Positions 1-64,000 of a DNA stretch of 64,000 nt are shown piece after piece. The DNA comes from an uncultured Flavobacteriaceae bacterium. Lineage in GTDB: Bacteria > Bacteroidota > Bacteroidia > Flavobacteriales > Flavobacteriaceae. The DNA lies in NCBI GenBank assembly GCA_947500575.1, contig CANMSI010000005.1, positions 124,001-188,000 on the forward strand, read 5' to 3'. A program made the position numbers and the translations under genes. Positions within the stretch are counted from its first letter, which is position 1, and every line of letters begins with the position of its first letter. Below the pieces are notes generated by a model. It saw only the letters and a list, made by a program, of their open reading frames with translations. It ran no database searches and had not been told where the DNA came from.

Positions 1-1
1 T

Positions 2-124
2 AAAGAGAAGAATTTAGATCGCATTATTACCTACTGTGAACTAGATGTTGTTACCACGGCTCAGGTTTTTCTAAGATTAAGGAATGAGTCGCTTCTGGTA
101 CAGGAAGAAATATTACATATTTAG
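2..124 (+). CDS. C-terminal end of a predicted PolB-like 3'-5' exonuclease (partial)
   Basis: An open frame enters from the left edge and stops at TAG 122-124, giving 40 residues. It contains YCELD, which fits the Y-x3-D ExoIII motif that supplies the last metal-binding aspartate of DEDDy exonucleases, followed by a helix ending in FLRLRNES. Bacteroidota carry a stand-alone PolB-exonuclease-like protein ending this way, so the call rests on one motif and family memory. The stop overlaps the stop codon of the convergent subtilisin gene by a few bases. The active-site N-terminal part lies outside the window. Confidence 0.5.
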   Translation, partial: KEKNLDRIITYCELDVVTTAQVFLRLRNESLLVQEEILHI

Positions 125-2331
125 TTCTTATAAAACTTCCCTGTTCTAGTTCCTTGTGTATCCACAAGCGTAATAAAATACATTCCCGAAGCTAAATTAG
201 ATACCCGAATAGCGGCTTCAGAGGCTTTTCCTTGCTTTATTACAATTCCTGTTGTATTGATAATTTGATATTCCGTTTGCTCAGAAAAATTCCCCTCTAA
301 ATAAAGTTGATCTGTAGTAGGGTTTGGATACATTGAAAATGCAAGCTCGTTAGAATTCACAATGTTATCTAAGGCGCTACGATCTTTCAAAATTGTAGCA
401 TTCTCCACATAAGTGAAACCCATAATTTGAGAAAATTCTGATTTTATTCTTGCGTTACACGCGGTTTGAATGCGTAGTTCATAAGTTATTCCTTCCTCCA
501 AATTTTCCAATGAATAGAAATTACGCAATGTTTGAACCGCATTCCATTGCTCTGCATCTACTTCGCGGTATTCTAAGAAATAATTTGCTTCAGGTATTGC
601 ATCCCAGTGAAGTTTAACCTTGCCTTTCTCTTCTTCAGACAAATACAGACCTGAAGGCACAAGGGTATTACATGCTGTTAATTGTACCCCAGATACCACT
701 AATGAAAATTGTTGTTTAGGGTATACTAAATCTCCCTTATGTGAAATGGTAATGGTGTATGCTCCCTTCGGGTTTTCTATTTCCACTTTTTCAAATGGAT
801 CCACCAAATTGTCTCCCCTACTAGCCCTATCCATTGCTTTAGTTGGGTTTAATTTCCACGGGTAATGAGAAGTCCCTTCTTGGGTAATTCTAATATCCAA
901 ATCATTGATAAGCGCAGGAGTGGTATTATTTAGATCTCCAGAATTCGTATAATTCCCTGCCGGATCGGTCCATGAAATAGATGCAACCAACGCTTCATTT
1001 TCAGAAGCATTGACCGTAATGGTATAACTTTCACCAGGCACTAGTTCTTCTTCTAGAATTAGACTGCTATACTCTTTTGCAGTGATAATTTCCGCAGCTC
1101 TTTTAGTATTCATAATCCCCCAACCCATTTGGTAATCTGGGCCTGGTAGATTTACATCGTCTGCGCTATGCAGTACCAATCCTTTTAGAGTAGCAGCTCT
1201 CATGTAATTTCCATAGAGTTGTTCGTAATACTGCTGTAATAATAGCATGGAACTTGTTACACCTGGCGTAGCCATAGAGGTTCCAGAAGTTACTCTGTAA
1301 CTTTTTTTCCCTTTGGAATCAGAAGAATAAATAGCAGATCCAACACTAGCAATATCAGGTTTTATTCTGCCATCATCCACCGGACCAAAACTACTATAAT
1401 TGCTAATAGATGCATCTAACAAATTTCCTTGATTATCAATATGAGTATCAGCTGCTGCGACGGTAATGCCATTCTTGGAGGTCGCAAAACCTAGTAGTAA
1501 GTCAAAGCCTGTAGCGCCATTCTCATCAATAGATGCTTCATTATAATGAAGCTGTTGTGCATTGCCAGCAGCAGTTACCATTAGATAATAAGGGGCAGCA
1601 AACATTATCTTATCCCAATCTTGAGAAACATGTAAATAGGCTCCAAAATACCAATCGGGAACATTAGCAGGGTTAATACCATAGGAATGATTGGATAATA
1701 ATAATCCATCCGCTGCCGCATCCAATACCTCTTTTCTATCTTTAGACCAATCACTGCTGATAGCAGTAGCTTCATAAGCCACTCCTGTAGCTCTTCGCTT
1801 TACACCAGAGGCTAGCAAGGTACCCATTACCATGGTAGCATGCGATCCTACTTTTTCTGTTTGGTCCCAAACTGTAACCCTATTATCAAATTCTTGATGA
1901 TTTGTGAGGGCAATCCCTGCATCCCAAACTCCTACTCGCATTCCTTTCCCAGTGACTCCTAAGTTCAATGAGCCATTTGTATAAAGTGCATTGGCTCTGG
2001 AAGCATGACTCACATTATCATTAAAGATCGTATAATATAAAGGAGTTCCGTCTGGGCCTATATCTTGAAGTTCTAAAGAGTTTCCATTTGCAGTTTTCTT
2101 GCTAGCAGGCCACATATTAGATGCCTTATATAAGGAAAGTCGCGAACTTTTAGCTTGGTATTCCTTTTGGAATTGCCTACTCAATTGATCAATGGCAGCG
2201 AAGTTATACTGATTGGTTATCTTTTCTATTTGTTGCTTGGATTGTCCTTGGGAGGTATAAGTTACAATACAGATGAGCAAAATAGGGATGCGTTTACAAC
2301 CCTTAAGAAAGGTCTGGAGTAGGTAGTCCAT
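121..2331 (-). CDS. Secreted S8 (subtilisin-like) serine peptidase with T9SS sorting domain
   Basis: 736 residues. A hydrophobic N-terminus (about 12-29) looks like a signal peptide. The subtilase triad is visible: Asp137 in VGVWDAG, His164 in GSHATMVMG, Ser352 in SGTSMATPG, with the oxyanion Asn257 in VTAAGN. A fibronectin type III-like segment lies near 560-640. The last 70 residues hold SMYPNPTTDQLYLEG and end in a T9SS type A sorting domain (GMYFITLVD...GKFYKN), so export across the outer membrane by the gliding-associated type IX system is expected. Just upstream lie a good -7 box (TATATTTG, 2364-2357) without a -33 box and phased CGAT repeats (2384-2410), suggesting activator-dependent expression. 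Probably a degradative exoprotease. Confidence 0.9.
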   Translation of the reverse strand: MDYLLQTFLKGCKRIPILLICIVTYTSQGQSKQQIEKITNQYNFAAIDQLSRQFQKEYQAKSSRLSLYKASNMWPASKKTANGNSLELQDIGPDGTPLYYTIFNDNVSHASRANALYTNGSLNLGVTGKGMRVGVWDAGIALTNHQEFDNRVTVWDQTEKVGSHATMVMGTLLASGVKRRATGVAYEATAISSDWSKDRKEVLDAAADGLLLSNHSYGINPANVPDWYFGAYLHVSQDWDKIMFAAPYYLMVTAAGNAQQLHYNEASIDENGATGFDLLLGFATSKNGITVAAADTHIDNQGNLLDASISNYSSFGPVDDGRIKPDIASVGSAIYSSDSKGKKSYRVTSGTSMATPGVTSSMLLLQQYYEQLYGNYMRAATLKGLVLHSADDVNLPGPDYQMGWGIMNTKRAAEIITAKEYSSLILEEELVPGESYTITVNASENEALVASISWTDPAGNYTNSGDLNNTTPALINDLDIRITQEGTSHYPWKLNPTKAMDRASRGDNLVDPFEKVEIENPKGAYTITISHKGDLVYPKQQFSLVVSGVQLTACNTLVPSGLYLSEEEKGKVKLHWDAIPEANYFLEYREVDAEQWNAVQTLRNFYSLENLEEGITYELRIQTACNARIKSEFSQIMGFTYVENATILKDRSALDNIVNSNELAFSMYPNPTTDQLYLEGNFSEQTEYQIINTTGIVIKQGKASEAAIRVSNLASGMYFITLVDTQGTRTGKFYKN

Positions 2332-2356
2332 AATTGAATAAGTAAGATTTGGACTA

Positions 2357-2413
2357 CAAATATATAGAATTTACCCAATATAATCGATAAAAAACACGAT
2401 TTATTCGATGAAA
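2357..2413 (-). promoter_or_regulatory. Promoter -7 box with phased CGAT repeats upstream of the S8 peptidase
   Basis: On the minus strand TATATTTG (2364-2357) fits the Bacteroidota -7 consensus TAnnTTTG, 26 bases from the ATG. No TTTG -33 box is present. Instead TCGAT at 2384, CGAT at 2397 and TTCGATGAA at 2404 (plus-strand reading) form a direct repeat, with the outer cores exactly 21 bp apart and the middle one 12 and 9 bp from them. The same 12/9 arrangement recurs upstream of brnQ. A 21-bp period places both sites on one helix face, as expected for a dimeric activator. Confidence 0.45.
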
Positions 2414-2458
2414 TGCACTTTTCCTGTGCTCAGAACTAGAAAAAGTTAGTTGTAGGAG

Positions 2459-3433
2459 TTACGCATTATACTTTAATTGGATGTACACTGGAAAGTGGTC
2501 ACTATATCCTCCAATATACTTACGTCCAGCATAAGTTCGGTAAGGAGTTCCTTTAAATTTGCCTTTAAACTCGGTTAAAAAACGCTCATCAAAAATATTG
2601 GCATGGGCAAAGCTATGTGTTCCTTTTTCATAATTAAAAAAATTATGAGACACCATTATTTGATCAAAAAGACTCCAGCTTCTTTTGTAATTAGCACTGC
2701 CGCGTTCTGGGGAAAGTAATTTTTCCATTGGATTATACAAGGCATTCGATTCCATTAACTTTTGAATACTCTCAGATTGAGGGTCGTCATTAAAATCGCC
2801 CATAATTATATAATTTGGACTGCTATACTCCCTTTCTATTTTCTCCATTTGTTCTCGGATAATTTCAGCGGCTCTCACCCTCTTGTAACCTGTAGCCATT
2901 TCCCCATCTCTGCGCGAAGGCCAATGATTTACAAATACATGTATCTCTTCTCCATTTAATTTTCCATGAACATATAGAATATCTCTAGTAGTGTCTCTTT
3001 CACCGTTGGGATTATAAACTAATAAGGTAATAGGCTCCGAGAAGATAACTTCGAAATATTCTTTATGATAAATTAAAGCTGTGTCTATACCCCTTTCATC
3101 TGGAGAGTCGTAATGTACATAATGGTAGTTCGTTGCTCTAAGCGGTTCTGAAAAAATAAGATCTTTCACTACTTTTTCATTTTCTACCTCTGCCAATCCT
3201 ATAAGAACAGGCAGCCTCCTGGTAGATTCTTTGCCTAGCTCCGACATGGTCTTTGCCAGTTTGTATAACTTCTTTTTATATCTTTTTTTAGACCACTTTT
3301 TAAACCCTCCAGGTGTAAAATCATCATCTAAAGTGTCTGGATCATCTTCTGTATCAAATAGATTTTCTACATTGTAAAATGCAATCGTATGTAGGTTTTT
3401 AGTTTTCTTTCGTTTGAAAAATGAGAAAAGCAT
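2459..3433 (-). CDS. Endonuclease/exonuclease/phosphatase (EEP) family protein
   Basis: 324 residues. EEP-fold motifs appear in order: YNVENLFDTEDDP near the N-terminus (metal-binding Asn/Glu region), GLAEVENEKVV (catalytic Glu), NHWPSRRDGE (His), IMGDFNDDP (Asp-x-Asn) and YSDHFPVYI (terminal Asp-His pair). These residues form the DNase I-like active site that cleaves phosphodiesters. The substrate cannot be read from the sequence; Bacteroidota paralogues are usually annotated only as EEP hydrolases. No signal peptide is evident, only a basic N-terminus (FFKRKKTKN). It is followed by the subtilisin on the same strand after 127 bp that contain a separate promoter. Confidence 0.85.
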   Translation of the reverse strand: MLFSFFKRKKTKNLHTIAFYNVENLFDTEDDPDTLDDDFTPGGFKKWSKKRYKKKLYKLAKTMSELGKESTRRLPVLIGLAEVENEKVVKDLIFSEPLRATNYHYVHYDSPDERGIDTALIYHKEYFEVIFSEPITLLVYNPNGERDTTRDILYVHGKLNGEEIHVFVNHWPSRRDGEMATGYKRVRAAEIIREQMEKIEREYSSPNYIIMGDFNDDPQSESIQKLMESNALYNPMEKLLSPERGSANYKRSWSLFDQIMVSHNFFNYEKGTHSFAHANIFDERFLTEFKGKFKGTPYRTYAGRKYIGGYSDHFPVYIQLKYNA

Positions 3434-3512
3434 GATTTTTTTTTAAGAGGGGGATTAAAAATACAAAAATCGCTTGGGAACTATTGATTAGATTTGCACT
3501 TTAATTTATCGT

Positions 3513-4724
3513 ATGCTAGAGAAAAAGGAAATTGCTTATGAAAAAACCGTACTCATCGGGGTTATTAATAAAGAGCAGAATGAAGAGAAGGTAAGAGAGT
3601 ACTTAGATGAGCTAGAATTCCTCACGTACACAGCTGGGGGAGAGGTATGTAAACGTTTTGTACAGCGGATACAACTTCCCAACCCCAAGACCTATATAGG
3701 TAGTGGTAAAATGAAAGAGGTAGAGTCGTATGTAGAGGAACATAAGATTAGTTCTGTTATTTTTGATGACGAACTAAGTCCGGCACAACAGAGAAATATT
3801 GAAAAACAACTTCGTTGTAAAATTCTAGATAGAACAAGTCTTATTCTAGATATTTTCGCGCAACGAGCGCAAACAAGCTATGCTAGAACACAGGTAGAGC
3901 TTGCGCAGTACGAATATTTGTTACCTCGTTTAACTGGACTTTGGACCCACTTAGAAAGACAAAAAGGAGGTATTGGAATGCGGGGGCCAGGAGAAACGGA
4001 AATTGAAACAGATAGACGAATTGTGAGAGACCGTATTTCTTTGCTAAAAAAGAAACTTGCCAAAATTGATAGGCAAATGGGAACCCAACGTGGTAATAGG
4101 GGGTCTCTTGTTAGGGTTGCCCTCGTTGGTTATACCAATGTGGGAAAATCTACTTTGATGAACGTAGTGAGCAAAAGTGATGTTTTCGCAGAAAATAAAT
4201 TGTTTGCTACTTTAGATACTACCGTAAGAAAAGTAGTGATTGGCAATTTGCCATTCTTGCTGAGTGACACCGTAGGCTTTATTAGAAAATTACCTACCCA
4301 ACTCGTAGAGAGTTTTAAAAGCACGTTGGATGAAGTACGAGAAGCAGATCTTTTACTTCATGTAGTAGACATCTCGCATCCCAATTTTGAAGAACATATA
4401 GATTCTGTTCACAAGATTCTAGATGAGATTAAAAGCCGAGATAAAAAAACAATTATGATCTTCAATAAAATTGATCAATATACTCATGAAACCATTGAAG
4501 AAGATGATTTGATTACGGAAAAGACCCATAAACATTTCACTATTGCCGAATGGAAGAAAACATGGATGCAGCGAGTTGGTGACCGAGCTATTTTTATTTC
4601 AGCACTTAACAAAGAGAACTTAGACGAGTTTAGAAAAAGAGTATATGACGAGGTAAGAGACATTTATGTAACTAGATTTCCTTATAATAACTTCCTATAT
4701 CCAGAACACCTAGATCAATATTAG
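3513..4724 (+). CDS. hflX: GTPase HflX
   Basis: 403 residues, a usual length for HflX. The N-terminal HflX domain (about 1-200) includes the glycine-rich GGIGMRGPGETEIETD segment. The G domain has G1 GYTNVGKST (206-214), G3 DTVGF, the HflX-type switch with LPTQLVESFKSTLDEV, and G4 NKID. HflX binds the 50S ribosomal subunit and splits stalled or heat-stressed 70S ribosomes. It is transcribed divergently from the EEP gene with an 80-bp gap. TAGATTTG at 3487-3494 is a plausible -7 box. Downstream lies the first small-RNA-like unit. Confidence 0.95.
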   Translation: MLEKKEIAYEKTVLIGVINKEQNEEKVREYLDELEFLTYTAGGEVCKRFVQRIQLPNPKTYIGSGKMKEVESYVEEHKISSVIFDDELSPAQQRNIEKQLRCKILDRTSLILDIFAQRAQTSYARTQVELAQYEYLLPRLTGLWTHLERQKGGIGMRGPGETEIETDRRIVRDRISLLKKKLAKIDRQMGTQRGNRGSLVRVALVGYTNVGKSTLMNVVSKSDVFAENKLFATLDTTVRKVVIGNLPFLLSDTVGFIRKLPTQLVESFKSTLDEVREADLLLHVVDISHPNFEEHIDSVHKILDEIKSRDKKTIMIFNKIDQYTHETIEEDDLITEKTHKHFTIAEWKKTWMQRVGDRAIFISALNKENLDEFRKRVYDEVRDIYVTRFPYNNFLYPEHLDQY

Positions 4725-4752
4725 TGGTTCATTTTAAGAATAAAATTGACCA

Positions 4753-4848
4753 TTCATCGGGAAAATCATACCTGTTAAAATTTTCACAACACTTTAAAGA
4801 AGGTTCACAACAAAAATTTAGTCGCAAGGGAAGATCATTATATCTTTA
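4753..4848 (+). promoter_or_regulatory. Promoter/upstream region of RNA unit A
   Basis: Elements in order: TTCATCG (4753), ACAACA (4807), a TTTA -33-like box (4817-4820), 20 bp, then TATCTTTA (4841-4848) as the -7 box. ACAACA starts exactly 34 bp before the -7 box, as in units B and C, and the TTC(A/G)TCG box lies 54 bp before ACAACA (53 bp in B and C). Conserved spacing in three otherwise diverged copies argues for function. Confidence 0.6.
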
Positions 4849-4853
4849 CAGTG

Positions 4854-5021
4854 TAATTAAGTAATTGTGTTGTCCCCAAATCAATTCTATTACTTGATTC
4901 AATAGAAGTTCGAACCCAAATCGACTCTTAACCAAAGTATTAAAATTAAAGAATACCAAACCAAATTTTACGAAAAACCTACTTTACTAAAATAACCCTG
5001 ACAGAACTGTCAGGGTTTTTT
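4854..5021 (+). ncRNA. Candidate small RNA, family copy A
   Basis: No ORF lies in this stretch between hflX and the convergent coiled-coil gene. After the -7 box the RNA would start near 4854. A 9-bp stem with one G-U pair (4857-4865 with 4889-4897) carries CCCCAAAT (4874-4881) in its apical part. A second hairpin TCGA-ACCCAAA-TCGA (4910-4924) repeats the loop theme. ACCTACTTTACTAAAA precedes a strong terminator at 4995-5021 (CCCTGACA stem with T run). Copies B and C share the promoter, the TAATTAAGT start, the loops and the CCTACTT tail, but not the stem sequences. It could belong to a described Bacteroidota family such as Flavo-1; I cannot check that here. Confidence 0.6.
4995..5021 (+). 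terminator. Rho-independent terminator of RNA unit A
   Basis: ACCCTGACA-gaac-TGTCAGGGT followed by TTTTTT: a perfect 9-bp stem, tetraloop and T run. It ends RNA unit A and sits 40 bp from the stop codon of the convergent gene at 5061. Confidence 0.85.
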
Positions 5022-5060
5022 ATTTGTCACAAATTCAATGTTTCCTTTTTAGATAAGGTA

Positions 5061-5660
5061 TTATCTATTCCCAGCTTTGCGCTTCGCTTCTCTTTCCAAG
5101 CGTTCAGCTTCTCGCTTTAATCTTTCGGCTTCTCTTTTTAAACGATCGGCTTCCCTTAACTTTCTGTCTGCTTCTCTTTTTAACCGTTCCTTGTCTCGTT
5201 TTTCATTAGAACCCGAAGTGTAATTTTTAATGTTTTTTCCGATCGTCTTCATTTTGTTTTCGATTCCTGAAGAGGCCAGTTCTTTATCAACATCAATTCG
5301 AAGACTTCCCTTATCCAAACGAACTTCATACGCAATATCTCCATCATATGTATATTCCCAAACATATTTGTTTCCCGAAATAACGAGGTTTTCTCGCCCA
5401 AGCTCTTCCATTAAATAACTCTTAATCTTGGAGCTTTTACCCTCATCAAATTTGGCCTTTATTTTAAAATCTTCATCAGAATCTGTAGTAGAGAAATAAG
5501 AATAGTTAGTATCATCTATATGAATAGAGGTGCTACTCTTGTTTTTCTTTGAATGTTTTGAAGTGGTTGGGGTGGAAGGAGGAGTTGGTGGTTCACTTTG
5601 CCCATACATATTTGTTAAACTCATTAGGAGTATGCTTATGATATAAATAATTGTTTTCAT
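5061..5660 (-). CDS. Secreted protein with C-terminal heptad-repeat coiled coil (unknown function)
   Basis: 199 residues, not recognised. It has a signal peptide (MKTIIYIISILLMSLTNMYG), a Ser/Thr/Pro/Lys-rich linker (about 25-45), a compact middle region (about 50-150) and a C-terminal run of near-perfect heptads of the type LKREAER (about 158-196). The tail is highly charged and should form a single long helix or coiled coil in the periplasm. It starts 11 bp after the stop of the serine hydrolase, so it is very likely the last gene of the operon histidine kinase, response regulator, serine hydrolase, this protein. Confidence 0.75.
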   Translation of the reverse strand: MKTIIYIISILLMSLTNMYGQSEPPTPPSTPTTSKHSKKNKSSTSIHIDDTNYSYFSTTDSDEDFKIKAKFDEGKSSKIKSYLMEELGRENLVISGNKYVWEYTYDGDIAYEVRLDKGSLRIDVDKELASSGIENKMKTIGKNIKNYTSGSNEKRDKERLKREADRKLREADRLKREAERLKREAERLEREAKRKAGNR

Positions 5661-5671
5661 GATTTCGTTTT

Positions 5672-6895
5672 TTATGATTTTCTGTTTTTAAATTTTTCTT
5701 TTTGATAGGTTTTAATAGCATTCCAGCAAGCCTGCACATGTTTTGCCACACTAGGGTTATCTATCATATTGGTATTGGTAAAAAATATAACCCCAATTCC
5801 TTTCTCTTTGTAGTAGTACATCATAGTGAAAATACCTGGATCCCCGCCATTATGCCCTAAAATTCCCGGCTTATTAGATTCCCAAAAAAAGCCATAGTTA
5901 TCATCCAAATCTTCCGTGGGTCCATACTGTTCTTTGGTAACTTGGCCGGTCATCATTTCCTGAATAAGACTAGATTTTACAATTGTATTGTCTCCTTCAT
6001 ACCCACGAATCATAGCCTGCATATACTGAGTTAAAGAACCTATACTAGTTCGTAAACCTCCATCTGGATAGGTTATCAAAGAATAAGCTGGTAATGCTAT
6101 CTTTTCTTTGGTATATACTTTTGCATGCTTTTCTCTTTCAATTGCATCGAAGGACCATCCCGTATCTTTCATTCCAATCTTATCAAAAATATACTGCTGG
6201 GTAAATGCGGCAAATGACATTCCAGAAGTAACTTCTATACAATGAGCCGCTAAGGCAGATGCAATATTGGAGTATTCATACTGGGCTCCCGGTGCAGTTT
6301 TTAAAAAGTTCTTTTTATGATAGAATGCTCCATTAGGCGTTAGGTACTTTTCCAAATAATCTCCGAGTGCCATTCCCTTATTTTCCTGAATAGATTCTAT
6401 GTATTTGGCAATCTCTTTATTATATAATTGAGGTTGTATCTGCTCCGGGTCTTCCAAAACATAACTTTTATCATATCCTTTTCCCCAATCATAAATACCA
6501 GAGGTATGCGTCGCTAAATGCCTTACTGTAATGGGTATTTCTGGATACTTGGGGTGCACTACCTTAAATGGCAATATATCATTGACTTCCGTATCAATTT
6601 GGAGCTGACCTAACTCAACAGCTTTCATTAAAGAAACACCAATAAACGTTTTCGAAATAGACCCAATATTCTGAATGGTACTTGAAGTATATGGTTTTTT
6701 ATGCTCCTTGTCTGCATAGCCATACCCATTTTGAAATAAGACCTCTTCAGGTGAAAAAACAGATACTCCAAAGCCTACCAATCCCTCCTGAGCTGCAATA
6801 CTATCTAATTGGTAATTTAAAGTTTCCTCTGGGCTTTGCGCCCGTGCTATAATAGTCACTATGATGAGTAGTAACAAACTTGCTATTTTTTGCAT
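5672..6895 (-). CDS. Serine hydrolase, beta-lactamase/class C (AmpC-like) family
   Basis: 407 residues with a signal peptide (MQKIASLLLLIIVTIIARAQ). The penicillin-recognising fold motifs are present: SISK (79-82, nucleophile Ser79 and Lys82), YSN in YEYSNIASAL, and HNGG in GHNGGDPG in place of KTG. The family (PF00144) includes D-aminopeptidases, esterases and peptidoglycan-active enzymes; a true beta-lactamase is only one possibility. It lies 28 bp after a response-regulator gene and 11 bp before the coiled-coil gene, so envelope-related control by the neighbouring two-component system is a reasonable inference. Confidence 0.88.
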   Translation of the reverse strand: MQKIASLLLLIIVTIIARAQSPEETLNYQLDSIAAQEGLVGFGVSVFSPEEVLFQNGYGYADKEHKKPYTSSTIQNIGSISKTFIGVSLMKAVELGQLQIDTEVNDILPFKVVHPKYPEIPITVRHLATHTSGIYDWGKGYDKSYVLEDPEQIQPQLYNKEIAKYIESIQENKGMALGDYLEKYLTPNGAFYHKKNFLKTAPGAQYEYSNIASALAAHCIEVTSGMSFAAFTQQYIFDKIGMKDTGWSFDAIEREKHAKVYTKEKIALPAYSLITYPDGGLRTSIGSLTQYMQAMIRGYEGDNTIVKSSLIQEMMTGQVTKEQYGPTEDLDDNYGFFWESNKPGILGHNGGDPGIFTMMYYYKEKGIGVIFFTNTNMIDNPSVAKHVQACWNAIKTYQKEKFKNRKS

Positions 6896-6923
6896 AATTG
6901 TTGTTTTTGATGATGAATAAACT

Positions 6924-7616
6924 CTATTTACTTCCTATATCAATTTTAAAGGTTAGTCCCAAACCCCGCACACTTTCAATGGTTATGCTAGGATCTTGTT
7001 TAAAATACTTTCGCAATCTGCTAATAAATACGTCCATACTTCTTCCTGAGAAAAAGTCGTCGTTGCCCCAAACGTCTTTGAGGAGATCATCGCGTTTTAT
7101 GATATTATTTCTATGGGTATACAAGTATTGAATTAGCATTGTTTCCTTTTCGGTTAAGCGTTGCTCCACTTCATTAAAGTGCAACAATTGTTTGCTAGCA
7201 TCAAACTTATAATTCCCTATAGTCTCTATTTGTGCTTTGGTAACTTGTACTTTTTGAGTGCGTTTTAAAATATTTTTTAATCGCAATACCAAGATATCTG
7301 CTTCAAAAGGCTTTACGATATAATCATCCGCTCCAAGCTTTAAACCAATAATTCTATCTTCCTTTAATTTTTTGGCTGTCAGAAATACAAAAGGAACCTC
7401 CGGATTCATATTGATTACCTTTTCTGCCAACGTAAACCCATCCATCTTAGGCATCATTACATCAAAAACACAAATATCAAAATCATCCTTTTTAAAAATA
7501 TTTAAAGCTTCTTTCCCATCTTGGGCCCAGGTAACATTAAAGCTATGAATCTCTAAATACTGCTTTAGAATACTTCCAAAATCAAAGTCGTCTTCTGCTA
7601 ATAAAACTCGTGTCAT
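6924..7616 (-). CDS. OmpR/PhoB-family response regulator (RprY-like)
   Basis: 230 residues. The receiver domain (1-120) has the acidic pair in LLAEDD (8-10), phospho-acceptor Asp52 in VFDVMMPKMDG and Lys102 in IVKPF. The winged-helix output domain (about 135-228) contains LTEKETMLIQYL and the recognition-helix region SMDVFISRLRKYF. It is separated by 4 bp from the kinase gene upstream. Its architecture matches RprY, the partner of RprX in Bacteroides, but orthology is an inference. A hexamer direct repeat with 11-bp period ahead of the kinase gene (9096-9112) may be its own binding site. Confidence 0.92.
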   Translation of the reverse strand: MTRVLLAEDDFDFGSILKQYLEIHSFNVTWAQDGKEALNIFKKDDFDICVFDVMMPKMDGFTLAEKVINMNPEVPFVFLTAKKLKEDRIIGLKLGADDYIVKPFEADILVLRLKNILKRTQKVQVTKAQIETIGNYKFDASKQLLHFNEVEQRLTEKETMLIQYLYTHRNNIIKRDDLLKDVWGNDDFFSGRSMDVFISRLRKYFKQDPSITIESVRGLGLTFKIDIGSK

Positions 7617-7620
7617 GTTC

Positions 7621-9021
7621 TTAGTTTACAGGTATTATGATGCTAAATGCTGTCCCTTTATGTAACTCGCTCTGAAGGCTTATTTCTCCGCTATGAGCAT
7701 CAATTACTTGTTTGGTGTAGTACAGCCCTAGTCCCAGCCCTTTTACGTTATGCACATTGCCCGAGGTAACTCGATAAAATTTATCAAAAATTACTTCCTT
7801 ATTTTTTTCCGAAATTCCAATTCCATTGTCGGAAATATCAATTTGATATTGATTGTTCTTTAGTTGTGTTTGTACTTTAATTGCAACCGTTTCCTTTCCA
7901 TATTTTACAGCATTCTCCAAGATGTTCAATAATGCAGTTGTAAATAAAAAGCGATCTATTCGAAGCATCACTTCTTTTGGTTCTATCTCTAGGGCAATGT
8001 TTAGATCTTTGCTTTGAACAGAAAGTGAAAAATCCGATACAATATTTTTGAAGTATACATCATCTACTAGCTGTTCTTTATGCAGCACCAAATCTTCAGA
8101 ACCTAAACTATTGGTCATTACTTGGTCTATCAATTTTTGAAGTCTACTATTCTGACGTTCTACAATTCCCAAGGTATTTTCAAAAGCCTCTGGAGCTTCT
8201 ACTATTTCTTGTTTTTTTAAACTCTTTGTTGCAATGGCCAATGTGGCCAAAGGTGTTTTAAGTTCGTGAGTGATATTATTGATGAAGTCTGTTTTAACGT
8301 CCGCTACTTTTTTTTGTTTTATTAGATTGCTTATGGAATAATAAAAAAGTCCTACTACAAACAATAGTAATAAAATAGATCCCACAAGAATTGTAACCAT
8401 TCTGCCTAGCACAATTCGCTTCCACTCAGAAATATTCATTCTATCTTGGGTGTCCACTCTAAACTCAAATTCTACATCTCTAGGTTCTCCTCCATACAGT
8501 CTGCTTTCTTCTTGGTAATTGGATTGCCAACGAGCATTGCTAATTCTATATCCGGTGGCGTCATCAAAATTCTCGCCCACCAGAAAAACGGGTTTGTTTT
8601 CTTTCAATGAATAAATCGTGTCGTTCTGTACGGAGTCTAGTAATATAATTCGATGAATGTTCTTTTTGTATTTTACATCGTAGCCCAATTCACTTTTAGC
8701 GAGCTGCTCTTTATACAAACGATTGTATTCTGCATTCGAAGAATCTGCAGTTTTGGTCAATTTAAAAATAAACTCTTCTTTAGATAATGACCCATATTTA
8801 TAATCTGCCAATAAGCCCATTAAACGCAAGCCCCATATTTCTTCGATATCATTTAAAGATGCTGTTTCATCATCTATCCTATTTATAACTTTCTTGGTTT
8901 CATTTAAAAAAGCATCTTTCTTTAACTCGTAGGTATTATATATAAGGTAGGCTTGTATGCTTATTAACCCCAGCAGTGTAATAATGGCAGTGCCGATAAG
9001 GATGTTTATTTTTTGTTGCAT
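7621..9021 (-). CDS. Membrane sensor histidine kinase (RprX-like)
   Basis: 466 residues. TM1 is at about 7-28, followed by a periplasmic sensor region of about 175 residues without a recognised domain and TM2 at about 207-229. The HisKA domain has the phospho-acceptor His252 in NNITHELKTPLATL. The HATPase domain shows the N box NILENAVKYG, G1 DNGIGI and G2 GLGLGLYY. It forms an operon with the response regulator (4-bp gap). A possible minus-strand promoter has TACTTTTG (9058-9051) with TTTG about 24 bp upstream, slightly longer than usual. Confidence 0.92.
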   Translation of the reverse strand: MQQKINILIGTAIITLLGLISIQAYLIYNTYELKKDAFLNETKKVINRIDDETASLNDIEEIWGLRLMGLLADYKYGSLSKEEFIFKLTKTADSSNAEYNRLYKEQLAKSELGYDVKYKKNIHRIILLDSVQNDTIYSLKENKPVFLVGENFDDATGYRISNARWQSNYQEESRLYGGEPRDVEFEFRVDTQDRMNISEWKRIVLGRMVTILVGSILLLLFVVGLFYYSISNLIKQKKVADVKTDFINNITHELKTPLATLAIATKSLKKQEIVEAPEAFENTLGIVERQNSRLQKLIDQVMTNSLGSEDLVLHKEQLVDDVYFKNIVSDFSLSVQSKDLNIALEIEPKEVMLRIDRFLFTTALLNILENAVKYGKETVAIKVQTQLKNNQYQIDISDNGIGISEKNKEVIFDKFYRVTSGNVHNVKGLGLGLYYTKQVIDAHSGEISLQSELHKGTAFSIIIPVN

Positions 9022-9095
9022 AAGGCTTTATTTCTATTGCTTCAACAATTCAAAAGTAGCGCAAAACTGATATTCTGAATAACAAATGGTATCCA

Positions 9096-9112
9096 TTAAC
9101 CCACCGTTAACC
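9096..9112 (-). promoter_or_regulatory. TTAACC direct repeat, candidate response-regulator site
   Basis: TTAACC at 9096-9101 and 9107-9112 (GGTTAA on the gene strand) repeat with an 11-bp period. OmpR/PhoB-family regulators typically bind direct hexamers or heptamers spaced 11 bp apart. The site lies about 10 bp upstream of the possible -33 box of the histidine-kinase gene, where an autoregulatory site would be expected. Confidence 0.35.
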
Positions 9113-9266
9113 TTCATCTTTCTCTAAGCTACCATCTTTAAAGGCATAAGTAGTCTATGTTAATACTAGCTGCAATGCGCTTTTTACCTTATTAACAATG
9201 CTTTATTAGGAATGGAAATAGTCTTGATAAGGAGAAATGAAGCAAAGATGGTCTAAATTAATGTTG

Positions 9267-9361
9267 TTCGTCGATCAAATCCTACCGTTTAAATTTACAC
9301 CACATTTTACACTAAGTTGACAACATAAATTTAGTAAACAGCTAAACTGCTCCTATCTTTG
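9267..9361 (+). promoter_or_regulatory. Promoter/upstream region of RNA unit B
   Basis: TTCGTCGATCAAAT (9267), ACAACA (9320-9325), TTTAG -33-like box (9330-9334) and TATCTTTG (9354-9361), a full match to TAnnTTTG. The TTC-to-ACAACA distance is 53 bp and ACAACA to the -7 box is 34 bp, as in unit C. Confidence 0.65.
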
Positions 9362-9366
9362 TAGTG

Positions 9367-9532
9367 TAATTAAGTGATAGTGTTTAACCCCAAATTGAAC
9401 ATTAACTTAGCCTCAAAAAAAAAGGATTTCCCAAAGTCCTTAGAACAAAACCTACTTAGCTAATAGTTTAATTACAACCAAATTTACAAGACCTACTTTA
9501 CTAAAAAAGTCCTCTTTCTGGAGGACTTTTTT
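9367..9532 (+). ncRNA. Candidate small RNA, family copy B
   Basis: A predicted transcript of about 166 nt. TTAAGT (9370-9375) pairs with ACTTA (9405-9409), and an inner GTTT/GAAC stem encloses CCCCAAAT (9388-9395). A second hairpin AAGGA/TCCTT (9422-9441) has the loop TTTCCCAAAG. The tail has two CCTACTT boxes (near 9460 and 9491), the second as ACCTACTTTACTAAAA just before the terminator. There are no ATG-started reading frames of note. Stem changes relative to copy C are compensatory (AAGGA/TCCTT versus GGGAC/GTCCC), the best sequence-only sign that the structure matters. Confidence 0.65.
9503..9532 (+). terminator. Rho-independent terminator of RNA unit B
   Basis: AGTCCTC-tttctg-GAGGACT flanked by A6 and T6. 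The stem is unrelated in sequence to those of units A and C. Confidence 0.85.
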
Positions 9533-9591
9533 AGTATATGACAATTTCAAAATTGTATTTCTTTGTTTTTAATTGTTAAAGAATACTGCAG

Positions 9592-9686
9592 TTCATCGAA
9601 CAAATTATGTCTTTTAAATTTACACCACATTATAGGTTGAATTGACAACATAAATTTAGCAGATAGACATTCTAATTCTATCTTTA
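9592..9686 (+). promoter_or_regulatory. Promoter/upstream region of RNA unit C
   Basis: TTCATCGAACAAAT (9592), ACAACA (9645-9650), TTTAG -33-like box and TATCTTTA (9679-9686). Spacings are 53 bp and 34 bp, as in unit B. Confidence 0.65.
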
Positions 9687-9691
9687 CATTG

Positions 9692-9823
9692 TAATTAAGT
9701 GATAGCGTTTAACCCCAAATTAAACAATGACTTAACCTCAAAAAAATTTGGGACTCCCCAAAGTCCCTCATAGATTAACCTACTTAACTAAAAAAGCCCC
9801 GACATAAATGCCGGGGCTTTTTT
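9692..9823 (+). ncRNA. Candidate small RNA, family copy C
   Basis: A predicted transcript of about 132 nt, the shortest of the three. TTAAGT (9695-9700) pairs with ACTTAA (9730-9735), and an inner GTTT/AAAC stem encloses CCCCAAAT (9713-9720). The second hairpin GGGAC-TCCCCAAA-GTCCC (9750-9767) again exposes CCCCAAA, and TTTGGG just before it could pair with that loop as an alternative fold. ACCTACTTAACTAAAA leads into the terminator at 9790-9823. No coding frame is present. Confidence 0.65.
9790..9823 (+). terminator. Rho-independent terminator of RNA unit C
   Basis: AAGCCCCG, loop, CGGGGCTT followed by a T run. It faces the stop codon of the convergent DUF3078 gene 20 bp further on and may serve both directions. 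Confidence 0.85.
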
Positions 9824-9842
9824 GTTGTTCCCTTTAAACTTC

Positions 9843-10778
9843 TTAAAAAGCGTAATTAAGACCTAAAAGCCAATAGCTTTGTAAATCGTTATCTAAATTA
9901 TCAAAAGTAGGAGGGTTTGGATCTCCTACCACAAAATTATTGGTAGCAAAATTAAGCGCCTCTTGCCTGTTATTTCTTAGACCAAATTCAAATCCTACTC
10001 CTATCTTACTAAATAAGGTATATCCAAAAGAGTTAATCCATGTCCAGTTACTTAAGTCAGAGCTTTCATAACTTTGAAAAGCAGATAAGTTAGATTTAAA
10101 ATTAATTTTTCCAACCTGTCTTGTATAATCAGCTACAATTTTAGCACCTAACGAAGAATTAAAAATAGCGTCGTTGTCTGCAAATACAAAGTTGTAGTTC
10201 AATGGGTGTATTACTACCACCAAATCTGTTAGAGGAGTCCAAGTAAAACCAACCCCTAAATCCAAGTAACCAGGATCATTAAAATTATTAAGAATGGTTG
10301 TTCTGTATTCTCCTAATGCAGAAACCGCCCATTTTTCACTTAGCTTTCTTCCGTACAAAGAGGTAATACTAAAAACATCTGTTGCTTGTTGAAAGCTATC
10401 ATCGTCTGTAGGATCGTCTTCATTATCAAATTTAATCCAAGCAAGATTTACATTTAAAGAGTTTCTCCAGAAAAACTTCTCCTGCTTTAAATTGGCAAAT
10501 CCGTTTACAGTAATACCAATGTTCCCCGTTGAGTTGTTGGGAGTTCCTTGCGCAAACCAATTGTTAAAGCCAGAAATGTTTCCTCCAATAGTACCAAAAG
10601 CTCCTGTTTTCCATCCAGGTAAGGCATCTATCTGGCCCTGCAGTGCGTCTACTCTTCCTTGAATGGCAGCAATGGAATCTTTTTTAGCTCCTTGAGCTGC
10701 TTTCAATTCCTCTTCTGTTTGAGCATAACATAATGTCATCATTAATAGTGATGCCATTGTTAAAAATACTTTTTTCAT
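9843..10778 (-). CDS. DUF3078 family outer-membrane protein
   Basis: 311 residues with a signal peptide (MKKVFLTMASLLMMTLCYA). A short coiled segment (about 25-52) is followed by GWKTGAFGTIGGNISGFNNW and alternating aromatic/polar strands ending in Phe (LGLNYAF), typical of an outer-membrane beta-barrel. The pattern matches DUF3078 proteins of Bacteroidota, whose function is unknown. It is the last gene in line behind the suf group and DUF2480 on the same strand, 99 bp after DUF2480, so it may have its own promoter. Confidence 0.8.
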   Translation of the reverse strand: MKKVFLTMASLLMMTLCYAQTEEELKAAQGAKKDSIAAIQGRVDALQGQIDALPGWKTGAFGTIGGNISGFNNWFAQGTPNNSTGNIGITVNGFANLKQEKFFWRNSLNVNLAWIKFDNEDDPTDDDSFQQATDVFSITSLYGRKLSEKWAVSALGEYRTTILNNFNDPGYLDLGVGFTWTPLTDLVVVIHPLNYNFVFADNDAIFNSSLGAKIVADYTRQVGKINFKSNLSAFQSYESSDLSNWTWINSFGYTLFSKIGVGFEFGLRNNRQEALNFATNNFVVGDPNPPTFDNLDNDLQSYWLLGLNYAF

Positions 10779-10877
10779 GATGTGTAAGATTAGTGTTTAT
10801 TAATTATAAATAGCGTTGAATCTCTTGAGTTGAGACACGCAAAAGTAAGAAATGTCACAAAGATTTAATAATATCTT

Positions 10878-11387
10878 CTACTTTTTACGCTTGTATAAAG
10901 GCACGGAGGAACATGCTTCACCGTACATTACGCTTTTAGCGACGCTTTGTATTCTGGAAGTAATCCATAAATAAGCATTCGGTGGAACTGGCTTATTACT
11001 ACATCCTTTTATAATCACTGGCTTGTCTTGATAGGAAGAAACATCTAAATTTTCAATAATTGACTGAAACAATGTGGTTTCTAATTGCTCTAAATTTCCC
11101 ACTACTGTTTTCTTGGCAAAAGGCTGCAGTTTAGTACCAATTAACATAAAAGCCCAGCCTGGAACAATGGCATCCGTGGAGCAATCCAAAGCTACATACG
11201 CATCCGTATATTGTTCCCAGCTGTGTTCTGCAATGGCAGTTCTAAATTCTTTCTCCTTAAGAATAAATCCCTCGTAGAGCCAATCTTTAATATCCAGAAC
11301 GGCACGCTTTCCTTCTGGATAATGATCTTCCAAATCGAAGGTAATTAATTGACTTTGAGCAACTTTATTGACAATCTCTTCTTCCAT
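10878..11387 (-). CDS. DUF2480 family protein
   Basis: 169 residues from the start MEEEIVNKVAQSQLITFDLE, the conserved N-terminus of DUF2480 proteins. A longer frame open to 11471 would overlap the upstream DUF59 gene and adds non-conserved residues, so I chose the inner ATG at 11387. Conserved-looking blocks are LEDHYPEGKRAVLDIKDWL, ALDCSTDAIVPGWAFM and a C-terminal CSNKPVPPNAY. The function is unknown. It sits directly behind sufE and the DUF59 gene, which suggests a link to Fe-S assembly, though only by position. Confidence 0.8.
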   Translation of the reverse strand: MEEEIVNKVAQSQLITFDLEDHYPEGKRAVLDIKDWLYEGFILKEKEFRTAIAEHSWEQYTDAYVALDCSTDAIVPGWAFMLIGTKLQPFAKKTVVGNLEQLETTLFQSIIENLDVSSYQDKPVIIKGCSNKPVPPNAYLWITSRIQSVAKSVMYGEACSSVPLYKRKK

Positions 11388-11416
11388 AATTTTTTGGTAA
11401 AAACGAGAGGAGGTAC

Positions 11417-11743
11417 TTATAACATTCCCAGTTCTAATTTTGCTTCTTCGCTCATTAAATCTTGAGTCCATGGAGGGTCAAAAGTAATTTCTACTTCCGC
11501 ATCATTTACGGAATTGATAGATTTTACTTTTTCCTCTACTTCTACGGGTAAGGTTTCGGCCACTGGACAATTTGGAGATGTAAGCGTCATTAAAATTTTA
11601 ACATCGCTATCTTCATTTACTAAGACATCATAGATCAATCCTAATTCATAGATATCTACAGGGATTTCTGGATCGTATATGGTCTTTATTACTTTTACTA
11701 TTTTCTCGCCTAACTCTCTGGTATCTATTGCTGTATCACTCAT
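11417..11743 (-). CDS. SUF-associated DUF59/MIP18-family Fe-S assembly protein
   Basis: 108 residues. It has the MIP18/PaaD-like signature YDPEIPVDIYELGLIYDV and TLTSPNCPVAETLP with the conserved cysteine, then VEITFDPPWTQDLMSEEA. These proteins (SufT-like) help mature Fe-S proteins in the cytosol. It lies 20 bp after sufE and 29 bp before DUF2480, in the same transcription direction, as expected for the suf-associated copy. Confidence 0.88.
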   Translation of the reverse strand: MSDTAIDTRELGEKIVKVIKTIYDPEIPVDIYELGLIYDVLVNEDSDVKILMTLTSPNCPVAETLPVEVEEKVKSINSVNDAEVEITFDPPWTQDLMSEEAKLELGML

Positions 11744-11763
11744 AATCTTCTTTTAGGACTGTT

Positions 11764-12186
11764 CTAATTCATTTGTGTTTGATACGCTACTGCGTATAAT
11801 TTCAATTGCTTTATCATACTAACCAATCCGTTTGCTCTGGTAGGGGATAAATGTTCTTTTAAGCCAATCTCATCTATAAAATCCGTATCTGCATTCATAA
11901 TATCCATCGGTTTCTGATTGCTAAACGTACGTATTAAAATGGCAATGATTCCCTTGGTTATAATAGCATCACTGTCTGCTGTAAACTGTAATTTATCTTC
12001 TTCTAAGGCGGCATGTACCCAAACTTTACTTTGGCATCCCTTTATAATATGATCATCAGTCTTGTATTGCTCTTCTATTAAAGGCAATGATTTTCCCAAT
12101 TCTATCATATACTCATACCGCTGCATCCAGTCTTCAAACATAGAAAACTCGTCTACAATCTCCTCTTGAATTTCTTTTATGCTCAT
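11764..12186 (-). CDS. sufE: Cysteine desulfuration protein SufE
   Basis: 140 residues, typical for SufE. The sulfur-accepting cysteine is Cys51 in IIKGCQSKVWV, followed by the conserved DSDAIITKGIIAILI block. SufE takes persulfide from SufS and passes it to the SufBCD scaffold. It is the fifth Suf protein of the cluster, but it is separated from sufS by an M43 protease and a small lipoprotein gene. Confidence 0.93.
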   Translation of the reverse strand: MSIKEIQEEIVDEFSMFEDWMQRYEYMIELGKSLPLIEEQYKTDDHIIKGCQSKVWVHAALEEDKLQFTADSDAIITKGIIAILIRTFSNQKPMDIMNADTDFIDEIGLKEHLSPTRANGLVSMIKQLKLYAVAYQTQMN

Positions 12187-12223
12187 TGCTATTATTTATA
12201 CAAAAGTACAACAACTAAACATG

Positions 12224-12652
12224 CTATTCAACAGATTCTGCCAATGACAGTATACGATCTATCAATGGTTTCAATTCAGCAGGAGGATTGCTATGATCCA
12301 AATGTATTATGGTAGTTGCTGTTCCTTTTGCTCTAATTAAACTAAGTTCTCCTTGAATGGCCGCATCTATCCAAAGTTTTTCCGATTCAACCTCTGTGTT
12401 CTCTGCTATATCTGTAGGGAGCTTCTCTAATAACTTCTGTAATTCTTCCCAGCTTTTCTCGGGTATTGCAACTTCAGATCTTTTGTTGGATGAACGCTCT
12501 TTTTGTATCGAGATCATTTGAGAAGAAAGCGCGATGTCGTAAAAGAGTCCTCTTGAAGATGCCTTATACGTTAGAGATGTAATCGTATTTTTCTCTTGTG
12601 TGCAGCCTTGCAAACTGCACAAAAGTAGCGTAATTATAAATAAATTTTTCAT
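12224..12652 (-). CDS. Small lipoprotein of unknown function
   Basis: 142 residues. The N-terminus MKNLFIITLLLCSLQGC has a lipobox (LQGC), predicting a lipid-anchored periplasmic protein. The mature part is globular with no motif I recognise (SEKLWIDAAIQGELSLIRAK, HLDHSNPPAELKPLIDRIL). It starts just after the terminator of the M43 protease gene and lies 37 bp ahead of sufE, so it may be the first gene of the sufE-DUF59-DUF2480 transcript. Confidence 0.75.
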   Translation of the reverse strand: MKNLFIITLLLCSLQGCTQEKNTITSLTYKASSRGLFYDIALSSQMISIQKERSSNKRSEVAIPEKSWEELQKLLEKLPTDIAENTEVESEKLWIDAAIQGELSLIRAKGTATTIIHLDHSNPPAELKPLIDRILSLAESVE

Positions 12653-12667
12653 AGGTGCTAGATAATG

Positions 12668-12693
12668 AAAAAAGACGCCTTTCAGCGCCTTTT
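12668..12693 (-). terminator. Terminator after the M43 protease gene
   Basis: On the minus strand AAAAGGCGC-tgaaag-GCGTCTTTTTT forms a hairpin with one G-U pair followed by T6. It lies between the M43 stop codon and the next lipoprotein gene, so the two are probably separate transcripts. Confidence 0.6.
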
Positions 12694-12716
12694 ATCTATT
12701 AATCAATCATATAATT

Positions 12717-13793
12717 CTAGTTGATAAAACCATCTCTTGGACCACCTGGTGCAAAAACAGCACGCATTCTTTGCTTTTGTCCTTCAGAGAACATATACAT
12801 ACATGCATCGTCTACATAATCCATATAGTTCATTGTCATATCATTCGATCTACAATGCGCTGTTGGATATGATGGGCAACCGTAGTTAGGACGGTCTGAA
12901 GATGGCGTATCCGCAACGAAATCGTCTTGGCGGCATCTACCATCACCCCAAATATGTCTTAAATTTATCCAGTGTCCTACTTCGTGCGTGGTTGTTCTAC
13001 CACCATCAAATGGAGAAGAAACAAAGCCAGTTGTACCAAAATATTGAGGTGAAACAACTATACCATCTGTAGCGGCGCTACCTCCAGGAAATTGAGCATA
13101 CCCTAAAATTCCACCACCAATGTTACAAACCCAAATATTTAAATGTGTATCTGGAGTAATAGCATCTGAACCTCCATTGGCAGATGATTTCATAGCATCA
13201 TTAGTGCCCCAAGAAGTTCTTGAAGAAGATACTCTTACCACTTGCGAAAGAGTAAAGCTAAAATCCGAATCGGCTACGCTACCCGCAAACTCCGAAGGAA
13301 CCAAACCAACATCGCTATTGGTAGCATTAAAATCCTTGTTCAATACATCAATTTGAGAGTCAATTTGAGCACTGCTTATGTTTTCGTTGCTATTGTTATA
13401 AATTACATGAACAATAACAGGAATATTAATAACTCCTAAACCATCATCAACAGGTGGGTCTACCGGATCTCCTCCGCCATTTCCACCATTTCCATTCCCA
13501 TTACCGCCTTTCTTTGCAGCGATAAACTTTCTTGCATTTTTCTCAATGTCATACATTTTTTTTGCCAAACCTGGATTGGCATTTAGGTTCGCATTTAATA
13601 CTTTCATTGAAGCACAATCCTTCCCATTGGCTCCTTTAGAACTTACATCTGTTACCTCATCTGTGTATACATAAAAATCACTCATATCTACCTGAACTTC
13701 TTGCGCATCATTCAGGGGAGAATTCTCTTGTTCCTGTTCACAGGAAACTAAAACAAAGGCCAGCGCAGCTAGGCCCATAAATACTTTTTTCAT
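12717..13793 (-). CDS. M43 (pappalysin-like) zinc metalloprotease, lipoprotein
   Basis: 358 residues. A lipobox (FVLVSC, Cys18) is followed by a propeptide-like segment and a Gly/Asn linker (about 95-120). The catalytic motif HEVGHWINLRH (270-280) matches HExxHxxxxxH with zinc ligands His270, His274 and His280. A Met-turn candidate (MTMNYMDYVDDACMYMF) lies near the end. No T9SS sorting domain is present. Secreted M43 proteases cleave peptides and proteins outside the cell. A promoter (13828-13858) and CGAT repeats (13908-13931) lie upstream. It sits inside the suf gene order although it has no evident Fe-S role. Confidence 0.88.
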   Translation of the reverse strand: MKKVFMGLAALAFVLVSCEQEQENSPLNDAQEVQVDMSDFYVYTDEVTDVSSKGANGKDCASMKVLNANLNANPGLAKKMYDIEKNARKFIAAKKGGNGNGNGGNGGGDPVDPPVDDGLGVINIPVIVHVIYNNSNENISSAQIDSQIDVLNKDFNATNSDVGLVPSEFAGSVADSDFSFTLSQVVRVSSSRTSWGTNDAMKSSANGGSDAITPDTHLNIWVCNIGGGILGYAQFPGGSAATDGIVVSPQYFGTTGFVSSPFDGGRTTTHEVGHWINLRHIWGDGRCRQDDFVADTPSSDRPNYGCPSYPTAHCRSNDMTMNYMDYVDDACMYMFSEGQKQRMRAVFAPGGPRDGFIN

Positions 13794-13827
13794 AAAAGTT
13801 AATGTTAAAATTAGTGTTAATCGCTGG

Positions 13828-13858
13828 CGAAGTTATAAAATTTTAACAAATTGTCAAG
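13828..13858 (-). promoter_or_regulatory. Promoter of the M43 protease gene
   Basis: On the minus strand CTTG (-33) is followed after 19 bp by TAACTTCG, a one-mismatch -7 box. The predicted start is about 30 bp before the ATG at 13793. Confidence 0.45.
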
Positions 13859-13906
13859 TTTTTGTTAAAATTTATGTCATAATAGTAGAACATTATTGAT
13901 GCATTT

Positions 13907-13932
13907 CATCGACGAACACGCCTAGTAATCGT
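13907..13932 (-). promoter_or_regulatory. CGAT repeat pair upstream of the M43 protease
   Basis: On the minus strand TACGATT and GTCGATGAAATGCA have CGAT cores 20 bp apart. The second contains CGATGAAATGCA, which is also found at 2406 (upstream of the S8 peptidase) and 47503. The pair lies about 50 bp upstream of the M43 -33 box, an activator-type position. Confidence 0.4.
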
Positions 13933-13979
13933 AGGTTTAGGACTACAAAAAAGTTGTTAACAATTTAAATACGTGGTTT

Positions 13980-15194
13980 TTATGAAAGCATATTTTTAGC
14001 ACGTTCTACACCAGCTACTAAGGTATCTACCTCTTCTTTGGTATTATAGAAGCTAAAACTGGCTCTTACAGTTCCAGGAATTTGAAAGAAATCCATAATG
14101 GGTTGTGCACAATGGTGCCCTGTTCTTACGGCAATTCCCAATTTGTCTAGGATAGTACCTATATCGTAAGGATGGATTCCTTCTATATTAAAGGAAATAA
14201 CTGCTGTCTTGTGAGCAGTAGTGCCATATATTTTTAAACCTTCAATCTTCAAAAGCTTTTCCGTAGCATATTTTAAAAGCGCTTCTTCGTACGATGCGAT
14301 AGCATCAAAACCAATGGCATTCATATAATCCAGACCTGCTCCAAAGGCAATTCCGCCGCAGATATTGGGTGTGCCTGCTTCAAACTTATGGGGAAGGTCT
14401 GCATAGGTTGTTTTTTCAAAAGTAACTTCCGAAATCATTTCTCCACCGCCTTGATATGGCGGTAATTTTTGAAGCCACTGCTCTTTTCCATACAACATAC
14501 CAACACCTGTTGGACCACATACTTTATGTGCAGAAATGGTATAAAAATCAGCATCCAAGGCTCGTACGTCTGGTCGTATATGAGGAGCAGCCTGAGCACC
14601 ATCCACCAACACAGCAGCGCCTACGGCATGCGCTTCATCAATAATCTTTTTAATAGGATTGATAGTGCCTAAAGCATTGGATACATGATTGCAAAATACC
14701 AGTTTGGTTTTGTTTGAAAGAAGTTCCAAATAAGCGTCCATTTCCAGGGCTCCCTCCTTATTCATAGGAATTACTCGAAGCAGGGCTCCCGTTCTTTCAC
14801 ATAGCATTTGCCATGGTACTATATTTGAATGATGTTCCATAGCAGACACAATGATTTCATCTCCTGCTTCTAACAAAGATGTAAAACCATTTGCTACTAA
14901 ATTAATGCTATGCGTTGTACCAGAAGTAAGAATAATTTCGTGCGCTTTGGCCGCATTAAAGTGTTCTTTAATTTTTAAGCGTGCCTGTTCATAGGCATCC
15001 GTTGCTTCTTGAGACAAGGTATGTACCCCGCGATGAATATTGGCATTGTACTCACTGTAATACTTTACTATTACATCTATCACTTGTTGTGGTGTCTGAG
15101 AGGTGGCAGCATTATCTAAATACACCAAGGGCGCTCCATTAACTGTTCTTTGGAGAATAGGGAAATCTGCACGTATTTTATTTACATCGAACAT
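13980..15194 (-). CDS. sufS: Cysteine desulfurase SufS
   Basis: 404 residues. PLP-binding Lys224 sits in SAHKVCGPTG and the catalytic Cys362 in RTGHHCAQP, which is the short active-site loop form typical of type II (SufS) desulfurases. It removes sulfur from cysteine and hands it to SufE. It lies downstream of sufD in the same direction, but about 1.1 kb away, with a beta-barrel gene and a 44-residue lipoprotein between. The preceding 204-bp gap holds nothing I recognise. Confidence 0.96.
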   Translation of the reverse strand: MFDVNKIRADFPILQRTVNGAPLVYLDNAATSQTPQQVIDVIVKYYSEYNANIHRGVHTLSQEATDAYEQARLKIKEHFNAAKAHEIILTSGTTHSINLVANGFTSLLEAGDEIIVSAMEHHSNIVPWQMLCERTGALLRVIPMNKEGALEMDAYLELLSNKTKLVFCNHVSNALGTINPIKKIIDEAHAVGAAVLVDGAQAAPHIRPDVRALDADFYTISAHKVCGPTGVGMLYGKEQWLQKLPPYQGGGEMISEVTFEKTTYADLPHKFEAGTPNICGGIAFGAGLDYMNAIGFDAIASYEEALLKYATEKLLKIEGLKIYGTTAHKTAVISFNIEGIHPYDIGTILDKLGIAVRTGHHCAQPIMDFFQIPGTVRASFSFYNTKEEVDTLVAGVERAKNMLS

Positions 15195-15398
15195 AGCATA
15201 ACTAATTTACAAAGATACTTACTATACTGCATATATCTTGGAGTATAACCACTTATTAAACCCGAGGGCCAGTCGTTTACAACCTTTATTGGGTTGTTAA
15301 TAATATCCGTTTAGAATAAGGTTCTGTCCATCTTAAATTCATATTTTTTCAACTAGGTGCTACACAGTCTTTGGCTTGTGCGCCAGGAAATATACTTT

Positions 15399-16061
15399 CT
15401 AAAAAGTGTACTCTACAGATGCTTGTATTGCTGCGTTGTAATTCTGAAGATTGCCCTCGAAATCTTCCAGCTGATTACGCAATCCGATATAGAATCGTGG
15501 TGCCACTGAAATTTTATCTGTGATTTGAACACTTACCCCTACAGCGCCACCATAGTCTAACCGAAAATTTCCTGAAATCGTACTTCGATTTTCTGGAACG
15601 TCACCATTACGTTGGTCAAGGTTTTTGATTTTTGTTACCTGATTCAAAAGAAACCCAAATTGCGGCCCAAATTCGACTGCGACTCGATCATTTAGCGCAA
15701 ATTTCCCTAGCACAGGAATTGTTAAATAATTGAATTGCACATTGGTTCGGATATCATTCTGATCGAATGTAACTCCTCCATTCTCTATTGTTTGAAGGTC
15801 AGAGCTGAATTGAAATCCCTGAGATGAGTAGACGAGTTCTGGTTTCAACGAAAATTTATCAGAAAATTCTACTTCAAGAAAAATCCCCCCATGCCCTGAG
15901 AATCTAAATTTAACTCCCTCTGTTAAATCCCCAACTACGGAAGCATAGTTAAGCCCAGCTTTTATCCCAAAATGTGTTTCTTGAGCAAAAATGGACATAC
16001 AACAAAAGAATAAAGTCAATGCTATTCCGAGCTTCTTCACTAATTTAATCTTAAGCTTCAC
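15399..16061 (-). CDS. Outer-membrane beta-barrel (porin family/PorT-like) protein
   Basis: 220 residues with a cleavable signal (ending CCMSIFAQE). The start HFGIKAGLNYASVVGD and the repeating strands GHGGIFLEVEFSDKFSLKPEL, VAVEFGPQFGFLLN and ISVAPRFYIGLRNQ are typical of 8-stranded Bacteroidota barrels, ending in the Phe-terminated strand VEYTF. The function is unknown; such barrels are often structural or antigen-like. It lies between sufD and sufS on the same strand, preceded by a 44-residue lipoprotein gene. Confidence 0.85.
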   Translation of the reverse strand: MKLKIKLVKKLGIALTLFFCCMSIFAQETHFGIKAGLNYASVVGDLTEGVKFRFSGHGGIFLEVEFSDKFSLKPELVYSSQGFQFSSDLQTIENGGVTFDQNDIRTNVQFNYLTIPVLGKFALNDRVAVEFGPQFGFLLNQVTKIKNLDQRNGDVPENRSTISGNFRLDYGGAVGVSVQITDKISVAPRFYIGLRNQLEDFEGNLQNYNAAIQASVEYTF

Positions 16062-16093
16062 CTTTTAAAATGCTAATTAATTCTTGAAAAAAT

Positions 16094-16228
16094 CTATCCA
16101 AAACGGAGTGTTCCTGCTAATTCATGGCTTTGGCTATACTCCTCTAAATCGTCATTTGTTTCACCATCACTGCAAGCCATAACACTTATAGAAAGAAATA
16201 GAACCAAGCCTGTGACATATATGTTCAT
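16094..16228 (-). CDS. 44-residue small lipoprotein
   Basis: ATG at 16228 opens a 44-codon frame ending in TAG at 16094. It begins MNIYVTGLVLFLSISVMAC, a good lipoprotein signal with lipobox VMAC, followed by an acidic tail (SDGETNDDLEEYSQ) and LAGTLRFG. The frame lies 32 bp before the beta-barrel gene on the same strand and reads like a genuine small exported protein. No family is recognised. It could be a remnant of a longer gene, but the signal peptide is intact. Confidence 0.6.
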   Translation of the reverse strand: MNIYVTGLVLFLSISVMACSDGETNDDLEEYSQSHELAGTLRFG

Positions 16229-16332
16229 TGTTGATATTAAAATCTATTTAAATGGACATAACTAGGCTGGTGGTAAAAGCTCCTAGATAAAATAAGTGTT
16301 TAACAACCTCCTGTGTAATTTATAATACCGTA

Positions 16333-17649
16333 CTACAAATTAAACCCTAAATTAACGCCCAACTTCTTGGCAATTAGCTTATTAATTCGCGCTTTTAATT
16401 CAGGAATACGCACACTCTCTAGAACATTGTTAGTGAAAGCATACATTAGCAAAGCTTGGGCTTCCTTCTTTGGAATTCCTCTGGATTGTAAATAAAACAA
16501 CGCTTCTTCATCTAACTGACCAATAGTACATCCATGCGAACATTTAACATCGTCTGCAAAAATCTCTAATTGAGGTTTTGTATTGATGGTTGCCTTATCA
16601 CTTATGAGAATGTTATTATTTTGCTGAAAAGCATTGGTCTTTTGGGCAATCTTGTCTACAATAATCTTACCATTGAAAACTCCAGTAGATTTTTCCCCAT
16701 AAATCCCTTTGTAGTCCTGATGACTTTCACAATTAGGTTCTATATGGTGTACCAATGTATGATGATCCACATGTTGTTTTTCTCCAAGAATAGTAACGCC
16801 TTTCATGGTAGAATCCATATACTCCCCATTCTGGTAAAAGTTAAGGTTGTTACGCGTGAGTTTTCCTCCGAAAGAGAATGTATGTACGTTGACAAAACTT
16901 TTACTTTTTTGATTTATATAGGTATTATCTACAAGTGAAGCGGTAGCCGCATCGTTTTGAACTTTATAATAGTCTACTATGGCGCTTTTGGCTGCGAATA
17001 TTTCAGTAACTGAATTGGTCAACACCTCATTTGAGGTTAAACTTTGATGCCGTTCAATAACTTGTAATTCAGCATTTTCCTCTACAACAATCAAATTGCG
17101 CGGTTGTAACATCAATGAAGCTTCTTTCCCAGTTGCAAAGTGAACAATCTCTACCGGTTTCTTTGGCATTTTATTCTTGGGAATGTAAATATATGCGCCC
17201 TCTCTACTAAATGCTGTATTCAAAGTAGTTAGGGATTCATCTTTTGAAGCAACCTTATTAAAATAAACATCAATGATCTGCTTGTACATGGGCTTTGTAA
17301 GTGCCGAGCTCATTAAACAGATATCAACCCCATCATGAGTTGTTTCCGAAAGGTTAGAGCTATAAATACCGTCTATAAAAACAATTTTATAGGTGTCAAT
17401 ATCATGAATAAAATACTTCTTGACGTCCTTGTAATCTAGTGTATTATCTTGTTTTGGGAATATACTAAAGTCAACCTTCTGGAGGCTGTTCAATGAGGTA
17501 TATTTCCACGCTTCTTCTTTTTTTGATGGAAATCCTTTCTTCTCAAAATTTTTCATGGCTTCCGCACGTACATCATGCACCGGATGATCTATATCGACGT
17601 TATTTTCGAACGCCATAAAGGAGGAAACTAATTTTTCTTTTAAATCCAT
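16333..17649 (-). CDS. sufD: Fe-S cluster assembly protein SufD
   Basis: 438 residues. Conserved SufBD-family blocks are KKEEAWKYTSL near the N-terminus, the beta-helix core, and KCSHGCTIGQLDEEALFYLQSRG near the C-terminus with the conserved Cys/His pair. SufD pairs with SufB and the ATPase SufC to form the SufBC2D scaffold. It starts 72 bp after sufC on the same strand. Confidence 0.96.
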   Translation of the reverse strand: MDLKEKLVSSFMAFENNVDIDHPVHDVRAEAMKNFEKKGFPSKKEEAWKYTSLNSLQKVDFSIFPKQDNTLDYKDVKKYFIHDIDTYKIVFIDGIYSSNLSETTHDGVDICLMSSALTKPMYKQIIDVYFNKVASKDESLTTLNTAFSREGAYIYIPKNKMPKKPVEIVHFATGKEASLMLQPRNLIVVEENAELQVIERHQSLTSNEVLTNSVTEIFAAKSAIVDYYKVQNDAATASLVDNTYINQKSKSFVNVHTFSFGGKLTRNNLNFYQNGEYMDSTMKGVTILGEKQHVDHHTLVHHIEPNCESHQDYKGIYGEKSTGVFNGKIIVDKIAQKTNAFQQNNNILISDKATINTKPQLEIFADDVKCSHGCTIGQLDEEALFYLQSRGIPKKEAQALLMYAFTNNVLESVRIPELKARINKLIAKKLGVNLGFNL

Positions 17650-17721
17650 AAATAACTCAATTCACAGTGGCAGTCTTCCAGTTAGCAGCATAAATGCCTA
17701 CTTATACTTTCTTCTGCAAAA

Positions 17722-18474
17722 TTATACTACAGCCTCATTTTTTATCCAATCGTATCCTTTTTCTTCCAACTCAAAGGCAAGTTCCTTGGTGCCCGATTTC
17801 ACAATTTTACCGTTATGTAATACATGCACATAGTCTGGAACAATATGTTCTAGCAAACGCTGGTAGTGCGTAATAACAATCACCGCATTGTCTTTACTTT
17901 TTAATTTATTCACCCCATTTGCCACAATTCGAAGGGCATCAATATCCAAACCAGAATCTGTTTCATCTAAAATAGCCAACTTAGGTTCTAGCATGGCCAT
18001 CTGAAAAATCTCGTTTCTTTTCTTCTCTCCTCCAGAAAACCCTTGGTTTAGAGAGCGAGATAAAAATTTACGATCTATTTCTAGGAGTTCCGCTTTTTCA
18101 CGAATCAGTTTCAACATATCTTTCGCAGGCATATCTTCCATACCTCTTGCTTTTCTTGATTCGTTAATGGCAGTCTTCATGAAGTTTGTGACAGATACAC
18201 CCGGAATCTCTACCGGATATTGGAACGATAAGAAAACCCCGTTGTGAGCGCGCTCTTCAGGTGACGTATCTTCTAAGTCTTCCCCATCTAAAAAAACCGC
18301 TCCTTTGGTAATTTCAAATTCTTCTTTTCCTGCTATTACAGAAGCCAAGGTGCTTTTACCAGAACCATTAGGGCCCATTATAGCATGTACTTCTCCTGCA
18401 TTTACCTCCAGGTTAATTCCTTTTAAGATCTCTTTGTCTTCTACACTTGCGTGTAAGTCTTTAATTTTCAGCAT
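17722..18474 (-). CDS. sufC: Fe-S cluster assembly ATPase SufC
   Basis: 250 residues, the normal SufC length. Walker A GPNGSGKST (34-42), ABC signature-like SGGEKKRNEIFQ, Walker B KLAILDETDSGLD and the H-loop VITHY are all present. It is a soluble ABC-type ATPase that drives conformational changes in the SufBD scaffold. It follows the metallo-beta-lactamase-fold lipoprotein gene by 16 bp and precedes sufD. Confidence 0.97.
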   Translation of the reverse strand: MLKIKDLHASVEDKEILKGINLEVNAGEVHAIMGPNGSGKSTLASVIAGKEEFEITKGAVFLDGEDLEDTSPEERAHNGVFLSFQYPVEIPGVSVTNFMKTAINESRKARGMEDMPAKDMLKLIREKAELLEIDRKFLSRSLNQGFSGGEKKRNEIFQMAMLEPKLAILDETDSGLDIDALRIVANGVNKLKSKDNAVIVITHYQRLLEHIVPDYVHVLHNGKIVKSGTKELAFELEEKGYDWIKNEAVV

Positions 18475-18490
18475 CTGCTTAGTTCTTATT

Positions 18491-19366
18491 TTATTTTAAA
18501 TAATTGGGTGCCTTTGGCATTTTATTAAAATCTTCTTTCTGGTGCTGTAAATACACCTTTGCATTTTTTTCTTTGGCAAAAGCTTCAAAAGCTTTCATGC
18601 TTGCCAAGGTTTGATCTAGGTCGAAATTAAAACTAGGGACTCTCATATGTTCCCTATTTTCGTATAAGTGATATAAATCTCCCGACAATAATACAGGACC
18701 ATGCTCTGGCAAATCAACAAATAGAACTTGGTGTCCAGGCGTGTGACCAGGCATGGATTTGATGACTACCGAACCGTCTCCAAAGACATCAAAATCTCCT
18801 GCAAGTTTTCTCACATTCGTTAACTCTTTGATGGCATTATAGTTATCCGTATTTGTTTTTTGGGATTCTTCACTGGTAATAAAATCGTATTCCGTTTCCT
18901 GCACTAGCCAGGTAGACGAACTAAATGTATTTGCTGTTCCGCTATGATCAAAATGAGTGTGGGAAAGCGCGATATAGTCAAAATCCGAAGGACTTAATCC
19001 AATCTCACTTAATTGGTTGATAACAGAATCTTTTCTTGAAACCGTAAAATTCCCATCAGGAGATGTAAACGGTTCTGGCAAACCTACCAAAGCTTCTGGC
19101 AGACCTCCATCCCAAATAAGATTCCCGTTGGGATGACTTATTACATAGAAAGCATCTGCAAACTCTTTTGTTTGTCCTTGATAGGTGGTATCCTGCGAGA
19201 ACAATTCTAGGTTATTTACCATTACCGTACCTCCGTTAAACGTGTATAGTTTTAAGGCAGGTTTAGAAATTTCTTTGGTTGTTTCATTGTCAACCGTGGC
19301 TTCTTTCTTTACTTCCTTGCAAGAAAAAATAAGAATAACAGCTAAAAGTGCAATGATTTTTTTCAT
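18491..19366 (-). CDS. Metallo-beta-lactamase-fold hydrolase, lipoprotein, between sufB and sufC
   Basis: 291 residues. A lipobox (LIFSC, Cys16) anchors it outside the cytoplasm. The MBL zinc motif SHTHFDHSG (HxHxDH), MPGHTPGHQVLF (third His) and SGDLYHLY (bridging Asp) are intact, and the overall layout is like N-acyl homoserine lactonase-type enzymes. The substrate is unknown. It lies 23 bp after sufB and 16 bp before sufC, so it is embedded in the suf operon although it must act in another compartment. This is unusual and worth noting. Confidence 0.88.
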   Translation of the reverse strand: MKKIIALLAVILIFSCKEVKKEATVDNETTKEISKPALKLYTFNGGTVMVNNLELFSQDTTYQGQTKEFADAFYVISHPNGNLIWDGGLPEALVGLPEPFTSPDGNFTVSRKDSVINQLSEIGLSPSDFDYIALSHTHFDHSGTANTFSSSTWLVQETEYDFITSEESQKTNTDNYNAIKELTNVRKLAGDFDVFGDGSVVIKSMPGHTPGHQVLFVDLPEHGPVLLSGDLYHLYENREHMRVPSFNFDLDQTLASMKAFEAFAKEKNAKVYLQHQKEDFNKMPKAPNYLK

Positions 19367-19389
19367 GAGTTATCTTTTATCGTTTACTA

Positions 19390-20835
19390 CTACCCTACCG
19401 AACCTTCTAAACTAATCTCTAATAATTTTTGAGCCTCTACTGCAAATTCCATAGGGAGCTTATTCAATACTTCTTTGCTAAAACCATTGACAATAAGTGC
19501 TATGGCTTTTTCTGTATCAATCCCTCTTTGATTGCAGTAAAATATTTGATCTTCTCCTATTTTACTAGTAGTTGCCTCATGCTCTATTTGAGCTGTTTTA
19601 TTATTTACCTCAATATATGGAAAGGTATGTGCGCCACATTCGTTCCCCATTAAAAGCGAATCGCATTGCGAAAAGTTTCTGGCATTCTTAGCTCTACTAT
19701 TTACCTGTACCAATCCACGATAACTGTTTTGTGATTTTCCTGCAGAAATCCCTTTAGAAATAATAGTGCTCTTGGTGTTTTTTCCCAAGTGTATCATCTT
19801 AGTTCCTGTATCTGCTTGTTGGTAATTATTGGTTACGGCAATGGAGTAAAACTCTCCTATAGAGTTATCTCCTTTTAGAACGCAAGAAGGATACTTCCAT
19901 GTAATTGCGGAACCTGTTTCTACCTGTGTCCATGAAATTTTTGCGTTTTTCTCACATAACCCTCTTTTGGTTACAAAATTATAAACGCCCCCTTTCCCTT
20001 CTTTATCGCCAGGGAACCAATTTTGAACAGTAGAATACTTTATTTCAGCATCGTCTAAAGCAATTAATTCTACAACAGCGGCATGTAATTGATTTTCATC
20101 TCTAGAAGGCGCTGTACATCCTTCAAGGTAACTTACATAACTCCCTTCATCTGCAATAACTAGTGTTCTTTCAAACTGCCCAGTTCCTGCTTGATTGATT
20201 CTGAAATAAGTAGATAATTCCATAGGGCAGCGAACTCCCTTTGGTATGTAGCAGAACGAACCATCAGAAAATACCGCAGAATTTAACGCAGCATAAAAAT
20301 TGTCTTTTTGAGGTACAATACTCCCTAGGTATTTTCGCACTAAATCCGAATGCTCTCTAATAGCCTCTGAAATGGAGCAAAAAATAATGCCTTTTTCGGC
20401 TAAAGTTTTCTTGAAGGTTGTGGCAACGGAAACTGAATCCATCACAATATCTACAGCAACTCCTGCTAATTTCTTTTGTTCATCTAGAGAAATTCCTAGT
20501 CTTTTAAAAGTGTCTAAAAGCTCTGGATCTACCTCATCCAAACTATCGTACTTTGGTTTGCTATTAGGAGCAGAATAGTATGAAATGTCCTGAAAATTCG
20601 GTTTTTTATAATCTACATTGGCCCATTCTGGCTCTTCCATCTCTTTCCAAATCCTAAATGCTTCTAAACGCCATTCCGTCATCCAATTCGGTTCTTCCTT
20701 CTTTTTGGAAATTGCAACTACAATTTCTTCACTAAGCCCCTTAGGAAAAGTATCGGCATCTATGTCTGTATAGAAACCATATTCGTATTCTTTGGTTTCT
20801 AGTTCTTTCTTTAATTCCTCTTCTGTATATGCCAT
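19390..20835 (-). CDS. sufB: Fe-S cluster assembly protein SufB
   Basis: 481 residues. SufB hallmarks are [40 protein letters not shown], the C-terminal [15 protein letters not shown] and [17 protein letters not shown]. SufB is the scaffold subunit on which clusters form from SufE-delivered sulfur. It follows sufA by 64 bp and is the first large gene of the cluster. Confidence 0.97.
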
Positions 20836-20899
20836 ATATTTTTTATTTGTCTCATTATTACAGAATAAAAAGACGCATTATCTATTTTTTAAACACTGA

Positions 20900-21229
20900 T
20901 TATAAAGAAAAGCTTTCACCACATCCGCACGTTCTCTGAGCATTTGGGTTGTTAAAAACAAAACCTTTTCCATTTAAACCTCCAGAATATTCTAGTACAG
21001 TTCCTACGAGGTATAAAAAACTCTTTTTGTCTACTACAATACGTACCGCATTGTCTTCAAATAATTTATCTGATTCTGCGATCGCATCATCAAATTTGAG
21101 TTCGTACGAGAGCCCACTACATCCACCGCTCTTTACACCTACCCGAACATAATCGGTATCGGCGTTATAGCCTTCTTCGGTCATTAATGTAATTACCCTT
21201 TGTTTTGCTGTTTCAGAAACCTGAATCAT
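20900..21229 (-). CDS. sufA: A-type Fe-S carrier SufA/IscA family
   Basis: 109 residues. The three ligand cysteines of A-type carriers are present: one in KSGGCSGLSYEL and two in the C-terminal CGCGESFSL. A-type proteins accept clusters from SufBCD and pass them to client enzymes. It is the first gene of the suf cluster on the minus strand; the name sufA is given by context (it could equally be called IscA/ErpA-like). Confidence 0.9.
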   Translation of the reverse strand: MIQVSETAKQRVITLMTEEGYNADTDYVRVGVKSGGCSGLSYELKFDDAIAESDKLFEDNAVRIVVDKKSFLYLVGTVLEYSGGLNGKGFVFNNPNAQRTCGCGESFSL

Positions 21230-21366
21230 ACTTAATTGGATTTATTCTAAATAGTTTACAAATATACTATATAAGTAGTGTTTTCCCTCATTTCCTAACA
21301 TTATTATAACGTATAGGGAGATAAAGAATCTCTATGAGGGTTTTTAAATAAAAAGAAAGGGGTGAA

Positions 21367-22716
21367 TCACTTAATTTTCAAGGCAACCATATCCGATGCT
21401 CCCTTGTGCTGTAGTTCTGGAAAATCATTACTTCGAGTCTCGCCAACAAGCAGAATACTATGATCGTCCAAGCTTACGGCATCTATCCCATAGTCTAAAT
21501 CTCCACCACCAAAAGATTTTTGCCAAAGCAGCTTTCCATTGGTGTCGATTTTTACAATCCAGACATCATTTTCTCCCACATTTTCTGTAACATCGCTATC
21601 CAAGCTTTTGGAATTACCGCTAAGTATAAACCCTCCATCGGCAGCGGCACTTACAGACTGTGCAGAATCGAACTGACTTCCCCCATAGCTTTGTTCCCAG
21701 ACTAAATTTCCCATGTCGTCAATTTTAATAAGCCACATATCAGACTCCCCATTATTCTTGGTGACATCAATATCGGTACTAAAAGTATTCCCCACAATAA
21801 CATAAGCATTGTCGTCCGTATTTGCAATATCCCATGCCTTGTCTATACCCGTACCTCCAAAAGACTGTTCCCAGACAATGTCTCCTTCGCCAGTAATTTT
21901 AATTACCCAAATATCATAACTTCCTCTACTATCAGATATGTCAAAATCATTGCTTTCCGTAGAACCCGTTAATATAAAACCTTCATCTGCCGTTTTTACA
22001 ACCCCATAGGCTCTATCATTTCCTGTTCCTCCAAAAAAGCGACGCCATTCTAAATTGCCTTGTGCGTCTAATTTAATTCCCCAAAATTCTCCTACTCCAT
22101 GCCTTGTAAGAAAATTTCCTTTGCTAGTTTCACCTCCTGCACCTCCAGATGCAGTAACATCTAAAAATCCAACGAAAAAGAAACCGTCATCTGCTGTTTG
22201 TACAACATCATAGGAATGATCGTGTCCCGAAAAACCAAAACTTTTCTCCCACTCTATTTCACCACTGCTATTCAATTTTAGAATCCAATTGTCATGAAAA
22301 CCTTCATTATTACTTCCATCTCCATCACTGCTCATGGCATAACCAACCAACACATAGCCCTCATCTGAAGTTTGTATTACACTAGTGCCCCTATCATCTT
22401 TACTACCTCCATAGGTTCTGCTCCATTGTAAGTTGCCTGTCCCATCCAATTTTACCAACCAAAAGTCATTAACCTCCGTTGTTTTGCCAACAAGATCGCC
22501 ATCCGTGCTATTCGTATATCCTAATATAGCATATCCTCCATCGGAGGTTTTAATCACAGATTGTGCTGTATCTTCATTCGTACCTCCAAAGCTCTTAACC
22601 CAATCTACTTCGCCAAGAAAAGCTGCAGGTAGAGGGATATCCGTATTTCCAGTTTCATTATCACTAGAACATCCTAGCAAACCTGCTATTAAAAAAACTA
22701 TTATATATTTTTTCAT
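21367..22716 (-). CDS. Surface lipoprotein of ~60-residue repeats
   Basis: 449 residues. A lipobox (LLGCSSD) is followed by about seven copies of a roughly 55-residue unit with the pattern W-x2-SFGG-x3-D-x-A-x-SV-x2-T-x-DGG-(Y/F)-x2-G-x-(T/S)-x-S-x-(D/N), then D-x-W-(L/V)-x-K-(L/I). Repeats like these are annotated in Bacteroidota as beta-propeller-type or lipoprotein repeats with no proven function. Its ATG shares a base with the stop codon of the upstream gene (TGATG), so translation is coupled. Confidence 0.8.
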   Translation of the reverse strand: MKKYIIVFLIAGLLGCSSDNETGNTDIPLPAAFLGEVDWVKSFGGTNEDTAQSVIKTSDGGYAILGYTNSTDGDLVGKTTEVNDFWLVKLDGTGNLQWSRTYGGSKDDRGTSVIQTSDEGYVLVGYAMSSDGDGSNNEGFHDNWILKLNSSGEIEWEKSFGFSGHDHSYDVVQTADDGFFFVGFLDVTASGGAGGETSKGNFLTRHGVGEFWGIKLDAQGNLEWRRFFGGTGNDRAYGVVKTADEGFILTGSTESNDFDISDSRGSYDIWVIKITGEGDIVWEQSFGGTGIDKAWDIANTDDNAYVIVGNTFSTDIDVTKNNGESDMWLIKIDDMGNLVWEQSYGGSQFDSAQSVSAAADGGFILSGNSKSLDSDVTENVGENDVWIVKIDTNGKLLWQKSFGGGDLDYGIDAVSLDDHSILLVGETRSNDFPELQHKGASDMVALKIK

Positions 22717-23951
22717 CAGTTCGATTTTTGAATAACAAACAAACCAGAATTAATATCACTTATTACAATCTTCCCACTAGTAAAATAAGGGTATACGCTC
22801 CAGACACCATCAAACCCAGCCGTGTTATTTGAGGGGAAAGTGTCAAAAAACCCTACTTCATTAATAGCCCTTCCATCAATACCAGCAATATCTAGTACTC
22901 TGGCACCTGCTGTATAATTGGCTAACCAAAACTCATTGCCTTTTACATATCCATTGTGATCAATAGCGGCGGTTGTGCCTAAGTACGTTGTATGTAGTAT
23001 TGGGTTGTCTAAATCTGAAAAATCAAAAACTAGGGTGCGAGAATCAAAGCCAAAATTAATTTCATCCGTCTCATCTCCTAAAATAAAATACCGTTGGTCA
23101 TCTGTGAACCAACCTTGATGTGTGTATCCAATATTCCCATATTGAATGGTAGCAATTTCGAACGGATTGTTCTTATCTGTGATATCTACCAACACCACTT
23201 GGTCTTCATTGGCGCCAATAAATATTTCGCTACCACTGTAATCCATATCTGGACCATTATAGGTAATTACTTGCGCATCATGGGTATACCCATTATCGCC
23301 CCAACCTCCATCTTCTGAAGGGTTTTCAGGATCCTGAAGATTTAAAAAATGAACTCCCCCATTAAATGCATCATCTCTAGCCGTACCTACAGGATATGCA
23401 TATCCCGTATTTTCATTGATAACAATATTATGCGCATTTCCAATGCCCGTATACCGTCCATCAGCTGAAAAAATTTCAGGGGCATTTGTTACATTTCGAA
23501 GGCGCGTTAAATCAAATATTTGCATTCCATGATTGGCTGCTTCTGATACAATATAGGCATGATTTTGATATACTTTTACATCTCTCCAGGAACTAGAACT
23601 GGTTGCTGTGGGTAACTTTCCAAGGTAAACAAGGTTTTCTTCATCCGTTATATCTACAAAAGCAGTTCCGTTGTTGAGTCCAACAAGGGCGTATTCTCTA
23701 TTGGTCATTGGATCTGTCCACCCCCAAATATCATTTCCAGAATTGGCTTGGAATGTGTTCAAAGAGATGCGTCCCACTAAATCATATCCATTGCAAGGAT
23801 AAATGCCGGCCATTCCGTTTTCACAAGGCGTAATACCAGTTGAAGGGATAAAACCCCCATCGTCGTCATTGGGCATATTTGTACCACCATTATCATCATT
23901 GGAACAGCTCATCACCAGAAAAGTGATGGCTATGAAACTTAACTTCCTCAT
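22716..23951 (-). CDS. Choice-of-anchor B / LVIVD-repeat lipoprotein
   Basis: 411 residues with a lipobox (FLVMSCSND) and an acidic Asp/Asn linker. The body shows LVIVD-like repeats (ALVGLNNGTAFVDITDEENLV, YIVSEAANHGMQIFDLTRL, IFIGANEDQVVLVDITDKNN and LVFDFSDLDNPI), matching the choice-of-anchor B family, a predicted beta-propeller. It is exported and lipid-anchored; the ligand is unknown. It forms a two-gene unit with the following repeat lipoprotein (stop and start share one base). Confidence 0.85.
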   Translation of the reverse strand: MRKLSFIAITFLVMSCSNDDNGGTNMPNDDDGGFIPSTGITPCENGMAGIYPCNGYDLVGRISLNTFQANSGNDIWGWTDPMTNREYALVGLNNGTAFVDITDEENLVYLGKLPTATSSSSWRDVKVYQNHAYIVSEAANHGMQIFDLTRLRNVTNAPEIFSADGRYTGIGNAHNIVINENTGYAYPVGTARDDAFNGGVHFLNLQDPENPSEDGGWGDNGYTHDAQVITYNGPDMDYSGSEIFIGANEDQVVLVDITDKNNPFEIATIQYGNIGYTHQGWFTDDQRYFILGDETDEINFGFDSRTLVFDFSDLDNPILHTTYLGTTAAIDHNGYVKGNEFWLANYTAGARVLDIAGIDGRAINEVGFFDTFPSNNTAGFDGVWSVYPYFTSGKIVISDINSGLFVIQKSN

Positions 23952-24028
23952 AGCATAAAGATTAAAGGATTAGCGTATTCTTTTAAGTAAAGATACAATT
24001 TAATAGATATCCTACTTATTTTTGCCGC

Positions 24029-25078
24029 ATGTTAGAAGATAAAACTCCAAAACGAACAACTTTAGAAGAATTAGGTGAATTTGGTCTTATTGAGCACCTC
24101 ACTAAAAACTTTACCAATAAACAGATTTCCACCATAAAAGGAATCGGTGATGATGCCGCTATTCTCGATTTTCAAGAAACAAAAACGGTGGTCTCTACAG
24201 ATTTGTTAATAGAAGGAGTCCATTTTGATTTAAGCTATATGCCTTTAAAACATTTGGGGTATAAGGCGGTTATGGTAAACCTCTCCGACATTTATGCAAT
24301 GAATGCAAAGGCAACACAGATAACGGTTTCCTTAGCCGTATCAAACCGGTTTCCTTTAGAAGCCTTAGAAGAATTTTACCAAGGAATTGCTTTAGCTGCA
24401 GAAACCTATAAGGTAGATTTAATTGGAGGTGATACTACCTCTTCCACAAAAGGAATGCTGATAAGTATTACGGCCTTAGGGACCGTTTTGGAAGAAAACA
24501 TTACTTATAGAAATGGCGCTAAACCTAACGATTTACTAGTGATAAGTGGAGATCTTGGGGGTGCGTATATGGGATTACAAGTACTGGAAAGAGAAAAAGA
24601 AGTATTTAAAGTAGATCCTAATAACCAACCTGATCTTTCGCCTTATTCTTATATTATTGAACGACAATTAAAACCAGAAGCAAGAAAAGATATCCCAACC
24701 TTATTAGAAAGCTTGGATGTGAAACCTAGTGCGATGATTGATATTAGCGATGGACTTTCTTCTGAAATTTTACATCTCTGCAAAGAAAGTAAGGTGGGTT
24801 GCAATCTGTTTGAAGATAAGATTCCGTTGGATCCAACGGTCATTTCTTCCTGTGAAGAATTTAATTTGGATAGTACTTTGGTAGCACTTAGTGGTGGAGA
24901 AGATTATGAGCTTTTATTTACAATAGATCAATCTGCATTCCCAAAAATAAAAGGAAACCCTAATCTAACAGTCATAGGTCATATGGCTTCTGAAAATGAG
25001 GGAGCACACTTAATCACTAGGGGTAACACTAAAATTCCTTTGGTAGCACAAGGGTGGAATGCCTTAGGTAAAACATAA
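24029..25078 (+). CDS. thiL: Thiamine-monophosphate kinase ThiL
   Basis: 349 residues. AIR-synthase-like kinase motifs are GIGDDAAIL, VVSTDLLIEGVHFD, GYKAVMVNLSDIYAMNA, LIGGDTTSS and ALSGGEDYELLFT. It phosphorylates thiamine monophosphate to thiamine diphosphate, the active cofactor. TATTTTTG (24017-24024) sits only four bases before the ATG, so the transcript may be leaderless. The AraC-type gene starts directly at the base after the stop codon. Confidence 0.95.
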   Translation: MLEDKTPKRTTLEELGEFGLIEHLTKNFTNKQISTIKGIGDDAAILDFQETKTVVSTDLLIEGVHFDLSYMPLKHLGYKAVMVNLSDIYAMNAKATQITVSLAVSNRFPLEALEEFYQGIALAAETYKVDLIGGDTTSSTKGMLISITALGTVLEENITYRNGAKPNDLLVISGDLGGAYMGLQVLEREKEVFKVDPNNQPDLSPYSYIIERQLKPEARKDIPTLLESLDVKPSAMIDISDGLSSEILHLCKESKVGCNLFEDKIPLDPTVISSCEEFNLDSTLVALSGGEDYELLFTIDQSAFPKIKGNPNLTVIGHMASENEGAHLITRGNTKIPLVAQGWNALGKT

Positions 25079-26215
25079 ATGGAAATTGTATTAAGTATTG
25101 GTCTTGGAGCAGGAATTCTAATGCTTTTTGTCTTAATTTTTAAGCAACAAAAGAAGCATGAGGATTATTATTTTCTCTTCTGGATACTGGCTGTTCTCTT
25201 ACAAATTTGTTTTTACCAAATAACACTTTTCCAATATCCCTTAGAAGGATTTTTCGCAATTGCTGGTTTTGCACTCCCATTACTAAGTGCACCTCTTTTA
25301 TTCCTTTATATTACCCATTTAGTAGGAAAGCCAATAAAGGTTACTCAAATACTTCTTCATCTTAGTACCTATGTTTTATATGTTGCTTTTTTTCTAACAG
25401 TTCATTCTATTTCAAAAGGCACTATCATTGCAGAAAAGGGCTACCTCTTAATGGAAGCAACTCCTTTCTGGATGCCCTATTATGCCATTCCTTTGGCCAT
25501 TTCAGGCTTTGTATATACTCTTTGGACATGGATACTCCTAAAGGAACATCAAAAAAATATTCCACATCTTTTTTCATTTGAGGAAAAAGTGCATTTAAAG
25601 TGGGTAGAGTACATTGTTTATAGCTTTGTGGCACTCTTTATTATTGCGAGCTTTCTTATTTTTGGTGCCACCCAATTTGGCTTATTTCCAATTTATTTTG
25701 CCTTCGCCTTTGTAGGAATTGCACTTGGCCTAATTCTAGTATCTTTTGGTTTTTATGGTTTTAGACAAACAGCAGTTTTTACGAATAATCACTTAAGCTT
25801 TGCACAACAAAAGGTACTAGTAGAGGATATAAAACCCCTACATACTTCCTATTCAAAATCTGGTCTTAGCGCAGATGATATAGAAAAACATGCCTCCAAG
25901 TTAACGGCTTTTATGAAACTTAAAAAGCCCTATTTAAAGGAAGATCTTACATTGATTTCTTTGTCCGCGATGTATGACTTAAGCCATACACAACTTTCAC
26001 AAATTATTAACCAACATTTTGGAGTCAACTTTTACGATTTCATTAATCAATATCGAATAGAAGAAGCAAAGCAAATGCTTAGTTCTTCCAAATTTGATCA
26101 TCTCTCTATTCTTGGTATCGCATTTGATTGCGGCTTTAAATCAAAATCTTCTTTTAATAGGTATTTTAAAAAATACTTAGGAACCACCCCTTCCGAATTC
26201 AAAAGAAACATATAG
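25079..26215 (+). CDS. AraC-family regulator with membrane-embedded N-terminal domain
   Basis: 378 residues. The first about 230 residues hold roughly seven hydrophobic helices (starting IVLSIGLGAGILMLFVLIF). The C-terminal 100 residues carry two helix-turn-helix motifs of AraC type (LISLSAMYDLSHTQLSQIIN and ILGIAFDCGFKSKSSFNRYF, then GTTPSEFKR). Bacteroidota have many such 7TM-AraC regulators that sense an unknown signal in the membrane. Its ATG abuts the thiL stop codon, so it is co-transcribed. Confidence 0.9.
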   Translation: MEIVLSIGLGAGILMLFVLIFKQQKKHEDYYFLFWILAVLLQICFYQITLFQYPLEGFFAIAGFALPLLSAPLLFLYITHLVGKPIKVTQILLHLSTYVLYVAFFLTVHSISKGTIIAEKGYLLMEATPFWMPYYAIPLAISGFVYTLWTWILLKEHQKNIPHLFSFEEKVHLKWVEYIVYSFVALFIIASFLIFGATQFGLFPIYFAFAFVGIALGLILVSFGFYGFRQTAVFTNNHLSFAQQKVLVEDIKPLHTSYSKSGLSADDIEKHASKLTAFMKLKKPYLKEDLTLISLSAMYDLSHTQLSQIINQHFGVNFYDFINQYRIEEAKQMLSSSKFDHLSILGIAFDCGFKSKSSFNRYFKKYLGTTPSEFKRNI

Positions 26216-26326
26216 GTGTCAGCCGATAGGTTGGGTCGTGTCTTTTAGATACTCCATTTAGTTTTGTCCAAGTCTCTTTACGGGGCCTCTAAAATTCTAC
26301 TTCTTTACCCATCTTAAACGTATACC

Positions 26327-26986
26327 ATGGATCAATTTACTCTCGCTCATAAAATAAATATTATAATTCATGTCTTTGCCGGATCTACTGCGCTAATAGT
26401 AGGCATACTCATTCTTATTGCAAAAAAAGGAAGGACACTGCATAGGCGTTTAGGACGAATTTTTCTTGTTCTTGTAGCGATCGTTATAGGCACCGGGCTT
26501 CTAGGTGTTTTTGCATTTGGGAGAAATAGCTTCTTAGTAGTACTGACTTTATTAAGTGCTTATTATGCATATTCTGGATATCGCATTTCCAAAACAAAAA
26601 AGAATGTTGTTCAACTCATTGATGTTTTTGTGGCACTTGTTTCGGTAAGTTCAGGAATCTATTTTATCTATTTCCTTAAATCGATTGGAATGATGTGGAG
26701 CCCTGTAACAATTTATGCCACTGTTGGCGCATTGTTTTTAATTGTTACTTATGATTTTTTAAGATATTTAATTCCTGCCAAGCGGTATAAAAATATTTGG
26801 CTTTATGAACATATCTATAAAATGATTGGTGCTTTTACAGCTTTATTTGCCGCATTTGTAGGAACGGTATTCCCTGACTATAAGCCCTACAGCCAGGTAT
26901 TGCCCTCTGTATTTGGAAGTCTGTTAGCTATTGGGTTTATGGTTTGGCAGTATAGAAAAGGAATGGCCAAAATAGGAAATAACTAA
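26327..26986 (+). CDS. DUF2306-like multi-pass membrane protein
   Basis: 219 residues with about six or seven hydrophobic helices. The first helix has KINIIIHVFAGSTALIVG, then HRRLGRIFLVL and a later WLYEHIYKMIGAFTALFAAF; the histidines and the HxxxG pattern resemble DUF2306 membrane proteins. The function is unknown; a heme or quinone association has been speculated for such proteins but cannot be judged here. It lies 111 bp after the AraC gene. The following stretch to 27136 is AT-rich and shows nothing I recognise. Confidence 0.65.
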   Translation: MDQFTLAHKINIIIHVFAGSTALIVGILILIAKKGRTLHRRLGRIFLVLVAIVIGTGLLGVFAFGRNSFLVVLTLLSAYYAYSGYRISKTKKNVVQLIDVFVALVSVSSGIYFIYFLKSIGMMWSPVTIYATVGALFLIVTYDFLRYLIPAKRYKNIWLYEHIYKMIGAFTALFAAFVGTVFPDYKPYSQVLPSVFGSLLAIGFMVWQYRKGMAKIGNN

Positions 26987-27136
26987 AAAAAAGAATTCCC
27001 AAAAAAAAAGCACAATCCTAGCTTCGCAATCACGGGGCACATGATTGAATCGCATAAGTAGACGTACTAAATTTTCAGGAATAACTTTAAAATTCCAATC
27101 TCCGCTTAGAGTCAGAATTCGGTTGCCAAAGCATAG

Positions 27137-27391
27137 TTATGCCACTTGTTGTTGGGTGGCTCTATGTCTTTTTTGATAAAGATGTTCAAGGGTATTATTG
27201 ATATCTTGTAACTCAGGAGTTAAAGCAGAAAGATTTCCACTTACATCCGTGGTTACTTCCTTAGCGCAATGCATGCACTTGTATTCTTTTATATGTAGTG
27301 TTACTTTTTTTGAAACAATGTAGCGATGTCCAAAAATACTGCAGCAAAAGCCACTTAGTCTTGAGCCATAGTTAGAAATTACTTTTTTCAT
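27137..27391 (-). CDS. Small zinc-ribbon-like protein (DUF1660-like)
   Basis: 84 residues. The pattern FCCSIFGHRY...YKCMHCAKE gives Cys-x3-FGH followed about 20 residues later by CxxC, resembling the short DUF1660 'prophage' zinc-binding proteins. The C-terminal half is helical (LTPELQDINNTLEHLYQKRH). No prophage genes lie nearby, and similar stand-alone genes seem common in Flavobacteriia. It is divergent from brnQ. An inverted repeat AAAGGT-tttggg-ACCTTT lies at 27416-27433, just upstream of its start. Confidence 0.6.
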   Translation of the reverse strand: MKKVISNYGSRLSGFCCSIFGHRYIVSKKVTLHIKEYKCMHCAKEVTTDVSGNLSALTPELQDINNTLEHLYQKRHRATQQQVA

Positions 27392-27530
27392 GCTTGTAGG
27401 TTTTAAACTGCACTGAAAGGTTTTGGGACCTTTAATGCAAACGATTTGGGTACTTTGGGTTACTCTTGCTTTGCTATTTAAACAAATGCTTTAACTATGA
27501 ACGTACGGTCCTTGCTTTTTATTGGGTGCA

Positions 27531-27582
27531 ATCGATATTTTTTACGATTTTTTCGATGAACGTATTTTTTCTCGATGAACGG
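27531..27582 (+). promoter_or_regulatory. Cluster of phased CGAT repeats upstream of brnQ
   Basis: CGAT cores start at 27533, 27545, 27554 and 27573 (steps of 12, 9 and 19 bp). The last two are CGATGAACG. The first and third are 21 bp apart with the middle one at 12/9, exactly as upstream of the S8 peptidase. The cluster ends about 27 bp before the brnQ -33 box, an activator-type position. Confidence 0.5.
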
Positions 27583-27607
27583 TGTTTTTTTTCTGACGAT
27601 ATTCATA

Positions 27608-27638
27608 TTTGCCATCACACCATTTTCACTTATCTTTC
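27608..27638 (+). promoter_or_regulatory. Promoter of brnQ
   Basis: TTTG (27608-27611), 19 bp, TATCTTTC (27631-27638): a near-consensus Bacteroidota promoter. The start would fall near 27644, leaving a leader of about 11 bases before the ATG at 27655. This supports the inner start codon over the long upstream frame. Confidence 0.65.
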
Positions 27639-27654
27639 CAATCAATTTAGTAAA

Positions 27655-28956
27655 ATGCAAAACCGAAAAGAAACCCTTGTTACCGCCTTTGCTTTGTTTT
27701 CACTTTTCTTTGGTGCAGGAAATTTATTGCTGCCACCTCTTTTAGGTTATAATGCTGGTGAAGCTTGGGGATGGGTTACCTTAGGTTTTATAATTACCGC
27801 TGTAGTGATTCCAATTTTAGGAATCTTGGCTCATGCCAAATTGCAGGGCACTATGTTCGACTTTGGGAAAAAGGTATCTCCTTTGTTTAGTACAATCTAT
27901 TGTATCATTGTATACCTCATTTCTATTACGATTCCGTCACCAAGAACAGCATCGGCCACTCATGAAATTGCAATACACCCAACTTTTGGAACAAGTCCTT
28001 TATTAACTAGTAGCATTTATTTTGCATTGGTTCTTGTTTTTGTTTTGAATAGAACAAAGATTTTAAATTTCATTGGAAAATTTCTAACTCCTTTCATTGT
28101 GCTTATTTTATGTATGGTAATTGGGATTGGATTGTTTTCAAATGAGATGACCATGAATACTTCCATTTTTAAAGCCCCTATTGTAGATGGAATATTGGAA
28201 GGATATCAAACGTTTGATGCTATTGGAGCTGTGGTAGTAGGGGCTGTTATAATTATTTCTTTAAACCTAAGAGGGCATACTTCATTTGAAGCCAAAAAAG
28301 AAATAATTACCAAATCTGGAATTATTGCTGGCAGTGGTCTATTTATAATTTATGCCGGTTTAATTGCAGTAGGAGCGTTTTTTGGAGCAGATATTTTTGT
28401 TGATCAAGAATTGAGTAGCGATATGCAAAGAGCTTCGCTTCTTAGGGGTATTAGCATAGCTTCCTTGGGAACCTTTGGCAATAGCGTATTGAGTGTTCTC
28501 ATTTCGCTGGCTTGTTTTACAACGGCCGTTGGCATTATCACAGGAACAGCAGATTATTTTAAAGGCCTGTTTAAAGGGTCTCAATTGGCCTATGTGCTAA
28601 CAGGAATTATTGGTTGTGCCATTGGTATTCTAGTAGGGCAATTAGACTTTCATTCCATTATTGTCATTGCCATTCCCGCCTTAATGATCATTTATCCCAT
28701 TACCATTGTATTGATCCTATTAAATGTGGTTCCAAATAACTATGCATCTTCCTTTGTTTTTAGAGCAGTAGTCATTACTACCATTCTATTTAGTATTCCA
28801 GATTTTCTTGGAAGTCTAGGATGGGGAACAGACATAGCTCCCATTCAAAAGTATATTCCTTTAAGTGAATATAGTATGGGGTGGGTATTGCCTGCTTTGG
28901 TGGTTTTTATCCTTGCTAATCTAAAAAGTGGATTCCGATCCGTGCAAAAGATCTAA
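27655..28956 (+). CDS. brnQ: Branched-chain amino-acid carrier BrnQ (LIVCS family)
   Basis: 433 residues from the inner ATG. The frame is open from 27466, but the first 63 codons lie over the promoter and repeats and do not look like protein. The family N-terminus TAFALFSLFFGAGNLLLPP is clear, followed by about 12 membrane helices. BrnQ carriers import leucine, isoleucine and valine with Na+ or H+. It has its own promoter and a CGAT repeat cluster upstream, shared with two exported protease genes, suggesting joint control of proteolysis and amino-acid uptake. Confidence 0.93.
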   Translation: MQNRKETLVTAFALFSLFFGAGNLLLPPLLGYNAGEAWGWVTLGFIITAVVIPILGILAHAKLQGTMFDFGKKVSPLFSTIYCIIVYLISITIPSPRTASATHEIAIHPTFGTSPLLTSSIYFALVLVFVLNRTKILNFIGKFLTPFIVLILCMVIGIGLFSNEMTMNTSIFKAPIVDGILEGYQTFDAIGAVVVGAVIIISLNLRGHTSFEAKKEIITKSGIIAGSGLFIIYAGLIAVGAFFGADIFVDQELSSDMQRASLLRGISIASLGTFGNSVLSVLISLACFTTAVGIITGTADYFKGLFKGSQLAYVLTGIIGCAIGILVGQLDFHSIIVIAIPALMIIYPITIVLILLNVVPNNYASSFVFRAVVITTILFSIPDFLGSLGWGTDIAPIQKYIPLSEYSMGWVLPALVVFILANLKSGFRSVQKI

Positions 28957-28979
28957 AAAAGAAACTATCAAGCTTGGCT

Positions 28980-30272
28980 CTATTTCGCCATTAAATCTTC
29001 TATTTCGTCTACTTCAATAGGAATGTTTTGCATTAAATTAAAAGGAACCCCATTTTCCTGAATAACCACATCATCTTCAATACGAATTCCCATTTGTTCC
29101 TTTGGAATATAGATTCCTGGTTCTACCGTAAATACCATTCCGGCTTTCATAGGCGTTTTTAATGCTCCATAATCGTGCGTGTCCAAACCAATATGATGAC
29201 TTGTGCCATGCATAAAATACTTTTTATAAGCAGGCCAATCCTTGGATTCGTTTTGCACATCGGCCTTATCTAGTAATTTCAAATCCAACAGTTCGGAAGT
29301 CATTATCTTGCCCACCTCTTTATGATAGTCTGCCCATAAAGTTCCTGGCAGAAGCATTTTAGTAGCTTCATCTTTCACTTTTAAAACGGCATTATATACT
29401 GCTTTTTGCCTGTCCGTAAATTTCCCGTTTACAGGAATTGTTCGCGTCATATCACTGGAATAGTTAGCATATTCCGCCGCCACATCCATCAATAACAAAT
29501 CGCCATCTTTACACTGAAGGTTGTTCTGAATGTAGTGCAACACATTGGCATTGGATCCAGAGGCAATAATGGGCGTGTACGCAAATCCTTTGGATCGATT
29601 TCTAACAAATTCGTGTAAATACTCTGCTTCTATTTCATATTCCCATACGCCTGGTTGTACAAAATTTAAAATACGTCTAAATCCTTTTTCAGTAATATCA
29701 CAGGCCTTTTGCATCAAAGCAATTTCTTGAGGTTCTTTTACTCCTCTTATATCTTGAAGAATTGGGTTGCTTTTTGCCCAACGGTGTGCCGGAAACTTTG
29801 CTTTACAGTCTAAAATAAAACGATCTTCTCTTGTCTGCGTTTCTACCGCTTGCCTATAATGTTCATTGGTATTAAAGTAAACTGTATCTGCTTCTGTCAT
29901 GAGATCAAAAAAGATCTTTTCAAATTCAGAATGCCAATACACCGTTTGAATCCCAGAAACTGCTGTGGCTTTTTCTTTCGTTAATTTTTCTCCCTCCCAT
30001 ACGGCTATATGTTCATTTGTTTCTCTGACAAATAAAAGCTCTTTGTGTTTTTCATTTAAGGCATTTGGAAAAAGAACAAGAATTGTTTCTTCTTGGTCTG
30101 CACCACTCAGATAAAAAATATCACTATGCTGTTCAAAAGGCATGGTACTATCTGCGCTAATAGGATAGATGTCATTAGAATTGAAAACCGCTACACTCTT
30201 AGGCTGCATTTGTGCCGTAAATTTCTTACGATTGCTGATAAACAATTGGGAATCTATGGGATGGTATTTCAT
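28980..30272 (-). CDS. pepP: Xaa-Pro aminopeptidase P family (M24B)
   Basis: 430 residues. An N-terminal creatinase-like domain is followed by a pita-bread M24 catalytic domain. Metal ligands fit LLMDVAAEYANYSSDMTR (two Asp), HGTSHHIGLDTHD (His), EPGIYIP (Glu) and IRIEDDVV (Glu). It removes N-terminal residues ahead of proline in the cytosol. It is convergent with brnQ (23-bp gap). Its own upstream gap (30273-30362) is mostly the terminator of the next gene, so its promoter overlaps that region. Confidence 0.92.
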   Translation of the reverse strand: MKYHPIDSQLFISNRKKFTAQMQPKSVAVFNSNDIYPISADSTMPFEQHSDIFYLSGADQEETILVLFPNALNEKHKELLFVRETNEHIAVWEGEKLTKEKATAVSGIQTVYWHSEFEKIFFDLMTEADTVYFNTNEHYRQAVETQTREDRFILDCKAKFPAHRWAKSNPILQDIRGVKEPQEIALMQKACDITEKGFRRILNFVQPGVWEYEIEAEYLHEFVRNRSKGFAYTPIIASGSNANVLHYIQNNLQCKDGDLLLMDVAAEYANYSSDMTRTIPVNGKFTDRQKAVYNAVLKVKDEATKMLLPGTLWADYHKEVGKIMTSELLDLKLLDKADVQNESKDWPAYKKYFMHGTSHHIGLDTHDYGALKTPMKAGMVFTVEPGIYIPKEQMGIRIEDDVVIQENGVPFNLMQNIPIEVDEIEDLMAK

Positions 30273-30312
30273 GCTATTTCTATTTCTTCAAAAATAGCAA
30301 TTTAAGGGCAAT

Positions 30313-30341
30313 AAAAAAGAGGACTCCAATGGAGCCCTCTT
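30313..30341 (-). terminator. Terminator after the Gly-rich protein gene
   Basis: On the minus strand AAGAGGGCTCC-att-GGAGTCCTCTT followed by a T run. It ends the 30363 gene transcript ahead of pepP. Confidence 0.8.
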
Positions 30342-30362
30342 CCTAATAAAAAGTCTGGTTGA

Positions 30363-30689
30363 CTATTTAGAAATAGCTTTTTTAACGGCTCCAATAATGG
30401 CCATTACAACACCGCCTCCAACTCCTCCGCCGGCAACACTACCGAGGATACTGGACATGTCCATGCCTCCAACAACTGCTTCCGTTGCTGCGGTAGCATC
30501 GGTTCCTGTCGCTGCTGCACCTCCTAAGCCTAGCATTCCAATAAGTTGACCACCAAGGCCTCCTCCTAAAATTCCGGCAATAGAATTTCCAACAGTTCCT
30601 AAAGACAAGTTTTTCAATAATTTCCCAGCCACATTACCTCCTAAGGCACCAGTGACAAGTTGAATAATTAACGGTAAATACTCTTCCAT
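30363..30689 (-). CDS. Small Gly/Ala-rich hydrophobic protein
   Basis: 108 residues, very rich in Gly, Ala, Leu and Ile (GGNVAGKLLKNLSLGTVGNS, GILGGGLGGQLIGMLGLGG, then GGGVGGGVVMAIIGAVKKA). The glycine spacing resembles glycine-zipper membrane-associated segments. There is no signal peptide. Similar short proteins are widespread and unassigned. It is a single-gene unit with its own terminator. Confidence 0.65.
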   Translation of the reverse strand: MEEYLPLIIQLVTGALGGNVAGKLLKNLSLGTVGNSIAGILGGGLGGQLIGMLGLGGAAATGTDATAATEAVVGGMDMSSILGSVAGGGVGGGVVMAIIGAVKKAISK

Positions 30690-30871
30690 TGTAATTAGTT
30701 TAGTTGATTATATAACAATAAATTAACAAAAATTTAGTCTAATACGCAATTTTAAGCTTCCAAATATTTGATTATGAGAAAAATTGAGCTTGTTTTTAGC
30801 ATATTTTTGAAAGTTTTGCATGGGCCTTACAATTTCATAACTTCACCAAGCAAATTCAAATAAAACCACCT

Positions 30872-33733
30872 ATGAAACGCCTTTTTTTTACAGTATGTCT
30901 TGTGTGTTACTCCTTAAACGCGCTTGCACAGCAAATAGCAACAGCCCCTGAAGCAGTTACCGATGCCATTGAGCAAAAAACGCAAATGGAACAAAATTCA
31001 ATCGTAAAGAATATTCCATTTAAAAATATTGGTCCTACGGTAATGAGTGGTAGGGTGGTAGATGTGGATGTAAACCCGCAGAACCCAAATGAATTTTATG
31101 TTGGATATGCATCTGGAGGCTTATGGCATACTAAAAATAATGGTACTTCTTTTGTACCCATTTTAGACAGTTCTGAAACGCAAAATGTAGGAGATATCGC
31201 GGTTGATTGGAGCACTGGAACCATTTGGGTGGGAACAGGGGAAAATAATTCATCGCGATCTTCATATGCCGGAATTGGAATTTTAAAATCTACAGACCAG
31301 GGAGAAACATGGAAAAATATGGGATTGGCAGACTCGCACCACATTGGCCGTATTCTTATTAACCCATCCAATCCAAATGAAGTAGTGGTAGGTGTTACTG
31401 GACACTTATATACTCCTAATGAAGCACGTGGTGTTTATAAAACTACAGATGGTGGTCTTACGTGGTCCAAGACCTTATTTGTGAGCAATAGTTCAGGGAT
31501 TATCGACTTGGCGATGGCACCTAATAACTTCAACATTCAGTATGCGGCGGCATGGGAAAAGGATAGAAAAGCTTGGAATTTTACTGGAAACGGATCTGGT
31601 TCTGGAATTTATAAAAGTACTGATGGAGGGAATAGTTGGAATTTAATTTCTAATACTCAAAACGGTTTCCCAACTGGGGAAGGCGTAGGAAGAATAGGTT
31701 TGGCTGTTTTTGATGAAAACACCGTTTATGCAGTACACGATAGCCAGTTTAGAAGAGCGCAGACGGCTCCAAGCAAAAAAAAATCTGATGCCTTGGTGAA
31801 AGACGACTTTAAAGAAATGGATGCGGGTAGTTTTTTAAAGTTGGATGATAAAAAGTTAAACGCCTATCTAAAAACGAATGGCTTCCAAGAAAAATATAGA
31901 GCGGCGAATGTAAAGCAAATGGTGCGGAGCGGTGTTGCCAAACCATCAGATCTAGCTTCGTATTTGGAGAATGCAAATTCGCTTTTGTTTGACACTCCCG
32001 TAGTGGGTGCCGAAGTATATCGAAGCGATAATGCCGGAGGTTCATGGAAAAAAATGAACTCGGATTATATAGATGATTTATTCTATAGTTATGGCTACTA
32101 TTTTGCTCAAATCAGGGTAGATCCCAGCAATAAGGAAAAAATATACCTTGCCGGTGTTCCTCTGATCAAATCAGAAGACGGTGGTAAGACCTATACCTCT
32201 ATCAGTAAGGAAAATGTGCACGCGGATCATCATGCACTCTGGATTCATCCAAAAAATCCAGGTCATTTAATCAATGGAAATGATGGGGGTATCAATATCT
32301 CTTACGATGATGGAGCGCATTGGATAAAAAATAACTCCCCTTCGGTAGGGCAGTTTTACTATATCAATGTAGATAATGAAGAGCCTTATAATGTATATGG
32401 TGGGTTGCAAGATAATGGTGTTTGGAAAGGAGCACATACGGCCACGGAAAATAGCCGTTGGCATCAAACGGGCCAATATCCATGGAAGTCCATTTTAGGA
32501 GGAGACGGCATGCAGGTGCAGATAGATAATAGAAATCACAATACGGTGTATACAGGCTATCAATTTGGTAATTACTTTAGATTGGAATTGGATACCCAAA
32601 AAAGAACTTACATACAGCCTAAGCACGAATTGGGTGAGACACCTTATCGTTTTAACTGGCAAACTCCCATTCTTTTATCTCCGCACAACCAAGACATTCT
32701 CTATTTAGGAGGCAATAAATTGCATAGATCTTTTAATAAAGGAGACGATTGGGAGGCTATTTCTGATGATCTTACCAGAGGAGGGAAACAAGGAAATGTT
32801 GCTTATGGAACGTTGACTACCATTTCTGAATCTCCTTTTAAATTTGGTATTATTTATACAGGTAGTGATGATGGCATGATTCAAGTAACAAAAAATGGCG
32901 GCGGTAGTTGGAAAGAAATTGGACAAAATATTGACCTAAATCTGACAGATCTTTGGGTAAGTAGGGTAGCTGCTTCCAAACACAAGAAAGAACGTGTATA
33001 TATAAGTTTAAATGGTTATAGAAATGATAACTTCACTCCTTACATCTACATGAGTAACGATTATGGGGTTACATGGAAGAGTATCGCTGCTAACATTCCT
33101 GCTTCCCCCGTCAACGTAGTTTTGGAAGACCCCTCTAATGAAAATTTATTATTTGCAGGTACAGACAATGGCGTCTATGTTTCTTTTAATCAAGGAGGTT
33201 CCTGGGAGGTATTTCAAAATGGAATCCCGAATGTAGCCGTTCATGATTTGGTAATTCAGCCAAAAGCCAAGCATCTTTTAGTAGGTACTCATGGAAGAAG
33301 TATTTATACCACCAGTATTGCTCATTTACAACAAATGACTCCGGAAGGGATGACAGAAGACCTTGTTCTGTTTCCAATAGACAATGTGAAACACTCCAGA
33401 CGATGGGGCAATGCATTTAGCAGTTGGTCCAAACCAAATACACCGGGAATTGACGTTTCCTTTTATGTGAATACCGCCCAAAATTGTGTTGTAAAAGTAA
33501 GCACCTTAGATGGCATTGAAGTGAGTTTCCTGGAAATGCAAGCGAGCAAAGGTTTTAACATTGCATCCTACGATTTGGCTTTTTCTAAAAAGGGAAAATT
33601 AGCCTATCTAAAAAAGAATAAAAAAGAACTAAAGGAGGCCAAGGATGGTAAAACCTATCTACCTAAAGGGGGGTATGTAATTGAGTTATTTTCCAATGGA
33701 AAGAAGACGTCTCAAGAGTTCGAAATTGAGTAA
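30872..33733 (+). CDS. Exported BNR/VPS10-type beta-propeller protein (glycosyl-hydrolase-like)
   Basis: 953 residues with a signal peptide (MKRLFFTVCLVCYSLNALAQ). At least ten Asp-box (BNR) motifs of the form S-x-D-x-G-x-(S/T)-W are visible, e.g. STDQGETWKN, TTDGGLTWSK, STDGGNSWNL, SEDGGKTYTS, SYDDGAHWIK, SNDYGVTWKS and SFNQGGSWEV, consistent with one or two propellers of the sortilin/VPS10 type. There is no T9SS domain; the C-terminal 130 residues look like a beta-sandwich. Such proteins are often labelled 'glycosyl hydrolase', but no catalytic residues are identifiable. Single gene. Confidence 0.85.
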   Translation: MKRLFFTVCLVCYSLNALAQQIATAPEAVTDAIEQKTQMEQNSIVKNIPFKNIGPTVMSGRVVDVDVNPQNPNEFYVGYASGGLWHTKNNGTSFVPILDSSETQNVGDIAVDWSTGTIWVGTGENNSSRSSYAGIGILKSTDQGETWKNMGLADSHHIGRILINPSNPNEVVVGVTGHLYTPNEARGVYKTTDGGLTWSKTLFVSNSSGIIDLAMAPNNFNIQYAAAWEKDRKAWNFTGNGSGSGIYKSTDGGNSWNLISNTQNGFPTGEGVGRIGLAVFDENTVYAVHDSQFRRAQTAPSKKKSDALVKDDFKEMDAGSFLKLDDKKLNAYLKTNGFQEKYRAANVKQMVRSGVAKPSDLASYLENANSLLFDTPVVGAEVYRSDNAGGSWKKMNSDYIDDLFYSYGYYFAQIRVDPSNKEKIYLAGVPLIKSEDGGKTYTSISKENVHADHHALWIHPKNPGHLINGNDGGINISYDDGAHWIKNNSPSVGQFYYINVDNEEPYNVYGGLQDNGVWKGAHTATENSRWHQTGQYPWKSILGGDGMQVQIDNRNHNTVYTGYQFGNYFRLELDTQKRTYIQPKHELGETPYRFNWQTPILLSPHNQDILYLGGNKLHRSFNKGDDWEAISDDLTRGGKQGNVAYGTLTTISESPFKFGIIYTGSDDGMIQVTKNGGGSWKEIGQNIDLNLTDLWVSRVAASKHKKERVYISLNGYRNDNFTPYIYMSNDYGVTWKSIAANIPASPVNVVLEDPSNENLLFAGTDNGVYVSFNQGGSWEVFQNGIPNVAVHDLVIQPKAKHLLVGTHGRSIYTTSIAHLQQMTPEGMTEDLVLFPIDNVKHSRRWGNAFSSWSKPNTPGIDVSFYVNTAQNCVVKVSTLDGIEVSFLEMQASKGFNIASYDLAFSKKGKLAYLKKNKKELKEAKDGKTYLPKGGYVIELFSNGKKTSQEFEIE

Positions 33734-33765
33734 TTCTTTTCCTTAAAACTCGTGAATCTTTTAAA

Positions 33766-33799
33766 AACCTTGAACCGACTCACTAGTCGGTTTTAGGTT
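33766..33799. repeat. Hairpin/operator-like inverted repeat between convergent genes
   Basis: AACCGACT-cact-AGTCGGTT (33773-33792), extended by AACCT/AGGTT arms. It could terminate the BNR-protein transcript, but the T run is short. The core also resembles TetR-family operators. Confidence 0.5.
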
Positions 33800-33830
33800 C
33801 TTATGGGTTTGTTCTCACAGTCCAAGCGTA

Positions 33831-33857
33831 TCGATTTTGATGGGTATTTTATCGATT
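33831..33857 (+). promoter_or_regulatory. Phased TCGATT repeat pair without an adjacent gene start
   Basis: TCGATT at 33831 and 33852, cores 21 bp apart, matching the spacing of the outer cores in the sites upstream of the S8 peptidase and brnQ. Here both flanking genes end toward the site, so its target is unclear. Confidence 0.35.
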
Positions 33858-33895
33858 AACGTCCTATTTGTAGTGATTTACACCTTCAATAGTGT

Positions 33896-33921
33896 TTTTA
33901 CAAACCATATGGTTTGTAAAA
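33896..33921. repeat. 26-bp perfect palindrome
   Basis: Two 13-base arms (TTTTACAAACCAT and its complement) meet without a spacer. This is operator-like (TetR type) rather than terminator-like. It lies in the same 256-bp gene-free gap between convergent genes as the other inverted repeat and the TCGATT pair. Confidence 0.7.
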
Positions 33922-33989
33922 CTTTCCTTTTTTGATCTCAAAAGAAACCCTTTTAAGCAATATCCTGATAAAAATTCTTGAGATTTCAA

Positions 33990-34970
33990 TTATTTCCCCA
34001 TATGAAAAAGGGCATCACCTTGGTTCACTACTGCTTGGTGATTAATGCAAAATATATGACCGTTATAAGGGGCTTTTATGGTCTTATTTCGCTTGGCCGA
34101 AGTATCCGTAATTAATCCTAATATCTGTCCTTTATCTACGGAACTACCATTCGTAATTTTTGGTATAAACATTCCAGCAGTAGGTGCTCGTAACCACCTT
34201 CGATCATTCAGATGAATGGTTCTTGTTTGTTCTGCATAGTTATTTGTATTCGTAGTAGCTATCATTTTGAAGTGCTCCAGAATATTTAAAATACCCTGCA
34301 TCCCTTCTTTTAGAGCATAATCATCAAAACGCATGCTCTCTCCTGCTTCGTATACAATGGTAGGTTTTCCCATTTTATAAGCAGCATTTCTAAACGATCC
34401 TTTGATTAATTTGGAAGAAAAAGAAAAAGGAGCATTGAAAATTTCTGCCAATTCCTTGCTTTTTATATCCTCGCCGGTATACCTGGCCTGAGGGAAATTA
34501 TGACGTTGGGCACTGCCTGTGTGCAAATCAATACCTAAATCAATTTGAGGTAAAATCTCTGAGGTATAATGATAGGCCATTCTACTAGCCATAGAACCCG
34601 TTCTAGTGCCAGGAAAACTTCTATTTACATCTTTTCCATCAGGAACATCGCGCGAAAAATGAATGAACCCAAACACATTGAGCAAAGGCACAACAATTAC
34701 TGCGCCTTTTTTAACCTTAAATCGTTTCTCTTGAAGCATTCTACGAACAATCTCAATGCCATTAATTTCGTCGCCATGAAGACCGGCCTGAATCAGCAGT
34801 GTAGGCCCTGGTTTTTTAGCATTAAAAACGTGTACAGGAATATCAATTAACGTACCAGTAGGAAGTCGATCAATATTAATATGCAATAATTTATCCTCTC
34901 CCGGCGATACTTTTTCGCCTCTAATAGTAATGTCTTTATTTTCTTCTTCGAGCTCCATTTTTTTCAACAA
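33990..34970 (-). CDS. Succinylglutamate desuccinylase/aspartoacylase family protein
   Basis: 326 residues. M14-like zinc motifs are QAGLHGDEINGIE (HxxE), GIDLHTGSAQRHNFPQARY (second His) and TIVYEAGESMRFDD (catalytic Glu). The C-terminal 90 residues form a lipoyl-like/barrel segment common in this family. It likely removes an acyl or glutamyl-type group from an amino-acid conjugate. The start overlaps the end of the RimK-family gene (34936) by 35 bases, or 23 if the inner Met at 34958 is used, indicating a coupled pair. Confidence 0.88.
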   Translation of the reverse strand: MLKKMELEEENKDITIRGEKVSPGEDKLLHINIDRLPTGTLIDIPVHVFNAKKPGPTLLIQAGLHGDEINGIEIVRRMLQEKRFKVKKGAVIVVPLLNVFGFIHFSRDVPDGKDVNRSFPGTRTGSMASRMAYHYTSEILPQIDLGIDLHTGSAQRHNFPQARYTGEDIKSKELAEIFNAPFSFSSKLIKGSFRNAAYKMGKPTIVYEAGESMRFDDYALKEGMQGILNILEHFKMIATTNTNNYAEQTRTIHLNDRRWLRAPTAGMFIPKITNGSSVDKGQILGLITDTSAKRNKTIKAPYNGHIFCINHQAVVNQGDALFHMGK

Positions 34971-35826
34971 ATAAAATAATTTCTCTAGCTATATTTACTC
35001 CTGTAGCTCCCTCTATTCCCTGTAAACCTGGAGACGCATTTACTTCAATGAGCAAGGGTCCCTTTTTAGACCGTATAAGGTCTACCCCAGCAACACCAAT
35101 TCCTAAATATTTTACAGCATTTAAGGCTATATATTGTTCCTTACCGGTGGGCTGGATTACTTCTGTATGGCCTCCCCTATGTACATTGGATCTAAACTCT
35201 CCCACCTCGCTAGTGCGTTTCATACTAGCCACTATTTTATTGCCCACCACAAAAATGCGCAAATCCTCCCCATTAGATTCCTCAATAAATCGTTGAATAA
35301 GTATACTGGTATCCATCTTATAAAAGGTATCTATAATGGATTTAGCAGATTTTTTACTTTCTGCAAGAATGACACCTAGTCCTTGAGTCCCCTCTTGTAA
35401 TTTAATAATTACAGGACCTCCTCCTAGCAATTCTATTTGTTCTTCAATCGTTTCTGGATTCACAGAAAACACCGTTTCAGGGATTGGAATTCCCTTACGC
35501 GCCATAATTTGAAGGGTTCTTACCTTATTTCTTGCCCTTGTTATACTTAAAGAGCGGGCAGTGCTAAACACATTATTCATTTCAAATTGCTTCACAATGG
35601 CAGCCCCATGCCTTGTAACCTTAGCGCCTATTCTAGGGATTATGGCATCAAACTCATCAGTAATATTTTCATCTTGAAAGAACACTTGGGGCTTCCCAGC
35701 ACCTAATTTTACAGAACATTTGGTATGGTCTATCACTGCTATACGATGCCCTCTTTTCTCTGCTTCTTCTGCAATTCTCCTTGTAGAATATACATTTCGG
35801 CTCACAGATAGTAGTCCAATGTCCAT
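34936..35826 (-). CDS. RimK-family alpha-L-glutamate ligase (ATP-grasp)
   Basis: 296 residues from the inner ATG at 35826, chosen because DIGLLSVSRNVYSTRRIAEEA matches the RimK N-terminus and E. coli RimK is 300 residues; the frame is open to 35943. ATP-grasp features are GGGPVIIKLQEGTQGLGV and LLIEVNASPGLQGIEGATG. RimK adds glutamates to the C-terminus of ribosomal protein S6; relatives ligate amino acids to other small molecules or peptides. Pairing with an aspartoacylase-type hydrolase suggests an add/remove cycle on the same conjugate. Confidence 0.88.
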   Translation of the reverse strand: MDIGLLSVSRNVYSTRRIAEEAEKRGHRIAVIDHTKCSVKLGAGKPQVFFQDENITDEFDAIIPRIGAKVTRHGAAIVKQFEMNNVFSTARSLSITRARNKVRTLQIMARKGIPIPETVFSVNPETIEEQIELLGGGPVIIKLQEGTQGLGVILAESKKSAKSIIDTFYKMDTSILIQRFIEESNGEDLRIFVVGNKIVASMKRTSEVGEFRSNVHRGGHTEVIQPTGKEQYIALNAVKYLGIGVAGVDLIRSKKGPLLIEVNASPGLQGIEGATGVNIAREIILFVEKNGARRRK

Positions 35827-36051
35827 TAAAACCAAGTTAGTGTTTAGAATCAGTATGTAATATCGGGCAAAAATTACATTCATACCAAAACTTGAGTGAT
35901 TATATTCTGTATATCTCCTTATTAAGGGTGCAAGAATTTTCAAGTTGTTTCATGTTTTGTCCATATTTCCAACGTTTGAGACGAATACTCTAAACAATAA
36001 GAGTGTTTCCGTTTAAAATGGGTCTAAATACGATACTAAAACACGGCAAAG

Positions 36052-36083
36052 TTTGTTAATAACTTGCCTGTACAGTAAATTTG
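36052..36083 (+). promoter_or_regulatory. Promoter of sdhCAB
   Basis: TTTG (36052-36055), 20 bp, TAAATTTG (36076-36083): a full match to the Bacteroidota consensus, 19 bp before the sdhC ATG. The rest of the 276-bp gap back to the RimK-family start shows nothing else clear. Confidence 0.75.
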
Positions 36084-36102
36084 CATTAAAAATAACTACC
36101 TC

Positions 36103-36771
36103 ATGAGCGGTTTGATTAAATCATCTATTGCCAGAAAAGTAGTAATGGCCCTTTCTGGTCTTTTTCTGGTTTTCTTTTTAGGACAACACTTTACAATTAA
36201 TATCACCTCCGTTATTGACCCAGAAACTTTCAATTCTTGGTCTCATTTTATGGGTTACAATCCCATAGTTCAGTACCTATTACAACCTATTTTAATAGCA
36301 GGGGTAATTGTTCACTTTGTAATGGGTTTTGTATTGGAAATTAAAAACAACAGTGCTAGAGGAGTAAAATATGTAAAGTATAAGGGCAGTGCAAACGCTC
36401 CCTGGGTCTCTAGAAATATGATCATCTCTGGATTGGTAATCCTAGCTTTTCTTGGATTGCATTTTTACGATTTTTGGATCCATGAAATGACGTATAAATA
36501 TATAGATGGTTCTCCTGAAAACCCTACAAGGTACTATGCAGAAACAGTAGAAAAGTTTGCCCCCATATGGCGCACGGTATTGTATGTCATTTCTTTTGCA
36601 TTGTTAGGGCTTCACCTATGGCATGGATTTGCATCTTCTTTTCAAAGTGTTGGTGTGAATAACAAATACAGCGGCGCTATCAAAAATTTTACAAAACTAT
36701 ATGCGATAGCAATCCCGGCAGGGTTTATTTTCATTGCATTATATCATCATTTTAATCCTATAACGCACTAA
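36103..36771 (+). CDS. sdhC: Succinate dehydrogenase cytochrome b subunit
   Basis: 222 residues with five hydrophobic helices and histidines placed for two hemes ([46 protein letters not shown]). This single-subunit, di-heme anchor is the type B form typical of Bacteroidota. It anchors SdhAB to the inner membrane and exchanges electrons with menaquinone. It starts the sdhC-sdhA-sdhB operon. Confidence 0.95.
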
Positions 36772-36773
36772 TC

Positions 36774-38777
36774 ATGGCAGTATTAGATTCCAAAGCACCA
36801 AGCGGTCCTTTAGCTGACAAATGGACCAAGCATAAGAACGAAATAGATTTAGTGAATCCGGCCAACAAACGTAATATCGATGTTATAGTTGTAGGTACGG
36901 GACTGGCTGGTGGTTCCGCCGCAGCAACACTAGCAGAATTAGGGTACAATGTTAAGACTTTCTGTTATCAAGATTCTCCAAGAAGAGCTCACTCTATAGC
37001 GGCTCAAGGAGGTATTAATGCAGCAAAAAATTATCAAGGAGATGGAGATAGTAATTACCGCCTCTTTTACGATACTGTGAAAGGTGGGGATTATCGTTCT
37101 AGAGAAGCCAATGTGTACCGATTAGCAGAAGTGTCTTCAAATATCATTGACCAATGCGTTGCGCAGGGAGTTCCTTTTGCAAGAGAGTATGGAGGACTTC
37201 TAGACAACCGCTCGTTTGGCGGGGTGTTGGTGTCTAGAACTTTTTATGCCAAAGGACAGACAGGACAACAACTTCTCTTAGGTGCTTATGCAGCTATGAA
37301 CCGTCAAATTAATCGAGGGAAGATACAAGCTATGAACCGTCATGAAATGATGGACCTCGTATTGGTTGATGGAAAAGCAAGAGGTATTATCGCTCGAGAT
37401 TTGGTTACTGGAGAGATTGAAAGACATTCGGCACATGCGGTTGTTTTGGCAACAGGGGGTTATGGAAATGTATTTTTCTTATCCACTAATGCCATGGGAA
37501 GTAATGTAATGGCAGCTTGGAGAGCCCATAGAAGAGGTGCTTTCTTTGCCAATCCATGTTTTACACAAATACACCCTACTTGTATTCCTGTTTCTGGCGA
37601 TCATCAATCTAAGCTTACATTGATGTCTGAATCTTTACGAAATGATGGTCGTATTTGGGTGCCAAAACGAATAGAAGATGCCAAAGCGATAAGAGAAGGA
37701 AATTTAAAGCCAACGCAGCTTAAAGAGGAAGATAGAGATTACTATTTGGAAAGAAGGTATCCTGCTTTTGGAAATTTAGTCCCAAGAGATGTTGCTTCGA
37801 GAGCAGCTAAAGAGCGATGCGATGCTGGTTTTGGAGTAAACAAGACTGGAGAGGCGGTTTTCTTGGATTTTGACGCGGCAATTATGCGCTATGGCAAGGA
37901 AAAAGCACTTACTTCTGGTATGAAAGATGCAGATAATGCGAGCGTTAGAAGGCTTGGAGAAGAAATTATTGAGGCCAAATACGGGAATCTTTTCCAGATG
38001 TATGAAAAAATTGTAGATGAAAACCCATATAAAACCCCAATGCAAATCTATCCTGCAGTGCATTACACTATGGGAGGTCTTTGGGTAGATTATAACTTGC
38101 AAACAACCATTCCTGGTTGTTATGCAGCTGGGGAAGCTAACTTTAGTGACCATGGTGCCAACCGTTTAGGAGCATCTGCATTAATGCAAGGCTTAGCAGA
38201 TGGCTATTTTGTGCTTCCATATACCATTGGAGATTATTTGTCTAATGATATTAGAACGGGTACGATTCCTACGGATTCTCCAGAATTTGATGCAGCAGAA
38301 AAAGATGTCAAAGATCGAATTGCTAAATTAATGGGCGGCAAGGGAACTCATTCCGTAGATTATTACCACAAAAAGCTGGGAAAAATAATGTGGAACAAAT
38401 GTGGAATGTCTCGTAATGCCAAAGAGCTGCAAGAAGCAATTGACGAGATTGCTGCCTTGCGTTCAGATTTCTGGGAGAATGTTAAAATTCTGGGTAGTGC
38501 AGACACCATGAACCAAGAGTTGGAAAAAGCAGGTCGGGTGGCAGATTTCTTGGAACTAGGAGAATTATTTGCTAAAGATGCCTTGACCAGAAATGAATCT
38601 TGTGGAGGGCATTTTAGAGAAGAATATCAGACCCCAGAAGGAGAAGCACTTAGAGATGATGAAAACTTTAAGTTTGTTTCTGCATGGGAATACAAAGGAG
38701 CACCTAAAGAAGCCGTTTTACACAAGGAGGAGTTGGTGTACGAAAATATTGAATTGAAAACAAGAAGTTATAAATAG
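36774..38777 (+). CDS. sdhA: Succinate dehydrogenase/fumarate reductase flavoprotein subunit
   Basis: 667 residues. The FAD-binding Rossmann start [21 protein letters not shown], the covalent-flavin His in [18 protein letters not shown], active-site [14 protein letters not shown] and the C-terminal catalytic block [20 protein letters not shown] are present. It oxidises succinate to fumarate in the citric acid cycle. It begins two bases after the sdhC stop codon. Confidence 0.97.
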
Positions 38778-38850
38778 TTCATGTTTGATTGTTTTAAAGC
38801 GCGGGATACAGAACTGCTCTTAATTAGCAAGCAACAACAAAAGAAAAACT

Positions 38851-39597
38851 ATGAAATTACACTTAAAAATATGGCGTCAAAAGGATGCTAGTTCTAAAGG
38901 ACAGATTAAAGAATACCCTTTAAATGGTGTAGAAGGTGATATGTCTTTTCTAGAAATGTTAGATGTTCTAAACGAAGAACTAATTAATAAGGGAGAAGAA
39001 CCCGTGGAGTTTGACCATGATTGTAGAGAAGGAATCTGTGGTAGTTGTTCTTTACAAATTAATGGAGAGCCTCATGGGCCAGATCGCATGGTGACTACGT
39101 GTCAATTACACATGCGGAAGTTTAAGGATGGGGATACAATTGTGATTGAGCCCTTTAGAGCTAAGGCCTTCCCTGTTTTAAAAGATTTAATTGTAGATCG
39201 CAGTTCTTTTGATAGAATTCAACAGGCCGGTGGATATATATCTGTGAATACCTCTGGAAATACGGTAGACGCAAATGCCATTCCTATTGAAAAAGAAAAG
39301 GCAGATGAGGCTATGGATGCAGCTACCTGCATTGGATGTGGAGCATGCGTTGCTGCTTGTAAAAATGCAAGTGCCATGTTATTTACTTCGGCCAAAGTTT
39401 CTCAGTTTGCGCTTTTGCCCCAGGGACAGGTGGAAGCAACGGAGCGTGTTCAAAATATGGTACGTCAAATGGATTTAGAAGGATTTGGTAATTGCACCAA
39501 CACAGGAGCTTGTGAAATTGAGTGCCCTAAAGGAATTTCCTTAGAAAACATTGCCCGTCTAAATAGAGAATATTTAACCGCTTCTTTAAAAGGCTAA
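38851..39597 (+). CDS. sdhB: Succinate dehydrogenase iron-sulfur subunit
   Basis: 248 residues. The [2Fe-2S] cluster motif is CREGICGSC followed by a distal Cys in VTTCQ. The [4Fe-4S]/[3Fe-4S] motifs are [14 protein letters not shown] and [14 protein letters not shown]. It carries electrons from SdhA to the SdhC hemes and the quinone site. It lies 73 bp after sdhA, and a strong terminator follows. Confidence 0.96.
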
Positions 39598-39632
39598 GAA
39601 ATTCTGTAAAGAAGAGCCCTTAGAAATTACAA

Positions 39633-39663
39633 AAAACCTCGAGCGTAAACTCGAGGTTTTTTT
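39633..39663 (+). terminator. Terminator of the sdhCAB operon
   Basis: AACCTCGAG-cgtaaa-CTCGAGGTT with T7: a strong GC-rich hairpin 35 bp after the sdhB stop codon. Confidence 0.9.
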
Positions 39664-39693
39664 GTGTCCCATATTAGTTAATAAATACCTTTA
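39661..39693 (+). promoter_or_regulatory. Promoter of the M28 peptidase gene
   Basis: TTTG (39661-39664, overlapping the terminator T run), 21 bp, TACCTTTA (39686-39693), 10 bp before the ATG at 39704. Confidence 0.55.
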
Positions 39694-39703
39694 TATTTAA
39701 ACT

Positions 39704-40606
39704 ATGAAAAATACTGTTTTATCTCTTGGTCTGGTGCTAATTTTCTCTTTGCAAAGTTGCGCACAAGATACCCTAGTAGCTTCTTTTGATGAAGAGCAAC
39801 TCCTAAATAGATTGGAAATCCTTTCTTCTGATAAATTTGAAGGCAGGAAAACGGGAGAAAAAGGAAATGCATTAGCAAGAGCATATATTATTGAGGAGTT
39901 TAAAAAAACAAAAGCACTTCCTTTTGGGAATACATATGAGCATCATTTTACCTTTAAAACCAAAAATGGCACTGCGTATGACGCCGTAAATGTTCTGGCC
40001 CTTTTCAAAGGTACCACTACGGAAGATGAATATATTGTGATAAGTGCCCACTATGATCATTTGGGTATTAGTGAGGGGAAAATATACAATGGGGCAGATG
40101 ACGATGCTTCTGGTGTATCCGCATTACTAAGTTTTGCAGAATACTTAAGTAAAAACCCTCCGAAACATTCCGTTATTCTTGCCGCTTTTGACGCTGAAGA
40201 ATTAGGGCTTCGTGGGGCTTCCTATTTTGTTGATAAAATGAAAAATCAAAAAATAGTAGCGAACATGAATATGGATATGATCAGTAGAAGTAAGAAAGAT
40301 GAACTTTATGTGGTAGGTGCACGTTATAATGATCAATTAAAAACCATAATCCAAAACTTTAAAAACCCTACCAGTTCCAACTTATTAGAGGGGCATGATG
40401 GTACTGATGGTAAACAAGATTGGACCTATGCTTCTGACCATGGCCCTTTTCATGCTGCAAAAATTCCTTTCTTATATTTTGGAGATGAAGACCATCCTGG
40501 CTATCATCAACCTACAGACGACTACAAAGAAATTACTCCTACATTTTATAAGAATGCAGTGCAAATGATACTTAGCATTTTTTTGGAAGTAGACAAAACC
40601 TTATAA
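39704..40606 (+). CDS. M28-family zinc peptidase, lipoprotein
   Basis: 300 residues. The lipobox SLQSC puts it in the envelope. The M28 di-zinc ligands are visible in order: ISAHYDHLG (His), NGADDDASG (Asp), DAEELGLRG (catalytic and ligand Glu), MNMDMISR (Asp) and YASDHGPF (His). Such aminopeptidases trim N-terminal residues from peptides. It is expressed from its own promoter behind the sdh terminator. Confidence 0.9.
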   Translation: MKNTVLSLGLVLIFSLQSCAQDTLVASFDEEQLLNRLEILSSDKFEGRKTGEKGNALARAYIIEEFKKTKALPFGNTYEHHFTFKTKNGTAYDAVNVLALFKGTTTEDEYIVISAHYDHLGISEGKIYNGADDDASGVSALLSFAEYLSKNPPKHSVILAAFDAEELGLRGASYFVDKMKNQKIVANMNMDMISRSKKDELYVVGARYNDQLKTIIQNFKNPTSSNLLEGHDGTDGKQDWTYASDHGPFHAAKIPFLYFGDEDHPGYHQPTDDYKEITPTFYKNAVQMILSIFLEVDKTL

Positions 40607-40630
40607 GCAGTTGTCTGGCAAAAATTGAGC

Positions 40631-41335
40631 TTACATTTGCTTTTTTACAATGACAAAAAGTTGTTTTATCTGCTGTATTTCGATATCAAAATCAGCGTAT
40701 TCAGGTGACGGATTTAAACTATGACAGCGAATGGTTTTATGCTTTTCATTCCAAGCAATAAAACACTTACATAAAATACTTTCTTTGTAAAGAAAAACCC
40801 AAGCAGTCTGTGGATCCACTGTCTGCATATTTAGTTCTTTCGTACTTATCAATTTACCTAGAACAATAGTCTTATTTGGTATTCCATCCCTTATTCCATT
40901 ATCCATGGTGTCATTTGTAATCTCAAAAGCTCTATAGGGACTATTTGTTACTTCATCTACAACAAAGCTAATTTGGGGGAGTCTCTTTATATAATCTTGA
41001 TCCGTGTAACTTAGGGCATATTGCTTTTGTGTTTCTTTAGATATCAAGGGAGCAGAGATAATGTACTTTCCTTTCCCGATGGTGGTAATATGTTGGCTTT
41101 CTTCCTTAGATCCATTAAGAATATGGTATTGCAAATCTGTTTCATTTACCTCATGGGTATACAGGTCTGCAATGGTAAGATCAAAATATTGTGCAATTTT
41201 TGTAAGATTTTTGATGGGTATGTTTGCGCCTTTCTTCTCATAAAGCTGAATAGTACGCAAACTAACACCGACAGCATTCGCCAAATCTGTCTGATTTAAA
41301 TTTTTTTTACGCCTTAATTGCTTTAAAATAAACAT
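40631..41335 (-). CDS. Phage-type repressor: XRE HTH plus degenerate S24 (LexA/CI-like) domain
   Basis: 234 residues. An XRE helix-turn-helix (3-60; LNQTDLANAVGVSLRTIQLYE) is followed by a C-terminal domain like LexA/CI. The usual GDSM nucleophile region reads NDTM (Thr143 instead of Ser) and a lysine lies in the expected place (Lys190 in SILCKCFI). With Thr in place of Ser, self-cleavage may be lost or slow, so this may respond to something other than RecA. It is divergent from a small HTH-like gene, with palindromic operators between them. Confidence 0.8.
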   Translation of the reverse strand: MFILKQLRRKKNLNQTDLANAVGVSLRTIQLYEKKGANIPIKNLTKIAQYFDLTIADLYTHEVNETDLQYHILNGSKEESQHITTIGKGKYIISAPLISKETQKQYALSYTDQDYIKRLPQISFVVDEVTNSPYRAFEITNDTMDNGIRDGIPNKTIVLGKLISTKELNMQTVDPQTAWVFLYKESILCKCFIAWNEKHKTIRCHSLNPSPEYADFDIEIQQIKQLFVIVKKQM

Positions 41336-41342
41336 AAAATTG

Positions 41343-41377
41343 TATTATTGTGTAATAATCTTACATATTATGTAGAA
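41343..41377. promoter_or_regulatory. Two operator-like palindromes next to the repressor start
   Basis: ATTATT-gtgt-AATAAT (41344-41359) and TACATATTATGTA (41362-41374). Both contain the half-site (A/T)(C/T)(A/G)(C/T)(A/G)TAATA, which is also found in the larger palindrome at 41427. They sit 8-40 bp upstream of the repressor ATG, where autoregulatory operators would lie. Confidence 0.55.
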
Positions 41378-41426
41378 TATGCAATTTAAATACACATATC
41401 TGTACACCAATTACAAACAAATATAG

Positions 41427-41455
41427 TAAAATGCGTAATATTATTATGCATTTTA
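41427..41455. promoter_or_regulatory. 29-bp near-perfect palindrome in the divergent repressor region
   Basis: Fourteen-base arms (TAAAATGCGTAATA and a one-mismatch complement) around a central T at 41441. A further half-site, CACAATAATC, lies at 41497-41506 near the start of the divergent gene. The arrangement resembles a lambda OR/OL-type control region. Confidence 0.6.
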
Positions 41456-41523
41456 TATCAACAAGTCATATTAGACTGTTAATCATATAGTTATAGCACA
41501 ATAATCTTTTAAAAAAACACTTT

Positions 41524-41799
41524 ATGTTCCAAGAAGACGAATATGGAAAACCCATAAACGAAAAATTATCCGCCATTTTAAGGAGGAATACCACCAAAGA
41601 CGATTTTGCAAATATTGCTTCGCATACAAACATCAGTTTTTCCACAATACGAGATGTTGTTTATAGAACCAATAGTTTAACCAAATCTAATTCCAAAGCA
41701 ATAAAACATTTGCTGAAAATTGCTTTTGAAAACTCGCTCGCCAAACAACTGCAAGCCGAGAGCGATAAGATCTTTCTAGATAGAAAATTGTGCCTATAA
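41524..41799 (+). CDS. Small HTH-like protein divergent from the repressor (Cro-like position)
   Basis: 91 residues. The stretch DDFANIASHTNISFSTIRDVVYR resembles a helix-turn-helix (alanine at helix 2, 'NIS' turn, 'STIRDV' recognition helix), followed by a helical region. I do not recognise a named family. It is transcribed away from the CI-like gene across a region with several operator palindromes, the position of a Cro or Ner-type antagonist in phages. No integrase or structural phage genes follow; the next gene is metabolic. Confidence 0.6.
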   Translation: MFQEDEYGKPINEKLSAILRRNTTKDDFANIASHTNISFSTIRDVVYRTNSLTKSNSKAIKHLLKIAFENSLAKQLQAESDKIFLDRKLCL

Positions 41800-41879
41800 A
41801 TAGTGGTTCTTTATCATATGAGATTGTCCCTATGAAACAGGTATAATTTCTGTACATTTATATTATAAATGTATACGCT

Positions 41880-43037
41880 ATGCCTCTGTCAAATGAACAT
41901 ATCTCTTCTAAACTTCCCCATGTAAAGACCACTATTTTTACTACTATGGGTGCCTTAGCAAATAAGCACAAAGCAGTAAACCTATCTCAAGGCTTTCCAA
42001 ATTTTAGCCCAGATCCCCTACTTTTAGATTTAGTTACTAATGCCATGAAGGAGGGATATAACCAATACGCTCCTATGGCGGGCACTATGCAACTTAGAAA
42101 GGCAATTGCCGCAAAGTTCAATTCACTTTATCAGGCACAGTACAATCCGGAAAGCGAAATTACTGTTACGGCTGGGGCAACTCAGGCGATATATACCATT
42201 ATTTCTGCTTTTATCCGCACCGGTGACGAAGTAATTGTCTTAAAACCTGCCTATGATTGTTATGAACCTGCAATCCAATTAAATGGAGGTGTTCCGGTAT
42301 TTGTTCAATTACAAGGCACAGATTTTCATATAGATTGGGACGAATTTAGAAGCAAAATTACTTCCAAAACCAAAATGGTCATTATTAATACGCCACATAA
42401 CCCTAGTGGCACCATTTTGTCTAAAGCAGATATGTTACAACTACAAGCGTGTTTGAAAGACACCAATATTATTCTTATTAGCGATGAGGTATATGAACAT
42501 ATTGTTTTTGACGGTGCTTCCCATGAAAGTGCAGCTAAATTTGAAGACCTAGCTTCTAGAAGTTTTATTTGTGCTTCTTTTGGGAAAACCTTTCATATTA
42601 CTGGATGGAAAATAGGGTATTGTGTGGCCCCTAGTGCATTAATGAAAGAATTTCATAAAACACATCAGTTCAATGTTTTTTGTGTAAATCATCCTGTACA
42701 AAAAGCGCTAGCTCAGTATTTACAGCAGGAGGAACACTATCTTGGACTAAATGACTTTTATCAAGAGAAAAGAGATTTTTTCCTAAGTGCCATAGAAGGT
42801 TCCAGATTCAAACTCACTCCAAGTCAGGGTACTTATTTTCAGGTATTAGATTATTCGGACATCACCCAGGAATCTGATGTCGCCTACGCTGAAAGACTCG
42901 TTCTGGAAAAAGGCATTGCAAGCATCCCTATTTCTGTGTTCAACGCACAACAAAAAGATGACAAACAACTTCGATTTTGCTTTGCTAAAACCAATGAAAC
43001 CCTAGAAAAAGCTGCAGATATACTGTGTACTATTTAA
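41880..43037 (+). CDS. Methionine aminotransferase-type class I/II aminotransferase (YbdL-like)
   Basis: 385 residues. The PLP lysine sits in ASFGKTFHITGWKIGY and the phosphate-binding part follows. The N-terminal NLSQGFPNFSPDPLL and NQYAPMAGTMQLRKA, and NTPHNPSGTI, are typical of the YbdL/kynurenine-aminotransferase subgroup, which in Bacteroidota is annotated as methionine aminotransferase. It transfers an amino group to or from methionine-like substrates. Its last 8 bases overlap the convergent thioredoxin-like gene. Confidence 0.88.
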   Translation: MPLSNEHISSKLPHVKTTIFTTMGALANKHKAVNLSQGFPNFSPDPLLLDLVTNAMKEGYNQYAPMAGTMQLRKAIAAKFNSLYQAQYNPESEITVTAGATQAIYTIISAFIRTGDEVIVLKPAYDCYEPAIQLNGGVPVFVQLQGTDFHIDWDEFRSKITSKTKMVIINTPHNPSGTILSKADMLQLQACLKDTNIILISDEVYEHIVFDGASHESAAKFEDLASRSFICASFGKTFHITGWKIGYCVAPSALMKEFHKTHQFNVFCVNHPVQKALAQYLQQEEHYLGLNDFYQEKRDFFLSAIEGSRFKLTPSQGTYFQVLDYSDITQESDVAYAERLVLEKGIASIPISVFNAQQKDDKQLRFCFAKTNETLEKAADILCTI

Positions 43038-43590
43038 GGTTTACGTAGTTAGGAATATAGGTATTGGAAGTAAGAATATTGAGCATATCTTTTTCCAAAG
43101 AACTCACTGGACTTTCAATAATTCGGTTCAATTCTTTGCCGTTTTTATAAAAAATAAAGGTGGGTACCTTCTGAATATTGCGTCCTTTTTCTTCGCCCGT
43201 AGGGCTCTTTTTATAGTTCTTTCTGTCGTTATCAACAGCAATTACGGTGAGTTGCTCTTTAGAGAAATTTAAAGCTTCCAAAATTTTGTAAAAACGCGGC
43301 ACTTCACGTTTGCTGTCCCCACACCATGTACCCATAAAAATGGTGATTTGATATCCTTCTAATTTACTCTGAAGTGCTTTTAGCGTAGTATCCTCAATTG
43401 TGTAATTCTCATACCCCCTATTGAACCAACTGGCAAAGGAATCTTTCGTTAATCCAGTTTTTGAAATTTTCCCTACTAATTTTTCATTTCCAAATGTATC
43501 GGTCACTTTGGTATTTATTTCCTGGGCCAATACCGCAGGAAATATGAACATACATTGAAGTACTATCAATAATCCTAATTTTGACATCAT
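43030..43590 (-). CDS. Exported thioredoxin-fold protein with a single-cysteine WCGDS motif
   Basis: 186 residues with a signal peptide (LGLLIVLQCMFIFPAVLAQ). The thioredoxin-like domain (about 70-180) shows FMGTWCGDSKREVPRF and a cis-Pro region KVPTFIFYKNGKE. The usual CxxC is CGDS, so only the N-terminal cysteine remains; a thiol-disulfide exchange role would need an external partner. This WCGDS form recurs in Bacteroidota proteins of unknown role. It is convergent with the aminotransferase. Confidence 0.82.
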   Translation of the reverse strand: MMSKLGLLIVLQCMFIFPAVLAQEINTKVTDTFGNEKLVGKISKTGLTKDSFASWFNRGYENYTIEDTTLKALQSKLEGYQITIFMGTWCGDSKREVPRFYKILEALNFSKEQLTVIAVDNDRKNYKKSPTGEEKGRNIQKVPTFIFYKNGKELNRIIESPVSSLEKDMLNILTSNTYIPNYVNLK

Positions 43591-43804
43591 GGTATCTAGT
43601 TTAGGCTATAAACATAGATGGGTTTACATGAGATCCACAGTAATTTACACCAAGCAAAGAGAAAGTGGTTTAAATTACTTGAATGCATATGCTCACGGTG
43701 ATTATTTAGAAAAACAGGTCGTTCGTATTCATGAAACTGTATTTTGTACAGCATTTTTGAAGAACTTGTTCTTTCTTAGTACTTTCAATGTCTAATTTTT
43801 ACAT

Positions 43805-44776
43805 ATGAGTTTTTTAAGTCAAAAGGTCTCCAGAGTCTTGATTCACCTCTTGTTTTGGGCGTTATTTGTCTTTATATCTCTCTTTGTGTTTTCAGATTAT
43901 TACTGGAAAGAAAATCCTTTTCTTCAATATTTCTTTATCCTAATCGCCATTGTATATGTTAACAATGGCATTCTTCTTCCGTATTTTGTTAAAAGGAAGA
44001 ATTATTTTATTTATGCTGTGATCATCGGTGCTATTGCCTTCTTAGCTACCCAACTATATTGTAACTACTTTGCGCAATGTGGTTGCTCTATTATGAAGTG
44101 TTTATCAGATTATCTTTGGCAAACCCTTGTTCCCATTGTTTTTTTCTCCTTTGTTTGGTTATTGTACCGTTATCTAGAAAAACAGGAAGAGATTGCGGTG
44201 ATTAGAAAAGAACACTTAGCGATGGAACTACAGTTTTTGAAATCTCAGATAAATCCACATGTATTATTCAATACCCTAAATACCATCTATTCTTGCGCTT
44301 TAGAACAGCCCGATAAAGCTCCTGAAATGATCTTAATGCTGTCTGATAATCTAAAGCATGTTTTATATGAAAGCAATGCAGATAAAGTGCCTTTAGCTAA
44401 AGAGCTTGTTTTTATAGACAACTATATCACTTTTCAAAAAATACGTACTGAAAACCTTAAGACGATTGAGTATCTTAAGAGTATTGATAATGAGCAGTAT
44501 CAAATTGCTCCTTTATTATTAATCTCATTAATAGAAAACGCATTTAAACACAGTGCCAATAAGAGCACTATTTACATTAATATTACGGTAGAAAATGGGG
44601 TGCTTTACTGTAAATGTAAAAATAAAATAGCCTCCAATAGGATTCCAATTGAAACTTCAAAAATTGGATTAGACAACCTAAAAAAACGCCTTGCCTTGAT
44701 TTATAAAGACACTTATGAATTACAAATTGAAATAGATGATTTTTACGAAGTTGTTCTAACACTACCCCTAGTATGA
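43805..44776 (+). CDS. LytS/YehU-type membrane histidine kinase
   Basis: 323 residues with four hydrophobic helices (about 11-30, 40-60, 68-84, 103-122), then a coiled linker and the His_kinase domain. The phospho-acceptor is His152 in QINPHVLFNTLN (the family usually has HFLFN), and the ATPase domain has LISLIENAFKHS and GLDNLKKRL. It has no large sensor domain, as usual for this group. It overlaps the response-regulator gene by 4 bases (ATGA), a tight two-gene operon. Confidence 0.9.
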   Translation: MSFLSQKVSRVLIHLLFWALFVFISLFVFSDYYWKENPFLQYFFILIAIVYVNNGILLPYFVKRKNYFIYAVIIGAIAFLATQLYCNYFAQCGCSIMKCLSDYLWQTLVPIVFFSFVWLLYRYLEKQEEIAVIRKEHLAMELQFLKSQINPHVLFNTLNTIYSCALEQPDKAPEMILMLSDNLKHVLYESNADKVPLAKELVFIDNYITFQKIRTENLKTIEYLKSIDNEQYQIAPLLLISLIENAFKHSANKSTIYINITVENGVLYCKCKNKIASNRIPIETSKIGLDNLKKRLALIYKDTYELQIEIDDFYEVVLTLPLV

Positions 44777-45480
44777 AGATAAAATGTTTGATTATTGAAG
44801 ATGAAATTCCAGCACAAAAAGTACTACAAAACTACCTTGGGAAAATTCCAGAAGTAGTACTTGTTGAAACGTTTCAATCTGCCTTGGAAGCAAATCAAAT
44901 GCTCACAACTAATTCTATCGATTTAGTGTTTTTAGATATTAATCTTCCTGATATTTCAGGGATTCAATACATAAAAACGCTGGTAAGGCCTCCAAAAATA
45001 ATAATGACAACTGCCTATTCAGAGTTCGCCGCCGAAAGTTTTGAATTAGATACTATTTACGACTATTTGGTAAAGCCTTTTTCCTTTGATCGATTTTTAA
45101 AAGCAATTAACAAAGTAAAAAAACAACAAAGATCACCCCAAAAGGAATCAAAAGTAATAAGCAGTGATGCTCCAACACTATTTTTAAACGTAGACAAAAC
45201 CTTGCATCGCATCGTAATTGCGGATATTTTGTATATTCTTTCAGATAGAAACTATGTAACGGTAGTAACAAAAAATAAACAACTTACCTATATTGATTCT
45301 TTAAAAAATTGGAACAAAAAATTAGAAAATAATTCCTTTATTCAAGTGCATAGGTCCTATATCGTTAACCCTTTTGAAATTGAAAAAATATCGGGAAACC
45401 TTTTAACCATCGCAGGAAAACAAATTCCTATTGGCCGTTTATACAAATCTTCCTTACTAAAAAAATTAGCGATTCCTTAG
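44773..45480 (+). CDS. LytTR-family response regulator
   Basis: 235 residues. The receiver domain has IIEDE (8-11), the phospho-acceptor Asp55 in VFLDINLPDISG and the conserved Lys in YLVKPF. The LytTR DNA-binding domain (about 135-233) contains ILYILSDRNYVTVVTKN and FIQVHRSYIVNP. LytTR proteins bind pairs of direct repeats about 21 bp apart, the same geometry as the phased CGAT sites elsewhere in the window; that link is only a hypothesis. The stop codon overlaps the convergent hydrolase stop. Confidence 0.92.
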   Translation: MKIKCLIIEDEIPAQKVLQNYLGKIPEVVLVETFQSALEANQMLTTNSIDLVFLDINLPDISGIQYIKTLVRPPKIIMTTAYSEFAAESFELDTIYDYLVKPFSFDRFLKAINKVKKQQRSPQKESKVISSDAPTLFLNVDKTLHRIVIADILYILSDRNYVTVVTKNKQLTYIDSLKNWNKKLENNSFIQVHRSYIVNPFEIEKISGNLLTIAGKQIPIGRLYKSSLLKKLAIP

Positions 45481-46637
45481 TTCAAGGCAGTGTTCACCAT
45501 TTTCATAAATACTCCTATTTTATTAGGTTCTAACCAACGGGTAACCACCACAAGATCGTTTTCCTTATCAATAACAATAAAGTTGCCTCCAAATCCTGCT
45601 GCATAGTAGATATTTTCTGAGAGACCTTCCCAATGGCGACTCCCTTTTTTATTTAACCACCACATATACCCATAATTCGTATTGGGTGTTGAGGGCGTAA
45701 CCGCTTTGGAAATCCAATCCGTACTAAGCAATTGCTCTTTTTTCCAGGCACCATTATTTAAAAAAAGCAGCCCAAACCGTGCCATATCTTCGGTGCTAAT
45801 AAAGAGTCCGGCCCCTGAGTGCCCGCCGCCTGTAACCGATTTCATTTGCAAGCCATCTACTTCTGTCCAAGCGTGTTTGTAACCATGCCAACGCCAAGTG
45901 GTAGATGCTCCTATTTTGTCCATTAAATTTTCTTTAAGTACCATAGGAAGAGGTTTGCGCCACACATGGGTTAAGGAATACGCTAATACATTTACACGTA
46001 CATCATTATACTCCATAACAGTACCTGGTTCTTTCAATTTCCTATATTTCCAGTCGTCTAATTTCCCTTCTCGCGGAGGTCTATCTGCCCAATCTTTACC
46101 TCCCCATAGTTCTCCAGACCAGTCTGAATTTTGTTGCAATAGATGTTCCCATGTAATTTTGCTATTATGTGCTCCATCAAAAGTACCATCCCAAATATAG
46201 CTTCCTGCCTTGTCTTTTACATCTTTAATGAGACCCTTATCTTCCGCTAAACCTGCCACGGTAGATAAAAAACTTTTGGTGACGCTAAAGGTCATATCTA
46301 CTCTTTGAACATCGCCCCAACTTGCTACCAAAAAGCCATTCTTAAGAATCATTCCTGCAGGACCTCCTCTTTTTTTAGTAGGACCCAAAATTTCATGGAA
46401 GGGTTCTCTTTCAAAACCTTTTAAAATAGCAATTCGCAAATCTCTAGCCCCCGAATACTCGTTCTTCTCTGCGTAGGTAATTGCTTCTGCAAGTTTTTCC
46501 GGATGTATTCCAAAGCTTTTAGGCGTTTTTTCTTGCCATTCCGCATTCCGTTCAGGAAAATAGTACTCCTCTTGGGCTGCCGAGAAATGTGCGCAAAGGA
46601 GTAAAAGAAAAAAATGTATTAAATACCTAGGTTTCAT
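45477..46637 (-). CDS. Serine hydrolase of the beta-lactamase (class C-like) family
   Basis: 386 residues with a signal peptide (MKPRYLIHFFLLLLCAHFSA). Motifs are SVTK in MTFSVTKSFLST (nucleophile Ser), YND in MEYNDVRVN and GFGG in YAAGFGGNFIVI near the C-terminus, where KTG-like residues sit. Substrate unknown; esterase, amidase or peptidase activity are possible. It follows the GNAT gene by 12 bp on the same strand, forming a two-gene unit. Confidence 0.86.
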   Translation of the reverse strand: MKPRYLIHFFLLLLCAHFSAAQEEYYFPERNAEWQEKTPKSFGIHPEKLAEAITYAEKNEYSGARDLRIAILKGFEREPFHEILGPTKKRGGPAGMILKNGFLVASWGDVQRVDMTFSVTKSFLSTVAGLAEDKGLIKDVKDKAGSYIWDGTFDGAHNSKITWEHLLQQNSDWSGELWGGKDWADRPPREGKLDDWKYRKLKEPGTVMEYNDVRVNVLAYSLTHVWRKPLPMVLKENLMDKIGASTTWRWHGYKHAWTEVDGLQMKSVTGGGHSGAGLFISTEDMARFGLLFLNNGAWKKEQLLSTDWISKAVTPSTPNTNYGYMWWLNKKGSRHWEGLSENIYYAAGFGGNFIVIDKENDLVVVTRWLEPNKIGVFMKMVNTALN

Positions 46638-46649
46638 AATATATAGTTT

Positions 46650-47183
46650 CTAAGAGATCTTTAAGATACTTAAATCAAAACGCATTAGCCAATCTGTCTG
46701 CTTATCTTTCCCTACAAAGTAAGGGTGCGTTTCTATCTTAGTAAATCCTTGTTTTTTGTAGAATGCGATAGCTCTTTTATTTTCTTCCCAAACCCCAAGC
46801 CATACATAGGTTTTACCTCTCTGTAAACACATTTTTTTTATGGTGTTGAGCATCCACAAACCTATTTTTTTGCCTTGATATTTTTCCAGTACATATATTC
46901 GCTCTAATTCTACCTCATTAGGATTTTGAAATTCATTTTGTGCAACTCCCTCATTCAATTTAAAATAGCCCACCAATGTTGATCCTACATACACAAAAAA
47001 GAAAAACGAGTCCATATTTCGAAGTTCTTTTTCAAGCGTTTTTTCGCTAAATGCTTCCTGAATGTAGGTTCTAAAGTCGTCTGGGTTATTGTCTGCAGCA
47101 AAAGCGGCACAAAAAGTTTCTCTAGAAATTTGTAGTAACTTTTCTAGGTGATGAATATCACATTTTTCAAGCTTTAATTCCAT
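46650..47183 (-). CDS. GNAT-family N-acetyltransferase
   Basis: 177 residues. The acetyl-CoA-binding signature is in VELERIYVLEKYQGKKIGLWML (Q/RxxGxG/A-like), followed by VWLGVWEENKRAIAFYKKQGF, the usual GNAT end. The acceptor is unknown. It is preceded by a terminator, so it heads its own transcript with the serine hydrolase. Confidence 0.88.
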   Translation of the reverse strand: MELKLEKCDIHHLEKLLQISRETFCAAFAADNNPDDFRTYIQEAFSEKTLEKELRNMDSFFFFVYVGSTLVGYFKLNEGVAQNEFQNPNEVELERIYVLEKYQGKKIGLWMLNTIKKMCLQRGKTYVWLGVWEENKRAIAFYKKQGFTKIETHPYFVGKDKQTDWLMRFDLSILKIS

Positions 47184-47212
47184 GAAGAAAGATTGTGCCT
47201 TAAAATTAGCAC

Positions 47213-47243
47213 AAAAAAAAGTCCTGATAAATATCAGGACTTT
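47213..47243 (-). terminator. Terminator between the small gene at 47263 and the GNAT gene
   Basis: GTCCTGAT-aaat-ATCAGGAC with A/T runs on both sides; on the minus strand it is followed by T8. It ends whatever is transcribed through 47263-47400. Confidence 0.85.
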
Positions 47244-47262
47244 AAAATTTTTCTAAAAACTC

Positions 47263-47397
47263 TTATAACATAAAGAGCTTTCGTGTCAGCATCAAAATAC
47301 CACTATAAAAGTCGTTTCGATACACTTGAATTTCTTCTTTCGTTGCGTTGTTTTGGGCATCCATAGCTTTAGGTTTAGGTCTACAAAATTTGGACAT
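47263..47397 (-). CDS. Small conserved-looking protein (44 residues, or 33 from an inner start)
   Basis: From ATG 47397 the protein starts MSKFCRPKPKAMDAQ and continues NNATKEEIQVYRNDFYSG to ILMLTRKLFML. An inner ATG at 47364 would give MDAQ... (33 residues). The hydrophobic-basic end and amphipathic helix look protein-like, and the unit has its own terminator (47213-47243) and a possible -7 box TACATTTA (47422-47415). No family is recognised. It may equally be a small-RNA gene with an accidental frame. Confidence 0.45.
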   Translation of the reverse strand: MSKFCRPKPKAMDAQNNATKEEIQVYRNDFYSGILMLTRKLFML

Positions 47398-47525
47398 TAT
47401 CGTTTGATACGATGTAAATGTAGTAGTTAAACGAAAAAAGCTGAAATTATTGTTGTAAAGTGTCAACAAAGTGTTGTGAAAAATAGGAACAACTCCTTTT
47501 TTCGATGAAATGCAGGTATAAAATG

Positions 47526-48179
47526 CTAAAGCTGCATTTCTGGAACGGTGCCCTCAATAATTAAATTTCCTTCGGTAGCCTTCCTAATATCTTCCACGCT
47601 TACACCTGGAGCGCGTTCTAGTAATTTAAAACCATTAGCGGTTATTTCCAAAACTGCTAAATTGGTTACAATCTTTTTTACACAAGCAACTCCTGTAAGT
47701 GGTAAACTACATTTTTTAAGTAATTTAGATTTCCCTGCCTTGTTGGTATGCATCATAGCAACAATAATGTTTTCGGCAGATGCGACCAAATCCATCGCAC
47801 CGCCCATCCCTTTTACCATTTTACCTGGAATTTTCCAATTGGCAATATCTCCTTTGTCAGATACTTCCATGGCACCTAAAATGGTAAGGTCTACATGCTG
47901 TCCTCTAATCATAGCAAAGGAAGTAGCAGAATCAAAAAAAGAGGCGCCAGCTAAAGTGGTAATAGTTTGCTTACCCGCATTAATAATATCTGCATCTTCC
48001 TCTCCTTCAAAAGGAAAGGGACCCATTCCCAACACACCATTTTCACTTTGAAATTCTACACTAATATCTTCCCTTACAAAATTTGCAACTAAGGTAGGAA
48101 TGCCTATACCAAGATTTACATAGTATCCATCTTTCACCTCCTTGGCTATACGTTTTGCTATTCCATTTTTATCAAGCAT
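47526..48179 (-). CDS. scoB: 3-oxoacid CoA-transferase subunit B
   Basis: 217 residues. The SerGluAsnGly-type active site is SENGVLGMGPFPFEGEEDADI with the catalytic Glu (SEN), plus GGAMDLV and the N-terminal YYVNLGIGIPTL. With subunit A it moves CoA between succinyl-CoA and acetoacetate or another 3-oxoacid. The A subunit is two genes upstream on the same strand with a zinc-ribbon membrane protein between them. Confidence 0.93.
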   Translation of the reverse strand: MLDKNGIAKRIAKEVKDGYYVNLGIGIPTLVANFVREDISVEFQSENGVLGMGPFPFEGEEDADIINAGKQTITTLAGASFFDSATSFAMIRGQHVDLTILGAMEVSDKGDIANWKIPGKMVKGMGGAMDLVASAENIIVAMMHTNKAGKSKLLKKCSLPLTGVACVKKIVTNLAVLEITANGFKLLERAPGVSVEDIRKATEGNLIIEGTVPEMQL

Positions 48180-48180
48180 A

Positions 48181-48522
48181 TTATTTTTTTCTGATTCGAT
48201 ATCTATTAAAATTTCGAACAGCGTTATTCTCTGCTGCCCATAAAATCATTGGTATCGGTATTGCTATAATTAACCAAATTCCTGCAAATAATATCCATAG
48301 AATAAGGCTAATGATGAGGCTAATAAAAAAACTGATAACAATCCATTTGTTATTAACCGCGGCACTTATTTTATTGAGATGTACTTTTTGCTCTTCCTTG
48401 CAACGTTTGCAGCTAACTTGAACCTCATCTCCCACTTTCATTTGCAAGTCTCCTCTGGTGGCAGCAACGGGGGTATATTTATTTGGTTGTCTGCAAGAAA
48501 CACATACATACTGTAACCTCAT
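48181..48522 (-). CDS. Zinc-ribbon membrane protein between the CoA-transferase subunit genes
   Basis: 113 residues. Two CxxC pairs (YVCVSCRQ at 7-10 and VSCKRCKEE near 38-41) would form a zinc ribbon, followed by a hydrophobic region of two close helices (WIVISFFISLIISLILWILF and IWLIIAIPIPMILWA) and a basic tail. No family is recognised with confidence. The gaps are one base to scoB and four bases to scoA, so it is co-transcribed and probably translated with them. A role in that metabolism is not evident. Confidence 0.75.
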   Translation of the reverse strand: MRLQYVCVSCRQPNKYTPVAATRGDLQMKVGDEVQVSCKRCKEEQKVHLNKISAAVNNKWIVISFFISLIISLILWILFAGIWLIIAIPIPMILWAAENNAVRNFNRYRIRKK

Positions 48523-48526
48523 ATGC

Positions 48527-49228
48527 TTATGCTCTAGATTGTACCGTACGTTGTTCTATGCGTTTCTCATAGGCTTTTCCTTCAAAAATACGCTGCACAA
48601 AAATTCCTGGCACATGAATTTGATTAGGATCTAAAGTTCCCACTGGCACCAATTCTTCTACCTCAGCCACTGTAATCTTGGCGGCCCCACACATACATGG
48701 ATTAAAGTTTCTTGCGGTTCCTTTAAAGACTAGATTTCCGGCAGCATCTCCTTTCCACGCTTTTACAAAAGAAAAATCTGCTTTAAACGCTTCTTCTAGG
48801 ACATACATCTTTCCATTAAACTCTCTGGTTTCTTTCCCCTCCGCTACTTCCGTTCCATATCCGGCAGGCGTATAAAAGGCAGGAAATCCTGCTTGGGCTG
48901 CTTTGCATTTCTCTGCCAAGGTTCCTTGAGGAGTAAGCTCTACTTCCAATTCTCCACTAAGCATTTGACGTTCAAACTCGTCGTTCTCACCCACATAGGA
49001 AGAAATCATTTTTTTAACTTGACGTTTTTGTAATAAAAGACCCAATCCAAAATCGTCTACCCCTGCATTATTAGAAATACAGATAAGGTCTGTGACTCCT
49101 AAGCGCACTAATTCAGTAATAGCATTCTCAGGAATTCCGCATAAACCAAAACCTCCGAGCATTAAGGTCATGCTATCTTGTACTCCTTCTAGTGCCTCTT
49201 CTACATTGGCAACTGTCTTACGAATCAT
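48527..49228 (-). CDS. scoA: 3-oxoacid CoA-transferase subunit A
   Basis: 233 residues. The glycine-rich CoA-binding motif [24 protein letters not shown], and [18 protein letters not shown] are the standard alpha-subunit blocks. It functions with subunit B as a heterodimer or heterotetramer. It follows the PBP1A gene by 24 bp on the same strand, so it may be read through from the ricT-gldH-pbp transcript. Confidence 0.93.
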
Positions 49229-49252
49229 TTAAAGTATTTTTGAAGTTGTTCT

Positions 49253-51601
49253 TTAAAGATCTTCTAGATCATCATCTAAATCATTATCTTTTTGTTGTTG
49301 TTCTTGTACTTTACTACAGTCTACTTCAATAGATAATCCAGATGGCTTTGGAAATCCTTTATCAGAAATTCCCAATTCCTTATTTTCATAATTCTTTTTC
49401 ATATAAAGACCCCATATAGGCAGTGCCATAGAAGCTCCTTGGCCATAAGCAAGTCTTTTAAAGTGTATAGATCTATCTTCACCGCCTACCCAAACACCTG
49501 TGACAAGGTTGGGTACCATTCCCATAAACCAACCATCACTTTGGTTTTGAGTTGTGCCTGTTTTACCTGCAATGGGATTGGTAAGGTTATAAGGATACCC
49601 CGTCATAACCTCTTTATATAATGTACTATTTTTGTTATAACTGTGGCGTAATCTCCCACCAGATCCGCTCTGAACAACACCTTCCATTAGATTCACCATC
49701 GCATAGGCAACATCTTTACTTAAAACGTCTCTAGTTTTAGGTACATATTCATATAAAACGGTACCATTTTTATCTTCAATTCTAGTAACCAATACTGGTT
49801 TAACATAGACGCCTTGGTTCACAAAAGTACCGTAAGCCCCCACCATTTCATACACATTAAAATCTGGTGTTCCTAAGGCAATAGAAGGTACTTCAGGGAT
49901 TTCTTTTGTTAATCCCATATTTTTAACAATAGAGACTACAGATTTTGGGCCCACCTTATCTATTAATTGAGCAGTAACGGTGTTCACAGAATTGGCCAAC
50001 GCTTTTTTCAGTGAATAATCTTCCCCTGAATATTTTCCATCCGAATTCTTTGGGCACCAAGGTTCCGGGTTACCATGCTTATTGGCTTCAATACAGTACT
50101 GGGTATCTGGCAATTGATCGCAAGGTGAGTAACGCAATTGGTCTATTGCGGCAGCATATACAAAAGGTTTAAAAGTAGACCCGGCTTGTCTAGAACCTTG
50201 GTATACATTATCGTATTGAAAATGCTTATAATTTAATCCGCCTACCCATGCTTTTACATGTCCGGTTTGTGGCTCCATAGACATCATGGCCGTCCTCAAA
50301 AAAGTCTTATAATACCGTATGGAATCTAAGGGCGTCATAATGGTGTCTTTTTCCTTGGTCTCCTTATTCCAATCGAACACCGTCATACCCGTTTTCTTAT
50401 GAAAGGAAGCTCTAATTTCTTTTTCAGATACGCCTCTTGCTTTCATGGAGCGCCAACGATCCGAATTTTTCATAGCTCTGTTCAGAATTCCATCTATCTC
50501 TGATTTCGTTATATCTAAAAAGGGAGCTGTTTTATTACGGTCTGGTGTATTCTGATTAAAAAACTCTGCTTGCAGTTTTTTCATATGCATCTGCATGGCT
50601 TCTTCTGCATTCGCTTGCATACGAGAGTCTATGGTAGTGTATACTTTTAAACCATCTAGATAAATATTGTATTTGCCTTTTTCTCCATTGGCTTCAATTT
50701 TTGGATTTTCTTCTATCCAACCATTTAAAAAGCGTTGCAAATACATTCTTGCATAAGTGGCTAAGCCTTCTCTATGGGATTCTGGATTGTAATTGATGTC
50801 CATATCCATAGCCTGTAGCGAATCTTTTGCCTTTACTGAAATATATTCATATTTCGCCATCTGCGCCAACACTACATCCCTTCTGTTTTTTGTACCCTCA
50901 GGGTTTCTATGAGGTCTAGGGTTGTAAAGCGAAGAATTCTTAAACATCCCTACCAACATAGCAGACTCTTCTATTTTTAGGTCTTTAGGTTCCTTACCAA
51001 AATAAATACGGGAGGCAGAACGAATACCATCTGCATTATTACCAAAATCATAGATATTAAAATACATGGTAATAATCTCTTCCTTGGTATAATTACGTTC
51101 TAAACGGGTGGCAATAACCCATTCTCTTATTTTTTGAGTATATCTTTTCCAATCTTTTGCTGCTTTTCCAACAAATAATTGACGTGCTAATTGTTGGGAT
51201 ATTGTACTTCCTCCACCTGCATTTCTAAAGGTTAACTTGGCTACCAACGCTCTCATAAAACCTCTAGCATCGATCCCTGCATGATTATAATAACGTGCAT
51301 CTTCGGTGGCCACTAAAGCATTTACTAGATTATCTGGAAGGTCTTCAAAAGAAACGTCGGTACGGTTATCATCTAAGTAATATTTTCCCAGCGTTTGTCC
51401 GTCCGATGAAATAATTTCTGTCGCTAAATTTGTCTGAGGGTTTTCTAAGATTTCAAAGGTGGGCATATATCCTAGAACCCCCCAAGAAGCCAATAAAAAA
51501 ACAAGCGCCACAAGAAAAACACCTGAAGCAAAGAGAACCCATAGCCATTTTACAAATTTGAAGTAGCTATTTTTGGCCTTTTTTTTAACTGCTTTTGCCA
51601 T
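49253..51601 (-). CDS. Penicillin-binding protein 1A (bifunctional glycosyltransferase/transpeptidase)
   Basis: 782 residues. An N-terminal TM helix (about 18-40) is followed by the GT51 domain with ATEDARYYNHAGID (catalytic Glu), GGSTISQQLARQLF and TMYFNIYDFGNNADGI, then the transpeptidase domain with STFK in RQAGSTFKPFVYAAA (nucleophile Ser), SVN in ALANSVNTV and KTGTTQ. It polymerises and cross-links peptidoglycan. It begins six bases after gldH. The C-terminus is a short acidic tail (DNDLDDDLEDL). Confidence 0.95.
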   Translation of the reverse strand: MAKAVKKKAKNSYFKFVKWLWVLFASGVFLVALVFLLASWGVLGYMPTFEILENPQTNLATEIISSDGQTLGKYYLDDNRTDVSFEDLPDNLVNALVATEDARYYNHAGIDARGFMRALVAKLTFRNAGGGSTISQQLARQLFVGKAAKDWKRYTQKIREWVIATRLERNYTKEEIITMYFNIYDFGNNADGIRSASRIYFGKEPKDLKIEESAMLVGMFKNSSLYNPRPHRNPEGTKNRRDVVLAQMAKYEYISVKAKDSLQAMDMDINYNPESHREGLATYARMYLQRFLNGWIEENPKIEANGEKGKYNIYLDGLKVYTTIDSRMQANAEEAMQMHMKKLQAEFFNQNTPDRNKTAPFLDITKSEIDGILNRAMKNSDRWRSMKARGVSEKEIRASFHKKTGMTVFDWNKETKEKDTIMTPLDSIRYYKTFLRTAMMSMEPQTGHVKAWVGGLNYKHFQYDNVYQGSRQAGSTFKPFVYAAAIDQLRYSPCDQLPDTQYCIEANKHGNPEPWCPKNSDGKYSGEDYSLKKALANSVNTVTAQLIDKVGPKSVVSIVKNMGLTKEIPEVPSIALGTPDFNVYEMVGAYGTFVNQGVYVKPVLVTRIEDKNGTVLYEYVPKTRDVLSKDVAYAMVNLMEGVVQSGSGGRLRHSYNKNSTLYKEVMTGYPYNLTNPIAGKTGTTQNQSDGWFMGMVPNLVTGVWVGGEDRSIHFKRLAYGQGASMALPIWGLYMKKNYENKELGISDKGFPKPSGLSIEVDCSKVQEQQQKDNDLDDDLEDL

Positions 51602-51607
51602 ACTATA

Positions 51608-52093
51608 TTAATTACTTTTTTCAATTTGAAACCCTACATCGGTAATGCCTTCTAAATTCATTACCCCATGAACACTCCCATTCTTGCGCATTGCATGAGA
51701 CAAGCGTAAGGTATATACGCCAGAGCTCTCCAAAACGATGTTTTCTTGATACCAAAGTTTATTTTCTTTTAGACTTCCATACCCTTTTCCAAGCCATTCT
51801 CCATTGGCTTTGGCCATCTCATATTCCAAAGTATCCGTAACAACTTCTCCATTAGGAGCTTTGAGCTCCGCAATAAGGAATAGGTTACTGTAAGGAAAGG
51901 TTTCGTCGTTCCTTATATTTATAAACATATTGTATGAGGAAATAGTATCTAAGTCGGCAAATTCAAATTGGACGGCATTGTCTTGAGACCAACTTCCATT
52001 TTCGGTTGCTTTATAGGACGCAAGTACCGTCTTATCATCACAAGACGACATAAAAAACACCACTAATAAAGCACAACAAACAATTCTAAGCAT
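51608..52093 (-). CDS. gldH: Gliding motility lipoprotein GldH
   Basis: 161 residues from the ATG at 52093. The open frame is longer (to 52192), but only this start gives the lipoprotein signal MLRIVCCALLVVFFMSSC. The mature domain (NGSWSQDNAVQFEFADLDT, NIRNDETFPYSNLFLIAEL) matches GldH, needed for gliding in Flavobacterium johnsoniae and tied to the type IX secretion machinery. It overlaps the end of ricT by 8 bases and precedes the PBP1A gene. Confidence 0.9.
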   Translation of the reverse strand: MLRIVCCALLVVFFMSSCDDKTVLASYKATENGSWSQDNAVQFEFADLDTISSYNMFINIRNDETFPYSNLFLIAELKAPNGEVVTDTLEYEMAKANGEWLGKGYGSLKENKLWYQENIVLESSGVYTLRLSHAMRKNGSVHGVMNLEGITDVGFQIEKSN

Positions 52094-53249
52094 TCTTGGC
52101 AGGTCTTTTTCTATTGTTTCTTCTTTTCTTATTTTTATTATTTCTACGCTTATTTTTTGGCTTATCAAAACGTGTAAGACTATCTTGTCCAACTACATTT
52201 TCGAACACCTTTGTTTCTTCCATTACATTATCTGCAGCATATTCTTCTAAACTAGCCACTTTTTCTTTCTTCTTATTTTTCTGAAGAATTTCATGTACCT
52301 GCTCTTTTGTTAATATATGCCAATTAGCCGGTTCGTCTTTATAAGAAAACCAAAGGGTTCCTTTAAAAATGTCCGTTTTTTGACAAAAGGCCAATCCTTT
52401 TTCAGTAAAGAGCTTGCTATCTTGTCCTGGAAAGTCCTTTAGGGCTTCTAAGTAAGTGTCTAGCTCATAATTTAAACAGCACTTAAGTTTACCACATTGT
52501 CCTGCTAATTTTTGAGGATTCAAAGAAAGTTGTTGGTACCTTGCTGAGGCTGTACTAACAGATCTAAAATCTGTAAGCCAGGTAGAACAACAAAGTTCTC
52601 TTCCACAAGAACCAATGCCTCCTAGACGCTGCGCTTCTTGTCTGTATCCAATTTGACGCATTTCTATTCGTATTCCAAAGGCTTTGGCCATATCCTTTAT
52701 TAATTGACGGAAATCTACTCGATCTTCAGCCGTATAAAAAAAGGTTGCTTTGGACCCATCACCTTGAAATTCTACATCAGAAATCTTCATCTGTAATTTC
52801 AGAGCAATCGCAATTTCCCTGGAACGTTTTTTAATCTCCTCTTCCCTGTCTCTGCACTTCTGCCATATATCGATATCCTTCTGAGATGCTTTCCTATATA
52901 TTTTAGGAAGTTCAGGGTCATCAATAGCCTTCTTCTTTTTCTTCATTTGTACACGCACCAATGCTCCTGTAAGTGTTACCATACCTACATCGTGCCCAGA
53001 AGCGGCTTGTGATGCCACTATATCTCCGATAGAAAGAGTGAGGTTTTCCGAATTTCTAAAAAACTCTTTTCGACTGTTTTTAAAACGCACCTCAACACAG
53101 TCGAACGGTTTTTCCCCATTGGGAAGTGACATATTAGAAAGCCAATCAAAAACCGTTAATTTATTACAACCATCAGTGCCGCAAGTTCCATTATTCTTAC
53201 AGCCACGCGGCTGTCCGTCTTTACCAGTTGAACAACTGCTGCAACCCAT
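52086..53249 (-). CDS. ricT: PSP1/RicT-family protein with Cys-rich N-terminus
   Basis: 387 residues. It begins MGCSSCSTGKDGQPRGCKN with several cysteines (candidate Fe-S or metal ligands), then the PSP1 domain with ETRF-like DVEFQGDGSKATFFYTAED, the conserved GGIGSCGRELCCSTWL and CGKLKCCLNYE. The C-terminus is strongly basic (KNKRRNNKNKKRRNNRKRP). RicT-type proteins regulate RNA-processing complexes in Bacillus. The leader (53250-53349) contains two inverted repeats. It is co-transcribed with gldH. Confidence 0.88.
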   Translation of the reverse strand: MGCSSCSTGKDGQPRGCKNNGTCGTDGCNKLTVFDWLSNMSLPNGEKPFDCVEVRFKNSRKEFFRNSENLTLSIGDIVASQAASGHDVGMVTLTGALVRVQMKKKKKAIDDPELPKIYRKASQKDIDIWQKCRDREEEIKKRSREIAIALKLQMKISDVEFQGDGSKATFFYTAEDRVDFRQLIKDMAKAFGIRIEMRQIGYRQEAQRLGGIGSCGRELCCSTWLTDFRSVSTASARYQQLSLNPQKLAGQCGKLKCCLNYELDTYLEALKDFPGQDSKLFTEKGLAFCQKTDIFKGTLWFSYKDEPANWHILTKEQVHEILQKNKKKEKVASLEEYAADNVMEETKVFENVVGQDSLTRFDKPKNKRRNNKNKKRRNNRKRPAKNA

Positions 53250-53263
53250 ATTTTGTATCTTGA

Positions 53264-53292
53264 TTTAGCAAAAATCAAATGCTTTTGCTAAA
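53264..53292 (-). promoter_or_regulatory. Perfect 10-bp inverted repeat in the ricT leader
   Basis: TTTAGCAAAA (53264-53273) and TTTTGCTAAA (53283-53292) with a 9-nt loop, 14 bases upstream of the ricT ATG. A second pair, ATACCAA/TTGGTAT (53313-53319/53343-53349), lies at the predicted transcript start. Together they could form a structured leader controlling translation. Confidence 0.45.
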
Positions 53293-53355
53293 GTAGGTTC
53301 ATAAAAATTTATATACCAAACTATCAAAAAATCACTATTGGCTTGGTATCCAATG

Positions 53356-53384
53356 TAAAGATAGTATAATTTGATTAGACCAAA
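53356..53384 (-). promoter_or_regulatory. Promoter of ricT-gldH-PBP1A
   Basis: On the minus strand TTTG (53384-53381), 17 bp, TATCTTTA (53363-53356). The predicted start is near 53349, leaving a leader of about 100 nt. The sequence around the -7 box (CTATCTTTACATTG) matches that of RNA unit C. Confidence 0.6.
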
Positions 53385-53412
53385 AATGTTAGCGCCTCTT
53401 AGAAGTAGGGAC

Positions 53413-54444
53413 CTATTTTTTAAACTTAAGAACTTCTGAACGCCCTTTTTTAAAAATTTTGTTGCTTACTTCTTTTCCTCTTCTTAGACTTTTTTGCTCT
53501 TCAAAAGGCAATTCATGTATTTCCTTACAAGCATCTGAACAACAATTATTCATTTGTTGCGCGCAACTTTCGCATTGAATAAATAGCAAATGGCAGGCTT
53601 CATTCGCACAATTCACGTGGGTATCGCAAGCGTTTCCACATTGATGACAATGAGCAATTACATCCTCAGAAATACGTTCACTGCGACGATGATCAAAAAC
53701 AAAGTTTTTCCCTAAGAACTTGTTATTTAGTTCTTGCTCTTTTACCTGTCTTGTATATTCAATAATACCCCCTTCTAATTGATAGACATTTTTAAAGCCT
53801 TTATGTTTGTAATACGCACTGGCTTTCTCACATCGAATACCTCCCGTGCAATACATCACTAGTTTTTTATCTTCTTTATGAGCGGCAAGGTCCTTTTCAA
53901 TAATATCAAGAGAGTCTCTAAACGTATCTACGTCTGGAGTAATGGCATTCTTAAAGTGTCCTATTTCGCTTTCGTAGTGGTTTCTCATATCCACCAAAAT
54001 GGTATCTGGATCTTCAATTAGCTCATTAAACTTTTTTGCCCCCACATGGATTCCTTTGTTAGTAACATCAAATGTGGCGTCGTTTAATCCATCAGCAACA
54101 ATCTTTTTTCTTACTTTTACTTTTAGTTTTAGGAAAGACATATTACTCTGTTCAATGGCAATATTTAAGCGAACATTTTGTAAAAAAAGAATGCTGTCTA
54201 AATGTTTTTTAAAAGCATTAAAGTTCTCAGCTGGAACGGATAATTGTGCGTTAATCCCTTCATTCGCCACATAAATTCTCCCTAAAACATCGAGTTCATC
54301 CCAATGAATAAAAAGGTGATTTCTAAAAATTTCCGGATTTCCTATATGTGCATATGTATAGAAAGAAATGGTAAGGCGTTCCTTCCCTGCTTTGGCAATG
54401 AGTGCCGCTCTTTCTTTTGCACTTAACGTATTGTACAGTTGCAT
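53413..54444 (-). CDS. trhO: tRNA uridine(34) hydroxylase TrhO (rhodanese-like)
   Basis: 343 residues. An N-terminal UPF0176 domain (about 1-100) is followed by a rhodanese domain with the active-site Cys199 in YCTGGIRCEKAS, then a Cys-rich tail (CHQCGNAC, CANEAC, CESCAQQ, CCSDAC) that likely binds zinc. TrhO installs 5-hydroxyuridine at tRNA position 34 independently of prephenate. The start is preceded by an unusual leader with a 32-bp palindrome and possible small frames. Confidence 0.92.
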   Translation of the reverse strand: MQLYNTLSAKERAALIAKAGKERLTISFYTYAHIGNPEIFRNHLFIHWDELDVLGRIYVANEGINAQLSVPAENFNAFKKHLDSILFLQNVRLNIAIEQSNMSFLKLKVKVRKKIVADGLNDATFDVTNKGIHVGAKKFNELIEDPDTILVDMRNHYESEIGHFKNAITPDVDTFRDSLDIIEKDLAAHKEDKKLVMYCTGGIRCEKASAYYKHKGFKNVYQLEGGIIEYTRQVKEQELNNKFLGKNFVFDHRRSERISEDVIAHCHQCGNACDTHVNCANEACHLLFIQCESCAQQMNNCCSDACKEIHELPFEEQKSLRRGKEVSNKIFKKGRSEVLKFKK

Positions 54445-54453
54445 GCTATACCT

Positions 54454-54576
54454 CTAAATTAAGTTAACTAAAAATTGAAAGGCAAAAATAAGAATTATTC
54501 TGCTGTACCAAATAAAAAGGGTTTTGAAAATTTTCAAAACCCTTTTGAGGCCACTTCTATAGGTTTTCTTTTTCAT
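54454..54576 (-). CDS. Possible 40-residue basic membrane peptide upstream of trhO
   Basis: ATG at 54576 opens 40 codons ending in TAG, 9 bases before the trhO ATG. The start MKKKTYRSGLKRVLKIFK is strongly basic and the rest hydrophobic (LFIWYSRIILIFAFQFLV). A 15-codon frame ends at its start (overlapping TGA/ATG). The frame runs straight through the terminator-like palindrome at 54515-54546, so it may be accidental. Treat as tentative. Confidence 0.25.
   Translation of the reverse strand: MKKKTYRSGLKRVLKIFKTLFIWYSRIILIFAFQFLVNLI
54515..54546 (-). terminator. 32-bp perfect palindrome (terminator/attenuator-like) in the trhO leader
   Basis: Sixteen-base arms (AAAAGGGTTTTGAAAA and its complement) without a spacer, ending in TTTT on either strand. 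Both flanking genes, trhO and recA, start away from it, so the only transcript it can end is one starting in 54560-54750: a short RNA or a trhO leader. Confidence 0.55.
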
Positions 54577-54655
54577 AGAGTGAAAATCACTATACCAGGA
54601 AGATGACCACCGTTGCTCATAGCCTCTAATGCTATGGTATACTAAAAAACTGACA
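54547..54655 (-). ncRNA. Candidate structured RNA or trhO leader
   Basis: On the minus strand this segment folds locally: TATACCA pairs with TGGTATA around a nested CATAGC-attagag-GCTATG hairpin, followed by AGTGA-ttt-TCACT, then the terminator-like palindrome at 54546-54515. A -7-like box TATCTTTA lies just upstream (54675-54668) with no clear -33. The 308-bp divergent gap holds no convincing gene. It could be an attenuating leader of trhO or an independent small RNA; I cannot assign a family. Confidence 0.4.
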
Positions 54656-54752
54656 CTATCTTTTTTAAAGATACCTCACTTCTAAAAAGGTTGCGTTGCG
54701 ATTGCGATATGCAAAAAGAAATGGTATTTTAGCTCTCCAAATTTAAGAACAG

Positions 54753-55760
54753 ATGAGTAACGAAAAAGATGCCAAATTAAAAGCCCTAAAACTAACGCTA
54801 GACAAATTAGACAAGACATACGGAAAAGGTGCTGTCATGAAAATGGGGGATAGTATAGTAGCCGATGTAGAAGTAATTCCTTCTGGTTCCTTAGGTTTGG
54901 ATTTGGCCTTGGGTGTTGGTGGATATCCAAGAGGGAGAGTAGTAGAAATATATGGTCCTGAATCTTCTGGTAAAACTACCTTAACCCTGCATGCCATTGC
55001 AGAAGCACAGAAAAATGGAGGTATTGCGGCTTTCATTGATGCAGAACATGCGTTTGACCGTTTTTATGCCGAAAAATTAGGTGTGGATATAGATAACCTA
55101 ATCATTTCTCAACCAGACCATGGGGAACAAGCTTTGGAAATTACTGATAATTTAATTCGCTCAGGTGCAATTGATATTATCGTTATTGATTCTGTAGCAG
55201 CTTTGACGCCAAAAAGTGAAATTGAAGGGGAAATGGGAGATTCTAAAATGGGACTACATGCTCGTTTAATGTCTCAGGCTTTAAGAAAACTTACTGGTTC
55301 AATTAGTAAAACCAATTGTACCGTAATCTTCATTAACCAATTACGTGAAAAGATTGGTGTTATGTTTGGCAATCCTGAAACCACAACAGGGGGTAATGCT
55401 CTTAAATTCTACGCTTCCGTGCGCCTTGATATTCGCAGATCTACGCAAATTAAAAATACGGACGGAGCGGTACAAGGAAATAAAACACGCGTAAAAGTAG
55501 TCAAGAATAAAGTAGCTCCTCCTTTTAGAACTACGGAGTTTGATATTATGTACGGAGAGGGTATTTCCAAAGTAGGAGAGGTACTAGATCTTGGTGTAGA
55601 ATATGAAATTATTAAAAAAAGTGGCTCATGGTTCAGTTATGGCGATACCAAACTTGGACAAGGTAGAGATGCTGTTAAAAGTCTTCTGCAAGACAACCCC
55701 GAATTATCGGAAGAGTTGGAAGCTAAGATCAAAGAGGCCATTCAAACCGTTAAAGCATAG
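54753..55760 (+). CDS. recA: Recombinase RecA
   Basis: 335 residues. Walker A GPESSGKT (68-75), the RecA core with [20 protein letters not shown], the signature [20 protein letters not shown] and the DNA-binding loop region [20 protein letters not shown] are all present. RecA forms filaments on single-stranded DNA for homologous recombination and triggers SOS-type self-cleavage. The C-terminal acidic tail is short, as usual in this phylum. Confidence 0.98.
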
Positions 55761-55841
55761 GGATAGCCTATTTTTAAACCGCATATTTTGTTCTTCGAAA
55801 ACGCAACCTTCGGGCGATAAATTCATCTTTTGAAAAAATGA

Positions 55842-56282
55842 ATGATTATGAAGCGGTATTTTTTGATTTTCGCAGCATTTATAGGGCTTTTAAGTCCTAT
55901 TTCTTGTAGCGTTGATGATGGGGAGAATTTTCATTTTACCCCTTTGAGGATTATCAATGCTGAATTGCCTGAATCCTTTGTATTTGGTGGCTCTTATGAT
56001 ATTGAAGTATCCTATATTAGACCCGATGACTGTACTTTTTTCAATGGTTTCGATGTCTTACAGGTAGATAATACTACAAGAAACGTTGTGGTGATTGGTT
56101 CTGTCCTAACGGATGAGAGTTCATGTAATACCCTAGAGGAAGAAATAACCACATCATTTAATTTTTCTGTTCGATTTACAGGCACCTACACCTTCCGTTT
56201 TTGGACTGGAGAGGATACAAATGGGGAACAACAATATTTAGAAATTGAGGTACCTGTTGTTCCAAACGCAATTAATCAATAA
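55842..56282 (+). CDS. Small lipoprotein of unknown function
   Basis: 146 residues with a lipobox (LLSPISC) after a clear signal; translation may start at Met1 or Met3 (MKRYFLIF). The mature part is a predicted beta-sandwich with two Cys pairs (DDCTFF and ESSCNTL) in an immunoglobulin-like layout. No family is recognised. It lies 81 bp after recA and 26 bp before the sigma-factor gene, so it may be transcribed with the sigma/barrel pair. Confidence 0.7.
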   Translation: MIMKRYFLIFAAFIGLLSPISCSVDDGENFHFTPLRIINAELPESFVFGGSYDIEVSYIRPDDCTFFNGFDVLQVDNTTRNVVVIGSVLTDESSCNTLEEEITTSFNFSVRFTGTYTFRFWTGEDTNGEQQYLEIEVPVVPNAINQ

Positions 56283-56308
56283 AAAACCATAATCTAACCA
56301 ACACCCAA

Positions 56309-56839
56309 TTGAGTCTGGAAGAACTCATACATAATTGCACGCAAGGCAGCAGGCAAGCACAAGGACAATTATACAGGAAGTACTCTCGTGTATTGTTTGG
56401 TATTTGCCTAAAATACTCGCGCAATAAAACGGAGGCTCAAGATAATCTTCACGATAGTTTTATGACCATTTTTGATAAAATAGGTCAGTTTAAACATAAA
56501 GGATCGTTTGAAGGATGGATGAAAAGAATAACGGTAAATACAGTACTCCAGAAGTACCGAAAAGAGGAACACTTAAATGTAGTTTCGGAAAATATGGAGG
56601 AAGAAATTGAAGTAGATACAAACCATGGAGACATTGGTCTTTCTACCTTATTAGGATATATTCAGGAACTGCCTAATAAATATAGGCTCACCTTTAATTT
56701 ATATGTGCTAGATGGATACAGTCATAAGGAGATTAGTGAAATGCTGGGGACATCTGCCGGAACATCAAAATCAAATCTTGCAAGAGCAAGAATGATTTTA
56801 AGAGAGAAAATTCAAAAAGAAACCATAAACATTGCTTAA
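56309..56839 (+). CDS. ECF-type RNA polymerase sigma factor
   Basis: 176 residues, starting at a TTG codon (56309): no ATG precedes region 2 in frame, and LEELIHNCTQGSRQAQGQLY is the usual ECF N-terminus. Region 2 has SRVLFGICLKYSRNKTEAQDNLHDSFMTI split around the 2.4 motif, and region 4 has LPNKYRLTFNLYVLDGYSHK and TSAGTSKSNLARAR. It directs transcription of an unknown regulon. It is followed after 11 bp by a membrane-anchored barrel protein that probably acts as its partner. Confidence 0.9.
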   Translation: MSLEELIHNCTQGSRQAQGQLYRKYSRVLFGICLKYSRNKTEAQDNLHDSFMTIFDKIGQFKHKGSFEGWMKRITVNTVLQKYRKEEHLNVVSENMEEEIEVDTNHGDIGLSTLLGYIQELPNKYRLTFNLYVLDGYSHKEISEMLGTSAGTSKSNLARARMILREKIQKETINIA

Positions 56840-56850
56840 ATCAATGTACA

Positions 56851-58422
56851 ATGAGTAAACAAAATTTAGACAAACTGTTTCAGGAGAAGTTGAAAAACTT
56901 TGAGGAGACTCCAGACGAGCAGGTTTGGACGTCTATCGAAGCTTCTTTGGACAAAAAGAAAAAATCCCGTCGCGTTATTCCCATATGGTGGTGGCGTCTG
57001 GGGGGTGTAGCAGCTGTATTGGCGGTATTATTATATGTAACAAATCCATTTGGTAGCGAAATGGATGATACTATTTCCAATGTTGAAAAACAAACAGACA
57101 GCCTTAAAAATGGAAAAAACGATACGCCACCAGCTCAAGAATTATTTAAAACAACTACAGAAGATAATACAGGTATTACGGTAGCTGAAGAAGACGATCT
57201 TAAAAATAAAAAAGAACCGGTCCCTGTGCTAACCACAGATGCCCAGAGAAAGGGTACAGGTACTTCTAAAAACCTCAATGAAAGTAAGGGAACACTAATT
57301 ACACCTAAAAACATAAGTTCAAACCGAAATCAAATTACCCAAACAACTATTTCAGAAAAATCTATCAAGAAAGAGACTATTGATAAAAGAGACTTGCTAG
57401 ATGTTACTCCAGATATAGAGGAAAAAGAAGCAGTTGCACAAATCTCAATTTCAAAAGACAAGGATAGCAATGTCCAAGAAGACAAGACCAGTGGTAAAGA
57501 CACTAAAGATCCAAAAGAAAGAACAAAAGAAGCGCTTCTTAAAAATCCCGTTCTTACAGAATTAGATCCAAAAGAAGCGGTTGCACAAAACGATCCGTCA
57601 GAAAAAGAAGAAATAATAGAAGACCCTAAAAAGAAATCTATTTTCGACGAGATTAACAAAGAAGGCGAAGAGGAAGAAGATGCTATTGCCAAAAGTTCTA
57701 AGGGGAAATGGTCCGTAGGGCCTAGCGTAGCTCCGGTATTTTTTGACTCTTTTGGCGAAGGCTCTCCAATACATTCTAACTTTTCATCCAATTCCAAATC
57801 AGGTAATCTGAATCTAAGTTATGGAGTGGCGGTATCCTATGATATCAGTAAAAAACTAAGTGTACGTACCGGAATTCACAAGGTAGATTACGGTTATGAC
57901 ACAAATGATATTGCATTTTCGTCCTCTTTGGATGGTTCTACAAACAGTCTCATCAACAATATAAATTATACTGTTACTTCTAGGAATCTTGTGGTGCAAA
58001 GTAAAGCGAGTACAACTCCTCAGGCTTCCGTGGGAGATCTTACTGCAAAAAGTGCTGCCTTAGATGGAAGAATGGTGCAAGAGTTTGGTTATTTAGAAGT
58101 ACCGCTAGAATTAAATTATGCTTTATTGGATAAAAAACTAGGAGTTCATATTATTGGTGGAGTAAGTTCTTTATTTCTAATTAATAATATTGTGACTTTG
58201 GAATCTGAAGGACTATCTACGGACGTGGGAGAAGCAAACAATATTAACGATGTTAACTTTAGTACCAATATTGGTTTTGGTATTAACTATAAGTTTACAC
58301 CCAAAGTACAATTAAGTTTAGAACCTGTTTTTAAGTATCAGTTAAATACTTTTTCTGATACCGCAGGTAGTTTTAACCCTTTTTCTATTGGTGTGTATAG
58401 TGGTGTTAATTTTAAATTTTAA
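56851..58422 (+). CDS. Anti-sigma-like inner-membrane segment fused to an outer-membrane barrel
   Basis: 523 residues. The N-terminal cytoplasmic part (1-42: LDKLFQEKLKNFEETPDEQV) resembles the anti-sigma head used by Bacteroidota ECF partners, then one TM helix (about 46-66: WWWRLGGVAAVLAVLLYV). A long charged low-complexity linker (70-285) leads to a predicted beta-barrel (about 290-523) ending in Phe (GVYSGVNFKF). One polypeptide would thus cross both membranes. It likely binds the ECF sigma factor encoded just upstream. The gene is followed by a strong terminator. Confidence 0.8.
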   Translation: MSKQNLDKLFQEKLKNFEETPDEQVWTSIEASLDKKKKSRRVIPIWWWRLGGVAAVLAVLLYVTNPFGSEMDDTISNVEKQTDSLKNGKNDTPPAQELFKTTTEDNTGITVAEEDDLKNKKEPVPVLTTDAQRKGTGTSKNLNESKGTLITPKNISSNRNQITQTTISEKSIKKETIDKRDLLDVTPDIEEKEAVAQISISKDKDSNVQEDKTSGKDTKDPKERTKEALLKNPVLTELDPKEAVAQNDPSEKEEIIEDPKKKSIFDEINKEGEEEEDAIAKSSKGKWSVGPSVAPVFFDSFGEGSPIHSNFSSNSKSGNLNLSYGVAVSYDISKKLSVRTGIHKVDYGYDTNDIAFSSSLDGSTNSLINNINYTVTSRNLVVQSKASTTPQASVGDLTAKSAALDGRMVQEFGYLEVPLELNYALLDKKLGVHIIGGVSSLFLINNIVTLESEGLSTDVGEANNINDVNFSTNIGFGINYKFTPKVQLSLEPVFKYQLNTFSDTAGSFNPFSIGVYSGVNFKF

Positions 58423-58467
58423 AAATGTTGGTTAGGTGAGTCATTGTCCTAAACGATGGCCCCTTTT

Positions 58468-58498
58468 ACGCCCTTGACACTGTTAAGGGCGTTTTTTT
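58468..58498. terminator. Bidirectional terminator between the barrel gene and plsC
   Basis: ACGCCCTT-gacactgtt-AAGGGCGT followed by T7. The plsC stop codon (TAA) lies inside this hairpin, so the last residues KKRP are encoded by its stem. Confidence 0.85.
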
Positions 58499-59226
58499 GT
58501 TAATTCGTTAAGAATAACTTCTCTTACCCATTGCCTTAGTTCTGATCTATTATCTTCTTCCAACAAGCCCGTTTCAAAAAAGGTATGCACCTTAGCCCTA
58601 ATGGGGCCAGGACCTCCGCTTAAAAAGCTAAAGGAAAAACGTTTTTTGTTATCATAAAAAGTAATAGGTACTACCGGAATTTTATGAGCAGTAGCCATTC
58701 TAAAAGCGCCGTCCTTAAATGTATCCAAAAGCACCTCTTCTTCTGGCACCCCACCTTCCGGAAAAATACAAATACTGAGACCCTGATTCAATCTTCTTTG
58801 AGCCCTTCTATATACGGCAGTTCTACTTTTACTATCACTCCTATCTACCATAATACAGACTCTTTTGTAAAAAAAGCCAAATAAAGGGATTTTACCCAGT
58901 TCCTTCTTTCCAACAAACACAAAAGGGTTTTTGCTAATCTTTAGCATCAGCATAATATCTAACATACTGGTATGGTTAGCAACCAGCATATAGCTATTTC
59001 CCCTTATAAGTTTTTGCTCCCAAGTTATTTTAGGGAAGCAGCCCATTCCATATAAAATGGGTGTAGCCCATAAATTTCTTGCCAACCAAAAAAATTGAGG
59101 ATACCACTTTTCGGATAGTGTGGATATAAGTAAGAATGGAAAGAAAAGAAGTATAGGCAATGCTACCAAAAGATAAAACCAAATTCGGTATAACACATGA
59201 CCTATGTTACGTAAAAACAAAATCAT
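58483..59226 (-). CDS. 1-acyl-sn-glycerol-3-phosphate acyltransferase (PlsC family)
   Basis: 247 residues from the ATG at 59226; the frame extends to 59322, but the added residues are basic, non-conserved and overlap the trpS start. A long hydrophobic N-terminus (about 10-40) is followed by the NHTSMLD motif (H-x4-D) and FPEGG, the acyltransferase signature blocks. It adds an acyl chain to lysophosphatidic acid or a related acceptor. It is divergent from trpS (73-bp gap). Confidence 0.88.
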   Translation of the reverse strand: MILFLRNIGHVLYRIWFYLLVALPILLFFPFLLISTLSEKWYPQFFWLARNLWATPILYGMGCFPKITWEQKLIRGNSYMLVANHTSMLDIMLMLKISKNPFVFVGKKELGKIPLFGFFYKRVCIMVDRSDSKSRTAVYRRAQRRLNQGLSICIFPEGGVPEEEVLLDTFKDGAFRMATAHKIPVVPITFYDNKKRFSFSFLSGGPGPIRAKVHTFFETGLLEEDNRSELRQWVREVILNELTKKRP

Positions 59227-59244
59227 GGAATCAAAAGTAACAAT

Positions 59245-59278
59245 TTTGTGCCCTTTTTTATGTTTTCTTTTACCTTTG
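59245..59278 (+). promoter_or_regulatory. Promoter of trpS
   Basis: TTTG (59245-59248), 22 bp, TACCTTTG (59271-59278): a full-consensus -7 box at the upper end of allowed spacing, 22 bp before the ATG at 59300. It supports the inner trpS start. Confidence 0.55.
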
Positions 59279-59299
59279 TGCATCTTTGAACAAGCAGAA

Positions 59300-60268
59300 A
59301 TGGGAAGAATTTTAACAGGCATACAAAGTACAGGAACACCTCATCTAGGCAATATCTTAGGAGCCATTGCCCCAGCCATTGAAATGGCAAAGGATCCTAA
59401 AAACGAATCTTTTCTTTTTATTGCGGATATGCATTCGCTTACCCAGATTAAAAATGAGGAAATGCTGCGGCAAAATACCTACGCTACCGCTGCTACATGG
59501 CTAGCCTTTGGATTGGATGTTAATACTACAGTATTTTACAGACAAAGCGATGTGCCTCAGGTAGCCGAATTGGCATGGTATCTAAGTTGTTTTTTTCCAT
59601 ATCAGCGATTAACGCTTGCCCATTCATTTAAAGACAAAGCGGATAGATTAGAAGACGTGAATGCCGGCTTGTTTTCCTACCCCATGCTCATGGCTGCAGA
59701 TATCTTGTTATACGATGCTCATATTGTTCCTGTAGGCAAAGATCAATTACAACATTTGGAGATGACTAGAGATGTGGCCTCCCGATTTCATGCACAAATG
59801 GGTGAAACCTTTGTTTTGCCAGACGCCAAAGTGCAAGAAGAAACTATGTACATTCCTGGAACGGATGGTGCTAAAATGAGCAAAAGCAAAGGAAATATTA
59901 TTGATTTGTTTCAAACTGATAAGAAACTTCGCAAACAAATTATGGGTATAAAAACAGATAGTACCCCCATGGAAGATCCAAAAGACCCAGACACAGACAA
60001 TGTTTTTGCATTGTACAAAATCTTAGCTTCGGATACTCAAATTCAGGAAATGAGAAACAATTATGAAAATGGAAACTATGGGTACGGACATGCGAAACAA
60101 GCCTTGTTTGAAGTAATTGTAGAAAGGTTTAGCGAAGCTAGGGAACGTTATGAGTACTATATGAATCATCTGGAAGAAGTAGATAATGCATTGGCCATAG
60201 GCGCTGAGAAGGCCAAAAAAGTAGCGAATGATGTATTAAACCGAGTGAGAACAAAAGTGGGCTACTAA
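59300..60268 (+). CDS. trpS: Tryptophan-tRNA ligase
   Basis: 322 residues from ATG 59300 (MGRILTGIQSTGTPHLGN), the standard TrpRS start; the longer frame from 59204 adds a non-conserved segment over the promoter. Class I signatures are TPHLGN (HIGH-like) and AKMSKSKGN (KMSKS). It charges tRNA-Trp. Shorter bacterial TrpRS enzymes are of this size. Confidence 0.96.
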   Translation: MGRILTGIQSTGTPHLGNILGAIAPAIEMAKDPKNESFLFIADMHSLTQIKNEEMLRQNTYATAATWLAFGLDVNTTVFYRQSDVPQVAELAWYLSCFFPYQRLTLAHSFKDKADRLEDVNAGLFSYPMLMAADILLYDAHIVPVGKDQLQHLEMTRDVASRFHAQMGETFVLPDAKVQEETMYIPGTDGAKMSKSKGNIIDLFQTDKKLRKQIMGIKTDSTPMEDPKDPDTDNVFALYKILASDTQIQEMRNNYENGNYGYGHAKQALFEVIVERFSEARERYEYYMNHLEEVDNALAIGAEKAKKVANDVLNRVRTKVGY

Positions 60269-60284
60269 TTTCACGGTTTCGGAT

Positions 60285-60545
60285 CTAATAGAGGGCAATA
60301 CAGCCTCTTTTTTCTTCCAGTCTAACTATAAATCCTTCTTTGGAGGTATCGAAAGCCAAGCAGAAGCTTCCATTAGAAAACAAACCCAGCAGTCGGTTAT
60401 GGTCTTTTTCTATTAGATTTCCCTCTTCCTTTCTATAGGTTTTAAAACGGCATTTTATCGATGAACTACCAATAACAATAGCTCCAAGTGTCTCTTTCTC
60501 ACATACACAAACCAATCGGTCTGTAATTTTGCTAGACTGCTTCAA
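60285..60545 (-). CDS. Hypothetical small protein downstream of dprA
   Basis: 86 residues, not recognised. The sequence mixes short hydrophobic stretches with several cysteines (LVCVCEKETLG, GSSSIKCRF, NGSFCLAF, RGCIALY). It overlaps the end of dprA by 14 bases and is convergent with trpS. It may be real and translated by coupling, or an accidental open frame; amino-acid composition does not settle it. Confidence 0.3.
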   Translation of the reverse strand: MKQSSKITDRLVCVCEKETLGAIVIGSSSIKCRFKTYRKEEGNLIEKDHNRLLGLFSNGSFCLAFDTSKEGFIVRLEEKRGCIALY

Positions 60546-61635
60546 ACAATTTTCCAGGTAAGGGCCTAATAACTCCTTTCATTTCCATATTTAGAAGCGT
60601 AGAAGAGGTTTTAAAAATAGGAATGCGGCAATCCAACGCAATCATATCCAAAACTTGTTTCCCTTTCTTCTGCAAATAATTGTAAATCGTTTGCTCTGCT
60701 GGTTCCAAGTTAACAAAGAGCTGCTGTTGGATAACTTCTGGTTTTTTAGTTTCCAATTCCCAACCCAATAGATAGATCAAATCTGCAGCGGAGGTTAACA
60801 TATGAGCTTTCTGTTGCTTAATAAGGTTATTACACCCCAAACTATAGGTATCTCCTGCTCTTCCGGGAACCGCAAACACATCTCTATGATAACTATGTGC
60901 TATGTCTGCTGTTACCAAACTTCCTCCTTTTTCAGCAGATTCTATAACCACCGTAGCCTCAGACATGCCAGCAATAATTCTATTTCGTTTTAAAAAATGT
61001 TCGCGTTCAGGCCTGCTAGTACTCCAAAATTCTGTTAGAAACCCTCCATTATCTTCAATCTCCTTTACATATTTAGCATGCCTTTTGGGATACACCTGAT
61101 TTAATCCGTGTGCAAGACAACCAATGGTCTGAAGCCCATGGGCCCTTGCTGCTCGCTGAATACAAATATCTACTCCGTAGGCAAACCCACTTACAATAAC
61201 TGGGTTTAACGGGGCTATCTCGGCTATAAACTCTTCACAAAAGGCAGCTCCATAGCCAGTAATATTTCGGGTTCCTACAACACTGATGATCTTCTGCTCT
61301 TTTAACGCTATACTTCCTCTTTTAAAAAGAAGGATAGGGCCATCTGCACAATGTTTTAAGTAAGAAGGATATTCGGCATCTAAAAAAGAAACATATGCTA
61401 TCTTGTGTTGTAAGATATAGGCATACTCTTTTAGCGCCAATTTTAAGTATGAAGCGTCTTTTAAGTTTTGAAGTGTTCGTGTACCTACTCCATCAATTTT
61501 GAGGAGGTGTTGCATTTTGTCTTCAAAAACTGCTGTTGGACTGCCACAATGTAAAATCAGCTTTTTGGCCGTAACATCCCCAATATGTGGGATATTTTGC
61601 AACCTCAGTAGTGCAATTAGTTCATCCTTAGTCAT
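60532..61635 (-). CDS. dprA: DNA-processing protein DprA
   Basis: 367 residues. The Rossmann-like core has SVVGTRNITGYGAAFCEEF, PVIVSGFAYGVDICIQRAA, TIGCLAHGLNQVYPKRHA, AVPGRAGDTYSLGCNNLI and a C-terminal DML1-like domain (LQKKGKQVLDMIAL). DprA loads RecA on incoming single-stranded DNA during natural transformation. A helix-hairpin-helix-like N-terminus (IPHIGDVTAKKLI) is present, as is common. Confidence 0.94.
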   Translation of the reverse strand: MTKDELIALLRLQNIPHIGDVTAKKLILHCGSPTAVFEDKMQHLLKIDGVGTRTLQNLKDASYLKLALKEYAYILQHKIAYVSFLDAEYPSYLKHCADGPILLFKRGSIALKEQKIISVVGTRNITGYGAAFCEEFIAEIAPLNPVIVSGFAYGVDICIQRAARAHGLQTIGCLAHGLNQVYPKRHAKYVKEIEDNGGFLTEFWSTSRPEREHFLKRNRIIAGMSEATVVIESAEKGGSLVTADIAHSYHRDVFAVPGRAGDTYSLGCNNLIKQQKAHMLTSAADLIYLLGWELETKKPEVIQQQLFVNLEPAEQTIYNYLQKKGKQVLDMIALDCRIPIFKTSSTLLNMEMKGVIRPLPGKLFEAV

Positions 61636-61740
61636 TTGTCAACTATTCCAATTTTATTCACAAAATACATAAATTAAAATGTTAATAAAAAGTTATGTGA
61701 GGTGTATTGAGCCTTTAGTTTTTTTTCAATATTTGTTCTA

Positions 61741-62685
61741 GTGAGAACAGAACATTCCATAGCAGAGCTTTTATATCGATATGACTGTGTTGTAGTACCA
61801 GATTTCGGTGCTTTCCTTACCCAGCGTAAATCGGCCATTATTCAAGAAGGAACAAATGCTTTTTATCCTCCTTCTAAAGTAATCTCTTTTAATAGTCAAT
61901 TGGCATCCAATGATGGTTTATTGGTTTCATACATGGCAGATGATGCTGAAACTACCTATGAAATTGCTTTGCAGGAGATTGCTGCTACTGTAGCTAATTG
62001 GAAAAAGCAATTGAACAAAGGAGAACGTATTTTGTTCGAAGGAATTGGAGAATTATGGAGAAATTCAGAAGGGAAAATTCAGTTTGAGCCCACTACTAAG
62101 ATTAATTATCTAACCTCCTCTTTTGGTTTATCTTCATTTGTTTCTACTCCACTGGTAAGAGAAGTTCTTAAACAAGAAGTGGAAGCTTTAGAAGAAGACA
62201 TCCCGTTTATAATTACACCCGAACAACGAAAAGAAAGTGGTCTTAGGCCGTATCTTAAATATGCTGCTGTGGTTTTACTGGCCATTTCTGCAGGTTTTAC
62301 AGGATATAGAGTTTATAACGATACGATAAGTACACAGCAATTAGCACAGGAAGAGGCGCAAGAAGTGGTTTCTAAAAACATACAGGAAGCCACATTTTTT
62401 GATACTAATCCTCTTCAATTACCATCCATTACTTTAAAAGTGGATAAAAAAAGCTCCGGGATTCATCATGTAATTGCTGGTGCTTTTAGAGACCAAGCAA
62501 ATGCCGATAAAAAAGTGCGTCAATTAAGAAGAAGAGGTTTTAAGGCTTCTTTAATTGGTAAGAATGCTTATGGATTGCATCAGGTTAGCTACGATAGTTT
62601 TAATGATGCTCAAGAAGCGCTTAGCTACTTAAAGAAAATAAAACGAACTGAATCTGTTGATGCTTGGCTTCTTTCTAAAAAATAA
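61741..62685 (+). CDS. HU/CCDC81-domain and SPOR-domain membrane protein
   Basis: 314 residues from a GTG start (61741), chosen because the MRTEHSIAELLYRYDCVVVP opening matches the Bacteroidota family with two CCDC81-like HU domains (about 1-130). One TM helix lies near 178-195 (YAAVVLLAISAGFTGYRVY), and a SPOR domain occupies the last 75 residues (HVIAGAFRDQANADKKV). SPOR domains bind denuded peptidoglycan at the septum, so it probably links DNA or cytoplasmic factors with the division wall. Confidence 0.85.
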   Translation: MRTEHSIAELLYRYDCVVVPDFGAFLTQRKSAIIQEGTNAFYPPSKVISFNSQLASNDGLLVSYMADDAETTYEIALQEIAATVANWKKQLNKGERILFEGIGELWRNSEGKIQFEPTTKINYLTSSFGLSSFVSTPLVREVLKQEVEALEEDIPFIITPEQRKESGLRPYLKYAAVVLLAISAGFTGYRVYNDTISTQQLAQEEAQEVVSKNIQEATFFDTNPLQLPSITLKVDKKSSGIHHVIAGAFRDQANADKKVRQLRRRGFKASLIGKNAYGLHQVSYDSFNDAQEALSYLKKIKRTESVDAWLLSKK

Positions 62686-62746
62686 TTTCACCTCCTTCTT
62701 TCAACCACTCTTATTTGAGCGTACCTTTGCATAAAATTGTATAACT

Positions 62747-63259
62747 ATGCAGTCTAAGTCTCCTAAGCTATCCAGAACCGTTATGACGGATATGGTGCTT
62801 CCCAGTGAAACCAACCCCTTAAACAATTTGTTCGGAGGTGAATTACTCGCCAGAATGGATAGAGCCGCGAGTATTGCAGCCCGCAGACATAGTAGAAGAA
62901 TAACCGTTACTGCATCTGTAAATCACGTAGCTTTTAATCGTTCCGTACCTCTAGGAAGCGTTGTTACCGTGGAGGCTACTGTTTCTAGGGCCTTTAGAAC
63001 CTCTATGGAAGTGTATATAGATGTTTGGATGGAAGATCGCTTTAGCGGAGAAAAATCCAAAGCTAATGAAGCTATTTATACCTTCGTTGCTGTAGACGAT
63101 ACCGGAAAACCTACCGAAGTACCTGCAATAGCACCAGAAACTGAATTGGAAATAGAACGTTATGATGGAGCATTGCGAAGAAAACAACTGAGTTTGGTCC
63201 TTGCTGGAAAATTAGAGCCTCAGAAAGCTACTGAACTTAGAGCCTTATTTATGGACTAA
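62747..63259 (+). CDS. Acyl-CoA thioesterase, hotdog fold
   Basis: 170 residues. The YciA/BFIT-like layout has SETNPLNNLFGGELLARMDRA (HGG-type region in which the catalytic Asn/Asp sits) and ANEAIYTFVAVDDTGKPTEVP. It hydrolyses acyl-CoA to the free acid and CoA; the chain length cannot be read. TACCTTTG (62722-62729) is a good -7 box. Confidence 0.88.
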   Translation: MQSKSPKLSRTVMTDMVLPSETNPLNNLFGGELLARMDRAASIAARRHSRRITVTASVNHVAFNRSVPLGSVVTVEATVSRAFRTSMEVYIDVWMEDRFSGEKSKANEAIYTFVAVDDTGKPTEVPAIAPETELEIERYDGALRRKQLSLVLAGKLEPQKATELRALFMD

Positions 63260-63273
63260 TAAGTACTTTAAAA

Positions 63274-64000
63274 TTAGAGTCTATAAATCCATTCTTCAGG
63301 ATTGAGACGAGAAGTGTCTTTGTAGAGATAAAACTTTAATTGTGTCTTTCCGTTCAACCTATTTGTATAGATTTCTCCTAATGGATCTTTCGCAGCTACT
63401 TTATCTCCTTTTTTAACGTATAGAGCAGAAAGGTTATAATAGGTGCTAATATAGTTTCCATGCTTTATTTGAACTCCTTTATTGCCTCCGGGCACAGCTA
63501 AAATTGCAATAACTTCCCCTTTAAAAACCGCTCTCGCTTTAGAACCTTCTTCGGTAACAATAATAACCCCATTGCTCTGATGCTTTATTCCGGGATATAC
63601 CGCATCACTATAAACACCAAAACCTTGACTCTTTACCCCCTTTTCTACGGGCCAGATTAAATTTCCTTTATTCGCAGAAAAACTATTTGCTATCTTTTTG
63701 GCCTCAGGAGTTAGTATAAATTTGCTGCTACTAGTCCCCTTTTTCCCTGTTTTTTTATTAGAGGCTGCAATGGCACTTTTGATCATTTCTTCTATTTTCT
63801 GATCAATTTTTCGAGCTTCTTTTTTCTTTTTATTGATGGAGGCTGTGTATTTACTTTCGTTTTCTCTAATGCTTGCTAAAAGTTCTTTTTGCACTTTCAT
63901 TTCCTTCATCATCTGCCTTTTCGCACGTTTGTTCTCTGCTACCAGTTTGTCTTTTGTCTTTCGTTGCTTTACAAGATCTACATTTAGCTGCGTAAGCTCT
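63274..64000 (-). CDS. EnvC-type murein hydrolase activator, M23-fold (5' part outside the window)
   Basis: The reading frame is open to the right edge: 63913-64000 continues upstream of the first Met as a coiled coil (LVKQRKTKDKLVAENKRAK). Visible parts are a coiled coil (to about residue 60 of the Met-started frame) and a C-terminal LytM/M23-like domain. The metal-binding residues are degenerate: the H-x-x-x-D position reads HQSNG and the second His of HxH is Asn (STYYNL), so it is likely a non-catalytic activator of amidases rather than a peptidase. Confidence 0.82.
   Translation of the reverse strand, partial: ELTQLNVDLVKQRKTKDKLVAENKRAKRQMMKEMKVQKELLASIRENESKYTASINKKKKEARKIDQKIEEMIKSAIAASNKKTGKKGTSSSKFILTPEAKKIANSFSANKGNLIWPVEKGVKSQGFGVYSDAVYPGIKHQSNGVIIVTEEGSKARAVFKGEVIAILAVPGGNKGVQIKHGNYISTYYNLSALYVKKGDKVAAKDPLGEIYTNRLNGKTQLKFYLYKDTSRLNPEEWIYRL

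Follow-up and report, generated by a model that had tools for sequence, protein, structure and literature searches.

Three intergenic units (A, B, and C) in the 64,000-nucleotide stretch of DNA that we analyzed (the window), which comes from an uncultured Flavobacteriaceae bacterium, appear to be members of a family of small regulatory RNAs (sRNAs) that is common to many related bacteria. This view draws on what genome sequences indicate about the family, the anatomy of its members, their gene neighbors, the co-variation of their second hairpin, a regulon motif, and co-occurrence with a candidate regulator. We think it rather likely that they are multicopy, trans-acting sRNAs that are activated by a LytTR two-component system and act by base-pairing, with redundant copies. 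To our knowledge, regulatory sRNAs are little known in the Bacteroidota outside Bacteroides, and their regulators even less so. For this family, the position is conserved, the promoter code and the candidate regulator are specific, and the apparently co-regulated genes can be listed. Because Zobellia and Maribacter are among the cultured genera that have these genes, the whole circuit is testable, and the family and its sensor-regulator pair make poorly known gene control in these bacteria directly accessible to experiment.

The units, their promoter elements, and the flanking genes are located in the window as follows.

3513..4724, + strand: hflX (name presumed from its sequence), conserved upstream neighbor of the sRNA family
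4753..4759, + strand: distal box TTCATCG of unit A
4817..4848, + strand: core promoter of A, TTTAG (-33-like, 4817) and TATCTTTA (-7-like)
4853..5022, + strand: predicted transcript of sRNA unit A, with a terminator at about 4992-5022
9267..9273, + strand: distal box TTCGTCG of unit B
9330..9361, + strand: core promoter of B, TTTAG (-33-like, 9330) and TATCTTTG (-7-like)
9366..9536, + strand: predicted transcript of sRNA unit B, with CCTACTT twice and a terminator at about 9505-9535
9592..9598, + strand: distal box TTCATCG of unit C
9655..9686, + strand: core promoter of C, TTTAG (-33-like, 9655) and TATCTTTA (-7-like)
9691..9823, + strand: predicted transcript of sRNA unit C, with a terminator at about 9793-9823
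9843..10778, - strand: DUF3078 gene (PF11276), conserved convergent downstream neighbor

A preliminary description of this DNA had reported shared blocks with fixed spacings, a common start block, and CCTACTT before a terminator whose stem is specific to each unit, and all of these are present where it had placed them. ACAACA (at 4807 in A, 9320 in B, and 9645 in C) follows TTC(A/G)TCG by 54, 53, and 53 bp, respectively, and the distance from ACAACA to TATCTTT (at 4841, 9354, and 9679) is 34 bp in each unit. The start block TAATTAAGT is at 4854, 9367, and 9692. CCTACTT is at 4978 in A, at 9451 and 9492 in B (the second copy is a new observation), and at 9779 in C, and the terminator stems differ from one another. 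The predicted transcripts in this genome are about 133-171 nt long. Taken alone, the short blocks are unremarkable: we found 56 matches to CCTACTTWACTAA with up to 3 mismatches, versus a mean of 52.9 after shuffling.

The preliminary description had also proposed searching flavobacterial genomes with a model of these units. With a model made from 12 units, we found matches in 45 of the 397 Flavobacteriaceae genomes that we sampled (E ≤ 0.01). The 93 matches, which include the 12 seeds, were reduced to 81 non-redundant members by removing near-identical ones. The window's own genome (4.2 Mb) contains exactly three matches even at E ≤ 1, and these are A, B, and C; two matches to the promoter pattern in the same genome, with GATCTTT and CATCTTT boxes (L039 and L040), lie outside these three and were dropped by eye. 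Four elements that are outside the model were found at the same offset, with up to one mismatch: the proximal half of a direct repeat (see below) in 81 of the 81 members, versus 1 of 81 shuffled upstream regions; its distal half in 72, versus 0; TTCRTCG in 73, versus 1; and ATTTAG in 58, versus 6. The -7-like box is present in all 81 members, but it belongs to the model and hence is not independent evidence. CCTACYT is present in 63 members.

The genomic position is conserved as well: in 43 of the 45 sRNA-positive genomes, a copy lies within 1 kb of hflX or the DUF3078 gene, and the neighbors are kept across genera. Copies occur in tandem and at several positions per genome (one to five copies), as might be expected of a functionless dispersed repeat or mobile element. 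However, there are just three copies in 4.2 Mb, the gene neighbors are constant across genera, the terminator stems differ, hairpin 2 co-varies, and the promoter spacing is preserved, and we consider a dispersed repeat to be extremely improbable.

We also considered whether the units might be mRNAs for small proteins, or the 5' leaders of adjoining genes, rather than independent sRNAs. One of the 81 members (L119) is the mRNA of a conserved open reading frame (ORF) of 33-35 amino acids. However, all six frames of A, B, and C contain stop codons, which upholds the earlier claim that they have no coding frame. Across the family, the longest ATG-to-stop frame within the predicted transcripts has a median length of 0 and reaches 30 codons in just 1 of the 81 members, and 80 of the 81 have a terminator-like hairpin (a count made without a shuffled control). 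Furthermore, A and C are each followed by a gene on the other strand, and the next element after B is C, which means that these units are not gene leaders. Overall, small-protein mRNAs or leaders seem very unlikely. As the sequence of a trans-acting, base-pairing sRNA should be, each unit is a predicted free-standing unit with a promoter and an intrinsic terminator and without a conserved ORF.

Each sRNA is predicted to begin with a 5' hairpin that is followed by a second hairpin, with loops that would expose CCCAA/CCCCAAAU. Stretches of ACCUAC and CCUACUU(A/U)ACUAA would be unpaired, and an intrinsic terminator would follow. In the MAFFT alignment, the stem of hairpin 2 is out of register. 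RNAalifold, when run on the 12 seeds, gave just six pairs, which form the base of hairpin 1, and no two-sided changes, so we used an arm-swap test instead. Hairpin 2 co-varies: the mean was -5.64 with a member's own arm versus -3.05 with swapped arms (sd 0.19; n = 69 of 81). The effect was weaker for hairpin 1 (-6.57 versus -5.80; sd 0.22; n = 74 of 81). The 12 and 7 members, respectively, that were excluded lack CCCAA at the expected place. Without the terminators, the folds of A (z = -1.5) and B (z = -1.9) were just modestly better than those of shuffled sequences, and C had z = -3.1. The proposal of related but independent small RNAs thus gains support from the units' own promoters, the terminator-like hairpins, the lack of a conserved frame, the co-varying hairpin, conservation in 45 of the 397 genomes, and the orientation of the neighboring genes.

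The ACAACA box of the preliminary description is half of a direct repeat (9-12-9 bp) that lies 4 bp before the -33-like box and is newly recognized here. In unit A, an additional ACAACA at 4786, which had gone unmentioned, is the distal half of this 21-bp direct repeat. The corresponding half in B and C, which had not been mentioned either, is ACACCACA. The same repeat precedes a small ORF elsewhere in the window.

4782..4812, + strand: proposed site for the LytTR regulator ahead of A, direct repeat TTTCACAACA-N12-TTCACAACA
9295..9325, + strand: proposed regulator site ahead of B, direct repeat with 2 mismatches
9620..9650, + strand: proposed regulator site ahead of C, direct repeat with 2 mismatches
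47451..47481, - strand: direct repeat upstream of the small ORF, 1 mismatch
47263..47364, - strand: small ORF of 33 amino acids, MDAQNNATKEEIQVYRNDFYSGILMLTRKLFML, behind the same repeat as the sRNAs (44 amino acids from an in-frame upstream Met)

With up to two mismatches, the repeat occurs 10-19 times per genome in 25 sRNA-bearing genomes, versus 0-2 times for the reversed pattern. We propose, based on its geometry, that the repeat is the site of a LytTR regulator. By eye, TTCACAACA departs from the LytTR consensus; the ACCGTTCAT-like distal boxes found in many members agree with it. According to PMC6193735, LytTR-family regulators recognize 9-bp direct repeats that are 11-13 bp apart and just upstream of the -35 box, and the half-sites are poorly conserved. 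Similarly, in A, B, and C, TTCACAACA-N12-TTCACAACA stops 4 bp short of TTTAG. In that paper, the gap between the repeat and the -35 box is 4-11 bp in operons of S. mutans, and commonly about 10 bp, versus 4 bp here.

The candidate regulator is encoded elsewhere in this genome.

Contig C2, 137236-137922: LytTR-type response regulator, followed by a HisKA_2 histidine kinase

The copy from this genome has Response_reg and LytTR domains. A LytTR Regulatory System (LRS; PMC6193735) would combine a LytTR regulator with a membrane inhibitor protein; the regulator here does not fit this scheme, as it has a receiver domain and is followed by the HisKA_2 kinase. Across the sampled genomes, the regulator is present in 81 of 397 (E ≤ 1e-60, 55-100% identity), including all 45 that are sRNA-positive; none of the 316 regulator-negative genomes has an sRNA match. 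The repeat (with up to 1 mismatch) is in 80 of the 81 regulator-positive genomes, versus 14 of the 316 regulator-negative genomes; the regulator-positive genome in which it was not found is G365. An sRNA match was not found in 36 of the 81 regulator-positive genomes. The repeat also adjoins the regulator gene itself, at 65-449 bp downstream in 13 of the 16 genomes with complete site lists, and within 450 bp in 25 of 26 hand-picked genomes. In G249, G404, and G151, no repeat with up to two mismatches was found near the regulator gene. We infer that each of the three copies is transcribed from its own promoter and that the LytTR response regulator binds the repeat and so activates transcription.

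The regulator-bearing genomes probably form a single clade, so the repeat, the sRNA, and the regulator could be joint markers of this clade without a functional link, and common descent could account for some of their co-occurrence. With the co-occurrence confounded in this way, another regulator might drive the family: two-component proteins are numerous in these genomes, this genome has a second protein that is 35% identical to the LytTR regulator, and kinases with an apparent AraC-type C-terminal domain (by eye) adjoin copies in several genomes. An OmpR-type pair also sits between A and B. However, this pair was found again at just one other (L115) of the 66 loci that we examined, and we rejected it as the regulator because loci that lack it have kept the promoter boxes. 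Also, the geometry of the repeat is LytTR-like, and the repeat adjoins the LytTR regulator gene as described above. We consider it improbable that an OmpR-type pair, an AraC-type hybrid kinase, or some other LytTR protein controls the family.

The preliminary description had named a known family as one possibility, with the example of Flavo-1 (RF01705), which is an RNA motif of Bacteroidota. This was not borne out: with Rfam 15, no family reached its gathering score in the window, and the 20 Rfam matches with E up to 5 in 4740-9850 were all below their gathering scores and did not include Flavo-1. On the basis of these covariance-model searches, we rejected Flavo-1 and other Rfam families. RNAIII (under AgrA) and VR-RNA (under VirR) are activated by LytTR regulators via direct repeats just upstream of the -35 box; they are single, longer RNAs from Firmicutes, whereas the sRNAs described here form a multicopy family in Bacteroidota and have another half-site. 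LhrC has C-rich pairing loops, and its regulator, LisR, is of the OmpR type and from Firmicutes. Compared at the level of description, A-C are like LhrC1-5 of Listeria monocytogenes in being a multicopy family with C-rich loops and a response regulator (for A-C, a proposed one) as activator. According to PMC5880928, activation of LhrC1-5 depends on a response regulator. Rfp18 of Flavobacterium psychrophilum is, like A-C, an intergenic sRNA of Flavobacteriaceae with proposed pairing to mRNAs (again, compared by description only). As presented in PMC9723704, it is conserved in its genus and has a strong predicted structure, and its deletion lowers the mRNAs of two proteases. The exact promoter pattern is present in 84 stretches, and among the 80 of these that were listed, no record is named Flavobacterium. 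The genus g146, which accounts for 13 of 25 listed rows and which we guess may be Flavobacterium, had no family match. We found no description of the family in the open-access literature that we searched, with the largest result lists covered in part, and the family is apparently undescribed.

The least certain part of our best explanation is the base-pairing and its targets. Most likely, the C-rich loops, the CCUACUU stretch, or both would pair with G-rich sites in mRNAs, and the copies would act redundantly. A duplex scan against the start regions of 89 genes of this genome (from the window and eight other stretches, which together cover about 105 kb out of 4.2 Mb) identified no clear target. 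The best summed score was for a gene behind a repeat, presumably crcB, with z = -2.9 for B and -2.7 for C, uncorrected for 89 genes and three RNAs; it was outside the best scores for A. Of 18 genomes, 17 had an excess of matches to the loop complement GATTTGGGGTC over the reversed pattern, and G369 had fewer (0 versus 2). However, this control pattern contains a stop codon and the counts in many genomes include the sRNAs themselves, so we draw no conclusion from the excess.

Alternatively, the sRNAs could be decoys. Their CCCCAAAU-loop hairpins and ACCUAC would then sequester a regulator (an RNA-binding protein or another RNA) of mRNAs that bear the same elements in their leaders, much as CsrB and RsmZ titrate CsrA. 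One RNA holds two hairpins with similar loops, which would suit a decoy, and the leaders of the small-ORF mRNAs have similar elements: a usable CCCAA is present in 13 of 16 distinct leaders, and 12 of the 16 have ACCTA or ACCCA no more than 30 nt from the start codon. However, the hairpins in these leaders are not significant (-2.28 for native versus -1.63 for swapped arms; sd 0.36, n = 13), and the common 5' sequence may merely stem from a duplicated promoter and start region. We view decoys as possible but unlikely. CsrB, RsmY, and RsmZ are also two-component-controlled RNAs with repeated loop motifs, but the loop motif differs here, and we know of no CsrA-type system in Bacteroidota. More speculatively, and with doubts, we suggest a clade-wide global LytTR regulon that would produce mostly RNA and micro-proteins and whose first sRNA family would be a decoy for an RNA-binding factor. 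Its members would include two seemingly unrelated multicopy sRNA families, the 33-35 amino acid peptide, and a DUF6747 micro-protein, and the first sRNA family would share C-rich and ACCUA elements with the leader of the peptide mRNA. Such a regulon would be a circuit similar to Gac/Rsm but made of different parts.

The three predicted sRNA genes (unit A, 4853 to 5022; unit B, 9366 to 9536; and unit C, 9691 to 9823; all on the + strand) very probably represent a genuine sRNA family. Every block and spacing that the preliminary description had named was found where it was said to be, and, as claimed, none of the units contains a coding frame: there are stops in every frame of both strands. The units were also described as independent small RNAs, and, judging by what lies downstream, they stand alone: the gene after A is on the opposite strand, unit C comes next after B, and beyond C is a convergent gene (DUF3078). 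With their terminators, the units folded much more stably than their dinucleotide shuffles (z = -4.2, -6.2, and -5.7 for A, B, and C); without the terminators, z was -1.5, -1.9, and -3.1.

In unit A, ACAACA recurs 21 bp farther upstream; units B and C have ACACCACA as the distal copy. Thus, the previously noted ACAACA box belongs to a direct repeat, TTTCACMACA-N12-TTCACAACA, of which it is the proximal half; the repeat has no mismatches in A and two each in B and C. In all three units, the repeat ends 4 bp before the -33-like box (TTTAG).

A pattern search of 60 relatives gave 12 seed units (the three in the window and nine in four other genomes), from which we built a model of 131 positions, running from the -7-like box through CCTACTT. 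This model matched 45 of 397 sampled Flavobacteriaceae genomes (30 of 237 genera) at E ≤ 0.01. The window's own genome has exactly three matches at E ≤ 1. In an order-wide sample, 5 of 246 genomes matched, all of them Flavobacteriaceae. At E ≤ 0.1, there were 93 matches in 66 stretches covering all 45 positive genomes, with 1 to 5 copies per genome.

Of the 93 matches, 67 have hflX or DUF3078 within 1 kb, and every positive genome except G142 and G311 has one or more copies placed in this way (43 of 45). In the window, four further genes separate hflX from DUF3078, and these four lie between A and the B-C pair; from their sequences, we take two of the four to encode an OmpR-type regulator and its kinase. 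Another stretch (L115) has a similar but not identical insertion. Other recurrent positions adjoin genes that, from their sequences, are presumably for IleRS, an acyl-ACP desaturase, and a DJ-1/PfpI protein. In seven stretches (L032, L094, L095, L102, L103, L110, and L112), sRNA copies are flanked or separated by genes for large sensor kinases and small secreted proteins, and several of these cases fall at the hflX-DUF3078 locus; by eye, some of the kinases end in an apparent AraC-type domain.

Promoter sequence ahead of the -7-like box lay outside the model. Among 81 nonredundant members, allowing one mismatch per half-repeat and using shuffled upstream regions as the control, the proximal half-repeat was present at -37/-38 in all 81 (versus 1 shuffled), the distal half-repeat at -58/-59 in 72 (versus 0), TTCRTCG near -88 in 73 (versus 1), and ATTTAG in 58 (versus 6). 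CCTACYT was found in 63 of the 81 and a downstream terminator-like hairpin in 80. Pairing in hairpin 2 is kept despite sequence variation: its mean energy was -5.64 kcal/mol with its own arms versus -3.05 with swapped arms (standard deviation 0.19 across 60 swaps; n = 69 of 81). For hairpin 1, the means were -6.57 and -5.80 (standard deviation 0.22; n = 74 of 81). RNAalifold on the 12 seeds alone gave just the base of hairpin 1.

Which protein might bind the repeat? In all five TPR-kinase loci that we read (the window's own genome, G206, G237, G280, and G194), a response regulator gene is directly upstream of the kinase, and the repeat sits between the two genes. The own-genome regulator has Response_reg and LytTR domains (Pfam). 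PMC6193735 describes 9-bp direct repeats in the LytTR operons of S. mutans, mostly 12 bp apart and 4 to 11 bp upstream of -35, and LytTR direct repeats more widely at about 10 bp upstream of -35; the geometry at the sRNA promoters fits these sites. At E ≤ 1e-60, 81 of the 397 genomes have the regulator (55 to 100% identity). The repeat (at most one mismatch) occurs in 80 of these 81 versus 14 of the 316 others, which never have more than 3 sites, and every one of the 45 sRNA-positive genomes carries the regulator. Among the 16 genomes with complete site lists, 13 have a repeat 65 to 449 bp beyond the downstream end of the regulator gene; G249, G404, and G151 have none in that position. This three-way co-occurrence, in counts that ignore ancestry, is what a regulator and its regulon would predict. 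Since the 80 of 84 records listed for the exact promoter include Maribacter, Zobellia, Pseudozobellia, Eudoraea, Euzebyella, and Muricauda/Allomuricauda/Flagellimonas, plus many MAGs, the motif, sRNA, and regulator may instead have been inherited together through shared ancestry, which is the main weakness of the link. We consider it probable that this LytTR regulator controls the sRNA family through the repeat.

The other 36 regulator-positive genomes have no model match. In six stretches labeled Muricauda, Allomuricauda, Flagellimonas, or Algicola (L185, L189, L193, L209, L211, and L227), the same promoter lies 54 to 58 bp from the hflX match and 215 to 273 bp from the DUF3078 match, and the predicted short RNA that follows keeps CTTAACCTACTT ahead of its terminator. 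The model has likely missed positional orthologues here, so the figure of 45 of 397 probably understates the family's spread.

The suggestion that the units might be a known family was not borne out in Rfam, which gave no match, and the matches listed in the open-access literature included no description of the family, the motif, or the regulator link. The nearest find, by description in PMC9723704 rather than by sequence comparison, is Rfp18 of Flavobacterium psychrophilum. Two-component-controlled sRNA families are a known kind; what appears to be new is this particular family, together with its promoter code and the proposed link to the regulator.

In each of 25 sRNA-bearing genomes there are 10 to 19 repeats (at most two mismatches), versus 0 to 2 for the reversed pattern; in a set of 79 relatives, there are 12 to 15 sites in the six that carry the sRNA and 0 to 4 in the other 73. 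For the part of these sites whose downstream genes were read, the features behind the repeat are as follows (L numbers are fetched stretches).

Own genome, L160 (twice), L165, and L166 (four matches in three fetched stretches): second short RNA family, TTTTCATTTTCAYATAGT before a terminator
L172, L257, L264, L276, L293, L295, and L299 (twice): second short RNA family
Window 47263-47364, - strand: peptide of 33 to 35 amino acids ending in KLFML or nearly so
L119, L168, L178, L184, L203, L229, L282, L296, and L303: the same conserved peptide (..EIQVYRNDFYSGIVMLTRKLFML)
L161 (Pfam) and L275, L287, and L300 (by eye): 56-amino-acid DUF6747 microprotein (PF20532)
Secreted leucine-rich-repeat proteins (L167 tested by Pfam)
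L174 (start tested): sigma-70-region-2 protein, Pfam match below the family cutoff
Small ORF, then a gene that we take from its sequence to be crcB
Protein of 124 to 126 amino acids (L162 tested, nothing above the Pfam cutoff)
PAS-type protein (by eye)
L160: kinase with HisKA_2 (PF07568)

In the second short RNA family, TTTTCATTTTCAYATAGT is mostly followed by GTTCTCGTAAAAGAGC and the terminator; six stretches tested had no Rfam match at the gathering score. Two copies of the peptide had no Pfam family above the cutoff. Some repeat sites fall within genes or well away from any start and are probably due to chance. The site matches include two AT-rich intergenic stretches (L170 and L177) with several ACAACA-like and TTGTTAA-like words, which are possibly replication related or due to chance. 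In L254, from a MAG labeled Cyclobacteriaceae, TTCACAACA words are arrayed in both orientations, an arrangement that differs from the regulon sites.

The strongest rival account of what the sRNAs do is that they are decoys. Although a hairpin in the leaders of the peptide mRNAs was not significant, 13 of 16 distinct leaders have a usable CCCAA, and 12 of 16 have ACCTA or ACCCA near the start codon, as a decoy role would favor. We give base-pairing by the sRNAs themselves an even or slightly better than even chance. Searches for mRNA targets, by counting loop complements in 18 genomes and by a duplex scan of the start regions of 89 genes of the window's own genome, yielded no clear candidate. 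C-rich unpaired loops, multiple copies, and a two-component system suggest base-pairing sRNAs in the style of LhrC.
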